The notes under the pieces are model-generated. The model saw nothing but the letters and a program-made list of their open reading frames with translations, was not told where the DNA came from and did no database searches. A stretch of 45,939 nucleotides of DNA from a virus, in the IMG/VR virus record IMGVR_UViG_3300045135_003077, positions 1 to 45,939 of that record; one strand, given 5' to 3'. Shown here one piece after another: positions 1 through 45,939 of the stretch (position 1 is its first letter; the number at the start of each line of letters is the position of its first letter). Both the position numbers and the translations under genes were made by a program.

Positions 1-2
1 AG

Positions 3-158
3 GACGAGTCGGAACAGTTCGAAGCATGGATCAATGCACACACTGCCGCACTGGACTTTATATTAGAAGATGAGCAGATTGAAAAATCAGAATACCAAGA
101 TGCTTTCATTCCAAAACAACCAGAACTTAAGATAATCAAAAAATTGGCGGGTGTATAG
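3..158 (+). CDS. Partial hypothetical protein (C-terminal 51 residues)
   Basis: An open frame enters from the left edge and stops at the TAG directly before the ATG at 159. The visible tail is acidic in its first half and ends in a lysine-rich stretch (KIIKKLAGV). No domain is recognisable in so short a piece. The zero-base spacing to the next gene suggests one transcript with it. Confidence 0.6.
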   Translation, partial: DESEQFEAWINAHTAALDFILEDEQIEKSEYQDAFIPKQPELKIIKKLAGV

Positions 159-875
159 ATGAATCTAAATGAATTTTTCGATCATCTTGACGAGGTTAAA
201 AAATTTCCGGAAGGGGTTTACACGCATCAACCCAAAGCATTGACTGTGATGCCAACGCAGGATAAAACACTGTGGGCAGATGCAGGCGAACTACCCAAAA
301 AATTCAATGTCACCCAAATGAATTTGGGCATCTATGACGAAGAGGACGACTACGGCAACACAGGATTGGAAGTGTTCCATGATGCGGGCACTTGGCAGAT
401 GTATACAGACGATCAGACCGAACAGCAGATATCAGACTATCTTGGCGTAAAAGTAAGTTTTTCTGAACAGGGTATGCAGAACGAAAAATTTATGCACTTC
501 GACATCAGTGACGAAGCAGTGGCACAGTTGATTGACAAGGGTGCATTTAAAATGACCAAAGCCGAAAGCGTTGACGAAGCACACGAAATGGATCGTGCAG
601 ACAAAATGGTTTTGGCCAAACTGATGAAAGAATATGAAGGTTACAAATCAATGGTAGCCAAGGCCAAAGATGCAGATGACAGCAAGATGTATCAAGAACG
701 TTTGAGAGATCTTGTGTCCATGATCAAGCACGTCAAAGGCGAAATGAAATATGGCATAGACACAGCACTGGAAGATGAACTGTCGGATATGTATGATGCA
801 GTCAAAGGCGTAAAAGAAGATGAAGGATCAGATAAAGACATCAACGATATCGTAAGATTATCAGGCATAAAATAA
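159..875 (+). CDS. Conserved hypothetical phage protein, acidic, 238 aa
   Basis: I do not recognise a family. The protein is soluble, with no signal peptide or membrane segment. Residues about 140-200 are charged and probably helical or coiled-coil (many K/E/M), and the C-terminus is strongly acidic. It starts directly after the previous stop and is followed by the promoter of the ssDNA-binding protein gene, so it probably belongs to the upstream replication transcript. A replication accessory role is inference from position only. Confidence 0.7.
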   Translation: MNLNEFFDHLDEVKKFPEGVYTHQPKALTVMPTQDKTLWADAGELPKKFNVTQMNLGIYDEEDDYGNTGLEVFHDAGTWQMYTDDQTEQQISDYLGVKVSFSEQGMQNEKFMHFDISDEAVAQLIDKGAFKMTKAESVDEAHEMDRADKMVLAKLMKEYEGYKSMVAKAKDADDSKMYQERLRDLVSMIKHVKGEMKYGIDTALEDELSDMYDAVKGVKEDEGSDKDINDIVRLSGIK

Positions 876-878
876 TTC

Positions 879-908
879 TTGACAAAAGAATAGTGATGCG
901 TATATAAT
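879..908 (+). promoter_or_regulatory. sigma70-type promoter for gene 32
   Basis: TTGACA at 879-884 and TATAAT at 903-908 are both perfect consensus hexamers with an 18-base spacer. The predicted start is near 915. An AGGAGG Shine-Dalgarno at 943-948 sits 8 bases before the ATG at 957. Confidence 0.85.
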
Positions 909-956
909 ATGCATTACAGTGATACACAATAGGCAAAAACATAGGAGGCTAACATT

Positions 957-1958
957 ATGGCAACACTGGCAGAAATAAGAGCAAAACTCCAAGCTCAAAA
1001 CTCAAAACCATCAGGTGAGGGTTCAATTGGAGACAACGCAATATATCCACACTGGAACATTCCAGAGAATTCAGAAGCAGTACTTAGATTTTTACCAGAC
1101 GGTGATTCTAACAACACTTTCTTCTGGACTGAAAGAGCAATGATCAAACTGCCTTTCAATTCAGTGAAGGGTGATGCATCATCGGGTCCGGTACAAGTAC
1201 AGATTCCGTGTATGGAAATGTATGGTGACGCTTGTCCAATACTTGCTGAAGTGAGACAATGGTTCAAAGACAAATCATTGGAAGACTTGGGCAGAAAATA
1301 TTGGAAGAAACGTTCTTACATATTCCAAGGATTTGTGGTATCTTCTCCATTACAGGAAGATGCACAACCAGAGAACCCAATCAGAAGATTTATCATTGGT
1401 CCACAGATTTTCAATATAATAAAGTCTGCACTGATGGATCCTGAGATGGAGGATCTACCAACTGACTACACAAGAGGTGTTGACTTCAGAATCAACAAAA
1501 CTACCAAAGGTGGTTATGCTGATTACTCAACATCAAAATGGTCAAGAAAGACTACTCCACTTACAGAAGAACAAAACAAATCAATCGAAGCAAATGGTTT
1601 GTTCAATCTAAGCGATTTCCTTCCTAAGAAACCAACAGAAGTTGAGTTGAAAGTGATGGAACAAATGTTTAGGGCATCAGTGGATGGTGAGCCATATGAC
1701 GCAGAGAAATACTCACAGTACTTTAGGCCCGCAGGACTCAAAGCACCTGCAACAGGAAGTGGCACAGTGGCACAACCACAGCCAACTCCAGCAGTGAAAG
1801 TTGAAACTGCACAACCAACTGTGACTGCGACACCCGAGCCTACTACTGCTCCACAACCAGAACCAACACCTGCTCCAGAGCAACCAGCACAATCAAGTGG
1901 TGGTAATTCCAAAGCAGAAGACATTCTGGCAATGATCAGAGCAAGACAATCAAAATAA
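957..1958 (+). CDS. 32: T4-like gp32 single-stranded DNA-binding protein
   Basis: The protein (333 aa; T4 gp32 is 301) coats ssDNA during phage replication and recombination and should work with UvsX and the UvsY-like protein downstream. Seen: an N-terminal cooperativity-type helix (LAEIRAKLQ), the gp32 OB-fold core with the conserved WNIPENSEAVLRFLPDG and RSYIFQGFVV stretches, and a Pro/Thr/Gln-rich linker from about residue 258 to 318. Only two cysteines (about 85 and 93) lie where T4 gp32 has its zinc cluster, so the zinc site may be altered. The last 14 residues are not strongly acidic as in T4 and resemble the N-terminus. The start has an ideal AGGAGG site. Confidence 0.93.
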   Translation: MATLAEIRAKLQAQNSKPSGEGSIGDNAIYPHWNIPENSEAVLRFLPDGDSNNTFFWTERAMIKLPFNSVKGDASSGPVQVQIPCMEMYGDACPILAEVRQWFKDKSLEDLGRKYWKKRSYIFQGFVVSSPLQEDAQPENPIRRFIIGPQIFNIIKSALMDPEMEDLPTDYTRGVDFRINKTTKGGYADYSTSKWSRKTTPLTEEQNKSIEANGLFNLSDFLPKKPTEVELKVMEQMFRASVDGEPYDAEKYSQYFRPAGLKAPATGSGTVAQPQPTPAVKVETAQPTVTATPEPTTAPQPEPTPAPEQPAQSSGGNSKAEDILAMIRARQSK

Positions 1959-1965
1959 TGCAATT

Positions 1966-1981
1966 GGGGGCTTCGGCCCCC
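1966..1981 (+). terminator. GC-rich UUCG hairpin after gene 32
   Basis: A perfect 6-bp stem GGGGGC/GCCCCC closes a TTCG tetraloop, 7 bases after the gp32 stop. No T-tract follows; the uvsX -35 box begins 2 bases later. It is either a weak terminator or a 3' end-protecting hairpin. Confidence 0.65.
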
Positions 1982-1982
1982 G

Positions 1983-2011
1983 TTGACACATTTGCTCAAA
2001 TCTAATATAAT
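1983..2011 (+). promoter_or_regulatory. sigma70-type promoter for uvsX
   Basis: TTGACA at 1983-1988 and TATAAT at 2006-2011 are separated by exactly 17 bases, a perfect consensus. The leader to the ATG at 2030 is about 12 bases and contains AAAGGA as a ribosome-binding site. Confidence 0.88.
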
Positions 2012-2029
2012 ATGTAAAAGGATAACAAC

Positions 2030-3118
2030 ATGGTCAAACCGTTTGATGTAACAAAATTTAGAAAATCAATAACAAAGTCAATTGATGGCTTAGGCATAGG
2101 ATTCAACGATCCAACAGATTGGATATCAACAGGCAATTTTGCACTGAACTATTTGATATCCGGAGATTTCAACAAAGGCATACCGTTAGGCAAAGTAACT
2201 GTATTTGCCGGCGAGTCGGGTTCAGGCAAATCATACATTTGCTCTGGAAACATCATCAGAGAAGCACAGAAAAAAGGTATCTTTGTGATACTTGTTGATT
2301 CAGAAAACGCATTGGATGAAAATTGGCTCCAAGCACTTGGTGTAGAAACAGGTGAAGACAAACTGCTAAGATTAGGTATGAGCATGATCGATGATGTAGC
2401 AAAAACTATATCAAACTTCATGAAAGAATACAAATCAGATTATGGCGACAAAGATCCAGAAGAAAGACCGAAAGTATTGTTTGTGCTTGATTCATTGGGC
2501 ATGATGATGACTCCCACTGATGTGGACCAATTTGAAAAAGGTGACATGAAGGGTGATTTGGGTAGAAAACCCAAGGCATTGACAGCACTTGTGAGAAACT
2601 GTGTGAACATGTTTGGTTCATACAATGTTGGATTGGTAGCAACCAATCACACATATGCATCTCAGGATATGTTTGACCCGGATGACAAGATATCAGGTGG
2701 ACAAGGTTTTATCTATGCATCATCAATCGTTGTTGCAATGAAGAAACTCAAACTAAAAGAAGATGAAGACGGCAACAAAGTTACTGATGTAAGAGGTATA
2801 CGTTCTGCTTGTAAGGTTATGAAAACTCGTTTTGCAAAACCATTTGAAGGTGTGCAGGTTAAGATTCCTTACGAAACAGGAATGAATCCATACTCAGGAC
2901 TATTGGACTTGTTTGAAAAGAAAGGCCTTATTACACAGTCTGGCAACAGATTGAAATATATAACAGCAGAAGGCAAAGAACTTCTTGACTACAGAAAAAA
3001 CTGGGGTGCAGAAAATCTCGAAATTGTGATGTCTGAGGTAAGTAGCCTTGTTACAAAGGAGGAAGACGCAGAACAATCTGCTGTTGAAGACGAAGATGGA
3101 GGCACAAATGCTGACTGA
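2030..3118 (+). CDS. uvsX: UvsX, RecA-like recombinase
   Basis: This is the phage strand-exchange ATPase that forms filaments on ssDNA and drives recombination-dependent replication. Seen: Walker A GESGSGKS at residues 61-68, catalytic-region DSENALDE at about 90-97, Walker B VLFVLDSLG at 149-157, and the ATNHTYAS and KISGGQG stretches of the RecA fold. Its length, 362 aa, compares with 391 in T4. The tail is acidic (EDEDGG). It follows its own consensus promoter and overlaps the next small gene by 11 bases, implying translational coupling. Confidence 0.95.
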   Translation: MVKPFDVTKFRKSITKSIDGLGIGFNDPTDWISTGNFALNYLISGDFNKGIPLGKVTVFAGESGSGKSYICSGNIIREAQKKGIFVILVDSENALDENWLQALGVETGEDKLLRLGMSMIDDVAKTISNFMKEYKSDYGDKDPEERPKVLFVLDSLGMMMTPTDVDQFEKGDMKGDLGRKPKALTALVRNCVNMFGSYNVGLVATNHTYASQDMFDPDDKISGGQGFIYASSIVVAMKKLKLKEDEDGNKVTDVRGIRSACKVMKTRFAKPFEGVQVKIPYETGMNPYSGLLDLFEKKGLITQSGNRLKYITAEGKELLDYRKNWGAENLEIVMSEVSSLVTKEEDAEQSAVEDEDGGTNAD

Positions 3119-3320
3119 TTTATGGAACTTGATGAAAGCCTATGTTCCGGCCAAGGATAAGTCTATTGTTGCTGAAAAGTTTGTTGACATCTGCATGGAC
3201 AATGGCATCGAAGATGATGAAATCAAAGAACTATTGGGCCATGATGATGAACTCGACGAAGCGATACAGTACAATCTCGACATCGAAGACGAAGACGAAG
3301 ATTACTATGAGGACGCATGA
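3108..3320 (+). CDS. Small acidic protein downstream of UvsX, 70 aa
   Basis: The start is taken at ATG 3108 because GGAGG lies just upstream; it overlaps uvsX by 11 bases. The protein (LWNLMKAYVPAKDK onward) ends in an extremely acidic tail (DIEDEDEDYYEDA). Similar small proteins next to uvsX are, to my recollection, common in marine T4-like phages. Function is unknown; an acidic partner of recombination proteins is speculation. Confidence 0.75.
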   Translation: MLTDLWNLMKAYVPAKDKSIVAEKFVDICMDNGIEDDEIKELLGHDDELDEAIQYNLDIEDEDEDYYEDA

Positions 3321-3772
3321 ACTGGTTCTCTCAAGTAACGCAAGACATTTCCAAAATACCTGATGCTATTGCATACTATGAAGCAGAGTTGAATCAAGCA
3401 TCTGCCGAAGTCAAACTCCATGGCAACATTGAAAAACAATCATCGGCCATGCCGGGGGTTGTGGAATCACGTTTCAGACAACTGCAAGAAGTTGAAGGCA
3501 TACTCAAACATTTGGAAATACAACTGCGTAGACTCAAAACCAAGCACTATAAAAAATATCTTGAAAATTATCAACGAGCACTGACGTCACGCGATGCTGA
3601 AAAGTATGCAGAAGGCGAAGACGAAGTGTGTGACTATGAAGCCATTGTCAATGAATGGGCACTGCTTCGCAACAAGTGGTTGGGTGTGATCAAAGCACTT
3701 GATCAAAAACAGTGGCACATCACGAACATTGTTAAACTTAGAGTTGCAGGCATGGAAGATGCCAATCTTTAA
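3317..3772 (+). CDS. uvsY: UvsY-like recombination mediator
   Basis: The protein is 151 aa (T4 UvsY is 137). UvsY loads UvsX onto gp32-coated ssDNA. Seen: an all-helical, charged protein with a central LRRLKTKHYKKY segment resembling the basic region of marine-phage UvsY, and a C-terminal pattern (LRNKWLGVIKALDQKQWHIT) aligning by eye with the UvsY oligomerisation helices. It overlaps the upstream gene by 4 bases in the uvsX cluster, supporting the assignment. The similarity is distant; a profile search would decide. Confidence 0.6.
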   Translation: MNWFSQVTQDISKIPDAIAYYEAELNQASAEVKLHGNIEKQSSAMPGVVESRFRQLQEVEGILKHLEIQLRRLKTKHYKKYLENYQRALTSRDAEKYAEGEDEVCDYEAIVNEWALLRNKWLGVIKALDQKQWHITNIVKLRVAGMEDANL

Positions 3773-3854
3773 CCAATAAACTAAATACCCCGAGTCAAGC
3801 ACTAATTTTTTTTGACTAAAATTTTTTTTTGGCTCGTGTTCGAAAGGAAAAAAA
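3773..3854 (+). promoter_or_regulatory. Leader of the synthetase gene with long T-tracts
   Basis: This 82-base gap contains two long T runs and can fold with CGAGTC (3791-3796) against GGCTCG, while AGTCAA/TTGACT offers a competing inner stem. No convincing -10 box is present. AAAGGAA just before the ATG at 3855 is the ribosome-binding site. It may be a terminator for the uvs cluster or an attenuator-like leader. Confidence 0.4.
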
Positions 3855-4670
3855 ATGACGCAACTCATAGACCCCCATAAATTTACAAAAACAGTTGGCC
3901 TTTTAAGGTCATTTTTTTTGGAGAAAGGATTTGCAGAAGTCCACACCCAAAATAGATTAAGCATACTTGCCGCATGTGAAGATCCCTTCAATGTAGCAAC
4001 GTACAACTACGCAGGCCAAGTATGGCCACTGCCCCAAACCGGCCAAATGTGGCTGGAATACGAATTACTAACACGCCCCTCTGAGAAGGGGTTTTTTTGT
4101 GTCTCCACGTCCTACAGACAGGAGCCAAATGCTATTCCAGGCAGACATGACATAATATTTCCAATGTTTGAATTTGAGATGCCAGGTGACATCGACGATT
4201 TGAAGAAAATGGAATATGAACTGTGCGAATACTTAGAGTTCAAAAAACCAGAAGAAAGAAAATATGCTGATTGGCAAAAACACTACGGCATAGACGGTGA
4301 ACTCAAAGCAGAGCACGAAACTAAAATGTACGAAGAGTTTGGTTCCACGATGATCACAGACTTTCCGGAGTTTACTTCTCCGTTCTGGAACATGAGCAGA
4401 TACGAGGATGGAGTACACTCCAAGAAGATTGATGTGATACTTGGTGGCATGGAAACCATTGGTTCAGCGGAACGTTCGACTGATGTTGAGCAGATGCGTG
4501 ACACATTCCACACAATCACAGATGGTGCATACGCAAATTTACTGTATGACAAGTTTGGCAAAGAAAGAGTAGAAGCAGAACTCGAAGAGTTCTTGGCACA
4601 CGACTTCTTTCCAAGAGTTGGCGGTGGCATTGGCATGACAAGAATGATCAGTGCTCTCGACAAGAAGTAA
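3855..4670 (+). CDS. Stand-alone class II aminoacyl-tRNA synthetase-like domain (AsnRS/AspRS subclass)
   Basis: A 271-aa class IIb catalytic core with no N-terminal OB-fold anticodon-binding domain. Seen: motif 1-like GFAEVHTQ (25-32), a TGQMWLE segment like SGQLYLE of AsnRS, motif 2 YRQEP (87-91) followed by a RH..FPMFEFEMP loop, an ETIGSAERST segment like the EIIGGSQR element of AsnRS, and motif 3 GGGIGMTRM (256-264). Known relatives without the anticodon domain include asparagine synthetase A and archaeal AsnRS paralogues, so it could make Asn, charge a tRNA or modify another substrate. Its stop is only 6 bases before an unusual tRNA with anticodon GUU, which suggests a dedicated pair. Activity is inference. 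Confidence 0.85.
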   Translation: MTQLIDPHKFTKTVGLLRSFFLEKGFAEVHTQNRLSILAACEDPFNVATYNYAGQVWPLPQTGQMWLEYELLTRPSEKGFFCVSTSYRQEPNAIPGRHDIIFPMFEFEMPGDIDDLKKMEYELCEYLEFKKPEERKYADWQKHYGIDGELKAEHETKMYEEFGSTMITDFPEFTSPFWNMSRYEDGVHSKKIDVILGGMETIGSAERSTDVEQMRDTFHTITDGAYANLLYDKFGKERVEAELEEFLAHDFFPRVGGGIGMTRMISALDKK

Positions 4671-4676
4671 AACTAA

Positions 4677-4779
4677 TCTGGGGTGGTGGAATTGGTAGAC
4701 ACGCCAAACTGTTTATTTGGTAATTAGGTATACTGCAATATATTTAATTGTGTAGGTTCGAGTCCTACCCCCAGAGCCA
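4677..4779 (+). tRNA. Chimeric tRNA with GUU anticodon and a 31-base variable region
   Basis: Full cloverleaf of 103 bases with encoded CCA. Acceptor TCTGGGG/CCCCAGA, discriminator G73. D-arm GTG/CAC with GG in the loop, the sequence pattern of bacterial tRNA-Leu. Anticodon stem CCAAA/TTTGG is perfect, with loop CTGTTTA giving GUU (Asn codons). T-arm GTAGG/CCTAC with loop TTCGAGT. The variable region (4721-4751) forms an 11-bp hairpin, 4722-4732 with 4739-4749, including two G-U pairs. tRNA-Asn is normally class I with a 5-base variable loop, so this is a class II body carrying Asn features (GUU, U1-A72, G73). It is probably cotranscribed with the synthetase-like gene. Confidence 0.85.
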
Positions 4780-4805
4780 TGCATGAAATTTATTTTTATC
4801 ATGCA
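4780..4805 (+). other. Hairpin directly after the GUU tRNA
   Basis: TGCATGA (4780-4786) pairs with TCATGCA (4799-4805) around an A/T loop. It is followed by A residues instead of T, so it is not a standard terminator; it may define the precursor 3' end for tRNA processing. Confidence 0.45.
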
Positions 4806-4844
4806 AAAAAATCTATAGCTTTTCTGCACAACTGTCATAACAAA

Positions 4845-4875
4845 TTAACACTGTATTTTATGATCCGTCTGTAAT
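4845..4875 (+). promoter_or_regulatory. Possible promoter for the small-ORF cluster
   Basis: TTAACA (4845-4850) and TGTAAT (4870-4875) each match five of six consensus bases, with a long 19-base spacer. It lies upstream of the first tiny ORF at 4905. Confidence 0.4.
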
Positions 4876-4904
4876 AAATTAGTATTGAAGATAGGAAACA
4901 AAAA

Positions 4905-5000
4905 ATGAAAAAAATTATGAAATTTTTTATGAAACTTCAAAAGTTAAACACACTTGGCAGTAAGAAAAATGTCAAAGAAGCATTCAAATACGTTTACTAA
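4905..5000 (+). CDS. Small basic peptide, 31 aa
   Basis: ATG at 4905 is preceded by ATAGGAAA, a good ribosome-binding site. The peptide begins MKKIMKFFMKLQKL, is strongly basic and could form an amphipathic helix. It is the first of six tightly spaced tiny ORFs. No family is recognised. The good site and tight packing argue for translation. Confidence 0.5.
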   Translation: MKKIMKFFMKLQKLNTLGSKKNVKEAFKYVY

Positions 5001-5001
5001 T

Positions 5002-5049
5002 ATGTGGCCATACACAGAAGAAGAAATGGATTGGATTACTAAAAAGTGA
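5002..5049 (+). CDS. Tiny ORF, 15 aa
   Basis: A 15-codon frame (MWPYTEEEMDWITKK) lies between two better-supported small genes. It is rich in Trp and acidic residues. I see no clear ribosome-binding site of its own beyond coupling to the ORF ending at 5000. It is listed because its neighbours are packed the same way; it could be spurious. Confidence 0.3.
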   Translation: MWPYTEEEMDWITKK

Positions 5050-5062
5050 GAAAGGAAAAACT

Positions 5063-5245
5063 ATGGAATACATTTCAAAATCTTTTGGTAGCATTGCTGG
5101 TCTTGTTGGTAGTATTTTTAATGCTGACGACACGCACCTTATCAATTATTGCAGATCAGAATACAGGAATGATTGGTTCTGGGCGTACAGCACTTACCAA
5201 AGGGAAGGACGATTCCCAAATGCTCTTGATAGAGCACAATCATAA
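5063..5245 (+). CDS. Small hypothetical protein, 60 aa
   Basis: The start at ATG 5063 follows GAAAGGAAAAACT, a good ribosome-binding site at normal distance. The protein has a hydrophobic, Gly-rich N-terminal half (SIAGLVGSIFNAD) and a polar C-terminal half with an aromatic-rich segment (EYRNDWFWAYSTYQREGRF). That segment resembles small alphaproteobacterial helical proteins, but I cannot name a family. It sits within the tiny-ORF cluster. Confidence 0.6.
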   Translation: MEYISKSFGSIAGLVGSIFNADDTHLINYCRSEYRNDWFWAYSTYQREGRFPNALDRAQS

Positions 5246-5257
5246 GGAGAACATAAC

Positions 5258-5317
5258 ATGAGAAAGCCAGTATGGGCAGGACACATTAGAGTCCAAAATC
5301 AAAGCAGGAGAATATGA
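5258..5317 (+). CDS. Tiny ORF, 19 aa
   Basis: ATG 5258 is preceded by AAGGAGAACATAAC, a strong ribosome-binding site. The 19-residue basic peptide (MRKPVWAGHIRVQ onward) ends at a TGA that overlaps the next gene's start region, so it may serve as a coupling leader for the DUF3563 gene. The product itself may not matter. Confidence 0.35.
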   Translation: MRKPVWAGHIRVQNQSRRI

Positions 5318-5463
5318 TGAACATAATCTCAGCAATATTAGAATTTTTCCGACCAATGTCACAACAGCAATGGGAAGAAAATTATCTTGCAAAAAGTGTT
5401 GATCTATTTGACTTGGAAAGACGTCAACAAGAGTTAACAAGAAAAGGCAATAGACTATACTAA
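5317..5463 (+). CDS. DUF3563 family small protein, 48 aa
   Basis: The ENYLAKSVDLFDLERRQQEL segment is the hallmark of DUF3563, a family of roughly 45-50-residue proteins in Proteobacteria with unknown function. The start is ATG 5317 with AGGAG 6 bases upstream; an adjacent ATG at 5314 is the alternative. Its presence in a phage is unusual and suggests acquisition from the host. The stop overlaps the next start (TAATG). Confidence 0.75.
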   Translation: MNIISAILEFFRPMSQQQWEENYLAKSVDLFDLERRQQELTRKGNRLY

Positions 5464-5627
5464 TGCACACACGCGGAAATAAGTTAGACACGACAGTTAG
5501 AGCATTCACACTCTATCTTCGTGCTCTATGCCGTGGAAAACACGAAAAAACCGCCACTTACACACCAGTTTTATCAAACAAAAAGATCATCGAAGCATCT
5601 CGCTTCACACCATTTTACCATTATTAA
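5463..5627 (+). CDS. Small basic protein, 54 aa
   Basis: The ATG overlaps the preceding stop by one base (TAATG), a classic translational-coupling arrangement. The product is basic, with an RAFTLYLRALCRGKHEKTA segment and an aromatic C-terminus (FTPFYHY). No recognised family. Together with 4905-5463 it forms a cassette of tiny genes that looks host-derived. Confidence 0.5.
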   Translation: MHTRGNKLDTTVRAFTLYLRALCRGKHEKTATYTPVLSNKKIIEASRFTPFYHY

Positions 5628-5651
5628 TCACTGTTATCCACAGTCATTTCA

Positions 5652-5680
5652 TAGACTTTACCAAATATATTTGTTAAAAT
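5652..5680 (+). promoter_or_regulatory. Probable promoter of the purine permease gene
   Basis: TAGACT (5652-5657) and TAAAAT (5675-5680) are separated by 17 bases. AGAGGAG precedes the ATG at 5712 by 7-8 bases. The -35 is imperfect (4/6), the -10 good (5/6). Confidence 0.55.
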
Positions 5681-5711
5681 AAAGTATCTAATTAATTAGA
5701 GGAGAACAAAT

Positions 5712-7004
5712 ATGTTAGAAAAACTGTTTGGCCTATCAAAGGCCGGCACTACTGTTAAAACGGAAATCATGGCAGGTGTGGCAACATTCTTAACGATGGC
5801 CTACATCACTGTTGTGAATCCGGCTATACTTTCAACCGAAGGTACTGGCATGGCTTTTGGTGCTGTGTTTACTGCGACAATCATTGCCGCTGTGATAGGT
5901 ACATTAATAATGGGACTATGGGCAAAATGGCCTGTGGCTCTTGCACCCGGAATGGGTCTTAACGCATTTTTTACATTTGGTGTAATCTTTGGAATGGGAT
6001 ACACATACAGCCAGGCACTTGCGGCAGTATTCATTGCAGGTTTAGTGTTTATCGGGTTGAGTGTAACACCAGCAAGAAAATACATCATCAATTCAATTCC
6101 ACGATCAATGAAATTAGGTATTGGTGCAGGTATTGGTTTGTTCCTTGCAATCATCGGCTTTAAGAATGCCGGTATTGTTGTGGACAATCCAGCAACACTG
6201 GTAGGACTTGGTGACATTTCATCATGGCCTGTGTTACTTGCAGGTTTGGGTTTTGCCATCATGGCAATCCTTGACAAACGTCAGATACCTGGTGCAATCA
6301 TCATTGGTATATTAGCAGTGAGTATCCTTGCATGGATATTTGGAGTTGCAGATATATCAGGTGTGGTGGGTGCGATTCCATCACCAGCACATGCATTCAG
6401 TCTTGACTTTTCACTTATAGCAACAGCGGGTTTCATTGGAACTGCTTTTGCATTTTTGTTTGTTGACTTTTTTGACACAGCAGGAACACTTACTTCTGTG
6501 GCAAACTTGACCGGCAAAGTTGACAAGAAAGGCGAAGTTGAAGGCATCGACAAGGCTCTACTTGCTGACTCGACTGCGACAACTGTTGGTGCATTGATGG
6601 GAACATCAAACACAACATCATACATTGAATCAGGTGCGGGCATCAAAGAAGGCGGAAAAACAGGACTGACTGCTGTCACAGTGGCAGTGCTATTTTTAGC
6701 ATGTCTGATCTTTGCTCCATTGGCACAAAGCATACCTGCTTTTGCTACTGGTCCTGCGTTGGTGTTCATTGCAACATACTTCCTACGTAATCTGAAAGAT
6801 ATCGATTGGGAAGATGTCAGTGAATACGCACCAGCCGTACTTGCGGCGATCATCATGCCATTGACATTCTCAATTGCGTATGGTATCGCTCTTGGTTTTA
6901 TCGCTTATGTGGCCATCAAAGCACTGAGTGGTAAGACAGCAGACTTGAACGGTGGCTCATTGGCCATTGCGGCAGTAAGTATCCTTTACTTCATAGCCGC
7001 TTAA
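5712..7004 (+). CDS. NCS2-type purine nucleobase permease (AzgA/PbuG-like)
   Basis: A 430-aa polytopic inner-membrane protein of the AzgA/PbuG branch of the nucleobase:cation symporters, which import hypoxanthine, guanine or adenine. Seen: about 12 hydrophobic segments, an N-terminal TEIMAGVATFLTMAY motif, the APGMGLNAFFTF motif in TM3, the LFVDFFDTAGTL motif, and GTSNTTSYIESGAGI near TM10, all typical of this branch. The gene is full length, has its own promoter and a strong terminator, and seems more GC-rich than its neighbours, which suggests transfer from a bacterium. Role (inference): salvage of purines for phage DNA synthesis. A complete transporter of this size is uncommon in phages. 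Confidence 0.92.
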   Translation: MLEKLFGLSKAGTTVKTEIMAGVATFLTMAYITVVNPAILSTEGTGMAFGAVFTATIIAAVIGTLIMGLWAKWPVALAPGMGLNAFFTFGVIFGMGYTYSQALAAVFIAGLVFIGLSVTPARKYIINSIPRSMKLGIGAGIGLFLAIIGFKNAGIVVDNPATLVGLGDISSWPVLLAGLGFAIMAILDKRQIPGAIIIGILAVSILAWIFGVADISGVVGAIPSPAHAFSLDFSLIATAGFIGTAFAFLFVDFFDTAGTLTSVANLTGKVDKKGEVEGIDKALLADSTATTVGALMGTSNTTSYIESGAGIKEGGKTGLTAVTVAVLFLACLIFAPLAQSIPAFATGPALVFIATYFLRNLKDIDWEDVSEYAPAVLAAIIMPLTFSIAYGIALGFIAYVAIKALSGKTADLNGGSLAIAAVSILYFIAA

Positions 7005-7009
7005 ATCCC

Positions 7010-7039
7010 ATGGGGGTGGATTGACACCCCCATTTTTTT
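7010..7039 (+). terminator. Intrinsic terminator after the permease, overlapping a promoter
   Basis: A perfect 9-bp stem, 7010-7018 (ATGGGGGTG) with 7025-7033 (CACCCCCAT), a 6-base loop, then a run of T to 7039. The loop and 3' arm also contain the -35 box of the next promoter. Confidence 0.9.
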
Positions 7040-7049
7040 CATATATAAT
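7021..7049 (+). promoter_or_regulatory. Consensus promoter for the tRNA-Thr/tRNA-Ala/rubrerythrin unit
   Basis: TTGACA (7021-7026), 17 bases, TATAAT (7044-7049): a perfect sigma70 promoter embedded in the terminator above. The predicted start near 7056 is 3 bases before the tRNA-Thr 5' end. Confidence 0.88.
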
Positions 7050-7058
7050 ATATCAATT

Positions 7059-7134
<76 letters not shown>

Positions 7135-7137
7135 AGT

Positions 7138-7213
7138 GGGGGATTAGCTCAGCTGGGAGAGCGCCTGATTTGCATTCAGGAGGTCAGCGGTTCGATCCCG
7201 CTATCCTCCACCA
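7138..7213 (+). tRNA. tRNA-Ala (UGC)
   Basis: A 76-base cloverleaf, 3 bases after tRNA-Thr. Acceptor GGGGGAT/ATCCTCC carries the G3-U70 wobble that marks alanine identity. Anticodon stem CCTGA/TCAGG, loop TTTGCAT giving UGC. CCA is encoded. Probably cotranscribed with tRNA-Thr and the rubrerythrin gene. Confidence 0.95.
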
Positions 7214-7242
7214 AGTTTAATAACACTAACCAGAGGAGACTT

Positions 7243-7674
7243 ATGTCAAATCTAAAAGAAAGTAAAACAGCAGAAAACCTTAAGGCGGCTTTTGCTGGCG
7301 AATCACAAGCCAACAGAAGATATCTATACTTTGCTCAAAAGGCAGACATAGAAGGTGCACCAGATGTGGCGGCAGTGTTTAGATCCACAGCAGAAGGTGA
7401 AACTGGTCACGCACACGGACACATGGAATATCTTGAAGAAGTGGGCGATCCAGCGACAGGTGAACCAATGGGAGAAACTGAAGCAAATCTTAAATCAGCG
7501 ATTTCGGGAGAAACACACGAATACACAGACATGTATCCTGGAATGGCGAGAACAGCCAGAGAAGAAGGCTTCGAAGAGATAGCAGATTGGTTCGAAACAC
7601 TTGCAAAAGCAGAAAAATCACATGCAGGTAAATTCCAAAAAACATTGGACACATACTTAGAAGCAAACAAGTAG
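7243..7674 (+). CDS. Rubrerythrin (diiron domain only)
   Basis: The 143-aa ferritin-like four-helix diiron protein is probably a peroxide-scavenging reductase using electrons from a ferredoxin or rubredoxin. Seen: the iron ligand pattern GE20SQANRRY, E53-x2-H56, the GETHEY segment (90-94) and E124-x2-H127. The C-terminal rubredoxin domain of classical rubrerythrin is absent, so an external electron donor is needed; a ferredoxin is encoded at 7971. The ATG at 7243 is chosen for its GAGGAG site; upstream extensions would run into the tRNA-Ala gene. Confidence 0.93.
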
Positions 7675-7681
7675 CACTTGC

Positions 7682-7703
7682 GGAGCGGCTACACAGTCGC
7701 TCC
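7682..7703 (+). terminator. Hairpin after rubrerythrin
   Basis: GGAGCGGCT (7682-7690) pairs with AGTCGCTCC (7695-7703), one G-U, around an ACAC loop. No T-tract follows, so it is either a weak terminator or a stabilising 3' hairpin. Confidence 0.5.
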
Positions 7704-7711
7704 TAAATGCA

Positions 7712-7740
7712 TTGACATTATGTTTTATACATACTAAAAT
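7712..7740 (+). promoter_or_regulatory. Promoter for 7759-8559 unit
   Basis: TTGACA (7712-7717), 17 bases, TAAAAT (7735-7740). The leader is about 12 bases with ATAGGAG before the ATG at 7759. Confidence 0.78.
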
Positions 7741-7758
7741 AGTATATAGGAGATTAAA

Positions 7759-7971
7759 ATGGCAGGACTTTATACACGCGAAAATGTTATTGATGCAATC
7801 AAAGAACATGCAAGAGGACACATTGCCAAACACGCAATGAATGTAGAGATATATTTGAAAAATGCGGCTGGTGTTGGTGAACACCCAGATGTGTTGGAAG
7901 CAATTGAAAAAGAATTAGAAGTTATTGCAAAATATCACGATCAATTAGAAGTATTAGACAAGTATTTCTAA
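7759..7971 (+). CDS. Conserved small marine-phage protein, 70 aa
   Basis: A helical, His-rich 70-residue protein (motifs NVIDAIKEHARGHIAKHA and HPDVLEAIEKE). I recall similar small proteins in marine T4-like phages but no known function. The stop overlaps the ferredoxin start (TAATG), so it is cotranslated with an electron carrier and may be part of the same redox module. Confidence 0.8.
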   Translation: MAGLYTRENVIDAIKEHARGHIAKHAMNVEIYLKNAAGVGEHPDVLEAIEKELEVIAKYHDQLEVLDKYF

Positions 7972-8285
7972 TGAAAATCAACGTAATTGACCGAGACGGC
8001 AAAAAATATGAAGTTGATGCCGATCCAGGAGATACCTTGGAGTATGCGGTATCACAAAAAGGAATATCAAGTGATTGGGGCATCTGTGGTGGATGCTGTG
8101 CTTGTTCATCCTGTCAGGTATACATGCAAGAAAAAGACTATGCAGTGATCGGAGCACCCGATGACACTGAACAAGCAGTGTTGGACGACATGGCATACGA
8201 ATCAAAATCTACATCAAGATTAGGGTGCCAACTGACGATCACGGAAAAAATGGAAGGATGGACTTTTGTCATTGCGCCTTATTAA
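7971..8285 (+). CDS. 2Fe-2S ferredoxin (plant/adrenodoxin-type fold)
   Basis: A 104-aa soluble electron carrier. Seen: cluster ligands C39-x5-C45-x2-C48 and a distal C86 in RLGCQL, the usual 2Fe-2S spacing, plus two extra cysteines at 42 and 43 within the loop. The RLGCQLTI context is typical of bacterial ferredoxins. It lies in the same unit as rubrerythrin-side genes and could be its electron donor or serve host oxygenases or desaturase (inference). Confidence 0.9.
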   Translation: MKINVIDRDGKKYEVDADPGDTLEYAVSQKGISSDWGICGGCCACSSCQVYMQEKDYAVIGAPDDTEQAVLDDMAYESKSTSRLGCQLTITEKMEGWTFVIAPY

Positions 8286-8559
8286 TCCCATAGTAAATTT
8301 TTGGAGGGAAAGTTACAGATCCAATCCTGTTGCATTCTTCATTGAGATGATATCAGCCATCACAGTGATGATAGGATCCTTCATCCTTACCTACACAGTA
8401 CTGGATCCCCGTCCGGACATCTTTGTGCCATTCTATTTCATAGGCAGTGTCACTGGATTGATCGGTGCTTACATGAGACAAGCGGCTTGGGTGGTTGTTT
8501 TGACTGCTTGGTTCTCAATGATGAACATTATTGCATTATACCAACTTTTTGTGCTTTAA
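8266..8559 (+). CDS. Small two-TM membrane protein, 97 aa
   Basis: Two or three hydrophobic helices (FFIEMISAITVMIGSFILTYTV; FVPFYFIGSVTGLIGAYM; AAWVVVLTAWFSMMNIIALY). The only plausible start is a TTG at 8266 that overlaps the ferredoxin end by 20 bases. Similar small membrane proteins next to ferredoxin occur in marine phages by recollection; function unknown. Confidence 0.6.
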   Translation: MSLRLINPIVNFWRESYRSNPVAFFIEMISAITVMIGSFILTYTVLDPRPDIFVPFYFIGSVTGLIGAYMRQAAWVVVLTAWFSMMNIIALYQLFVL

Positions 8560-8563
8560 AGCC

Positions 8564-8596
8564 AAAAAAAGATTCGCACAGAGGTCTCACAGTGCG
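8564..8596 (-). terminator. Terminator of the minus-strand operon
   Basis: CGCAC (8575-8579) and GTGCG (8592-8596) form a short stem; read on the minus strand it is followed by AATC and a run of seven T (8570-8564). It sits between convergent genes ending at 8559 and 8645. Confidence 0.6.
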
Positions 8597-8644
8597 TTTG
8601 TAGGAACCGAGCTTGGTGTTTGGACCCAGTAAAAATCCTTGTTT

Positions 8645-9247
8645 TTAGTATATCTGTCCGTTGTGTGCCTGATACACGATATATTTGGATTTAGGTTGCC
8701 ATGCAAAATTTTCATCTTGTAATCTGATGCTGTACACATATTGAAGCAACTCACCAGTGCGGAACAAGAACTTTTTTTCAACAGTCAGTTTGGTATACCA
8801 TTCACTGCTTGTGTGCTGATGAAAAGTCGGCACAGTCATTTTGCGTTTGCGTTGGTACAATCTATTGATGGCTTTGTTTGTGATGTCATGGGTGATGTAA
8901 AGTATTTCAAATCCTTTTTGTCTTGCCCACTGCACTTGTTTCTCTCCCATGATCAACCCAGCATGTGAGAATCTGTATGGTTTGAGTATGTGGTACCTGC
9001 AAACACGCACAGCGATATCAGGATCATTTGTGTAGTGAGATCGTTCTGCGGCACTGATTGATGCCAATTTGCCCTCAACAAAAAACATCCACGTTTCGAT
9101 GTTGGGATCATCACAATCATATTTTTTATGGGTGAGACTGGTACTGCCTTCTTCAAATGTCTTTTGCCTAAAGTCTTCTATGAGTGGACGATGTTTGTCC
9201 GGATCATCACTGTACAGTTTGATGTAATAATTGTCCATTGCTAACAT
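8645..9247 (-). CDS. GNAT-like N-acyltransferase
   Basis: The 200-aa soluble protein has a GNAT-type layout: N-terminal strand region, then VRVCRYHILKPYRFSHAG and EKQVQWARQKGFEILYITHD, where the acetyl-CoA pyrophosphate loop and following helix should lie, then NKAINRLYQRK. No substrate can be read. The start may be the Met three residues downstream (9238). It is the last gene of the long minus-strand operon, overlapping the upstream oxygenase-like gene. Confidence 0.6.
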   Translation of the reverse strand: MLAMDNYYIKLYSDDPDKHRPLIEDFRQKTFEEGSTSLTHKKYDCDDPNIETWMFFVEGKLASISAAERSHYTNDPDIAVRVCRYHILKPYRFSHAGLIMGEKQVQWARQKGFEILYITHDITNKAINRLYQRKRKMTVPTFHQHTSSEWYTKLTVEKKFLFRTGELLQYVYSIRLQDENFAWQPKSKYIVYQAHNGQIY

Positions 9248-9725
9248 AATTTATAACATTGTCCCAAGAGTAATCTTTGAAAAAGAGACTGATCTGGAAA
9301 AACTTCCTTTCGATGCCATGGTCATAAACACAGTGCAGTCGATTGGAATTCACAATGGTCGGACATGTGTAGGTGTGTTCATACACTGTGTTCAGATCCT
9401 GTTCATTGTCCAAAAATGAAATCTTGTAATTGATTGGTTCTATCGGGAACATTAGTATGGCGTCCCTATCTTTGTCGATGTGTGGCTTCAGCCACTTGTC
9501 TTGGTATTTGTACATCAACCAACCTATCAATGGTTTTTCCATAATGTCTTGATTGATCTGTGAAAATATGTGTGCAACTTCTTTTTGATCAGGTTTGACT
9601 TCCCAACATTTTACACCATATGATTCATTGATGTGGCTTTCATTGGATTGGCAACCATTCCAAAGTGCATCAGGATCGAAAGCATTATCGAGTTGAGGCA
9701 ACTCAATTATGAATTCATTGTGCAT
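9207..9725 (-). CDS. Putative Fe(II)/2OG oxygenase, paralogue A
   Basis: A double-stranded beta-helix pattern: WLKPHIDKDRDAILMFPIEP with the HxD metal pair, then a CPTIVNSNRLHCV segment with the distal His, and a basic residue (ERK) before the last strand FFQISLFF. It is clearly related to the next gene upstream (9731-10324), which has the same HID...YPIEP...CPT order. The start is placed at the internal Met (MHNEFIIELP), 5 bases after the upstream stop; longer forms overlap it. Substrate unknown. Confidence 0.65.
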   Translation of the reverse strand: MHNEFIIELPQLDNAFDPDALWNGCQSNESHINESYGVKCWEVKPDQKEVAHIFSQINQDIMEKPLIGWLMYKYQDKWLKPHIDKDRDAILMFPIEPINYKISFLDNEQDLNTVYEHTYTCPTIVNSNRLHCVYDHGIERKFFQISLFFKDYSWDNVINYVSNGQLLHQTVQ

Positions 9726-9730
9726 AACAA

Positions 9731-10324
9731 TTAGATTGTGATTAAGTTTCCTGCTTGATACAATGACTTGATGTTTGCCCAATCACTTGCACTGTTACCG
9801 AAGTACATTGAAATTTGAAGTGTTGTCTTTTTGGCAGTTGATGGCAGGCAGTGTGGCACCTTTGCATTGATCAAAGTAGGACATGTGTAAGTGTGAGTGT
9901 GAACTGTGTTGTAACTGTAAGGCACTGTGTTTTCATAATCTCTTGTAAACAGTGCAAGATCATCTTCCCATTTGTCCACAAACTGGATGTCGTATGATGT
10001 TGGTTCAATTGGATATATCAGCACTGATAATCTTTCAGTGTCTATGTGTGGTCTGATCCATTTGTCTGCAACCTTTTCACACAACCAAACTTCAGGATAA
10101 GCCTTCAAATGTGATGAGTTAAATTTTCCAATTACATTTTCACATTTTTCGTTGCCAGTAACAAGATACCATGTTTGTCCGTCCCATGCAGATGTAAACT
10201 CTGGAGTCACAGATCCGACCTTCGCTGAACTTATTGCTTTGACTTCGTCTGCTGTGGGCAAATGACTGATCAGATCAGGCATTTCGATTACATAATCATT
10301 TACAACTGGATTATCAATGGACAT
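9731..10324 (-). CDS. Putative Fe(II)/2OG oxygenase, paralogue B
   Basis: The 197-aa protein carries WIRPHIDTERLSVLIYPIEP (HxD), CPTLINAKVPHCLP (distal His) and a KKTTLQISMYF strand with the basic residue expected to bind 2-oxoglutarate. It is a tandem duplicate of the downstream paralogue. It overlaps the SGNH gene start region by 11 bases. Marine T4-like phages are known to carry several such oxygenases, mostly uncharacterised. Confidence 0.68.
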   Translation of the reverse strand: MSIDNPVVNDYVIEMPDLISHLPTADEVKAISSAKVGSVTPEFTSAWDGQTWYLVTGNEKCENVIGKFNSSHLKAYPEVWLCEKVADKWIRPHIDTERLSVLIYPIEPTSYDIQFVDKWEDDLALFTRDYENTVPYSYNTVHTHTYTCPTLINAKVPHCLPSTAKKTTLQISMYFGNSASDWANIKSLYQAGNLITI

Positions 10325-11129
10325 TTAATTTTTTCCTTACCTTTTCCAGCACCACTGTATCTGCATAATGCTTGTGTGCTTCAGGTACATAGTGCTTCAG
10401 TTTGTATTTAGTTAGGCTCAACTGCTCCGTGATAGAGTCGAGCGATGCCAATATGTTCCAATCAATGGTTTTACCATCAAATATATCATGCAGGTCCATG
10501 CCAAAATCAATGATTTTATCATCAAACACATCTTCTCCCATCTCAGTGCCACTCAATGACTCTGTGGGAAACCATGCATTCCTGTGTTTCAGTTCCATGT
10601 CCAGACCATCCTGACCTGTGCGGAAATTGCCGTGATGGTGTTTGGTGTTCCAAAAGTAAAATACATTTTTGTAGTCCCGCAACAAAGTGTCAATGGCCAA
10701 TGCATGTTTGACAACGTGATAGTACAGTGCCTGGGTGTGCCATAGATTGGACATCATCCATTCCACTGTGTCACGTTTCAAATTTTCGTTGTACACAGAT
10801 GTTTTGAGTCTGTGCCTTATTATATCATCTACCTTCGTGTACGAAGGAGACTGTTCCGATACAAATCCATGTCTAATGCAATTGGGCAAGTATACAAAAA
10901 GTAAATCATTGTGATCAAAATTTTTAGGAAGGAAATTAAACAACACACTGTCCGATACAGTTTGTAATGATGCACCCGACACTGCATAATTTTTAACTTG
11001 TGTGATGCCCAAGGACTGTGCTACATAATAGGGAAAAGTTTTTTCACTTGGTTGTGCATTTTCATCAATGCTACATCCAGGTTGCTCATCTCCCCACATG
11101 TTAGAGTCACCAAATACATGTGCAATCAT
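10314..11129 (-). CDS. SGNH/GDSL-like hydrolase
   Basis: A 271-aa protein with block I GDSN at residues 7-10 (nucleophile Ser9), a GAS oxyanion-type segment at about residue 54, and a C-terminal PEAHKHYAD segment with candidate catalytic His. Members deacylate or esterify lipids and glycans. No signal peptide, so it acts in the cytoplasm. It overlaps the upstream gene by ATGA. A second SGNH protein lies at 36895-37527 in the glycan island, hinting at O-acyl modification of sugars. Confidence 0.72.
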   Translation of the reverse strand: MIAHVFGDSNMWGDEQPGCSIDENAQPSEKTFPYYVAQSLGITQVKNYAVSGASLQTVSDSVLFNFLPKNFDHNDLLFVYLPNCIRHGFVSEQSPSYTKVDDIIRHRLKTSVYNENLKRDTVEWMMSNLWHTQALYYHVVKHALAIDTLLRDYKNVFYFWNTKHHHGNFRTGQDGLDMELKHRNAWFPTESLSGTEMGEDVFDDKIIDFGMDLHDIFDGKTIDWNILASLDSITEQLSLTKYKLKHYVPEAHKHYADTVVLEKVRKKLNVH

Positions 11130-12373
11130 CTTTGTAAAATCTCCGTGTTCATATCATTCACGATAGCATGAATGTTCTTGTTGTTTTTCAGCATATTTAA
11201 GAATTTAATCTCTGCTTGTTTTTGTTTAGACAATGGCATCAACTTACTTGCAGGTTGATATCTAAAAACATTTGATGTGTATGCAAGAGTTGGTTTGTCC
11301 TTGATGGAAATTTTTTGATCCACCCATATGTTTTGATCCACATATTTTACGTTGCCTAAGTCATAAGGTTTGACCATGCTCTGTATGTAATCTACTATTT
11401 CCTTGAGATATGGATTAGTTTCAATGGATTCGAATTCATTGTTTTTTATCCACGGGTACTCACGCAAGAATCCTTGCAGAGTGAGTGTGACATCATAGTT
11501 GAATGTTGGTAACTTTTCCAAAACCCATTTGCAATACAAAAGTTGCACATGGCTGTTGTCAAAGATTTGCCAATCTTTGCAGTTTGGATTTTTATAGGAC
11601 AGTGCCAATATGTAATAAGGACTGGCTATACCAAAATACTGTTGGATGTGTGTGGGCATGTCATTGGACATTTTTTCCAAAGGTTCGTTGCAGAAAGCAT
11701 ATGATTCAGTAAGGAAAAAAGCGGGATAGAACCATTCGGTACCTCCATACAAATAGTATTTGTGTTTCCTTTCGAGATCATTGAACGCAGAAACATTGTA
11801 ATTTTTTCCTATGAATTCTGATATCAACAATGAACCAAGATACGTTCCATCCACGGGAGTTTTGTAAGGTTGTTGTAAATCTTTGTGAATGTTTGCCCTG
11901 ATCCATCTTGGTGTGTAATCATGGTGTATGTTTTCAGGATCACGTTCTATGCTGAACGCTTTTCCATTCACAGTTTTCCTTATATGGGGTTTGCCTGACT
12001 GCACCCATTTCTCTGTGTCTATGACAAACAATTGATCATGCAACTCATAGTAACCTTTTTTATCCAACACATGACCAACTAATGCAATGTCTTCCTGTGC
12101 CATTCTGTCAACAATGTAACTAAAATTGTACCATTCTATGTAGTTTCCCATGGATGATACAAATGCGTACTTGTATCCTTTTTCTAAATAGGACATCGCT
12201 TCATCATAAGATTTAACTTGGAATATTTTTAACTCAGGCAATTTATTTGTGCATTCATAAATCATACTGCTTGTATAATTTTGGCAGGCACCTATTTCGA
12301 AATGATCGCCTTGCTGATTTAAATTTTCAACAATAATGAGACAGGTCTGGTGTATATGCTGAGATTTTTTCAT
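11126..12373 (-). CDS. Hypothetical protein, possibly glycosyltransferase-related, 415 aa
   Basis: No family is named with confidence. The segment YKYAFVSSMGNYIEWYNF followed by DIALVGHVLDKKGYYELH and LFVIDTEKWVQSGKP resembles the nucleotide-sugar-type half of proteins seen in marine phages and bacteria where a residue level of 'display and compare' in GT-A folds is suspected. The C-terminal half is rich in aromatic residues (GTEWFYPAFF). It is a member of the oxygenase operon. It could act on the same substrate as its neighbours. Confidence 0.5.
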   Translation of the reverse strand: MKKSQHIHQTCLIIVENLNQQGDHFEIGACQNYTSSMIYECTNKLPELKIFQVKSYDEAMSYLEKGYKYAFVSSMGNYIEWYNFSYIVDRMAQEDIALVGHVLDKKGYYELHDQLFVIDTEKWVQSGKPHIRKTVNGKAFSIERDPENIHHDYTPRWIRANIHKDLQQPYKTPVDGTYLGSLLISEFIGKNYNVSAFNDLERKHKYYLYGGTEWFYPAFFLTESYAFCNEPLEKMSNDMPTHIQQYFGIASPYYILALSYKNPNCKDWQIFDNSHVQLLYCKWVLEKLPTFNYDVTLTLQGFLREYPWIKNNEFESIETNPYLKEIVDYIQSMVKPYDLGNVKYVDQNIWVDQKISIKDKPTLAYTSNVFRYQPASKLMPLSKQKQAEIKFLNMLKNNKNIHAIVNDMNTEILQR

Positions 12374-13052
12374 CTAATGCTTTTCTATCGTTCCATGGGT
12401 TATTAGAATATGCAAAATTTTCATGATCCAAATAATTTTTTTGCACAAGATCTATGTCTGGATATTCCGTGTGCAAAGGCAACCATTTTGCATGTATTAT
12501 CATGTGTATTCTTGTTTCATTGCTGTTGTTGTGTACGTAATGGAAATACCTATTGTTAAAGAAAAACGCAGTACCGTCCTTGAATGGCACTTCGTTGTAA
12601 TGATCCTTGTACACTTGCCGCATGTAACACCCCTGTGGATGTTTGATTGCAATGTTCATGGCATCATCGACCACTGTGTCACCTAAATGTTCTTGCGGTT
12701 CCTTGTCATGATGTATTTTGATGTGGCCATGCGGTTCTAAGAACATGAATCTTGCTCTGTAAATTTCTGTGTAGGGCAAACTTTTTAACCATTCGATTGT
12801 TTTTGGGCAATATTTTTTTGCAAGATTGGTCCAATGATACTTTGTTGGATCTCCCCAATTGCCTCCTATGGTTATGTATTCTCCTTCTCCAAAAAGTGTA
12901 AACACATTCCAACCTTCTCCATCGTCAGATCTGTGTGGTTCATACATACCTTTTGCAAGAAGATTTTGTGCTTCATCACAAATATCAAGTAAAGGAATTG
13001 TAAGGTTAACTTTGAGGTACGGAAGTTTCGAATTCTTTGTCATACAAAACAT
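12327..13052 (-). CDS. Aspartyl/asparaginyl beta-hydroxylase-like oxygenase
   Basis: The 241-aa protein has a FLEPHGHIKIHHDKEP segment giving HxD, a MNIAIKHPQGC strand, an AFFFNNRYFHYVHNNS segment with the distal His, and an ETRIHMIIHAKW strand with the Arg that binds 2OG. This order fits the Asp/Asn hydroxylase-like cupin group. The start could be Met4 (13043), better spaced from AAGGA. The substrate may be a protein, peptide or small molecule. Confidence 0.75.
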   Translation of the reverse strand: MFCMTKNSKLPYLKVNLTIPLLDICDEAQNLLAKGMYEPHRSDDGEGWNVFTLFGEGEYITIGGNWGDPTKYHWTNLAKKYCPKTIEWLKSLPYTEIYRARFMFLEPHGHIKIHHDKEPQEHLGDTVVDDAMNIAIKHPQGCYMRQVYKDHYNEVPFKDGTAFFFNNRYFHYVHNNSNETRIHMIIHAKWLPLHTEYPDIDLVQKNYLDHENFAYSNNPWNDRKALDEKISAYTPDLSHYC

Positions 13053-13785
13053 AATCCTTATATTTGTTCAATGATCGCTCCAATAATGCATGGTGTTTTG
13101 GTATGTCAATGATTCCAGACATAACAATTAGTGCTCTTTCGTTCATTTTAAATCCACGATCTGTGCCGTGTTCCCATACTGATCCGTCATACACATAGGT
13201 ATTGGTCTCATCTGGTAGTACTGGATAAATTTTGGTTGCTCCCGAATCTTTGCTCATGTAGAAAATTTCGTTGTCCTTGTCAGTGACTTTGCTCCAACGT
13301 ATTCTGTATTGGGACGGAGCACTGTCTATCAAATGTGGTGTCATGGTTAGTGGTTCATCATAGTGTGGTGGAGTAACATCCGGCGGTTGGACAAATGCAC
13401 ACTGTCTTATCGACTTGAAAGGCAGTTGATCGATAAAATCACATATGTGAGGTATTTCTTGCTTCGCCCATGCATACCATGGTGGATCACCGTCCACATA
13501 TGTGAACATGTTCTTCTTCAAGAATAAAACTTTGCCCACAGCAATTGTGCCTGCTGTCGTTCCCTCTTCCATGTTAGGGTCTGCCCATAAAGATTCAATG
13601 TGATCGAGATCAACGTCAATCTTAGGCATGTCAATAGGTGTGTAAATTGCGTCCTTATATCCTTTGTATTCTTCGTGTATCTGCAAATGGTCATAATCAG
13701 GACGATCATTGTGTGGATCCATGTTGACATATTTCCTTTTGCTGACGTCAACTATTCTCTTTTCAATTCTATATCGTAATGTCAA
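13006..13785 (-). CDS. Putative Fe(II)/2OG oxygenase
   Basis: Seen: FVQPPDVTPPHYDEP (HxD), a YRIRWSKV strand and SVWEHGTDRGFKMNERALIVMSG with the distal His and a basic residue. The start is uncertain: TTG at 13785 has AAGGAG 8 bases upstream and avoids most overlap with the methyltransferase gene; a GTG at 13815 and an ATG at 13722 are alternatives. Its sequence differs clearly from the other oxygenases in this operon, so it is not a simple duplicate. Confidence 0.65.
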   Translation of the reverse strand: MTLRYRIEKRIVDVSKRKYVNMDPHNDRPDYDHLQIHEEYKGYKDAIYTPIDMPKIDVDLDHIESLWADPNMEEGTTAGTIAVGKVLFLKKNMFTYVDGDPPWYAWAKQEIPHICDFIDQLPFKSIRQCAFVQPPDVTPPHYDEPLTMTPHLIDSAPSQYRIRWSKVTDKDNEIFYMSKDSGATKIYPVLPDETNTYVYDGSVWEHGTDRGFKMNERALIVMSGIIDIPKHHALLERSLNKYKDYVLYDKEFETSVPQS

Positions 13786-14419
13786 GGACGAGTCTCCTTC
13801 CGGAAAAGATCTCACAGTCTAACAGTGTTTGATCAACCTTGTTGTATTTTGAAACATATTGATCCATCTCGTGTGTAATAGTATTTAATAACAGTCTATC
13901 TTCCTTGTATTTTTGATCATGATATACTTCTGCGATGATGGCATTCTTGCTGTTGTACATGCCAACAGTGATATCATCGAAAACTTTGAGATGTTTGTCT
14001 GGTTGGTATATCAACACTCCACTCCATATCACTTGATCGACGTCAAAATCTACTTTTATTTTGTTAGGGTCGTGCCATGAAACATTCCTGTATTCAATGT
14101 TTGGAAATTGCACCCATTGTTGTTGTGCCAATTGTATGGGTTCTACTGATGTGTCGAAACCCATGTATCTATAATCTGTGTAACCCTTTTCATGTAGTAT
14201 GGCGTTCACTGGTCCGTGACGACAACCAACATCCACAATTCCTTTGCACTGCTTTTGAATGATTATGTCCGCTTGTTTTTCAAACAATGGCTTTGCTTGT
14301 TCGGTGTCAAGATACCACATGTCTGCAAACTTGTAATCTTCTATCAACGGAACGTTCACAAACTCAGAAGTTTGATCGTGTATGACTGGCCATGGAATAT
14401 TCTTATCTACCATATCCAA
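13769..14419 (-). CDS. SAM-dependent methyltransferase (class I)
   Basis: A 216-aa Rossmann-fold methyltransferase. Seen: glycine-rich motif I IVDVGCRHGP at 61-70, an acidic residue at the end of strand 2 (MGFDTS), and a motif IV-like VDQVIWSGVLIYQP. No membrane segment. It lies between a prolyl-hydroxylase-like gene and another oxygenase in one operon, so it may methylate a hydroxylated product of these neighbours (inference). Confidence 0.82.
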   Translation of the reverse strand: MDMVDKNIPWPVIHDQTSEFVNVPLIEDYKFADMWYLDTEQAKPLFEKQADIIIQKQCKGIVDVGCRHGPVNAILHEKGYTDYRYMGFDTSVEPIQLAQQQWVQFPNIEYRNVSWHDPNKIKVDFDVDQVIWSGVLIYQPDKHLKVFDDITVGMYNSKNAIIAEVYHDQKYKEDRLLLNTITHEMDQYVSKYNKVDQTLLDCEIFSGRRLVLDITI

Positions 14420-14985
14420 ACAGCGAATGAATATCTTGTACCCTTTGTGATCGGAGTAACTTCATGTGGATATAAAAACACTGAAGGAAAGATAAACACT
14501 TCTCCCTTTTCTAATCTTTTAGGAGTGTCTTGCCAAAAAACAATGTCACCTCCTTCGTACTCATCACTGAGTGAACCCAACACAGTAAGAGTAGGAATGC
14601 CACGTCTGGTGCCATCAAATATGTTACGCACATGATCAGCATGGGTGCCCATGCCATCTGATCCCGTTGGATATCTTATCCAATAGAACCTTGTTTTGCC
14701 ATTCCAATAGTTGAACCAAGTGATGTCTTGCAGATAGTTGTGTATGTATTCATCGACCACCCTGTCTATTTGTGTTTCAAGATACTTGGTCATCTGATGC
14801 TCAACATTTAGTTCAGTTACATGATATGGCACTGTTGGATTATCTTGCACACAGATATTTTCAGGACCATGATAGTCAAAATCTTTCCATGTAGTTTCTG
14901 TGTCTAAAACATTTCTTACTTCATCTGCCTTAGTAGGAGTGATGAATCTGGTCCTGTACAGGTATCTTTCTAAATCTTTACGCAT
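14407..14985 (-). CDS. Prolyl 4-hydroxylase-type Fe(II)/2OG oxygenase
   Basis: The 192-aa protein has the P4Hc pattern: GTHADHV with H115-x-D117, a LTVLGSLSDEYEGGDIVFW stretch, PHEV with distal H174, and K181/R184 for 2OG binding. It is the best-conserved oxygenase of the cluster. P4H-type enzymes are among the commonest oxygenases of marine T4-like phages; the target there is unknown. It overlaps the methyltransferase by 13 bases. Confidence 0.85.
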   Translation of the reverse strand: MRKDLERYLYRTRFITPTKADEVRNVLDTETTWKDFDYHGPENICVQDNPTVPYHVTELNVEHQMTKYLETQIDRVVDEYIHNYLQDITWFNYWNGKTRFYWIRYPTGSDGMGTHADHVRNIFDGTRRGIPTLTVLGSLSDEYEGGDIVFWQDTPKRLEKGEVFIFPSVFLYPHEVTPITKGTRYSFAVWIW

Positions 14986-15793
14986 GATATATGTTAGAAA
15001 AGTCTGACGCTAATCTCCACAACAATCTGTTGTTGTCCAAAACTGGTGTTCTGCGATGTAAACTTGTGAACTGATCCATCATTAATAGATCACCTTTTTT
15101 GAACACATGATGATATTGATATTTTGAACGGAAAATAATAGGTTTGAGTTTGTTGATAATTTCTTCATGATCGACTTGTTTCTTGTTCTCCCATGCTTTG
15201 ACAATAAAATGGTATGGAAAATAAAAATAATAATCGCCTGTGTGCGGATGTTTATCGACCAAACTTCTGATACTGCCTTTGTTTTTGCTCATGAACTCAA
15301 GCTCGGGATCATCATCTTCCAAGTTATAAATTGTATTGTTTTGAAACTTCAATCTAATCTTGATCGATTTCCAATACTCTTGTTCATCTTCTGATAAGTC
15401 ATAGAACGGTTTTGAAGTATGACAAACACTTAAAGTTGTATTAATATCTTCCTTGACACAATACAAACTAATTAAAATTTTATCAATCAAGTGTCTCGAG
15501 TTGCCGTTTGAGTGCCAACCCAATTCTGTGTCACCAAACATGCCAATCTTATTTCCTTTGTCATCTCGCTTGCCAGTGACTAAGAAAATTTCAGGATACT
15601 GTTTTGGATTCATGAAAAGATCTGGTGCTTCACATTCACCAAACTGTTTTTGAAGATCTATCAATTGCTGTTCAGTGAAATTTTGATCGTAAAACACAGC
15701 AACACCTTCCTTGTGTATCTGTGTTGCTATTTGTCTCAACCTTGCATGTGAAACTTCAAGTAAATTTTCTGTGCTTCTAAATGCTTCTATCAT
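14978..15793 (-). CDS. TauD/clavaminate synthase-like oxygenase with HxN metal site
   Basis: A 271-aa protein of TauD type. Seen: LGWHSNGNSR at 91-100, where family members have HxD or HxE; here the carboxylate is Asn96. The distal half is normal: MMDQFTSLHRRTP with His246 and a RLLWRLASDF segment with the 2OG-binding Arg. Loss of the carboxylate ligand is what distinguishes Fe/2OG halogenases (HxG/HxA), so HxN could mean altered chemistry or an unusual ligand. It overlaps the upstream aminotransferase-like gene by 17 bases. Confidence 0.83.
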   Translation of the reverse strand: MIEAFRSTENLLEVSHARLRQIATQIHKEGVAVFYDQNFTEQQLIDLQKQFGECEAPDLFMNPKQYPEIFLVTGKRDDKGNKIGMFGDTELGWHSNGNSRHLIDKILISLYCVKEDINTTLSVCHTSKPFYDLSEDEQEYWKSIKIRLKFQNNTIYNLEDDDPELEFMSKNKGSIRSLVDKHPHTGDYYFYFPYHFIVKAWENKKQVDHEEIINKLKPIIFRSKYQYHHVFKKGDLLMMDQFTSLHRRTPVLDNNRLLWRLASDFSNIYHA

Positions 15794-16562
15794 TGTATGC
15801 TTCTTCCATCAAGCCACTCAAACACACACGGCTTGTTTCTCCTCGCTTAAACTTATTGTATGCTGGATCAGTGGTTGTTGCCAACCATACTGAATCGCTT
15901 GGTTTTAGATTCAATTCATTGCACAACTCTTTTTGTATTGGACCTAATTTATTGTACACAAAATCGATAGGTATTTGATCTATAATTTGTTCACCTAACG
16001 CAAATGAATGGTAATTGTAATACTTGGCAGAGTAAATTAATTTTTCTAACATAGGGTCTGCCCGTCTTGACCAGTAATATCCTATCCTGTAATTCCTTAG
16101 TCCTAAACTTTTGCTCAACGAAAAGAAAACTTTTTCCACATTGTCCGGAATGTGCAATTGTTGTGGACCTGTTGATCCGATGTATGCAAGATCCAACATC
16201 ACTGGCTTGTCTGTTGGAATATCACAGAAGTTGCCATCAACTGAACTTGGACAACTCACATAATGTATATCGCCTGAAGTGGCTCCTTCTACCCAAGCAT
16301 ACTCGCCGTCCTTGACTTGTATTGTTCTTGACTCCTGCATCATCCAATAATTTAATCCTTCAGTCACTCCGTTTGCAGGATAAAAATGTTTGAAACTGGA
16401 CAAGTCAACAATTGGCTTCAGCCATTCAACTATCTTTGTTTTTGGCTTGGTCACTTCATAGTGATGTTCCAATTTGAATGTGTTGCAAATGTCTTTGACT
16501 TCCTGTAAAGGAAAAGTTCTAACTGCTAACGACTGATTTAGAAGTGTTTGTTTTTTGTCCAT
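15777..16562 (-). CDS. PLP-dependent fold-type I enzyme (aminotransferase-like), short
   Basis: The 261-aa protein has features of class I/II aminotransferases: LDLAYIG (Asp124/Tyr127, contacts to PLP ring), and SLSKSLGLRNYRIGYYW with the Schiff-base Lys151 and phosphate-binding Arg. A SGDIHYV region replaces the usual large domain elements, and the protein is about 100 residues shorter than standard enzymes. It may act on an amino acid whose side chain is oxidised by the neighbours. Substrate is unknown. Confidence 0.75.
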   Translation of the reverse strand: MDKKQTLLNQSLAVRTFPLQEVKDICNTFKLEHHYEVTKPKTKIVEWLKPIVDLSSFKHFYPANGVTEGLNYWMMQESRTIQVKDGEYAWVEGATSGDIHYVSCPSSVDGNFCDIPTDKPVMLDLAYIGSTGPQQLHIPDNVEKVFFSLSKSLGLRNYRIGYYWSRRADPMLEKLIYSAKYYNYHSFALGEQIIDQIPIDFVYNKLGPIQKELCNELNLKPSDSVWLATTTDPAYNKFKRGETSRVCLSGLMEEAYNDRSI

Positions 16563-17193
16563 AATTTTTGAAAAATTTTTCTGCTATCCATCCGCCTGTG
16601 TCCCATTTGTGCAATCTAACTCTACGAAAGTTGTCATGATGATTTTTATGATATCCTTCACCTGCAATGAATAAATTTAACCATGGAACATTGCTTGGAC
16701 CATTCGCATGACCAACTGTGTTCAATAAACCAAATCCTATCTTTGCAAATATAAAAGGCACTACACAAAAAGCAACCCAAAAGTAAGGATGAATCAGAAA
16801 ACTTACAACATTGGCACCAATCAAAATTTTACCCCAATGATTATGGCAAAATACAAGTTTAGGATTCTTGTATAGATCTCTTGCATATCTTGGAGGTATG
16901 TTGGGAATTTCCCATGTTGTTGAAAGCACTTTCCAAAAACCTGTGTACTTAGGTGAGTGAGGATCGTGTTCGGTGTCAGAATGTACATGGTGCATCCTAT
17001 GAGATGCTATCCAACCAATAGGTGTCCTGATACAAGCAATCATCAGCATTGCTAAACCGATTGTTTCAAACCAGCCTGGCACTTTAAATTGTTTGTGGCA
17101 GTAGTGTCTGTGTAATAGGATAGATGCTCCCCAATGCGAAATTATTTGGGACCAAACAATGCCTATCAATATTACTATGAACCATGTTATCAT
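16519..17193 (-). CDS. Membrane fatty acid desaturase (acyl-CoA delta-9 type)
   Basis: A 224-aa membrane diiron protein. Seen: three His boxes HRHYCH (28-33), HRMHH (65-69) and HKNHH (182-186), plus GHANG, with hydrophobic helices between them. That is the order in acyl-lipid/acyl-CoA desaturases; a shorter N-terminus than bacterial DesC is noted. It would insert a double bond in acyl chains in the host membrane and needs a ferredoxin-type donor. It is second in the operon. Confidence 0.9.
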   Translation of the reverse strand: MITWFIVILIGIVWSQIISHWGASILLHRHYCHKQFKVPGWFETIGLAMLMIACIRTPIGWIASHRMHHVHSDTEHDPHSPKYTGFWKVLSTTWEIPNIPPRYARDLYKNPKLVFCHNHWGKILIGANVVSFLIHPYFWVAFCVVPFIFAKIGFGLLNTVGHANGPSNVPWLNLFIAGEGYHKNHHDNFRRVRLHKWDTGGWIAEKFFKNYGQKTNTSKSVVSS

Positions 17194-17804
17194 CTTGACG
17201 CCATCCTCTCTATAACTGTATTTAATGTCGTTTTATTGCACTCTACATTTAATACTAACATTATACTATTTCCTGATAGTGAGAACAAGCAGTGTTCTTT
17301 GTTAGTGTTTAGAAAGTAAGGAAATCCGTGTTGAAAATGTAATACTTTGCCTTCATACATGAAATACATGTCTTGTGGATTGCAATTTTTTATAGGTACC
17401 AACACTCTGAAACTTGTCTGTTGTTCAAGATGTCGCCAATCTCTGTGTGCAGGAAAATACCCGCCTGCTTCTAATTTAAGGAAATGTGTGCGAGAAATAT
17501 GTGCATCAAACGGTGCAACTGCTTTGCGAGTTTCCTCACTGGCATGGTAAACATCTGTTTTTGTTTTGAAATCTAATTCTGTATAATCTGTGCCATTTTC
17601 TTTGTTGTATTCATACAAGGAATCCAAGTCAATGCCATCACGGGTACCATTTAGACTGGTAACACTCAATCCATATCTTGGTATTGGTTTCCTTGGATTA
17701 TACTTGTGCCATTCAAAAGGTTCTATTTCTTTCAGCAGTTTGTGGCACTCTATAAAGTAATCCAATTTTATAAAGTCACCAAATGTTAGGAGTTCCGTGT
17801 ACAT
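17190..17804 (-). CDS. Aspartyl/asparaginyl beta-hydroxylase-like oxygenase
   Basis: First gene of the minus-strand operon, 204 aa. Seen: GGYFPAHRDWRHLEQQ with H-x-D, a FRVLVPIKNC strand, MYEGKVLHFQHGFPYF, and an NTNKEHCLFS segment with the probable distal His, then VLNVEC. This order matches Asp-hydroxylase-like cupins in phages. The start at 17804 lies about 12 bases from a -10 box, giving a leader of only a few bases. Confidence 0.75.
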   Translation of the reverse strand: MYTELLTFGDFIKLDYFIECHKLLKEIEPFEWHKYNPRKPIPRYGLSVTSLNGTRDGIDLDSLYEYNKENGTDYTELDFKTKTDVYHASEETRKAVAPFDAHISRTHFLKLEAGGYFPAHRDWRHLEQQTSFRVLVPIKNCNPQDMYFMYEGKVLHFQHGFPYFLNTNKEHCLFSLSGNSIMLVLNVECNKTTLNTVIERMASR

Positions 17805-17816
17805 ACTAATACTTAT

Positions 17817-17845
17817 ATACTACTATTTTAGGCACTGGTTGTCAA
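17817..17845 (-). promoter_or_regulatory. Promoter of the minus-strand oxygenase operon
   Basis: On the minus strand TTGACA (17845-17840), 17 bases, TAGTAT (17822-17817). It is back to back with the plus-strand promoter at 17856-17884; only 10 bases separate the two -35 boxes. Confidence 0.75.
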
Positions 17846-17855
17846 GATTACACAA

Positions 17856-17884
17856 TTGACACGCAATATTTTTAGCCATATAAT
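17856..17884 (+). promoter_or_regulatory. Consensus promoter for the DUF6580/TonB-receptor unit
   Basis: TTGACA (17856-17861), 17 bases, TATAAT (17879-17884). The expected start is about 17891, one base before the ATG at 17892, so the transcript should be leaderless. Confidence 0.85.
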
Positions 17885-17891
17885 TATATGC

Positions 17892-18374
17892 ATGGGCAAG
17901 TTGAACAACATCCACATCTTCCTACTATTTCTAATATTTGCCTCCAGGCTTTTGCCACACCCGCCAAACTTCACACCTGTGTTGGCAATCTTTAGTTTGG
18001 GCGGACATTACACTTTATTACCAGCACTTTTGGTCTACATGATGACTGATCTATTCCTTGGTTGGCACAATTTCATGATATGGGTGTATGGTTCGCTGTT
18101 CATGATTGCATACTTGCAGAGGGGACCAATAATTTCAAGTGTGATATTTTTTGTAATAACCAATTTTGGTGTGTGGACTAGTGGATGGTACGGGTACGAT
18201 CTGCAAGGATTGATCACATGCTACATCATGGCCATTCCTTTCTTTGCTAACACATTGACAAGTACGATATTATTCTATATAATGTTGAGATATGCAATTA
18301 AGAAAACTAATATCACAACTGCTAATAATCTGGCTGACTATTACATTACCGTTTTCCGCCAGAGCAGAGCTTGA
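17892..18374 (+). CDS. DUF6580 family membrane protein (ECF S-component-like)
   Basis: The 160-aa protein has about five hydrophobic segments and the HPPNFTPVLAIFSLGG motif, LLVYMMTDLFLGWHN and VIFFVITNFGVW, which mark DUF6580, a family annotated as putative transport protein and resembling substrate-binding subunits of ECF vitamin transporters. ATG 17892 is chosen because it fits the promoter; no ribosome-binding site is present. The next gene is a BtuB-like receptor, so a cobalamin- or vitamin-uptake role is a reasonable inference. Confidence 0.78.
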   Translation: MGKLNNIHIFLLFLIFASRLLPHPPNFTPVLAIFSLGGHYTLLPALLVYMMTDLFLGWHNFMIWVYGSLFMIAYLQRGPIISSVIFFVITNFGVWTSGWYGYDLQGLITCYIMAIPFFANTLTSTILFYIMLRYAIKKTNITTANNLADYYITVFRQSRA

Positions 18375-20100
18375 AATCACCATACCAGTATATTGGATCT
18401 ATCCAACAGGTCTAAGCACTTCCACAGTCAATGTGGACACGGTTTATCCAAAGGACAATTCATCTTCTGTGGTGATTGGAGATCTACTCAACACTAATTC
18501 AGCGATAACTTCCATACGTTCGGGAGGCAAAGGACAACAGACATCTGTGTTCACACGCGGAACAAATTCAAATCACACACTGTTTCTTATAAATGGTTCA
18601 CCCATAACGGACCATTCGACAACAAACGGATTGTTCGATGCAGGACATGATCCTGTTGAATATTCCTCAAGCATCGATGTTTACAAAGGATCACAGAGCA
18701 CATTTTTTGGCAATGGTGCAATAGGAGGTGCCGTAAACATCAACACAGCACCCACATTAACTGACGAAGCCACAATCACATACGGTGACAACAATACTCG
18801 TGCTGTAACAGTTCACAAGGGTTGGTGGACCAATGGAGGCAATTATTCGATCAAAGTGAATCAAGATGAATCGGATGGATACTCGGTGGTCAAGGATGGA
18901 GACAAAGATGGGTATCTTTATCAAACCATAAACTTCGACTCAGAACATTTTGTGGATACTGGCTTGATCAAAACAACACTAATTCATAGAAATTCAGAAA
19001 CAGAATTAGATGGCAGTGGCGTGGACGACACAGACTACACAGGTGATGCCAAATTCTATTTCGGACAATTGAGATACGAAGGCAACAATTGGAATTGGGT
19101 AGCAGACTTTGGCAAACATGACAGGCAATATGTTAACGGTGCTGAAATAGATGACTACGACAGCGATAACAAGCACACTGCAATCAGTTACACAGATGCG
19201 GTAGGCAGTGTGGATTACACCATAGGTACAGATCTACAATTTTATTCTGCACAGTTCGAAAACAGAGGTTCGTACAATTCAAGTGTAGATAAAAGTGCTG
19301 AAAATTATGCAACATTCATAAACGCAGATTGGGAAAAAGGCAAGTTTGTAATCAATGGTGGCATAAGACGAGATTGGAACACACTGCATGATCCTGTTTC
19401 GACATACAGATTAGGCAGTAGTTATCAAATCAATGACACACTAACATTTGTGGCAGGAACAAGCACAGCATTTAAGGCTCCAAATCTATATGAAATGTAT
19501 GGAGCAGACAATTTTGGATACACAGGCAATCCAGATCTAAACGAAGAAAAAAGTGTGACATATGAAGTTGGATTTAAATCATACGTGGAAGATAATTTGT
19601 ACACATTCGAAAGCAAGAGCATGTTGTTCGCAACGGATATTACAGATCAAATCAACTATGCCAACTCAACCTACACAAATGATACCAACGGCAAAACTCA
19701 AATAAGGGGATGGGATTTCTCCAGCAAAACAAAATATGAAAATTCCACACTTAAAGTTGGGTTCATGTATGTGTCTGCACAAGATTCAAGCAACACGCAG
19801 ATGACCAGAAGACCATGGTGGCAGGCAAACATTGGACTTGACCATCAAGTGAATGATAGATTGAACATTTGGTATGACTGGCAATACTATGGTGACCACA
19901 GAGATATTCATCCTACCACATATGCGGTAGTGGACAGAGAATATCAACATTTTACAAACGTGGGTGCTGATTATCTTGTTGGCGATAACTTACTGTTCAA
20001 GGCATCAATTGATAACATCACAAACTTGGATTTCGAAAGGCCATATGGATACAAACAACCTGAAAGAACTTTTTCTCTTTCACTCAAATATTTCTTCTGA
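18292..20100 (+). CDS. TonB-dependent outer-membrane receptor (BtuB-like)
   Basis: A 602-aa outer-membrane beta-barrel receptor, similar in length to BtuB (614). Seen: signal peptide with basic start and LLIIWLTITLPFSARA cut near residue 25; plug domain with SVFTRGTNSNHTLFLINGSP and GNGAIGGAVNINT motifs typical of BtuB; about 450 residues of alternating barrel strands rich in Tyr/Asn; FERPYGYKQPERTF near the end; C-terminal Phe needed for assembly. The start overlaps the DUF6580 gene by 83 bases but is required for the signal peptide. Substrate is inferred as cobalamin from family and neighbour. A receptor of this kind is very unusual in a phage. Confidence 0.93.
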   Translation: MQLRKLISQLLIIWLTITLPFSARAELEITIPVYWIYPTGLSTSTVNVDTVYPKDNSSSVVIGDLLNTNSAITSIRSGGKGQQTSVFTRGTNSNHTLFLINGSPITDHSTTNGLFDAGHDPVEYSSSIDVYKGSQSTFFGNGAIGGAVNINTAPTLTDEATITYGDNNTRAVTVHKGWWTNGGNYSIKVNQDESDGYSVVKDGDKDGYLYQTINFDSEHFVDTGLIKTTLIHRNSETELDGSGVDDTDYTGDAKFYFGQLRYEGNNWNWVADFGKHDRQYVNGAEIDDYDSDNKHTAISYTDAVGSVDYTIGTDLQFYSAQFENRGSYNSSVDKSAENYATFINADWEKGKFVINGGIRRDWNTLHDPVSTYRLGSSYQINDTLTFVAGTSTAFKAPNLYEMYGADNFGYTGNPDLNEEKSVTYEVGFKSYVEDNLYTFESKSMLFATDITDQINYANSTYTNDTNGKTQIRGWDFSSKTKYENSTLKVGFMYVSAQDSSNTQMTRRPWWQANIGLDHQVNDRLNIWYDWQYYGDHRDIHPTTYAVVDREYQHFTNVGADYLVGDNLLFKASIDNITNLDFERPYGYKQPERTFSLSLKYFF

Positions 20101-20112
20101 TAAGTATGCACA

Positions 20113-20721
20113 ATGAGTCATTTTACACCTATTGATGGACTTCCTGTTTTAGATCTACACAAAGAACTTAATAATTTACTGAACGACAAAAAAGTTCATT
20201 GGAATAAAACAAATAGCATTTGCATCAACACCATTGCAGATGAACCAGACAACTATGAGTTAGGCACAGGTAGCCTTACATACGATTGGGATAACTCATA
20301 CCGCATAACAAAAGATGATGGCACTGTGGAAAGGATTGTTCCGGAACTACCCAATCCAAAACAAGAAACTGATTTCCAAACTCTTTGCAGTCAATTCAAA
20401 GGCACACTATTTGAAGAAGTGTATGCCGCACTGCAAAACAAATACACACAGTATTTGGGCAGAGTAAGATTGATGAAGATGGTACCAAAGACTTGCCTGA
20501 GTTGGCACAACGACGACAACACCCGAGTGCATTATCCAATTATCACAGCAGACGGTTGCATGATGATCATAGGCGATGAAGTGAAATATCTACCAGCCAA
20601 CACATGGTGGCACACCGACACACTGCCTTTGCACACTGCCATCAATGCCTCCCAGATAGATAGAGTGCATTTGGTTTGCTCTTTGGAATTAGATGAACAT
20701 CAACAAACCTCCACAAACTGA
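20113..20721 (+). CDS. Asp/Asn hydroxylase-like Fe(II)/2OG oxygenase
   Basis: The 202-aa protein has CLSWHNDDNTRVHYPI with the metal pair H-x-D and a following Arg-x-His, DEVKYLPANTWWHTD, PLHTAINAS with distal His, and DRVHLVCSL with an Arg for 2OG. That succession is the standard signature of Asp-hydroxylase-like cupins. It is the eighth oxygenase in the window, on the opposite strand from the others. Weak ribosome-binding site; probably cotranscribed with the receptor. Confidence 0.78.
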   Translation: MSHFTPIDGLPVLDLHKELNNLLNDKKVHWNKTNSICINTIADEPDNYELGTGSLTYDWDNSYRITKDDGTVERIVPELPNPKQETDFQTLCSQFKGTLFEEVYAALQNKYTQYLGRVRLMKMVPKTCLSWHNDDNTRVHYPIITADGCMMIIGDEVKYLPANTWWHTDTLPLHTAINASQIDRVHLVCSLELDEHQQTSTN

Positions 20722-20959
20722 AAAAGACTTTGATCGTAAATTTAAGTGGAAAATTTACATACCAACCGGCAAGGGTGGATTTCCGGGCATGAGCAAAGCC
20801 TTTAGAATCAAGGCTCAATTCGATGTTTGGCTCACTGAAAACGACATCAAAGGCACATCCTACTACAATATGCTGTATTTGACAAAAGACAAAGATGTAG
20901 TACACTTTAAATTAAGTTGGCAAGGCGACGACAACTACGTTGCATTGAAACTTAGATGA
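20693..20959 (+). CDS. Hypothetical protein, 88 aa
   Basis: A soluble 88-aa protein with mixed alpha/beta composition (FKWKIYIPTGKGGFPG; VHFKLSWQGDDNYVALKL). It overlaps the oxygenase gene by 29 bases, and no clear ribosome-binding site is seen. I do not recognise a family. Confidence 0.6.
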   Translation: MNINKPPQTEKDFDRKFKWKIYIPTGKGGFPGMSKAFRIKAQFDVWLTENDIKGTSYYNMLYLTKDKDVVHFKLSWQGDDNYVALKLR

Positions 20960-20968
20960 CGTTATAAT
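20940..20968 (+). promoter_or_regulatory. Possible promoter of the Tyr-like tRNA
   Basis: TATAAT (20963-20968) is perfect; the -35 (TTGCAT, 20940-20945) is weak. The start would fall on the mature tRNA 5' end at 20975, so no 5' leader would need trimming. Confidence 0.45.
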
Positions 20969-20974
20969 AAACAC

Positions 20975-21060
20975 GCGGTCTTGGCGGAAAGGTAGACGCG
21001 ACAGAGTGTATACTTTGTGTTTGAGAAGACGTGTAGGTTCAATTCCTACAGACCGTACCA
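20975..21060 (+). tRNA. Class II tRNA, Tyr-like (GUA), unusual anticodon arm
   Basis: An 86-base cloverleaf with encoded CCA and A73: acceptor GCGGTCT/AGACCGT (G1-U72 wobble), D-arm GCG/CGC, T-arm GTAGG/CCTAC, variable arm GTTT/AGAC with GAGA loop. Anticodon arm ACAGA/TTTGT leaves an 8-base loop GTGTATAC (or a 6-base loop with an extra G-C pair). T33-GTA gives a Tyr anticodon; bacterial tRNA-Tyr is normally class II, which fits. The abnormal loop could be a real feature or decay. Confidence 0.75.
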
Positions 21061-21062
21061 TA

Positions 21063-21110
21063 GAGGGTGTGTTGGGTAAGCACGGGGTCTCTTACCAGAC
21101 CCCCACCCTC
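21063..21110 (+). ncRNA. Compact three-helix pseudoknot RNA element
   Basis: Within 48 bases: P1 GAGGGTG (21063-21069) with CACCCTC (21104-21110); P2 GGGGTCT (21084-21090) with AGACCCC (21097-21103), adjacent to P1 on its 3' side; and GGTAAG (21075-21080) exactly complementary to CTTACC (21091-21096), the whole P2 loop. All three helices are perfect. It sits 2 bases after the tRNA CCA and 14 bases before the ATG at 21125, so it is either the tRNA transcript's 3' structure or a 5' leader regulator of the next gene. Confidence 0.65.
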
Positions 21111-21124
21111 ACAAAAAAGAAAAA

Positions 21125-22270
21125 ATGAAAAAACTTTTTATATTATTATGTGTAGGATTAATGTCTTGCACATTTACATTTGAAAACACACAGGCAAAAG
21201 ATTTGTTAGTCTTGCCACAATCCAAAGCAATAGATAATAAAAATTGTCAAAGTGAAAACTTATTTTCCATTGAAGATATCGATGCAATTTTATCACAAAA
21301 TAATTTTACTAAGATTAAAGTCTGGGGTAAAAATGATAGAGATCTCGAAGAAATAGAATTACTAGCAAAAGAAAATTTGTCACAGTATTGGGTAGAACCC
21401 AACACTTATGCAGATGATTATAAAAATTGGTTGGACTTTGTGTTCGATCAAAACAAATTCGCCATGGCCCCACATGGATCAGATGAAGGTGATCATAAAA
21501 AATTTGCAGAACATTTGATTCCTTTGTATTATGGTTACCATGCTTTGAATATGAACAAACATCTATCAAAAGATGAAAAAGAAATATTTTTGCAAAGATT
21601 GAAAGTAAGAACAGAAAAACTTTTCCGATTCATGAAATTAAGACACACTTCAATTTACAATTTATCTAAGTGCGGAAAAAATGATATTTGGACTTGTAAT
21701 AACGGTGCATACAAATTGCATTTAGTAAGAACATTATATGGAGCAACTTTCGGCAACACACACTACAATCAAGGAAAAAAGATATTCCAAATTGCAATAG
21801 ACGGACTTGCAGAAGATGGAGCATTATGGCGAGAAGCATCTAGGGGAAAATGGTCATGGATGTATTACACTCACTCGCTTAATCTATTATTGCACATATC
21901 AGAAATTTATTATCTCAATGGTGAAAATTTATACGAATATCAAAACAAACATGGACAAAATATCCATGATGCAGTAAATTTTTTAATAGATGCAATGGAC
22001 AACAATGAAATGATGTGGCAATATGCCAAAAAGAAGAAAGGCATAAATCATTATGATGATTGGAAAAATTACAAAGATTTACAACATTTAAACATTTTAA
22101 GAAATGACGGCACTGATGGATATAATGCTTGGCTTTACATTTATGCAAGTAGATTTCCAGATTCGCATAACACAAATAAACTTTTAGATAATATTACATT
22201 ACAAGATAAAATTAAATTTGGTGAGAGTGGTTTCGACACCCAATGCTTTTATCCACTAACAACACAATGA
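21125..22270 (+). CDS. Exported protein, alginate-lyase-like (PL5-type) fold
   Basis: The 381-aa protein starts with a signal peptide and a lipobox-like LMSC at residues 12-15; cleavage after AQA near 24 is an alternative. A stretch around residue 235 (GLAEDGALWREASRGKWSW followed by a His-containing helix and LLLHISEIYY) resembles the DG.L..E..RG....Y motif of alginate lyases. Helices rich in W/Y/H are consistent with an alpha-toroid. It may depolymerise host or neighbour polysaccharide. It is low-GC and has a structured RNA just upstream. Family assignment is by eye only. Confidence 0.6.
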   Translation: MKKLFILLCVGLMSCTFTFENTQAKDLLVLPQSKAIDNKNCQSENLFSIEDIDAILSQNNFTKIKVWGKNDRDLEEIELLAKENLSQYWVEPNTYADDYKNWLDFVFDQNKFAMAPHGSDEGDHKKFAEHLIPLYYGYHALNMNKHLSKDEKEIFLQRLKVRTEKLFRFMKLRHTSIYNLSKCGKNDIWTCNNGAYKLHLVRTLYGATFGNTHYNQGKKIFQIAIDGLAEDGALWREASRGKWSWMYYTHSLNLLLHISEIYYLNGENLYEYQNKHGQNIHDAVNFLIDAMDNNEMMWQYAKKKKGINHYDDWKNYKDLQHLNILRNDGTDGYNAWLYIYASRFPDSHNTNKLLDNITLQDKIKFGESGFDTQCFYPLTTQ

Positions 22271-22821
22271 AAATAATACTCACAGACATAGACGGTGTTT
22301 GTTTGAATTGGTCCAAACAATTTGACAAATACTTAGAATATTATCATCCGGGATTGAGCATCAAAGATCCAACCGAATACGATGCATACAAAGATGTTGA
22401 ATCTATCATGAAAGCACACAATCACAGTGCGTGGATGGGTTATCTCGAACCTTTGCGTGACGCCAAAGATATTTTGCCAACTTTAAAACAGGAAGGCTGG
22501 GAAGTACATGCCTGCACAGCCATGGGGTTTGATCCTCATGCCATTGCATTAAGAAAGACAAATTTGGATGCACATTTTCCGGGTGTGTTTGATAGGATGG
22601 ACACAGTAGGATTTGGCGAAAGCAAAGAAAAATGGCTAGAAAAATACAGAGGCACAGATTGTATCTGGGTGGAAGACAAAATCACAAATGCTATGCTAGG
22701 TGCACAGATGGGAATCAAAACTTTCCTTATGAAACAATCATACAACGGACAGTGTGATGACAAGCGAATTGTCAAGGTTGACAATTGGCAACAAATTTAT
22801 TACTATATAAACAAGCAATGA
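22267..22821 (+). CDS. HAD-superfamily phosphatase-like protein
   Basis: 184 aa from ATG 22267, which overlaps the preceding TGA (ATGA). Seen: motif I TDIDGVCLNW with nucleophile Asp7 and Asp9, and motif IV-like DCIWVEDKITN. The family covers 5'-nucleotidases and sugar phosphatases; here a sugar-phosphate phosphatase in the glycan island is likely but not shown. Stop overlaps the next start. Confidence 0.78.
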   Translation: MKIILTDIDGVCLNWSKQFDKYLEYYHPGLSIKDPTEYDAYKDVESIMKAHNHSAWMGYLEPLRDAKDILPTLKQEGWEVHACTAMGFDPHAIALRKTNLDAHFPGVFDRMDTVGFGESKEKWLEKYRGTDCIWVEDKITNAMLGAQMGIKTFLMKQSYNGQCDDKRIVKVDNWQQIYYYINKQ

Positions 22822-23507
22822 CAGACATGAGAGTATTTGTTGGCTGGGATTCAAGAGAGGATATTGCCTTTCAGGTTGCCAAGCATTCAATTCAAAAACA
22901 CAATCCCGATGTACAAGTTTTTCCTATTAAATTACCAACACTCAAAGAGTTAGGTATCTACACAAGAGACGTGGATGCAAAGGCATCAACGGAATTCACA
23001 TTCTCACGTTTTTTCGTACCCATGCTGAATGGTTACAAGGGTTGGGCATTATTCATAGACTGTGATTTCTTATGCCTGACAGACATAAAAGAATTATTCA
23101 ACCAAGCCAATGACAACTATGCAGTGATGGTTGCCAAACACGACTATACACCAAAGTCCACTACCAAAATGGATGGCAAGGCCCAAACGGTTTATCCGAG
23201 AAAGAACTGGTCTTCCTGTATGCTGTGGAACTGCGAACATCCATCAAACAAATTACTTGATCTTAATGCATTGAACACCAACGATGGGTTATGGCATCAC
23301 AGATTTGTATGGTTAGCAGATCATGAGATCGGTGAAATATCACATGAATGGAATTGGCTTACTGATTGGTACACATCTCCCGAAGACGGAGAACCCAAAA
23401 TGCTTCACTACACAGAAGGCGGTCCATGGTTCGAACATCTACATGATGTTCCATATGCTCAAGAATGGCGTGATGCTGAACAAGAGTATTTGAACAGTGC
23501 CAAATGA
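22818..23507 (+). CDS. GT8-like glycosyltransferase
   Basis: A 229-aa GT-A enzyme. Seen: RVFVGWDSREDIAFQV near the N-terminus, the metal-binding DxD in LFIDCDFLCLTD, and HYTEGGPWF near the C-terminus, the usual GT8 order. Start set at ATG 22818 (ATGA overlap). Its last codons and stop lie inside a 33-base repeat shared with the end of the FkbM gene downstream. Confidence 0.8.
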   Translation: MTDMRVFVGWDSREDIAFQVAKHSIQKHNPDVQVFPIKLPTLKELGIYTRDVDAKASTEFTFSRFFVPMLNGYKGWALFIDCDFLCLTDIKELFNQANDNYAVMVAKHDYTPKSTTKMDGKAQTVYPRKNWSSCMLWNCEHPSNKLLDLNALNTNDGLWHHRFVWLADHEIGEISHEWNWLTDWYTSPEDGEPKMLHYTEGGPWFEHLHDVPYAQEWRDAEQEYLNSAK

Positions 23508-23509
23508 TT
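23477..23509 (+). repeat. Gene-junction repeat, copy 1
   Basis: A 33-base segment matches 24135-24167 with two mismatches. It covers the last codons of one gene (EQ-x-YLNS-x-K, stop) and the GTG start of the next. The genes on either side are not homologous to those at the other copy. Confidence 0.8.
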
Positions 23510-24165
23510 TCTGGGTAGCATACAAAGGGCAACACACTGAGCCAACTTTCATAAAGAACGAAGGAGATGACCAAGGTCCTCTGAGGCAGATAGCATATAA
23601 ACATGTAAAACAATGGCGAGGTTGTGTGGATGCCGGAGCCAACGTAGGCATGTGGACAAGAAATCTGATGCAGGACTTTGAAACTGTCTATTGCTTTGAA
23701 CCTAATCCTGTGTTCATAGAGTGTTGGCACAAAAACATACCAGCAGACAAGAACGCCATCTTACATGAGGTAGGTCTGGGAGATACAGAATCGACGGACA
23801 ACTTCGCACTGCCATTGGATCAACAATTACAGAGAAAACCAGGCAGTATAAAAATTAAAACCTTAGACAGTTATGAACTGAATGACATAGACTTCATCAA
23901 GATAGATGTCGACGGCTATGAAGACTTATTATTAAAAGGTGCAAAAGAAACCCTCGCAAACAACGATCCCGTGATCAACATAGAAATGAAACGTTCGAAA
24001 AGGCCAGAAGTGTGCGAGGTGGCAGAAAAAATACTGCGACAACTTGGCTTTCGGCCTCGAAAACGCACAAACAGTGAAGAAGTATGGATAAAATCAGATA
24101 AAGACATCTTTATTTCAGAAACATGGTATAATAATGAACAAGGGTATTTGAACAGTGGCAAATGA
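23497..24165 (+). CDS. FkbM family methyltransferase
   Basis: A 222-aa Rossmann-fold enzyme. Seen: motif I VDAGANVGMWT, the acidic FEPNP at the end of strand 2, and KIDVDGYE, a signature of FkbM O-methyltransferases that often act on sugars. The start is a GTG at 23497 within the repeat, overlapping the preceding gene. A second FkbM gene is at 35925. Confidence 0.85.
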   Translation: MPNDFWVAYKGQHTEPTFIKNEGDDQGPLRQIAYKHVKQWRGCVDAGANVGMWTRNLMQDFETVYCFEPNPVFIECWHKNIPADKNAILHEVGLGDTESTDNFALPLDQQLQRKPGSIKIKTLDSYELNDIDFIKIDVDGYEDLLLKGAKETLANNDPVINIEMKRSKRPEVCEVAEKILRQLGFRPRKRTNSEEVWIKSDKDIFISETWYNNEQGYLNSGK

Positions 24166-24167
24166 TT
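24135..24167 (+). repeat. Gene-junction repeat, copy 2
   Basis: Copy of 23477-23509 with two mismatches. It again contains the end of the upstream gene and the GTG start of the downstream gene (sulfotransferase). Confidence 0.8.
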
Positions 24168-24964
24168 ATCGACAGCGCCAAGCACTACTAAGCCAAGAAT
24201 ACAATCAGGCTGATGCTATTTGCATCAGTTATCCCAAATGTGGTCGCACATGGGTTAGACATGTGTTGGGTCATTATTTCCACAAACTGTATGGAGTTGA
24301 AAACACTCACAGATTAAATTCGCTGAAGGAAAATATTGGTGTAAGAAAAAAAGCAAACTGTCCACTTGTAAGTTTCACACATGATAATCATAGTTTTGCA
24401 AGTGAAATATCAAATGATGAATTCAATAGACTTGAAATAGACAAATTTATATTCCAAGAAATTTATGAGAATAAAAAATTAATATTCCTGATGCGTGATC
24501 CAATAGATGCCAGTATGAGTTACTATAAAATGTGTGTGAATATGACACAAAGATTTTCCGGGTCATATGAACAATGGTTTGAACATCCAGTGTTCGGATT
24601 AGATGCATTGGCCAAATGGTATATCATTGCCTTCGATCTTTGGCAGAAACATCCTAATTCAATAGTTCTACATTATGAAAATTTAAAACAAGAAAGATAT
24701 GAGTGGAGGAATTTAATCAAATTCACCACAAGCAAAGATGTAAACAGCGAATGGTTGAACGAGGCACTGCAAGCCAGAGATTTTGAAAAACTAAAACAAC
24801 AAGAAATGCAGGCAAAAAATATTAAAGATCCCAACAGCGACAAATTATTTGTTAGACAGGGTGGAAGAGATTATCAATTCACACTACCAGAAAATGTTCA
24901 AGATAAGATTAGAAACCATAAACAATTAGACAGGGCAAGACAATGTGTGGAATCTATGGTATAA
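24155..24964 (+). CDS. Sulfotransferase (PAPS-dependent)
   Basis: A 269-aa cytosolic-type sulfotransferase. Seen: 5'-phosphosulfate loop SYPKCGRTWVR (25-35), 3'-phosphate motif RDPIDASMSYYK from residue 114, and a C-terminal VRQGGRDYQF segment like the conserved RxGxxGdW element. It would transfer sulfate from PAPS to a hydroxyl, probably on a sugar of the local glycan. GTG start at 24155 in the junction repeat. Overlaps the next gene by 22 bases. Confidence 0.88.
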   Translation: MANDYRQRQALLSQEYNQADAICISYPKCGRTWVRHVLGHYFHKLYGVENTHRLNSLKENIGVRKKANCPLVSFTHDNHSFASEISNDEFNRLEIDKFIFQEIYENKKLIFLMRDPIDASMSYYKMCVNMTQRFSGSYEQWFEHPVFGLDALAKWYIIAFDLWQKHPNSIVLHYENLKQERYEWRNLIKFTTSKDVNSEWLNEALQARDFEKLKQQEMQAKNIKDPNSDKLFVRQGGRDYQFTLPENVQDKIRNHKQLDRARQCVESMV

Positions 24965-26667
24965 CAAAAAACGATACTCAGTTCATACATCAGTTCATCG
25001 AAAAATGCACACACAGAGGACCTGACGGTAGTGACATATGGCATGACGAAGATGTCACATTAGGTCACAATCTACTTGCTATCACATCAGAACCTTCGCA
25101 GGGCAAACAGCCATGGAAGACTCCAAAGGGCAATGTCCTTGTGTACAATGGTGAAATATTCAACTATCAAGAATTGTGCAACAAGTACCACAATCAATTC
25201 ACACCAACAACAACCTGTGACACAGAATTACTTGCATTTTTGTTGGACAGAGATCCGCAACAAACAATCAAAGAAATTGATTCAATGCACGGATTTGCTT
25301 ACTATGATAGGCAAACAAAAAAATTAATCATCAGCAGAGATCATGCAGGCATCAAACCGTTGTATTATGCCGAAACACAAGATGGTTTGGTGTTCGGCAG
25401 TGAAATAAAAGGCATGTTGGACAAGGTTCCCAATTCCAACAAGATAGATGACATAGCATCTGCTTGTATGAGTTACTGTGGAGTTAACGCAACCAATCAT
25501 TCATTGTTCAATAACATTAGGAAAGTAATGCCTGGACAAACTCTAACATATGATGTTGCCAATAAAAAATTTGCAGGTTCCAACACATACACCATTCATC
25601 CAACGAGCAACAAAAACTTGGACTTGGAAGAATTTAGGCATGAAGCACATGAAACTGTGAAGATGTCCACATTGGGCATAAGGAAGTTTGGAATGTTTTT
25701 GTCCGGTGGATTAGATTCAACTTTGGTTGCACATGAATTAAACAGTGTGTTGGGAGGATTGGATACATTTACAAATAGGATGAATCCAAACATCATCACT
25801 GACGAAGATCACAACGATGATGCCAATCATGCACGAATGTTTGCAGATGACTACAAAATGAATCACACAGAAATAGAAATTACTCCTCAAATGATGATGG
25901 ATTGTTGGGACAAAACAATGTGGTTCATGGAACAACCCGTATACAATTGGAATATGCCCATGTACTACGAAACAAACAAAAAACTTGCAGAAGCAGGCGT
26001 AGTGGTGACCATGGCCGGAGATATGGGTGACGAATTGTTGGGAGGATATCCCAAATATTGGAAGTTGACCAAACCCGAAGAAAAGATAAAATCGTGGGAA
26101 GGTCTTGTGTGGAAGTGGATGCACAGGATCAAAAGACCCGTCGAAATGAAAAGAAAGATTTCCAAAGAAGAATTACACGCAATACTGATCAAACAGATGC
26201 CACAAGAAGTTTGGAATCCTGCCGATCATGTCAATTCATACATGGCATTAGATTGTGTAACGCAAGTTCCTGAAGATTTTTTTGCAAGGAATGACAAGTT
26301 CGGAATGGCGTTCAGCATGGAAGGTAGATTTCCTTTGGCAACAAAGAGGTTTATGAGTTATTGTTTGGCTATCAATTCACAACACAAGATGGGGCAAGAA
26401 AAGTCACAAACTAAATTACCTACCAAACTTGCTTACAAAGGTGTCATGCCAGATTACATCATTAATAAAATGAAAACTGGTTGGACTGTGCCTTTGATGT
26501 ATTGGTTGAACAACAATAAAGAATTACAATCATTCATGCAATCCTACATGGACAAGAATGATTGCCTAAAAAATGTGATATCACAATCAAATCAAACACA
26601 AAAAAAGCCAAGACTTATTTCATGGATGATGCGTTCATGGGCTCAGTGTTATGATATGAGTGTTTGA
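24943..26667 (+). CDS. asnB: Glutamine-hydrolysing asparagine synthase-type amidotransferase
   Basis: A 574-aa two-domain enzyme: N-terminal Ntn glutaminase with Cys2 and the HRGPD motif, C-terminal ATP-pyrophosphatase with SGGLDST at 254-260, and GDMGDELLGGY. The length fits AsnB-type proteins. In bacteria it makes Asn, but relatives in surface-polysaccharide clusters amidate uronic acids, so the substrate is open. The 3' end overlaps a convergent gene by 19 bases. Confidence 0.88.
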   Translation: MCGIYGITKNDTQFIHQFIEKCTHRGPDGSDIWHDEDVTLGHNLLAITSEPSQGKQPWKTPKGNVLVYNGEIFNYQELCNKYHNQFTPTTTCDTELLAFLLDRDPQQTIKEIDSMHGFAYYDRQTKKLIISRDHAGIKPLYYAETQDGLVFGSEIKGMLDKVPNSNKIDDIASACMSYCGVNATNHSLFNNIRKVMPGQTLTYDVANKKFAGSNTYTIHPTSNKNLDLEEFRHEAHETVKMSTLGIRKFGMFLSGGLDSTLVAHELNSVLGGLDTFTNRMNPNIITDEDHNDDANHARMFADDYKMNHTEIEITPQMMMDCWDKTMWFMEQPVYNWNMPMYYETNKKLAEAGVVVTMAGDMGDELLGGYPKYWKLTKPEEKIKSWEGLVWKWMHRIKRPVEMKRKISKEELHAILIKQMPQEVWNPADHVNSYMALDCVTQVPEDFFARNDKFGMAFSMEGRFPLATKRFMSYCLAINSQHKMGQEKSQTKLPTKLAYKGVMPDYIINKMKTGWTVPLMYWLNNNKELQSFMQSYMDKNDCLKNVISQSNQTQKKPRLISWMMRSWAQCYDMSV

Positions 26668-27458
26668 TAAGCAAACCCAGATCTTATTTCATCCAAAGTA
26701 AATTGACTGTATGCAAGATTGTACAACCAAGGTTCTCTGTCTTTGTGTTGCAATGATTCGATATCTTCAATTTTATTGGCCACAGGATAAGCCGCACATT
26801 CAGGTCCACATATCACAGGGATGCCTTCGCAGGCGGCCTTGACTGCAACACCAGAATTAAATGTTACCACTGCATGGGCATCAGCAAGATCTTCTGCCAA
26901 TGGCCTATCCTCTGTCATCTTGTTAAAACCAACTATGTTTGTGATACCAGCATTGGTGCTTACTTGCGGATCCATAGGCTTGTCCCTCACCACAATTTCA
27001 CGGTCTGTTTGCTGTTTTAACGCCTCTACAGTGGTGGAAAGCCAATTCTGAATGTCATAGAACCATGTGATGGCTCCCGTAGGCGGACAGACGATTATTT
27101 TGCTTCCTTGCTTACGCCATGGTAATATTTGTTTGGCAAAATTTTGTTCAAATCTATCTGCAGGTCTTTCAACCACAGTAGAGTTGACATGACCATTTTT
27201 GGTAATTCTATACCACGGATTAGGCCCATCGTGTCCTGCATTAAAATATGCATGGTCGGTGAAAAAATAATCCCAACCATTTTGCATGGATCGTTTGAGC
27301 ATGTCACCTGCACCACGGAGTATGCCAAAATAAAAATATATGTCCTCAGGCATTTCCTTATCATTGTTAATAGGATCTATTATTTTACATCCTGTGGCTT
27401 GTGACCATGCCATTGGTATCTTTTCAGTAATTTTTCTTCCTGTTCTAACTGCTTTCAT
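26649..27458 (-). CDS. GT-B-like transferase, paralogue family B (1 of 4)
   Basis: 270 aa from the Met at MKAVRTG. Seen: a central phosphate-type strand VVRDKPM, and ADAHAVVTFNSGVAVKAACEGIPVICGP, like the donor-binding half of polysaccharide transferases of the KpsC/KpsS or CDP-glycerol type. The C-terminal signature DREPWLYNLAYSQFTLDEIRSG recurs in the three sibling proteins. It lies on the minus strand, against the island's general direction. Confidence 0.65.
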   Translation of the reverse strand: MKAVRTGRKITEKIPMAWSQATGCKIIDPINNDKEMPEDIYFYFGILRGAGDMLKRSMQNGWDYFFTDHAYFNAGHDGPNPWYRITKNGHVNSTVVERPADRFEQNFAKQILPWRKQGSKIIVCPPTGAITWFYDIQNWLSTTVEALKQQTDREIVVRDKPMDPQVSTNAGITNIVGFNKMTEDRPLAEDLADAHAVVTFNSGVAVKAACEGIPVICGPECAAYPVANKIEDIESLQHKDREPWLYNLAYSQFTLDEIRSGFAYQTLIS

Positions 27459-28224
27459 TGAATACTCCTTGATACATGTTAGCAAACTCTGATGCAAACT
27501 TGCCACTTTGCAGTTCGGCAGGAGTCCACTGGTGATATGACAGTGTGTTAAGCCACAACTGCCTATCAGGAAACTTTGGCTCTAAAGAAAATATGTCTGT
27601 GTTTGACATAGGTGCACACGCGGCCTGCGGTTCACAAAAAGTAGGAATACCTTCTATGATGGATTCAACACCAACTACCGAACATGATGTTACAACAAAT
27701 TTTGCCTGTTGAAAATCAACTGCCAATGGTGTGTCAGCAACATGAGGACCAGAAGTTCCTTTCCTGCGAGGCTTGTCTCTAATCCTAATAGGCAAATCTG
27801 TAACAGCTTTCAATTTTTTTACTGTGTCTTCGGTCCAATTGGGTTTGCTGATGTATCTATGCACAGTTGGTGATGAAGGTGCAACTAAAATGTACTCACC
27901 GTAATCTCTCCATTCTTTCAAATCAATGTGTGCCGATCTATCTCCAGGCAAATCCATAACTTCGGTTACATGAATATTATCAATGCAAGTCCTCCAATGG
28001 TACTCCCCTTGCGGTACATCAGGGTTATATCGGTTCCAATAAGGCATGTCAGTGAATAGAAAATGTTTTGCTTTCTTAACAATATCAAAGTTACCAGAAC
28101 CTAATCCCCACACTGTGGGTAATCCATTTGCAGATTCATACTGTGCAAAGGGTTTCAATACTTGCCATGCTTTGCTCTGCGGTTGATGATTTTTTGCTAA
28201 TTGTAATTTCACAGGGATTTCCAA
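27445..28224 (-). CDS. GT-B-like transferase, paralogue family B (2 of 4)
   Basis: 259 aa. Seen: LPIRIRDKPRR, VVTSCSVVGVESIIEGIPTFCEP and the family C-terminal DRQLWLNTLSYHQWTPAELQSG. It overlaps the start of 26649-27458 and the end of the GT-A gene, indicating one three-gene minus-strand unit. Activity is inferred; a search against KpsC/KpsS and phage proteins would test it. Confidence 0.65.
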   Translation of the reverse strand: MEIPVKLQLAKNHQPQSKAWQVLKPFAQYESANGLPTVWGLGSGNFDIVKKAKHFLFTDMPYWNRYNPDVPQGEYHWRTCIDNIHVTEVMDLPGDRSAHIDLKEWRDYGEYILVAPSSPTVHRYISKPNWTEDTVKKLKAVTDLPIRIRDKPRRKGTSGPHVADTPLAVDFQQAKFVVTSCSVVGVESIIEGIPTFCEPQAACAPMSNTDIFSLEPKFPDRQLWLNTLSYHQWTPAELQSGKFASEFANMYQGVFNESS

Positions 28225-29009
28225 TATGTTTCTTTTCTTGTGTTGTAAAGATCAGATTTTTTCGACCTGCCTTTGACTTTGCGTTCGCCCTTTAAGTGAT
28301 CCATATATTTTCCCAATGGAGAATTTATGAACACATGACCTCCAGGTATGTGAGGGTGTCCTTTGGAAATGTTGTGCGATTGGGATTCTAAGTTATGCCT
28401 TTTGAGCAACTGCCAAAACAAATAGGAATCATGATATTCTTCTAAATTGAATAGTTCATCTTTGGCATAAAGATTGATCCAATCATTCATGAACTGCGAG
28501 TTGATAGGATGTTTGGTGTTGTACAGTACGAATCCGCACTCAGGATAAATTCTTTGCCTGCCTAAATATGAAACATACTGTCCTGGAATGTGTAAGCTCT
28601 CAATAAATTCATATGGTACAGAACTGTGGGTAACAACATCTGCATCCAACCAAACAACTAAGTCTGTTGAACTATTGAGAGCTTCGTGTGATACACAATA
28701 CGATTTATGAGCAAACTTCACTGCGTCCCACAAATATGATTTCTGAGTGGTAAGAGGTTTACCAACTTTGATACCATTGGCATGTGGATTGTTCTTTTGC
28801 CTTTCTTTGTATTCAAACAGAGCAGGCACAGTTTGCTTGTAATCCACCCAAACAATATTTTCTTGTTGTGTCCTATCTACGGGCAAATCCTCATAGTAAA
28901 CTTTCAAAGGTATTTCTTTGGGCCAATGTTGGGCGAATCCTTCTATCATTCGCTTGCCATATTGCTCATAACCCTTGCTGTTAAATGTTGTAATTACAGT
29001 GATAGACAT
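28209..29009 (-). CDS. GT-A-like glycosyltransferase, paralogue family A (1 of 4)
   Basis: 266 aa from ATG 29009 (MSITVITTFN). Seen: a metal-type DxD in LVVWLDADVVTH, a preceding KSYLWDAVKFAHK helix, SYLGRQ, and the family C-terminal SPLGKYMDHLKGERK. The N-terminus (RMIEGFAQHWPKEIPLKVYY) is shared with 29079-29819, its divergent neighbour. The short gap between the two starts must hold divergent promoters, but I see only weak candidates. Confidence 0.72.
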   Translation of the reverse strand: MSITVITTFNSKGYEQYGKRMIEGFAQHWPKEIPLKVYYEDLPVDRTQQENIVWVDYKQTVPALFEYKERQKNNPHANGIKVGKPLTTQKSYLWDAVKFAHKSYCVSHEALNSSTDLVVWLDADVVTHSSVPYEFIESLHIPGQYVSYLGRQRIYPECGFVLYNTKHPINSQFMNDWINLYAKDELFNLEEYHDSYLFWQLLKRHNLESQSHNISKGHPHIPGGHVFINSPLGKYMDHLKGERKVKGRSKKSDLYNTRKETYWKSL

Positions 29010-29078
29010 CGTAGTAGTTATGGTGTTGCAGTTGCCAGAATGTGCAATACGGAACTTGCAGACTGATAGATAAGTGAT

Positions 29079-29819
29079 ATGTCCAATAGAAAAATTGAAG
29101 TTGCAACAACATACAACAAAAAGTATTATGATTTGGTTGCAAAACGCATGGTGGAATCCTTTGTCAAGTATTGGCCCAAGGATGTTCAATTGCATGTGTA
29201 CTGGCAAGAACAAGAACCAGAAATATTAGAAGACAACATAGTGTATCATGAACTATACAAAGTTCAACCACAGTTGAAAGAATTTGTAGATAAATGGAAG
29301 GATGATCCAGAAAAAAATGGTTGGCGAGCAGACAGACAGAAATGGGTTTGGAAAAATGATGGTGTCAAATTTTCACACAAAGTATTTGCACAAACACACA
29401 GGATAAAAAATTCAACTGCTGATTACATACTGTATTCCGATGCTGACACAGAATACGTTGCCACTCCAAACTTCGATTACTTGGAAGAAATCTGTCCAAG
29501 CGATTCATTATGCACATTTTTTGACAGACCAAAGTTTAGAGATGAAACTGGTTTTTACATGCACAATCCAAAACACGAAAGAGCAAAAGATTGGGCCAAC
29601 AGATTAGAAGAAATTTATTTGTCCGGCGAAGTGTGGACATATGAAGAAAACAGAGCCGCTGACCAATACACAATGGCCTATGGCAGAGATTCATTCAAAG
29701 ATTGCAAACAAATGGATCTCGTAAAATATCATCCTGATGTAGATTTAAAAGATCCAGTACCAACTTCTCCATTAGGGCAATTTTTAAATCATCTAAAGGG
29801 AGAAAAAAAGAATGGGTAA
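29079..29819 (+). CDS. GT-A-like glycosyltransferase, paralogue family A (2 of 4)
   Basis: 246 aa. Seen: VATTYNKKYYDLVAKRMVES at the start, DxD in YILYSDADTEYV, a VKFSHKVFA helix, and the SPLGQFLNHLKGE C-terminus. A paralogue of the minus-strand gene at 28209 in inverted orientation. Overlaps the ColD-like gene by 8 bases. Confidence 0.72.
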   Translation: MSNRKIEVATTYNKKYYDLVAKRMVESFVKYWPKDVQLHVYWQEQEPEILEDNIVYHELYKVQPQLKEFVDKWKDDPEKNGWRADRQKWVWKNDGVKFSHKVFAQTHRIKNSTADYILYSDADTEYVATPNFDYLEEICPSDSLCTFFDRPKFRDETGFYMHNPKHERAKDWANRLEEIYLSGEVWTYEENRAADQYTMAYGRDSFKDCKQMDLVKYHPDVDLKDPVPTSPLGQFLNHLKGEKKNG

Positions 29820-30972
29820 CGTAATTTATCCTTTGGCCTCAAGCACATGGGGTGCAGAAGAAATAGAAGCAATTCAAGATGTTATTGCATCAGACATGTA
29901 CACCATGGGTGGCAGAGTAAAACAATTTGAACAGGAATATGCAGATCATTTCGATCACGGTCACGCAATAATGTGTAACTCTGGTTCGTCAGCAAATTTA
30001 TTAATGCTGTCTTTATTAAAATTGAAATACAATCTAACAGGAGACATAATTGTACCAGCAGTTGGATGGTCAACAAGTTATTTTCCTGTCAATCAAAACG
30101 GATTCAAACTTAACTTTGTTGATGTAGATCCACAGACTTACAACATAGACATAAACAAAATAGAACAAGCAATAACACCAAACACTTGTGCTATCATGGC
30201 TATCAACCTTTTAGGTAACCCATGTGACTTCGATGCACTGTACAAGATTGCAGACAAACACAATCTTTTTGTAATAGAAGACAACTGCGAATCTATGGGA
30301 GCAAAATACAATGGACGCTACACAGGAGGACATGGTATCATAGGCACTCAATCATTTTTCTTTTCACACCATTTGCAAACAATGGAAGGTGGAATGGTCA
30401 CTGTGGACAATCAAGAAGATGCTGATTGGTTGCGTTCACTGAGAGCTCATGGATGGTGCAGAGATTTATCGCCGGAAAATCCATTGTTCAAAAAAACAGG
30501 TTCTTGGAAAGACAATTTTACTTTTGTAACTCCTGGCTACACTGTGAGGCCATTAGAAATGAGTGGAGCAGTTGGTTCCGAACAATTGAAAAAATGGGAT
30601 GAAGTGATGTCAGCAAGACTCAAGAACAAGGAATATTTTTTCTCAAAATTTGGCGATGAAAAATATTTAAAATTGCAAAAAACTTTGGGAGAAAGTAGTT
30701 GGTTCTCATTTGGTTGCATATGCACTGGTGCTTTGAAAGGACGTAGAGATGAACTTGTCACTGCACTCACAGAAGCAGGCATCCAATCAAGACCACTTGC
30801 ATCAGGCAATTGGTTGAGACAGCCTGTGATGAATATGTTAGACTATATTGCCGATGGTGATTACTCAGGAGCAGATTTAATCGAAGATGAAGGATTTTTT
30901 GTAGGCAACGGCATGGAAGATGTTACCAAAGGCATCGATGCAATGTATGATGTCATACAAAAGTTAGTATGA
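29812..30972 (+). CDS. colD: ColD-like GDP-4-keto-6-deoxymannose 3-dehydratase
   Basis: The 386-aa PLP enzyme of the DegT/DnrJ/EryC1/StrS group. The usual Schiff-base Lys is replaced by His in FFFSHHLQTMEGGM (His187), the hallmark of ColD, which removes the C3 hydroxyl from GDP-4-keto-6-deoxymannose. Other ColD-type stretches are YPLASSTWGAEE, MYTMGGRVKQFE, INLLGNPCDFD, EDNCESMGA and YTVRPLEMSGA. The Gmd gene supplying the substrate is 1.6 kb downstream. Product: a 3,6-dideoxy sugar precursor (colitose route). Confidence 0.92.
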   Translation: MGNVIYPLASSTWGAEEIEAIQDVIASDMYTMGGRVKQFEQEYADHFDHGHAIMCNSGSSANLLMLSLLKLKYNLTGDIIVPAVGWSTSYFPVNQNGFKLNFVDVDPQTYNIDINKIEQAITPNTCAIMAINLLGNPCDFDALYKIADKHNLFVIEDNCESMGAKYNGRYTGGHGIIGTQSFFFSHHLQTMEGGMVTVDNQEDADWLRSLRAHGWCRDLSPENPLFKKTGSWKDNFTFVTPGYTVRPLEMSGAVGSEQLKKWDEVMSARLKNKEYFFSKFGDEKYLKLQKTLGESSWFSFGCICTGALKGRRDELVTALTEAGIQSRPLASGNWLRQPVMNMLDYIADGDYSGADLIEDEGFFVGNGMEDVTKGIDAMYDVIQKLV

Positions 30973-31805
30973 AAAGTTTAACCATAGTCACAACATATAG
31001 TCCAAGGTATTGGCCTTTGCCAATACAGAAGTCGATCGAAAGCACTTTGGAAAATTGGCCGGGTCATGCAAGAATACTTGTGTATCCGGACGATCAAACT
31101 CAATGCATGGAACATGAAAGATTAGAGCATTATGATCTTTGCAAAGAACAACCCGTGTTGGAACAATTTATCGCAAGGAATAGATTTAATCAAAAACTAC
31201 AGACATTAGGACAAAAAGATTATGAGTTTGAATACGATGCCATAAGATTCAGTTACAAAGTTTTTGCTTGTATAGATGCATATCAGAAAACAAAACCTGA
31301 TATGATGTGGTATCTTGATGCAGATATCATTACATTTGAAAAGATTCCGATGTCATGGTTAGAACACATCATTCCTGATCATGCATTCACATCATACTTG
31401 GGCAGACCTAAAAAAGGATTTTCCGAAACAGGTTATTATGCATTCAACACTGCTCACAAACACGCAGAAGAATTTTTTACAAGATGGTCAGAGTATTATG
31501 AAAAAGATTTGTATTTTAATATACAAAAAGGATTCCTAAACCATTTTCCACGTGCAGGTTACACAGACTCATTTACTTTTGATGCAGTGAGATTAGAATT
31601 CGAACAAGCTGGCAAAATGAAAAATGAGGATCTCAATGATGGAAGATGGGCCGGTTCACGTAGAGCCAAACATCCATTTATAAATTCAGAGTTAGGACAA
31701 TACATGGATCATCTCAAAGGCTTTGATAGAAAATCTAATATGAAAAGTAATCGAAAAGACCTTACAACCAAACAGACACACAAATACTGGAATGATTTAA
31801 AATGA
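30969..31805 (+). CDS. GT-A-like glycosyltransferase, paralogue family A (3 of 4)
   Basis: 278 aa. Seen: SLTIVTTYSPRYWPLPIQKS at the start, a DAIRFSYKVFA helix, DxD in MWYLDADIITFE, SYLGRPKKGFSETG and NSELGQYMDHLKG. ATG overlaps the previous TGA. Tandem with the fourth copy. Confidence 0.75.
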   Translation: MKSLTIVTTYSPRYWPLPIQKSIESTLENWPGHARILVYPDDQTQCMEHERLEHYDLCKEQPVLEQFIARNRFNQKLQTLGQKDYEFEYDAIRFSYKVFACIDAYQKTKPDMMWYLDADIITFEKIPMSWLEHIIPDHAFTSYLGRPKKGFSETGYYAFNTAHKHAEEFFTRWSEYYEKDLYFNIQKGFLNHFPRAGYTDSFTFDAVRLEFEQAGKMKNEDLNDGRWAGSRRAKHPFINSELGQYMDHLKGFDRKSNMKSNRKDLTTKQTHKYWNDLK

Positions 31806-32614
31806 AAAGTTGTTCAATAGTTGTAACCTACCCAGAAAAATATTGGCCAAATCCAGCACAGAGGTGTTTGGATTCAATCGAAGCACGTTGGCCCAAATCA
31901 TATAAAAAATTTGTGTATCCTGACAACATGGACAATCAAACTACACTCACTAATGGACAATATTTAGATCTTTATAATGAACAACCTCAGTGGGCAGAAT
32001 TCCGCAGACGAAATATTAGAAAAAGAAAACCAATAATGACTGAGGGAGATCCTGCTTACAATTATGAGTATGATGTGATAAAATTTAGTGCCAAAGTATT
32101 TGCGATGTGCGATGCGGCGGAGAAGTGTGATACAGACATGCTTTATTACTTGGACAGCGATACATTCACATTCGACGATGTTCCATCGGACTGGGTAGAA
32201 CACATCATGCCCGAAGATTGTTTCATAACAATTTTAGGAAGGCCCAAAAAATTTACAGAAACTGGTTTTCTATCATTTAACCTAAGGCATCCACATGCTA
32301 AAGAGTTTTTTACAGAGTGGAAGAAATGGTACACAGAAGACAAATATTGGGATTTGAATGGTTATACTGACTGCCATACTTTGGATGGCACAAGGAAAAT
32401 GTTTATAAACAAGTATGACGACTATAAGGAAAATGACTTGAATGATGGTAGATGGGGTGGCTTCAAAGGTGGCAAACATCCATTTGTTAATTCAGAGTTA
32501 GGAACATATATGGATCATATGAAAGGCGAAAGAAAAAACATTGGCAGATCACTTTCAAATGATGTAAAATACAACTGGGATCATCCCTACTGGAAGGATA
32601 TAAAAAATGGATAA
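31802..32614 (+). CDS. GT-A-like glycosyltransferase, paralogue family A (4 of 4)
   Basis: 270 aa. Same plan as its neighbour: SCSIVVTYPEKYWPNPAQR, DVIKFSAKVFA, LYYLDSDTFTF (DxD written DSD), ILGRPKKFTETGF and NSELGTYMDHMKGERKNIGRS. A recent tandem duplicate of 30969-31805. Confidence 0.75.
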   Translation: MKSCSIVVTYPEKYWPNPAQRCLDSIEARWPKSYKKFVYPDNMDNQTTLTNGQYLDLYNEQPQWAEFRRRNIRKRKPIMTEGDPAYNYEYDVIKFSAKVFAMCDAAEKCDTDMLYYLDSDTFTFDDVPSDWVEHIMPEDCFITILGRPKKFTETGFLSFNLRHPHAKEFFTEWKKWYTEDKYWDLNGYTDCHTLDGTRKMFINKYDDYKENDLNDGRWGGFKGGKHPFVNSELGTYMDHMKGERKNIGRSLSNDVKYNWDHPYWKDIKNG

Positions 32615-33584
32615 GACTGCGATAGTCACTGGCATGACAGGCCAAGACGGACCGTACATGGCAAAACTTTTGTTGGAAAAAGGTTACAAAGTGTATGGTA
32701 TAATGAAAAGATACTCTGCGCCAAATTATGAAAATTTAGATTATTTGGGCATCACTCAAGACATAGAATTAGTAACAGGTGACCTCACAGACGAAACTTC
32801 TATAAACACTTTGGTGAAACAAATACAGCCTGAATACTTTGTCAACATGGGTGCCCAAGGCAATGTTGGCGACAGTTGGACTATCCCAAAACAAACATTC
32901 GAAGCAAATTCCTTAGGTCCATTGAATTGTTTACAAGCAATCAAAACTTTATCACCACACACAAAATTTTATCAAGCATCAACTTCAGAAATGTTTGGCG
33001 ACGCATGTCAGATATCCGAAAAGCAAAATGAAGAAATACCATTTTGGCCTACAACACCATACAGCATTTCAAAACTTAATGCCCATTGGTTGGTATCTGT
33101 GTACCGTAAAGCATTCGGACTGTTCGCTGTATCAGGTATATTGTTCAATCACGAATCACCAATAAGAGGCAAAGGTTTTGTCACAAGAAAAATCACTGAC
33201 GGTGTTGCAAGAATAAAATTAGGATTACAAGACAAGATCATCCTTGGTAACTTAGACAGTGGTAGAGATTGGGGATACGCAGAAGACTTTATAGAAGCAA
33301 TATGGCTAATGCTGAACAATGACAAACCAAAAGACTATGTCATTGCCAGCGGACACTATCACACAATCAGAGAATTGTTAGATGTTGCATTCAAACATGT
33401 CGGAATAGATGATTGGGAAAAACACATAGGAACTAATCCAATGTTCAAACGTCCTACAGACGTAAAACGTATGTACGGTGACTCAAGCCTTGCACAAAAA
33501 GAACTTGGTTGGCAACCTAAGACATCATTCGAAGATATGATCAAGATAATGGTTGACGCAGACATCAAACGTCTACAACCATAA
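32607..33584 (+). CDS. gmd: GDP-mannose 4,6-dehydratase
   Basis: A 325-aa extended SDR. Seen: NADP-binding TGMTGQDGPYMA, QASTSEMFGD, catalytic YSISK, and FNHESPIRGKGFVTRKIT, diagnostic of Gmd. It converts GDP-D-mannose to GDP-4-keto-6-deoxy-D-mannose, the entry to fucose, colitose and perosamine. Together with the ColD-like gene it indicates a dideoxy sugar. Confidence 0.95.
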   Translation: MDKTAIVTGMTGQDGPYMAKLLLEKGYKVYGIMKRYSAPNYENLDYLGITQDIELVTGDLTDETSINTLVKQIQPEYFVNMGAQGNVGDSWTIPKQTFEANSLGPLNCLQAIKTLSPHTKFYQASTSEMFGDACQISEKQNEEIPFWPTTPYSISKLNAHWLVSVYRKAFGLFAVSGILFNHESPIRGKGFVTRKITDGVARIKLGLQDKIILGNLDSGRDWGYAEDFIEAIWLMLNNDKPKDYVIASGHYHTIRELLDVAFKHVGIDDWEKHIGTNPMFKRPTDVKRMYGDSSLAQKELGWQPKTSFEDMIKIMVDADIKRLQP

Positions 33585-34567
33585 TGAACGTAGAAATATT
33601 TCGTAACACAGTAAAAAGAAGAGGCAAGGGTGCCTCGTTCGAAATGATCAAAGCATGGGCAGAAGGCATCAAAGCCGCCGGAGACAATGCGATATGGATC
33701 GAAGGTGACGGTGATCCGGAACGATGGACCGGCAATCCCAAGAACAAAGTTGCAGTGCATTTTGGTTATGGACCAGACAGTGCAGGTGACTTTCTCAAAG
33801 GCAACAGAAGAAAAATAAGACAATATCATGAAGCCAACGGTGGGGTATGCATATCATTTGATGGTGGCATATGGACCTCATTAGGCAACAGAGCCACACA
33901 ATGGGAGAAGCATTACTATCGTTGTGGATTGTGGTCTCCTATGCGAGATGGAAACTTTCTAAACAAAAACTCTCCGGGCGATCGGTGGCAAAAGATAGAA
34001 TCCAAACTTGACATCAAGAGTCAGCCATGGCGCAAAGATGGCAGACACATTTTATTGTGTACACAACCAAAAGACAACTGGAGCATGTCAAGGACACAAA
34101 CTGATCCTTATGTTTGGGTCGAAGATGTAATTCAAAAAATCAAACGTGTTACTGATCGACCAATCAAACTTAGACCACATCCAAATCATGCAATCAAATG
34201 TGCAGAGGATATGGCAAAGAAACATCCTGACGTAGAAGTTACAAGTGTCGAAAAGGGTGGAGGCCCAACTGCTGAATATAGATTTACCTTCCTTGAAGAA
34301 TTGAAAGACTGTTGGTGCGTGGTTACTCACAACTCAACAGCGGCAGTAGATGCCGCAACATACGGTGTGCCTGTTGTGATGACTTCCGATCTATGTTTGG
34401 CATGGGACGTCGGCACAAACGATTTTTCAAAGATAGAAAATCCACCAATGCCTGATAGAACACAATGGTTGAATGATTTAGGATACGCCTCATGGAACAT
34501 CGACGAAGTTAAGTCTGGTGCTGTATGGAAAAGATTCAAACCACACATTGAACAAATGATAAAATGA
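33584..34567 (+). CDS. GT-B-like transferase, paralogue family B (3 of 4)
   Basis: The longest copy, 327 aa. Seen: RPIKLRPHPNHA, CWCVVTHNSTAAVDAATYGVPVVM and the signature PDRTQWLNDLGYASWNIDEVKSG. The RPHP motif is common in KpsC-like and related polysaccharide transferases. N-terminal half unlike the others (AIWIEGDGDPERW). Follows Gmd by one-base overlap. Confidence 0.65.
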   Translation: MNVEIFRNTVKRRGKGASFEMIKAWAEGIKAAGDNAIWIEGDGDPERWTGNPKNKVAVHFGYGPDSAGDFLKGNRRKIRQYHEANGGVCISFDGGIWTSLGNRATQWEKHYYRCGLWSPMRDGNFLNKNSPGDRWQKIESKLDIKSQPWRKDGRHILLCTQPKDNWSMSRTQTDPYVWVEDVIQKIKRVTDRPIKLRPHPNHAIKCAEDMAKKHPDVEVTSVEKGGGPTAEYRFTFLEELKDCWCVVTHNSTAAVDAATYGVPVVMTSDLCLAWDVGTNDFSKIENPPMPDRTQWLNDLGYASWNIDEVKSGAVWKRFKPHIEQMIK

Positions 34568-35196
34568 AGGCTGTCGTAGTATATCTACCTTCTGTACCAC
34601 ACACTGTCAAAGCCAGTAAAACTGCCATAGATTCTGCAAAAAAATATGGGTTGGATGTTGAACTTTTCAAAGGATACACACCTTCGGAAGCAGACAGTTA
34701 CATCGCAAAGGAAAAACTTAAACCATATCTACCAGGACCAAAATTGTTTGCAATAAAATGGAAACGTGGCGGAGTGAGAGGTTGCATGGTGTCACATCTA
34801 AATGTTTGGAAACACTGTGTGGAATTGAATGAGCCACTGCTGGTATTGGAACATGACTCAGAGGTTGTGTCAAAGTCATATGAAATAGATTTCAAAGATG
34901 TGTTGCACTTAGATGCTCACAGGTTTGTAGATCCGGATCCGGATGTAAATGCAAAACCAACTATCGAAAAGTTCGAACACTATCGCAAGGGTGAACAACA
35001 ATTGAAGGGCACCTATGGTTATGTTGTAAAACCGCATGCGGCTAAAAAACTGATAGACGGTGCATATTCAGATGGTTTGACAGCGTCAGACATGTTCGTG
35101 AAAGACAAATATGTGTCCATAGAAGTTGTTCGTCCAAGGGCAGTTAGAGTGACAAGCCAAGAGTCATTAACAGTAGACAGATCATTCAATATATAA
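34564..35196 (+). CDS. GT25-like glycosyltransferase
   Basis: 210 aa. Seen: GGVRGCMVSHLNVWKHC and PLLVLEHDSEV, the conserved core of GT25 LPS-type galactosyltransferases, and a YGYVVKPHAAKKLID segment near the C-terminus. Its last codons carry the 17-base promoter block shared with the gene at 40552-40959. Confidence 0.85.
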   Translation: MKAVVVYLPSVPHTVKASKTAIDSAKKYGLDVELFKGYTPSEADSYIAKEKLKPYLPGPKLFAIKWKRGGVRGCMVSHLNVWKHCVELNEPLLVLEHDSEVVSKSYEIDFKDVLHLDAHRFVDPDPDVNAKPTIEKFEHYRKGEQQLKGTYGYVVKPHAAKKLIDGAYSDGLTASDMFVKDKYVSIEVVRPRAVRVTSQESLTVDRSFNI

Positions 35197-35202
35197 TATA
35201 AT
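35174..35202 (+). promoter_or_regulatory. Promoter inside the end of the GT25 gene (leaderless target)
   Basis: TAGACA (35174-35179), 17 bases, TATAAT (35197-35202). The -10 ends 6 bases before the ATG at 35209. The -35 is the end of a 17-base block (35163-35179) identical to 40926-40942. Confidence 0.78.
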
Positions 35203-35208
35203 AGACAC

Positions 35209-35934
35209 ATGGATATTACACTCACAGGATCACACGGATTTGTCGGCACACATTTAAGAAAACATCTGGAAGCACATGGTCACAACATTGATTGCTGGGA
35301 CGTCAGGGTGCAAAAGAACATTGCCGACTTCAAGATCAAACCCTACACAAAATTAGTCATACATTTGGCCGCACTGGCGGGCATCAGAGAATCATTCGAA
35401 AAGGCAGATGATTTTTGGAAGACAAATGTTGTGTACACAAAAAACATTTTTGATCAGTGTGTTCAAAACGATACAAGAATAATTTACGCATCATCGTCAG
35501 CTTGTCTGAGATGGTTTGGTAATCCATATTCTATATCGAAATATGTGAATGAGTTTACTGCACCTGCCAACTCGGTTGGACTAAGATTTTCAACAGTTTG
35601 GGGAGAAGGTGCTAGGGGTGATATGCTTGTGCCACAAATTCAAAACAAAACAATCAAGTATGCAACCACTCATAAAAGAGATCTTATACACGTTTCAGAT
35701 GTAGTATCTGCCATACAAACTATAATGGATCATCCGCAGGAATCAGGTGTGTTTGAAGTTGGTGTAGGCAAAACTGTAAATGTAGACGAACTGGTTGCTT
35801 ACAATGGCCTTGATGTGCCAATTACTGATGGGTTCGATTACGAATCAAAAGAAAATTTACTTCCGTCACACAGATTAAGATCGTTGGGTTGGGAACCAAA
35901 AAGATTTATCATGGACGAGAAGTTATGCAATTAG
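35209..35934 (+). CDS. NAD(P)-dependent SDR epimerase/reductase
   Basis: A 241-aa extended SDR. Seen: TGSHGFVGTHL, VIHLAALAG, YASSSA and NPYSISKYV (Tyr-x3-Lys). It is short for the family. Located after Gmd and ColD, it could be the ColC-like step (C5 epimerisation/C4 reduction) or act on another nucleotide sugar. No ribosome-binding site; preceded by a leaderless-type promoter. Confidence 0.82.
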   Translation: MDITLTGSHGFVGTHLRKHLEAHGHNIDCWDVRVQKNIADFKIKPYTKLVIHLAALAGIRESFEKADDFWKTNVVYTKNIFDQCVQNDTRIIYASSSACLRWFGNPYSISKYVNEFTAPANSVGLRFSTVWGEGARGDMLVPQIQNKTIKYATTHKRDLIHVSDVVSAIQTIMDHPQESGVFEVGVGKTVNVDELVAYNGLDVPITDGFDYESKENLLPSHRLRSLGWEPKRFIMDEKLCN

Positions 35935-36557
35935 TAGACGGCTTTTACATACCAGACGGTGATTTGCCTAAACACCACAACGCAGAATCTGTAATCAAAC
36001 ACGACAAAATTCTAAATGCAAAAGTCTTAGAATACACCAAACACAGAAGGCACATGGTCGATGTGGGAGGCAATGTGGGCCGATGGAGTGTTGACTTCGC
36101 AAAAGATTTTGAAACTGTGTCAGCATTCGAACCTGCACCATATCATATAGAATGTTTTGAAAAAAATTGTGAACAATACCCAAACATAAAATTATATCCA
36201 TATGGACTGAGTAACACAAACAAAAAAGGAAATTTGGAAGTTGCAGTTGCTGAACACTTGGGATCAACAAGAGTTATTCCATCCAGCGATGGCAACATCG
36301 AACTTAAAACTTTAGACGAACACAATTTTACTGATGTCGATGTTTTAAAAGTAGATGTCGAAGGATTAGAAATCGATGTACTGCAAGGTGCCCAACAAAC
36401 GATAAGAAGATGTAAACCAATCATTGTCATAGAAAGATGTGTTTTCAACAGTGAAAGGTTTGGATTGGACAAAATGGCAAGCCATAATGAATTAGATAAA
36501 CAAGGTTATAAAAGACTGTTCAAAATAACCAGAGACTGCATATATGGACCGAAATGA
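35925..36557 (+). CDS. FkbM family methyltransferase
   Basis: 210 aa from Met 35925, overlapping the SDR gene by 10 bases. Seen: MVDVGGNVGRWS (motif I), AFEPAP, and LKVDVEGLEIDVL, the FkbM signature. A distant paralogue of 23497-24165. Likely methylates a sugar hydroxyl in the same pathway. Confidence 0.85.
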   Translation: MQLVDGFYIPDGDLPKHHNAESVIKHDKILNAKVLEYTKHRRHMVDVGGNVGRWSVDFAKDFETVSAFEPAPYHIECFEKNCEQYPNIKLYPYGLSNTNKKGNLEVAVAEHLGSTRVIPSSDGNIELKTLDEHNFTDVDVLKVDVEGLEIDVLQGAQQTIRRCKPIIVIERCVFNSERFGLDKMASHNELDKQGYKRLFKITRDCIYGPK

Positions 36558-36898
36558 AATCATTCAGTAAAGTAGACACACAAATTTTCCTCATAGAAAA
36601 TGATCAACAAGATACTTCACAAACTTATGATCAAGACGAATACGACAAAATTATTCCTGTGCAGTTTGTGAGAGATTACTATGATTACAACAAGCCACAC
36701 GGACAAATAAAACAAAACACTGAAACAACATGGCGTTTGATCACTTGTATGTTTGGTGTGATAATCTGCAAATTAGGCGATCATGAAATAGAAATTTCCC
36801 GTGAAAATAAAAAACAGTTGATGATTGGTCCTGCAATCAAATTCGAATACTACAACAAGAGTGGAAAATCAGTGTGCCACGTGAGATCCAGTGCATGA
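36554..36898 (+). CDS. Cupin-like protein, possibly degenerate sugar 3,4-ketoisomerase (FdtA/WxcM-like)
   Basis: 114 aa. The IPVQFVRDYYDYNKPHG segment and following beta-strands (FGVIICKLGDHEIEI; IGPAIKFEYYN) resemble FdtA-type cupins (I.R.YYIYD.P....H.H). The HxH typical of the active enzymes is not seen here, so it could be inactive or a different cupin. Tied to its neighbours by 4-base overlaps. Confidence 0.42.
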   Translation: MKSFSKVDTQIFLIENDQQDTSQTYDQDEYDKIIPVQFVRDYYDYNKPHGQIKQNTETTWRLITCMFGVIICKLGDHEIEISRENKKQLMIGPAIKFEYYNKSGKSVCHVRSSA

Positions 36899-37527
36899 CA
36901 AGATTGGTTGTTTTCGGCGACAGTTGGCCTTACGGTGTAGAACTAAAACAAGGTGAAAAAACTTTTGGCGAACTTCTACATGAAAAATTAGGCACAGAAG
37001 AATTCATAAATTTTTCACAAGAAGGAACATCAATCGATCATTTGGTTGTGCAACTTAAAAACTACATGTTACAAGCAAAATCAGTAACAGATATTGCTGT
37101 GTTTTTTATAACAAATCCAATAAGGTACATGATTAACGAGGATGGAAATTGGAACACCATTAGACCAACTGGAGACAAAGGACCAAAAACAAAATTTTAC
37201 TATGAACATTTACAATCAGATGTGCTTGACCATCATAGGGCAAACACTTGTATTCTATCATTACAGACAATGTGCAAAAGCAGTGATACAATCGTCAAAG
37301 ACATATATCTCGAAGGTTGGACAAATATAGATTGGAACTATCCAGGTATCGATAAAGAAAAGTTTGTACCAAAAACTGCACTGCAAATGTTTGAAGCAAA
37401 AATGAATCGACACACTAACGAACTTGTTAAAAACCAAAACAATCCATTCATATATCCTAACAAGTATCATCCAAATCAGAAAGGACATCAACTGATAGCA
37501 GATGAGTTGTATGAATTTATAAAATGA
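36895..37527 (+). CDS. SGNH/GDSL-like hydrolase
   Basis: 210 aa from ATG 36895 (ATGA overlap with the upstream gene). Seen: VVFGDSWPYG block I with nucleophile Ser, and YHPNQKGHQLIAD, a block V with the catalytic Asp/His-type spacing. No signal peptide. Probable O-acyl transfer or removal on glycan. The other SGNH gene is at 10314. Confidence 0.78.
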   Translation: MTRLVVFGDSWPYGVELKQGEKTFGELLHEKLGTEEFINFSQEGTSIDHLVVQLKNYMLQAKSVTDIAVFFITNPIRYMINEDGNWNTIRPTGDKGPKTKFYYEHLQSDVLDHHRANTCILSLQTMCKSSDTIVKDIYLEGWTNIDWNYPGIDKEKFVPKTALQMFEAKMNRHTNELVKNQNNPFIYPNKYHPNQKGHQLIADELYEFIK

Positions 37528-38378
37528 AAATAGCAATCTTTCCAGACACCTGTGCCCAAGCAGGCAAGCCAGTGATGAAAGCGTTTATTAAATCATTACA
37601 TGGAGAAGATGTTGTGATTTGTAATAACAAGGACAGGCCCGATGCTGATGTGGTTGTGATGTGGTCAGTGCTGTTGAATATATACGGCCGTGAACCAATC
37701 TACAATCACTACAAAAATAAACCAAACACAAAATTATTAATTTTAGAAGTTGGCGGACTGATGAGGAATCATTCATGGCGGGTCGGAATAAATGGCATAA
37801 ATGCTGAGGCCGATTTTGCAAATCAAGACGTGGACGATAAAAGATTGCAAAAATTAGGACTGAGTTTGAAACCATGGACAAAAGGTGAACACATCATTGT
37901 CACTACACAAAACAGTAACAGTGCCGCATGGCCAAACATCAAACCAGAAGATTGGTGCAAAAAGATATTACAATGGTTAAGAGAACATACAGATAGGAAA
38001 ATTTATCTGCGTCCGCATCCAAGGCACATGGTTAATTTAGGTATGATAACAAAACAATTTAATAATGTAGAAGTAAGTCATCCAAAAAGCACAGGCAACA
38101 AAGACGAAGTGGATTTCAAAGCACTTTTGAATAATGCCCATGCAGTAGTGAACTACAATTCTAATCCAGCAATTGAATCTGTAATGGCTGGTATACCGGT
38201 GTTTGTCGACCAGTCATCTTTGTGTTTTGAAGTGGGCAACAAGATATATGAAAAAAACGTGGAAAATCCTGATACACCAGACAGACAACATTGGTTACAG
38301 AAGATAAGTTATTGTGAATGGTTTGTTGATGAAATAGAACAAGGCATGCCATGGAAAAGGTTAAAAGAAAAATTATGA
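37524..38378 (+). CDS. GT-B-like transferase, paralogue family B (4 of 4)
   Basis: 284 aa. Seen: KIYLRPHPRHM, AHAVVNYNSNPAIESVMAG followed by IPVFVDQ, and the signature PDRQHWLQKISYCEWFVDEI. It starts with a Rossmann-like MKIAIFPDTCAQAG. ATG overlaps the preceding TGA. Confidence 0.65.
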   Translation: MKIAIFPDTCAQAGKPVMKAFIKSLHGEDVVICNNKDRPDADVVVMWSVLLNIYGREPIYNHYKNKPNTKLLILEVGGLMRNHSWRVGINGINAEADFANQDVDDKRLQKLGLSLKPWTKGEHIIVTTQNSNSAAWPNIKPEDWCKKILQWLREHTDRKIYLRPHPRHMVNLGMITKQFNNVEVSHPKSTGNKDEVDFKALLNNAHAVVNYNSNPAIESVMAGIPVFVDQSSLCFEVGNKIYEKNVENPDTPDRQHWLQKISYCEWFVDEIEQGMPWKRLKEKL

Positions 38379-39127
38379 GATCTGTAGTATCAGTATGCAC
38401 AGGAGACAAATATCCAAACAGTTATGTTGAAACACTTTACAACATGGTGTCAAGACATACAGAGAATTTCACTTTCTACTGCATCACAGATAAAAAACGA
38501 GGTCTCAAATCTCCCATACAAGAAGTTGTGGTTGAGAAAAAATTCCACACATGGTGGAACAAAGTCCATATGTTCAACAAGGACATGCCGTTCAAAGGCA
38601 CAGTGCTTTATTTAGATTTGGACGTTGTAATATTTAGAAACATCAACAAATTATGGACTTTCATGCCCAACGACTTTTGCATCATTCAAGATTTCAATAG
38701 ATGTAGAATACCAAACTATTCTGTAAAAAATTCTTCTGTGATGAAATTTCCTCACGGCAAACATCACGACATGTATGAAAAATTTTGTAAAGAAGAATCG
38801 GATATTATGAGGAAGTACAGAGGAGATCAAGATTATGTCACACGTGAGAGACAAAAAGCAGTACTTTGGCCAAGGGAGTGGATCATGAGTTACAAATGGG
38901 AAATAGGATTGGAACCAGGAGAGAAGAGAAGATTCAGCAGTGATAAATTTGTCAAAAACAAGTATCGCACAGAAGAGAGAACAAAGATGAAAAATGGTAG
39001 AAGCATCAAGAAAACATATTTTGTAAAAGATGGATTACCAGATGAATGTTCTATTGCTGTGTTCCATGGCAAACCCGATCCTGGCGATATTCAGAAAGAT
39101 CCATTAATCATAAACCACTGGAGATAA
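38375..39127 (+). CDS. Glycosyltransferase (GT-A, GT8-like)
   Basis: 250 aa from ATG 38375 (ATGA overlap). Seen: SVVSVCTGDKYPNSYVETLY at the start, DxD in LYLDLDVVIFRN, QDYVTRER and a final HGKPDPGDIQKDPLIINHW, like the C-terminal HGxPKP element of related transferases. Not part of paralogue family A. Last gene of the glycan island. Confidence 0.78.
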   Translation: MRSVVSVCTGDKYPNSYVETLYNMVSRHTENFTFYCITDKKRGLKSPIQEVVVEKKFHTWWNKVHMFNKDMPFKGTVLYLDLDVVIFRNINKLWTFMPNDFCIIQDFNRCRIPNYSVKNSSVMKFPHGKHHDMYEKFCKEESDIMRKYRGDQDYVTRERQKAVLWPREWIMSYKWEIGLEPGEKRRFSSDKFVKNKYRTEERTKMKNGRSIKKTYFVKDGLPDECSIAVFHGKPDPGDIQKDPLIINHWR

Positions 39128-39135
39128 TTAACAGC

Positions 39136-39636
39136 ATGAAACTATTCGATTTCAATTCATATGTTGGTAAAAACGTGCCATCGGGAGAAGTGTACAAAGA
39201 AACCGAACAAGGCAGTTACGAAAACGTAAACTTAGATCAATACATAGAAGACAAATATGTAATACTGGTCGGAATCCCAGGAGCATTTACTCCATTGTGT
39301 ACAAATAAACACCTTCCAGGATTTGCTGAAAAAGAAAAAGAACTACGTGAAAAAGGCATAGATGAAATAATTTGTATGAGTGTTAATGATCCACATGTGA
39401 TGATGGCTTTCGCTGATTACATAAATTCAGATGGTGCAAACATCACGATGGTCGCAGATCCATTGGGCGAAGTGTCAGAGCAATTAAAATTGTTGACAGA
39501 CATGGGAGTCTATGGACAAAGATGCAAAAGATTTGCCGCTATCATTAACAACGGAAAAATTGTGAAAATGTTTGTTGATGAAAAGGGGTTAGATCAGTCA
39601 TCGGCAGAAAACTGCTTGAAGTTTATAAGCAACTAA
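39136..39636 (+). CDS. Peroxiredoxin (Prx5-like)
   Basis: A 166-aa thiol peroxidase. Seen: IPGAFTPLCT with peroxidatic Cys55, and VNDPHVMMAFADY, as in Prx5/AhpE-type proteins, and a GQRCKRFAAII stretch with a second Cys. It reduces hydrogen and alkyl peroxides. It may protect the infected cell, with rubrerythrin. ATG 39136 chosen; it fits the family's N-terminus. Confidence 0.9.
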   Translation: MKLFDFNSYVGKNVPSGEVYKETEQGSYENVNLDQYIEDKYVILVGIPGAFTPLCTNKHLPGFAEKEKELREKGIDEIICMSVNDPHVMMAFADYINSDGANITMVADPLGEVSEQLKLLTDMGVYGQRCKRFAAIINNGKIVKMFVDEKGLDQSSAENCLKFISN

Positions 39637-39847
39637 TATTGACTACATTTCCATCAAATTCAATTTTGGCACCTTTGGCGTTCCAAATGTTATTGTAATA
39701 ATTGTCAACATATTGGACATAATTTTCATCCCAATCATCTGGAATTTGCAATGAATAGGATTTTTTGCCTGCTATTGATGATTCTATATAGGAAACAAAG
39801 TCTACGTTGTTTAATAGTTTTTGTTTTTTCTCGTACACTAAAGTCAT
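39623..39847 (-). CDS. Small hypothetical protein, minus strand, 74 aa
   Basis: It overlaps the peroxiredoxin 3' end by 14 bases. The protein is acidic with an aromatic centre (WDENYVQYVDNYYNNIW). It fills an otherwise empty stretch and starts divergently from 39888. No family is recognised. Plausible but unproven. Confidence 0.5.
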   Translation of the reverse strand: MTLVYEKKQKLLNNVDFVSYIESSIAGKKSYSLQIPDDWDENYVQYVDNYYNNIWNAKGAKIEFDGNVVNISCL

Positions 39848-39887
39848 ATTTATCTCTAAATTTGTTCAATAAGTGTAAATTATAATA

Positions 39888-40568
39888 ATGGCAGTGTCAA
39901 CATACAAAGGCGAGGAAATAATTGCAAACCTCATAATAAAGGGTGGTAAAAAGTATGAAGAAAGAGTATGGATGCCACGCACTGTATTCAATGACCCTGC
40001 AGGCAAGGATGCATACATCATAGGCAATGGCAAATCAAGACAAGGCTTTGATCTCACAAAATTGCCTGCTGACACATATGGGTGTAATGCACTGTACAGA
40101 GATTTTGCTCCCAACTTTTTGGTTGCAGTGGACAGATTCATGTACAAGGAAATAATAGATTCAGGCTATGCTGAAAATAATATTGTGTATACTAATCATA
40201 ACTGCATGACCAAATTTGGAGGTAAGAGTCATTTGATACCTGCCAATCCACACAGGGGTACTGGACCATCAGCGGCACATATTGCTATCCATGATGGCCA
40301 TACAAAATTATACCTGTTGGGATTTGATTGTGGAGTGGACAGTGCTAACAACAATGTGTACGTAGACACAGTGAATTACAACAACAGCAACACAATGGTG
40401 CATGTCACAGTTTGGGACATCCAAATGGCAAAACTGATGAATTCATATCCCAGTGTTGAATTCGTGTATGTAGAAGGACATCAATCAGATGCAATTAAAA
40501 AACAATCCAATTACCATTATATCAATTACAGTGGTCTAAGCAAAATCATCGATGGCGAAAAAACTTAA
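39888..40568 (+). CDS. Conserved hypothetical (DUF115/MptE-like Rossmann fold)
   Basis: 226 aa. Seen: DAYIIGNGKSRQGFDLTKL, TYGCNALYRDFAPNFLVAVD and LYLLGFDCGVD, an alternating strand pattern with an N-terminal glycine loop as in DUF115/MptE-like proteins found near sugar modification genes. Similar proteins occur in marine phages to my recollection. Function unknown. Confidence 0.6.
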   Translation: MAVSTYKGEEIIANLIIKGGKKYEERVWMPRTVFNDPAGKDAYIIGNGKSRQGFDLTKLPADTYGCNALYRDFAPNFLVAVDRFMYKEIIDSGYAENNIVYTNHNCMTKFGGKSHLIPANPHRGTGPSAAHIAIHDGHTKLYLLGFDCGVDSANNNVYVDTVNYNNSNTMVHVTVWDIQMAKLMNSYPSVEFVYVEGHQSDAIKKQSNYHYINYSGLSKIIDGEKT

Positions 40569-40959
40569 AAAATTAATTGATGCTTATCACAGTGGTCCGT
40601 ATCGACCAAAATATGTTGATCTAAATCTTTGGTTTGATATTCTCAACAATATGTTGTTCCAAAACCGAGTACCGCCATTTAGATATTACAACATCCAACG
40701 AATGAAAGATTGCGTAGGTTGTGTGGTATATGAAGACAAACCAAAAAAAGATAAATGGATGGACTTGTACATATTGCCTAAATTCAAAGATTTTACCACA
40801 TTCATAGAAGTACTTGCACACGAAATGGTACACGCATATCAATATTGGATCACCAAAGACTCATGTAACCATAATGAAAATTTTTATAGATGGAGACAAA
40901 AATTTAGATCGGCGGGAATTAAATTGTCATTAACAGTAGACAACGTCGAAATAAAATAG
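40552..40959 (+). CDS. SprT-like zinc metalloprotease domain protein
   Basis: 135 aa. Seen: HEMVH at 90-94 (HExxH) in VLAHEMVHAYQYW and a later NHNENFYRW with a possible third ligand, fitting SprT-like proteins. Some SprT proteins cleave DNA-protein crosslinks. It has no C-terminal zinc ribbon. It overlaps the upstream gene by 17 bases. Its end contains the 17-base promoter block. Confidence 0.82.
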   Translation: MAKKLKKLIDAYHSGPYRPKYVDLNLWFDILNNMLFQNRVPPFRYYNIQRMKDCVGCVVYEDKPKKDKWMDLYILPKFKDFTTFIEVLAHEMVHAYQYWITKDSCNHNENFYRWRQKFRSAGIKLSLTVDNVEIK

Positions 40960-40965
40960 TATACT
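40937..40965 (+). promoter_or_regulatory. Promoter inside the end of the SprT gene (leaderless target)
   Basis: TAGACA (40937-40942), 17 bases, TATACT (40960-40965); the -10 ends 6 bases before the ATG at 40972. Preceded by the same 17-base block as at 35163. Confidence 0.75.
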
Positions 40966-40971
40966 AATAGT

Positions 40972-41349
40972 ATGAATAAACCAAATAATGTAAAAGTAGG
41001 TTGGAAAGATATTCGCATAGAATACATTGAACCACAATTCGAAAGAAACAATGCAGACTTTTGGGGACAATTTTTATCAAGAAAAGGTGTTATAGAAATA
41101 CAAAAAGAAATACAAGGCGATGATTTGGCCAACACTCTATTGCACGAAGTTTTACATGCCATTGTTTACGCATCTTCTTTGAACTCAGAAGGCGGTGCTT
41201 TGGAAGATCACAAAGACGAAGAACAGACTGTCAATTCCATAACAAATCATTTGATGGCTGTGATTAAGGATAATCCATGGTTTTTAGACTTCCTAAAAGA
41301 ACAAATAAAGCCGGAAAACCAATCCAAGCATCAACAAAAACTCATATAA
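40972..41349 (+). CDS. Small HExxH metalloprotease-like phage protein
   Basis: 125 aa. Seen: LLHEVLHAIVYAS with H58-E59-x2-H62 and a downstream EEQTVNSITNHL helix where a third ligand (Glu) would lie. Unrelated to the SprT protein next to it except for the zinc motif. Lacks a ribosome-binding site and follows the leaderless promoter. Function unknown. Confidence 0.72.
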   Translation: MNKPNNVKVGWKDIRIEYIEPQFERNNADFWGQFLSRKGVIEIQKEIQGDDLANTLLHEVLHAIVYASSLNSEGGALEDHKDEEQTVNSITNHLMAVIKDNPWFLDFLKEQIKPENQSKHQQKLI

Positions 41350-41368
41350 ATCAACGTTTTTTTCCTGG

Positions 41369-41397
41369 TTGACGCATTTGGCAAAATACCATATAAT
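41369..41397 (+). promoter_or_regulatory. Promoter for 41432-43305
   Basis: TTGACG (41369-41374), 17 bases, TATAAT (41392-41397). The leader of about 28 bases carries AGAGG before the ATG at 41432. Confidence 0.82.
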
Positions 41398-41431
41398 ATT
41401 ATTATTAACTTTAACAAAGAGGTAACAACAA

Positions 41432-41770
41432 ATGACAAACGCACAATTAGTATTAGAAAAAATAAAAGAAACATTATGCCACGAAGGTACATCATACAAA
41501 GGTAAGTCAGGAACTTACATGTTTGTAGAAGGTAAGACAACTTCAGAAGGCACAATCAACGGTGTGGTTAAAAAGTTTGATGAACAGGGTGCAAGTAAAA
41601 CTGCTGGTTCATTCAAAATCTTAGAAGACGGATCAGTAATGAGATTCACTGGTATTGCTACAAAGACAACCAGAGATATCACAGCATCGATTCAATCACA
41701 AACTCCTGATGCAAATCCAGGACAAGAGGAACATGCACCTGAAAACGAACCAGAAGCAATTGCAGTCTAA
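41432..41770 (+). CDS. Hypothetical phage protein, 112 aa
   Basis: An N-terminal helix (AQLVLEKIKETLCHEG) is followed by four or so beta strands (TYMFVEGKTT; TINGVVKKF; GSFKILEDGSVMRFTG) and an acidic Pro/Glu-rich tail (about 85-112). It has a good ribosome-binding site and a strong promoter, so it is likely well expressed. A DNA-binding role is guesswork. Confidence 0.72.
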   Translation: MTNAQLVLEKIKETLCHEGTSYKGKSGTYMFVEGKTTSEGTINGVVKKFDEQGASKTAGSFKILEDGSVMRFTGIATKTTRDITASIQSQTPDANPGQEEHAPENEPEAIAV

Positions 41771-41785
41771 GTTAAACAAACTTAG
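41767..41785 (+). other. Small hairpin over the stop codon of 41432-41770
   Basis: CTAAGTT (41767-41773) pairs perfectly with AACTTAG (41779-41785) around AAACA; the stop codon is in the stem. No T-tract. Confidence 0.45.
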
Positions 41786-41813
41786 GATTTCAAACGTAAA
41801 AAAAACAATCTTA

Positions 41814-41844
41814 ACTGCTGAGTCGGAGTGGGCTCGGCAGTTTT
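41814..41844 (+). terminator. Terminator/attenuator in the uvsW leader
   Basis: ACTGCTGAG (41814-41822) pairs with CTCGGCAGT (41833-41841), one G-U, followed by TTTT. GGAG, the uvsW ribosome-binding site, starts directly after it. Confidence 0.68.
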
Positions 41845-41856
41845 GGAGTAAAGTAC

Positions 41857-43305
41857 TTGCCACACTGCAACATAATAATCAAAGATGAAGTCAACGTCAA
41901 GTTAGAAGGACTTGATTTAGTCACCCGCCGAAAACTCACAAACAAATTCAAATACGAAATACCAGGTGCAAGATTTATGCCTGCTGTAAGATTAGGCAGA
42001 TGGGATGGCACTGTGTCTTTCTTTTCACAGGGCGGTCTGACGTATGTGAACCTGCTGGAAGACATCGTTCCAATACTTGAGCAAAACAATTATACATTCG
42101 ACTTAGATGACAGAAGAGAACAATGGGATTTAAAATTTGAATCTGTAGATGCTAACACATTCTCAAATGTAAGTTGGCCCAAAGGCCATACACACGAAGG
42201 ACAACCAATTGTTCTGCGTGATCATCAAGTTGAGGTAATCAACAACTTCATCAACAATCCACAATGTCTACAGGAAGTGGCCACTGCGGCTGGTAAAACA
42301 ATCATCACAGCGGCACTGAGCAAACTGATAGAACCATATGGCAGATCTATCATTATCGTACCAAACAAATCATTGGTTACACAAACAGAAGAAGATTATA
42401 GGAACATGGGACTGGATGTTGGAGTGTATTTCGGAGACAGAAAAGAACCAGGACACACGCACACAATCTGCACATGGCAATCACTCAACATACTTGAAAA
42501 GAAAAGGCAGAATGCAGAAGATAACTTAATCGAAATATTCAAAAAAGATGTTGTGTGTGTAATCGTCGATGAAGTTCATCAAGCCAAAGCAGATGTATTG
42601 AGAAGATTGCTGACAAATGTTTATGGTAATGTTCCTATACGTTGGGGACTCACAGGCACTATTCCTAAAAAAGATTATGAATTCAAATCATTGCATGTAT
42701 CATTAGGCGATGTGATTAATAGAGTTTCGGCTGTGGAACTACAAGAAAAAGGACTTTTGGCAAAATGTGAAATAGAAATTTTACAACTTGTTGATTGGGT
42801 GGAATACAAAAACTACAGAGAAGAACAAACACATTTGGTAACAAAGCAACAAAGGATTGACTACATCGCAAAAATGGTACAACAGATGAGAAAATCTGGT
42901 AATACACTTGTGCTTGTAGACAGAGTAAAATCAGGTGAACTTTTACAAGAAGCCATCACAGATTCAGTATTTGTGCGAGGTGCTACAAAGGCAGATGAAA
43001 GAAAAGAACATTACGATGATGTGAAAACATCAGATGACAAAGTGATTGTTGCAACATATGGTGTTGCCGCTGTAGGTATCAACCTGCCAAGAATTTTCAA
43101 TTTGGTTTTGCTTGAACCCGGCAAGTCATTTGTTAGGGTCATACAGTCAATAGGTAGAGGCATTAGGAAAGCACAGGACAAGGACTTTGTACAAGTTTGG
43201 GATATATGTTCCACAGCAAAGTTTTCTAAAAGGCATCTTACAGAACGTAAAAAATTTTACAAAGAAGCACAGTATCCATTTTCTATTACAAAGGTTGACT
43301 ATTAG
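41857..43305 (+). CDS. uvsW: UvsW, superfamily 2 DNA helicase
   Basis: A 482-aa helicase (T4 UvsW 503) that unwinds branched recombination intermediates and promotes origin-to-recombination switch. Seen: N-terminal accessory domain with RLGRWDGTVSFF, the Q-motif-like LRDHQVEVINNF, Walker A VATAAGKT (141-148), DEVH box at 238-241, WGLTGT motif III, and a C-terminal helicase half with ATYGVAAVGINLPR and QSIGRGIRK (motif VI). The start is a TTG at 41857 with GGAG 9 bases upstream. Confidence 0.95.
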   Translation: MPHCNIIIKDEVNVKLEGLDLVTRRKLTNKFKYEIPGARFMPAVRLGRWDGTVSFFSQGGLTYVNLLEDIVPILEQNNYTFDLDDRREQWDLKFESVDANTFSNVSWPKGHTHEGQPIVLRDHQVEVINNFINNPQCLQEVATAAGKTIITAALSKLIEPYGRSIIIVPNKSLVTQTEEDYRNMGLDVGVYFGDRKEPGHTHTICTWQSLNILEKKRQNAEDNLIEIFKKDVVCVIVDEVHQAKADVLRRLLTNVYGNVPIRWGLTGTIPKKDYEFKSLHVSLGDVINRVSAVELQEKGLLAKCEIEILQLVDWVEYKNYREEQTHLVTKQQRIDYIAKMVQQMRKSGNTLVLVDRVKSGELLQEAITDSVFVRGATKADERKEHYDDVKTSDDKVIVATYGVAAVGINLPRIFNLVLLEPGKSFVRVIQSIGRGIRKAQDKDFVQVWDICSTAKFSKRHLTERKKFYKEAQYPFSITKVDY

Positions 43306-43324
43306 GTAAGAATCCGCATATAAT
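43295..43324 (+). promoter_or_regulatory. Promoter inside the end of uvsW (near-leaderless target)
   Basis: TTGACT (43295-43300), 18 bases, TATAAT (43319-43324). The -10 ends 9 bases before the ATG at 43334, giving a leader of about 3 bases with no ribosome-binding site. Confidence 0.75.
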
Positions 43325-43333
43325 TAAACTTAT

Positions 43334-43843
43334 ATGCAAATTTTAACCTTAGAGAACACAACCTACTTGCTAAACAAAATTCCCGATCATGTTGATGACA
43401 GTATGAGATTTTCGATACTGGACAACACGGATCCAACCAATCCTGATTTTTTCTTTGTGCCTTTGATTTATTTGGAATCATTTTCTTCACCCGCTGTGGT
43501 GTTGGAGATTGGAAAAAATAAAATACAAATGCCTTTAGATTGGTATATCTTGCTAGGCGATCCAGAATGTGGAGATCTAGAAATATTACCCTTAACCAGT
43601 TTGAACGATAGATCATTCCATGCATTCACGTTCAATCCGATAACAGACACAATGCCTTCATACCAAGAAGTTAATGTGGTCAACATTTATAATGAAGTCG
43701 AATGGTTCTTCCCAAGAGTAAGGTCTAATCATTTGCTCACAACTCCAACAACAACTAACCAAAATCCGCCTTGTGCGTTTTTTATAAAGGACATTAACAG
43801 GAACACGGACACAGTGGACCTACATGCTTTATTCAATGCTTAA
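43334..43843 (+). CDS. Conserved hypothetical phage protein, 169 aa
   Basis: A beta-rich soluble protein starting MQILTLENTTYLLNKIPD. It includes YLESFSSPAVVLEIGKNKI and VNVVNIYNEVEWFFPRVR. I recall similar proteins beside uvsW in marine T4-like phages, without a function. Its stop overlaps the KdsA start region by 20 bases. Confidence 0.72.
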   Translation: MQILTLENTTYLLNKIPDHVDDSMRFSILDNTDPTNPDFFFVPLIYLESFSSPAVVLEIGKNKIQMPLDWYILLGDPECGDLEILPLTSLNDRSFHAFTFNPITDTMPSYQEVNVVNIYNEVEWFFPRVRSNHLLTTPTTTNQNPPCAFFIKDINRNTDTVDLHALFNA

Positions 43844-44636
43844 CTTTCAATTCAATAACTCAGCACCACTCAAAGTAATTGCTGGCCCATGTCAAATAGA
43901 ATCCAAAGACCATGCCATGATGATGGCAGAAACCATATATGGAATATGCTGGGACCTTGGTGTGAGATTAGTTTTTAAATCATCTTTTGACAAAGCCAAC
44001 CGATCATCCATATCAGGTAAGAGAGGTGTTGGCATAGACGAGGGATTAAAAATCTTGTCTGACATAAAAAAACAATTTGACTTACCTGTTTTAACAGATA
44101 TACACGCACCCGAACAAGCAAAGACAGTTGCTGAAGTAGTTGATGTGATCCAGATACCGGCGTTCTTGTGTAGACAAACAGATTTAATTGTTGCCGCCGC
44201 TGAAACAGGAAAAGTGATCAATGTTAAAAAAGGACAATTTCTTTCATACAAAGAAGTTTCTAATATCAAAGAAAAATATCCTAAAAATAAAAACTTTATG
44301 ATTACAGAAAGAGGATCAACATTTGGATATCAAAATCTTGTGGTGGATATGCGTGGAGTTTATGCTATGAAAGAATGGTATCCTGTGATCATGGATGGCA
44401 CACATTCTGTACAACAACCAGGAGGCATGGGAACATCATCAGGAGGAGACAGAGCATTTGTTGAGCCTCTTTGTATGTCGGCAGTGGCATTAGGAATAGC
44501 AGGTGTGTTTTTAGAAGTCCATAACGATCCCGACAACGCACCGAGTGACGGACCAAATATGCTAACTCCAGATATGTTTAGATCAACGTTGACAAAACTT
44601 AAAAACTTAGATAAAGTCGTTAAGTCAAATGTATAA
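43824..44636 (+). CDS. kdsA: 3-deoxy-D-manno-octulosonate 8-phosphate synthase
   Basis: The 270-aa TIM-barrel enzyme condenses PEP with arabinose 5-phosphate to Kdo8P, for LPS or capsule. Seen: IAGPCQIES, with Cys23, as in the metal-dependent class (E. coli has Asn there), FKSSFDKANRSS, PVLTDIHAP, IQIPAFLCRQTDL, INVKKGQFLS and a VMDGTHSVQQPGG segment. Full length. ATG 43836 is an alternative start avoiding most overlap with the upstream gene. No other Kdo genes (KdsB/C/D) are visible. Confidence 0.95.
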   Translation: MLYSMLNFQFNNSAPLKVIAGPCQIESKDHAMMMAETIYGICWDLGVRLVFKSSFDKANRSSISGKRGVGIDEGLKILSDIKKQFDLPVLTDIHAPEQAKTVAEVVDVIQIPAFLCRQTDLIVAAAETGKVINVKKGQFLSYKEVSNIKEKYPKNKNFMITERGSTFGYQNLVVDMRGVYAMKEWYPVIMDGTHSVQQPGGMGTSSGGDRAFVEPLCMSAVALGIAGVFLEVHNDPDNAPSDGPNMLTPDMFRSTLTKLKNLDKVVKSNV

Positions 44637-45847
44637 TGGCCCTAAGTGTTGTAAAGAAAAAACCATACTATCAAAATACAAAAAAATTATTAGATAATAA
44701 CTCTTTCTACAAGTGTGTTCAGGACGCATACAACTTAGAACCCTATACCATCAGTTTTTACAACAGAAGAAGTTTTACATTTAAATCAAAAAACAAATTT
44801 TTGGACGGGCATACCTGCTATTACAATCATACTAAAATTGATCATGACTATCAGATTACACAGCCTAAAATCTTCGAAGAAAAACAATATCAAGAATTAC
44901 ATTTACAAAGGAACAAAACAAAATGTGTAATAGTAATAGGTGACGAACTGCTAGGTGAATTAGACGAAAGCAACATAGAAACACGATTATCTAACGGATT
45001 TGCCGGCACTTGTGCTCAAAGTTTAGATGCTGATCTGTATTCATGCAATATTCATAACTTGAATAATACAAATGCAATTTTTCACTTAGAAAAAATACTA
45101 ACATACCTAACAAATTTTAATTATGAAAAAATAGAAATTATATTTCAACTTACAGACCCACATAGATGCATGAATTCAATATGGTGGAGAATCCATCAAA
45201 CCATGAGAATATCATATGACCCGGTGTTGCAATATCATCCTTCATACCAGTTCATACCCATAGAAAAATTATTTGAGTATGAAGCATTAGAAGGAAATTT
45301 AAATCATCTTGAAAATAATCATCACTTTACATTGAACAAATATGAGAATGGATATATTGTTTTGAATCCAAGAGAATTCTTTCAAATATACGAATGGTCT
45401 ATAACTGATTTGATTTATCATATGACAAAAAAATTCAAAGAAAATTTTAAGATTAATATAGTGACATGGAGAGATTTTTATGTAATTTGTAACCAAGACA
45501 ATCCAATACCAATGATCCAAAAGACTTGGATAGAATTTATCAAACAGGAGGATGTAAATTTACCATTCACAAGCAACTATGATTTCATTAAATCTATAAC
45601 AAGTACAAAAATTGAAGAGTTTATTCAATCGGTTCCTAATCGCAACGATGCTGGATTGTGGGAACGTTTCCCTGTAGATAAAATATGTTACAACGTATTA
45701 GATTTAAATGACAATACTAAAATTTTATTTGAAAATAAAAACCAATTTGTTTACCACAATCTAGATCAAGATTGGTTATTAGAACGAAATGATAAAGCAA
45801 AAGATTTTGCGGAATACATTCTAAGAACTGTAGGTTGGCTAAAATAA
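44636..45847 (+). CDS. Hypothetical protein, 403 aa, with SGNH-like start of a domain
   Basis: I do not recognise a family. The segment KTKCVIVIGDELLGELDESN (about residues 94-113) resembles block I of SGNH-like proteins with Asp in place of the Ser, but no other blocks are obvious. Many aromatic residues and low GC. Overlaps kdsA by one base, so it may modify a Kdo-containing product. Confidence 0.55.
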   Translation: MALSVVKKKPYYQNTKKLLDNNSFYKCVQDAYNLEPYTISFYNRRSFTFKSKNKFLDGHTCYYNHTKIDHDYQITQPKIFEEKQYQELHLQRNKTKCVIVIGDELLGELDESNIETRLSNGFAGTCAQSLDADLYSCNIHNLNNTNAIFHLEKILTYLTNFNYEKIEIIFQLTDPHRCMNSIWWRIHQTMRISYDPVLQYHPSYQFIPIEKLFEYEALEGNLNHLENNHHFTLNKYENGYIVLNPREFFQIYEWSITDLIYHMTKKFKENFKINIVTWRDFYVICNQDNPIPMIQKTWIEFIKQEDVNLPFTSNYDFIKSITSTKIEEFIQSVPNRNDAGLWERFPVDKICYNVLDLNDNTKILFENKNQFVYHNLDQDWLLERNDKAKDFAEYILRTVGWLK

Positions 45848-45863
45848 ATTCATGTGTTATAAT
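45835..45863 (+). promoter_or_regulatory. Promoter inside the end of the 403-aa gene (leaderless target)
   Basis: TTGGCT (45835-45840), 17 bases, TATAAT (45858-45863). The -10 ends 5 bases before ATG 45869. Confidence 0.62.
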
Positions 45864-45868
45864 AGGTC

Positions 45869-45939
45869 ATGCCAGCAAAATTTTTAGACATTAAATCGAT
45901 GATGAATGCTGTTGACACACGCAACAAAAAATGGTATGA
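45869..45939 (+). CDS. Start of a phage gene, truncated by the window
   Basis: Only 23 codons are visible (MPAKFLDIKSMMNAV onward). By recollection some marine T4-like phages have a clamp-loader small subunit (gp62) with a similar beginning, but this is weak evidence. No ribosome-binding site; a promoter lies immediately upstream. Confidence 0.5.
   Translation, partial: MPAKFLDIKSMMNAVDTRNKKWY

What the first reader, a model, noticed from the sequence alone, without database searches (positions are those of the whole stretch)
3855..4779. Synthetase-like domain next to a chimeric tRNA(GUU) with an oversized variable arm
Seen: a 271-aa AsnRS/AspRS-like catalytic core without anticodon-binding domain ends 6 bases before a complete tRNA. 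The tRNA has a Leu-like class II D-arm, anticodon GUU, G73, U1-A72 and a 31-base variable region with an 11-bp stem. Known: tRNA-Asn is class I; long variable arms belong to Leu, Ser and Tyr tRNAs; SerRS reads the long arm and G73, LeuRS wants A73. Inference: this is a dedicated enzyme-tRNA pair, charging Asn without reading the anticodon through an N-terminal domain, or a mis-acylation/recoding tRNA that puts another residue at Asn codons. It would be an undescribed phage translation system.
Basis: partly seen in the sequence, partly recalled or inferred. Interest (0 to 1): 0.87.

Follow-up and report, generated by a model that had tools for sequence, protein, structure and literature searches.

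The report
Phage AsnRS-like enzyme with own tRNA
Marine phages, including cultured Prochlorococcus phages, carry a small asparagine-activating-type enzyme directly followed by a strange hybrid tRNA (leucine-type body, asparagine anticodon); the two genes are almost never found apart, so they form a dedicated enzyme-tRNA unit whose exact job is not yet known.

Summary
The 271-aa ORF 3855-4670 is a class II synthetase core closest in profile and fold to AsnRS, without an anticodon-binding domain. The tRNA at 4677-4776 has a Leu-type D arm, anticodon GUU, U1-A72, G73 and an 11-bp variable stem. The pair is a conserved unit of marine T4-like phages, including P-SSM2, P-SSM5 and P-SSM7. The tRNA follows the enzyme in about 140 of 160 testable viral loci. 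In reverse, 78 of 78 testable contigs found by the tRNA alone carry the enzyme just upstream. Across 101 distinct tRNAs, U1-A72 (100), G73 (101) and GUU (99, 2 GUC) are fixed, stems covary, and arm length floats (6-38 nt). U33 and A37 are often lost.

Recoding is not supported: phages use AAU/AAC at an Asn invariant in cells. Translation is not shown. Relatives 50-66% identical with the same invariant residues occur in CPR bacteria, DPANN archaea, Pasteurella atlantica and others without such a tRNA. Several sit in pyrD/E/F cassettes of genomes lacking pyrB.

Best reading: a dedicated AsnRS-like enzyme/tRNA pair (0.55). Whether it feeds the ribosome or an off-ribosome use of Asn is open. The held literature does not describe it.

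The parts
3855..4670 (+). AsnRS-like class II synthetase core (271 aa), no N-terminal anticodon-binding domain
   Evidence: PF00152 7.8e-15; PHROG 29758; profile best to AsnRS 2xgt 4.8e-13; AF2 pLDDT 93.4, pTM 0.90; best PDB fold 1x54 AsnRS:Asn-AMP, TMq 0.78
4677..4776 (+). class II (long variable arm) tRNA with anticodon GUU, U1-A72, G73
   Evidence: Rfam RF00005 49.3 bits; structural parse; covariation in relatives
4686..4702 (+). Leu-type D arm GTGGAATTGGTAGACAC
   Evidence: identical 17-mer found in ordinary tRNA-Leu genes of the loci held and in no other isotype
4709..4715 (+). anticodon loop CTGTTTA; anticodon GUU at 4711-4713; U37 instead of A37
   Evidence: loop variation in 101 relatives
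4721..4751 (+). 31-nt variable region: stem 4722-4732 with 4739-4749 (11 bp, two G.U), loop CTGCAA 4733-4738
   Evidence: compensatory changes in relatives
4777..4779 (+). encoded 3' CCA
   Evidence: encoded in 91 of 101 relatives, absent in P-SSM2/P-SSM7 and kin

Best explanation
A two-gene module of marine T4-like phages: an AsnRS-type adenylating enzyme stripped of the anticodon-binding domain, and the tRNA it works on. SHOWN: the two genes are linked in both search directions; the fold and catalytic motifs are those of AsnRS; the tRNA body is Leu-like while its conserved letters are exactly bacterial Asn identity (GUU, G73) plus the Asn/Gln amidotransferase mark U1-A72; the tRNA fold is under selection. 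INFERRED: the enzyme activates asparagine with ATP and puts it on the 3' end of this tRNA. It recognises the acceptor end and Leu-like body rather than the anticodon; arm length is not critical. The resulting Asn-tRNA is separate from the host's tRNA-Asn pool. The likeliest use is Asn supply for phage translation when host tRNA-Asn is cut or limiting. Loss of U33 and A37 would then be escape from host anticodon nucleases or modification, as proposed for other phage tRNAs.
For: Forward linkage: 79 of 86 first loci and about 140 of 160 testable viral loci over 66-100% enzyme identity (138; L246 and L248 by other parses), same strand, median gap 23 nt. Reverse linkage: 80 contigs found by a tRNA-only DNA pattern, 78 with the enzyme directly upstream, the other 2 cut off by the contig end. 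Isolates P-SSM2, P-SSM5 and P-SSM7 have it, and PMC3037559 Table 1 lists a single tRNA for P-SSM2. No other neighbour gene recurs like this. Enzyme best matches AsnRS by profile and by fold. It has Leu-Glu where AsnRS has Leu-Glu and AspRS has Lys-Gln; AsnRS binds the amide by Glu and Arg, AspRS binds Asp by Lys and Arg (PMC7387524). tRNA: G73 101/101, U1-A72 100/101, GUU 99/101, with variable letters elsewhere; anticodon plus G73 are bacterial Asn identity (PMC9976931). The clade related to P-SSM2 drops the encoded CCA, suggesting adaptation to host tRNA processing. AAY still means Asn.
Against: No activity was measured. An enzyme without an anticodon-binding domain does not explain why GUU is kept, unless the ribosome or a host synthetase reads it. 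29 of 101 tRNAs lack U33 and 89 of 101 lack A37, which is odd for a working decoder of AAY codons. Two variants read GUC (Asp) with the same enzyme next door. Cellular relatives with the same invariant residues mostly have no tRNA-Asn nearby (four genomes searched whole had no class II GUU tRNA), and several lie in pyrD/E/F cassettes. About 14 distinct phages have the enzyme without the adjacent tRNA; some of these carry an ordinary tRNA-Asn elsewhere.
Confidence: 0.55

Rival explanations
1. Off-ribosome use. The tRNA is charged through its kept identity marks by host enzymes (GUU and G73 by host AsnRS or non-discriminating AspRS, U1-A72 by GatCAB) or by the phage enzyme, is poorly read by ribosomes, and serves as an Asn or Asp carrier for a metabolic step of the phage enzyme linked to pyrimidine synthesis.
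For: Relatives with the same invariant residues form cassettes with PyrD, PyrE and PyrF in unrelated bacteria. 17 of 19 such genomes searched lack PyrB over cut-off while 16 have a DHO-dehydrogenase-family match; weak PyrB hits in two of them are ArgF-type. PyrE-like genes lie next to the phage pair in 8 loci and PyrD-like upstream in a few. U33/A37 loss with GUU kept, and GUC variants keeping U1-A72. U1-A72 is the amidotransferase mark (PMC9976931).
Against: In a Patescibacteria sample the 8 genomes with the enzyme have neither PyrB nor DHO dehydrogenase, so a pyrimidine role is not general. Most phages with the pair have no pyr gene within the locus held. No chemistry is shown; the canonical T-loop fits normal tRNA use.
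Confidence: 0.25
2. The enzyme is a tRNA-independent asparagine synthetase (AsnA or archaeal AS-AR like) and the tRNA is a codon-supply tRNA that travels with it.
For: AS-AR and AsnA are synthetase cores without anticodon domain; weak match to archaeal AS-AR 3p8t (5e-5) and to PRK06462 (0.0012, far below cut-off).
Against: Pocket letters are AsnRS-like, not AspRS-like as expected for an enzyme that activates aspartate; AsnRS matches much better. Does not explain the one-to-one linkage or the chimeric tRNA.
Confidence: 0.1
3. Mis-acylation or recoding tRNA that inserts another residue at Asn codons.
For: Chimeric tRNA: Leu-type body and Asn anticodon.
Against: The Asn at position 179, invariant in 71 of 71 cellular relatives, is AAU/AAC in 84 of 84 phages; G73 disfavours LeuRS; all conserved letters are Asn identity.
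Confidence: 0.03
4. Linkage without function: the tRNA gene is a passenger or recombination site beside the enzyme.
For: tRNA genes lie at recombination hot spots in cyanophages (PMC3037559).
Against: Reverse linkage 78 of 78 testable, conserved through deep divergence, with shared identity letters and full covariation.
Confidence: 0.05

Closest known systems
Asparaginyl-tRNA synthetase (AsnRS, class IIb)
   Same: class II core with motifs 2 and 3; Asn-pocket Glu and Arg by alignment; best profile and fold match
   Different: no N-terminal OB-fold anticodon-binding domain, 271 aa, no NCBIfam AsnRS cut-off reached
Archaeal asparagine synthetase AS-AR and bacterial AsnA
   Same: synthetase-like core without anticodon domain
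   Different: AsnRS-like rather than AspRS-like pocket; phage copies tied to a tRNA gene
Dedicated synthetase-tRNA pairs such as PylRS-tRNAPyl (from general knowledge)
   Same: a synthetase encoded with its own unusual tRNA and no classical anticodon reading
   Different: Asn anticodon, no stop codon reassigned; carried by phages
Phage tRNAs that evade host anticodon nucleases (PMC10264068)
   Same: anticodon-loop changes outside the anticodon
   Different: those come without a dedicated synthetase; here the tRNA is class II and chimeric
Synthetases and tRNAs of huge phages (PMC7162821)
   Same: phage-encoded translation genes
   Different: described as related to host enzymes, not as an obligate adjacent pair; two huge phages have distant homologues (47-50%) without the class II tRNA next to them
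Cyanophage T4-GC 194 'tRNA ligase' (PMC3037559)
   Same: is this enzyme, in P-SSM2 and P-SSM7
   Different: listed by name only in the passages found; the adjacent class II tRNA is not discussed there

Membership tests
AsnRS | class II catalytic core with motif 2 and motif 3 arginines | tested here: met
   R88 (YRxE) and R263 (GxGxTR) invariant in 57 aligned proteins; fold TMq 0.78 to 1x54
AsnRS | Asn pocket: Glu and Arg, no AspRS lysine | tested here: met
   L67-E68 and R207 invariant; aligned to AsnRS QLYLE versus AspRS QLYKQ; residue roles from PMC7387524. By alignment only
AsnRS | N-terminal OB-fold anticodon-binding domain | tested here: not met
   271 aa, PF00152 covers residues 12-268; the model holds only the core
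AsnRS | aminoacylates tRNA-Asn with Asn | not testable with these tools
   no assay possible
Asparagine synthetase AsnA / AS-AR | curated family cut-off (PRK06462 models) | tested here: not met
   18.1 bits against a cut-off of 389
Asparagine synthetase AsnA / AS-AR | converts Asp plus ammonia to Asn | not testable with these tools
   no assay possible
Bacterial tRNA-Asn | anticodon GUU, G73, U1-A72 | tested here: met
   99/101, 101/101, 100/101
Bacterial tRNA-Asn | class I short variable loop | tested here: not met
   31 nt here; 6-38 nt in relatives
Bacterial tRNA-Asn | U33 and A37 in the anticodon loop | tested here: not met
   window has U33 but U37; in relatives U33 in 72/101, A37 in 12/101
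tRNA-Leu (class II) | Leu-type D arm and variable-arm layout | tested here: met
   identical D-arm 17-mer in ordinary tRNA-Leu; U44 + stem + 2 nt layout
tRNA-Leu (class II) | A73 discriminator and Leu anticodon | tested here: not met
   G73 and GUU/GUC in all
Nuclease-evading phage tRNA | insensitive to a host anticodon nuclease that cuts the host counterpart | not tested
   loop changes fit, but no host or nuclease is known here

The most novel reading that the evidence does not exclude
The tRNA is an off-ribosome carrier: it keeps only the marks needed to be charged with Asn or Asp and amidated, sheds marks needed for decoding, and hands the amino acid to a synthetase-derived enzyme whose cellular relatives stand in for missing early steps of pyrimidine synthesis, i.e. 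tRNA-linked nucleotide metabolism run by a virus.
Probability: 0.15. Interest if true: 0.95.

Novelty: new variant of a known kind. Interest (0 to 1): 0.8.

Why it matters
Phage tRNAs and phage synthetases are known, but a tightly linked, adjacent enzyme-tRNA unit with a chimeric class II tRNA carrying the Asn anticodon has not been described in the literature held. It is widespread in the ocean and present in cultured cyanophages, so it can be tested now. It is a natural candidate for an orthogonal synthetase-tRNA pair. It also opens the question of what the related enzyme does in pyrB-less bacteria and CPR genomes. It bears directly on why phages carry tRNAs.

Tried and rejected
Recoding at AAY codons: rejected for the enzyme itself. 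Long arm as fixed identity element: rejected, length 6-38 nt. 'Enzyme makes dihydroorotate everywhere': rejected as a general rule, because Patescibacteria with the enzyme lack DHO dehydrogenase. A class II tRNA(GUU) elsewhere in cells that carry the enzyme: not found in four genomes including the complete P. atlantica chromosome. Weak PyrB hits in G001 and G004: ArgF-type, next to carbamate kinase or in an arginine cluster. Phage-specific residues differ from cellular ones at many positions but not at the invariant catalytic ones. BLAST isotype assignment of the tRNA was confounded by ARAGORN mis-calls, redone by alignment, where short members of the same family may inflate the Asn count. A recurrent third gene beside the pair: none beyond a PyrE-like gene in 8 loci. 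A PyrE search in annotated phages gave nothing. Literature searches found no description of the pair; subscription papers and supplements could not be read.

Full report
OBSERVATION. The window is an IMG/VR virus record with T4-type genes: gp32-like SSB, UvsX, UvsY and a UvsW-type helicase. ORF 3855-4670 (271 aa) ends 6 nt before a tRNA at 4677-4776 followed by CCA. Rfam's tRNA model scores the tRNA 49.3 bits, E 1.1e-7; ARAGORN does not find it. One feature was missed: the base after the anticodon is U37, not A37.

ENZYME. Pfam PF00152 (7.8e-15); PHROG 29758, unknown function (4.7e-134); no NCBIfam cut-off reached. A profile of 57 relatives matches AsnRS best in the PDB (2xgt 4.8e-13, 2xti 5.1e-13), AspRS less well, AS-AR at 5e-5. 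The AlphaFold model is confident (pLDDT 93.4, pTM 0.90) and its best solved match is P. horikoshii AsnRS with Asn-AMP (1x54, TMq 0.78). The OB-fold anticodon-binding domain is absent. Class II ATP-binding residues are invariant in the alignment. At the amino-acid pocket the family has Leu-Glu, as AsnRS does, where AspRS has Lys-Gln; AsnRS binds the amide through Glu and Arg, AspRS binds Asp through Lys and Arg (PMC7387524). So the pocket reads as Asn-type; this is by alignment, not by assay.

PAIR CONSERVATION. In the first 86 loci, 79 carry the tRNA. In a broader set of 166 viral loci, 160 have at least 330 nt downstream; 138 show the tRNA by one strict parser and two more (L246, L248) by other parses. 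The reverse test was independent of the enzyme: a DNA pattern from the tRNA alone found 80 contigs (the scan stopped at its limit). In 78 the enzyme is directly upstream on the same strand, and in the other 2 the contig ends 32 and 64 nt upstream. Cultured Prochlorococcus phages P-SSM2, P-SSM5 and P-SSM7 have the pair. PMC3037559 lists one tRNA in P-SSM2 and the 'tRNA ligase' only in P-SSM2 and P-SSM7 of 16 cyanophages. In a FastTree phylogeny the tRNA-bearing phage enzymes cluster strongly (10 changes against 50.6 in shuffles).

tRNA EVOLUTION. Among 101 distinct tRNAs: anticodon GUU in 99, GUC in 2; U1-A72 in 100; G73 in 101; base 33 is U 72, A 17, C 10, G 2; base 37 is U 82, A 12, C 4, G 3; variable region 6-38 nt. 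In 27 aligned short-arm members 594 of 594 pair cells are standard and 15 of 22 pairs have double changes, against at most 4 in slid controls. The variable stem itself covaries, for example pair 2 as CG 33, UA 20, AU 16, GC 15. CCA is encoded in 91 of 101; it is missing in P-SSM2, P-SSM7 and close kin, as is usual for cyanobacterial tRNA genes (general knowledge). The D arm is shared letter for letter with ordinary tRNA-Leu. Bacterial Asn identity is the anticodon plus G73, and U1-A72 marks Asp-tRNA-Asn for amidation, with G1-C72 and U20a as antideterminants (PMC9976931). The phage tRNAs have a single base between G19 and A21, so no U20a.

CELLULAR RELATIVES. A scan of bacterial and archaeal genomes found relatives 50-66% identical in CPR bacteria, DPANN archaea, Dependentiae, Midichloriaceae, Pasteurella atlantica and others, most without a tRNA-Asn within the locus. 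Four such genomes hold no class II GUU tRNA. Several relatives stand beside PyrD, PyrE and PyrF, identified by Pfam and NCBIfam in L105, L146 and L157. Of 19 such genomes, 2 have PyrB over cut-off and 16 a DHO-dehydrogenase-family match; all 14 control genomes have PyrB. PyrC is mostly missing too. But in 286 Patescibacteria genomes the 8 with the enzyme have neither PyrB nor DHO dehydrogenase. So the pyrimidine link is real in some lineages and absent in others. In phages a PyrE-like gene sits next to the pair in 8 loci, and in L263 it follows the enzyme directly without the tRNA.

HOW IT PROBABLY WORKS. Best reading: the enzyme charges this tRNA with Asn. The tight linkage, the Asn-type pocket, and the fixed Asn-identity letters on a foreign body all point that way; charging itself is inferred. 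Two facts keep the use of the product open. First, GUU is kept although the enzyme lacks the domain that normally reads it, so either the ribosome or a host enzyme must be reading it. Second, U33 and A37, which help decoding, are often lost, and two tRNAs carry GUC with U1-A72. Under the translation reading the loop changes could be escape from host anticodon nucleases, as argued for other phages (PMC10264068). Under the off-ribosome reading they show release from decoding. Recoding is unlikely: an Asn invariant in cells is AAU/AAC in all 84 phages compared.

LIMITS. Loci are the best matches of capped scans, so frequencies describe this family, not all relatives. Contig fragments hide distant genes. 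Pair counts count sequences, not events. Genome completeness of the 19 cellular genomes is not given, so single absences are weak; P. atlantica is a complete chromosome. The pocket reading is by sequence alignment. No paper describing the pair was found in the open-licence library searched.

Noticed in passing
L105 3604-6892; L096, L108, L112, L124, L134, L137, L143, L146, L157, L158, L164, L166: Cellular relatives of the enzyme form cassettes with PyrD, PyrE and/or PyrF in genomes mostly lacking PyrB and PyrC; possible unknown route into dihydroorotate, worth its own study.
   Followed up: partly
L094, L095, L099-L109, L113 upstream of the enzyme: Many CPR copies and P. atlantica have a terminator-like hairpin with a T run just before the start codon; could be attenuation or the end of the preceding gene.
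   Followed up: no
L084 5832-5920: In the 735-kb phage LR756501 a structured stretch closed by a 7-bp helix UUGGCGA/UCGCCAA lies just upstream of the enzyme homologue; not recognised by Rfam, fold z-score -1.6.
   Followed up: partly
L224 3868-3963, L234 4859-4955, L236 4225-4321: The paired tRNA has anticodon GUC (Asp codons) with G37, still U1-A72 and G73.
   Followed up: partly
L253, L215, LR756501, LR756508: Phages with the enzyme but no adjacent class II tRNA carry ordinary tRNA-Asn(GUU) elsewhere.
   Followed up: partly
window 24943-26667: AsnB-type asparagine synthase in the same phage record, within a glycan-type gene cluster with DegT aminotransferase and GDP-mannose dehydratase.
   Followed up: no
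window 18292-20100 and 21125-22270: TonB-dependent receptor and alginate lyase genes in a T4-like phage record; unusual cargo or mixed assembly.
   Followed up: no
window 5712-7004: 430-aa membrane protein that resembles an NCS2-type permease by eye but falls in a PHROG labelled 'tail'; probably a mislabelled family.
   Followed up: no
window 20975-21060: ARAGORN reports an undetermined tRNA with a 4-base anticodon gtat; not checked further.
   Followed up: no
L030 5925-6122: A manA RNA motif (58.1 bits) lies on the minus strand just downstream of the enzyme in a phage that lacks the adjacent tRNA.
   Followed up: no
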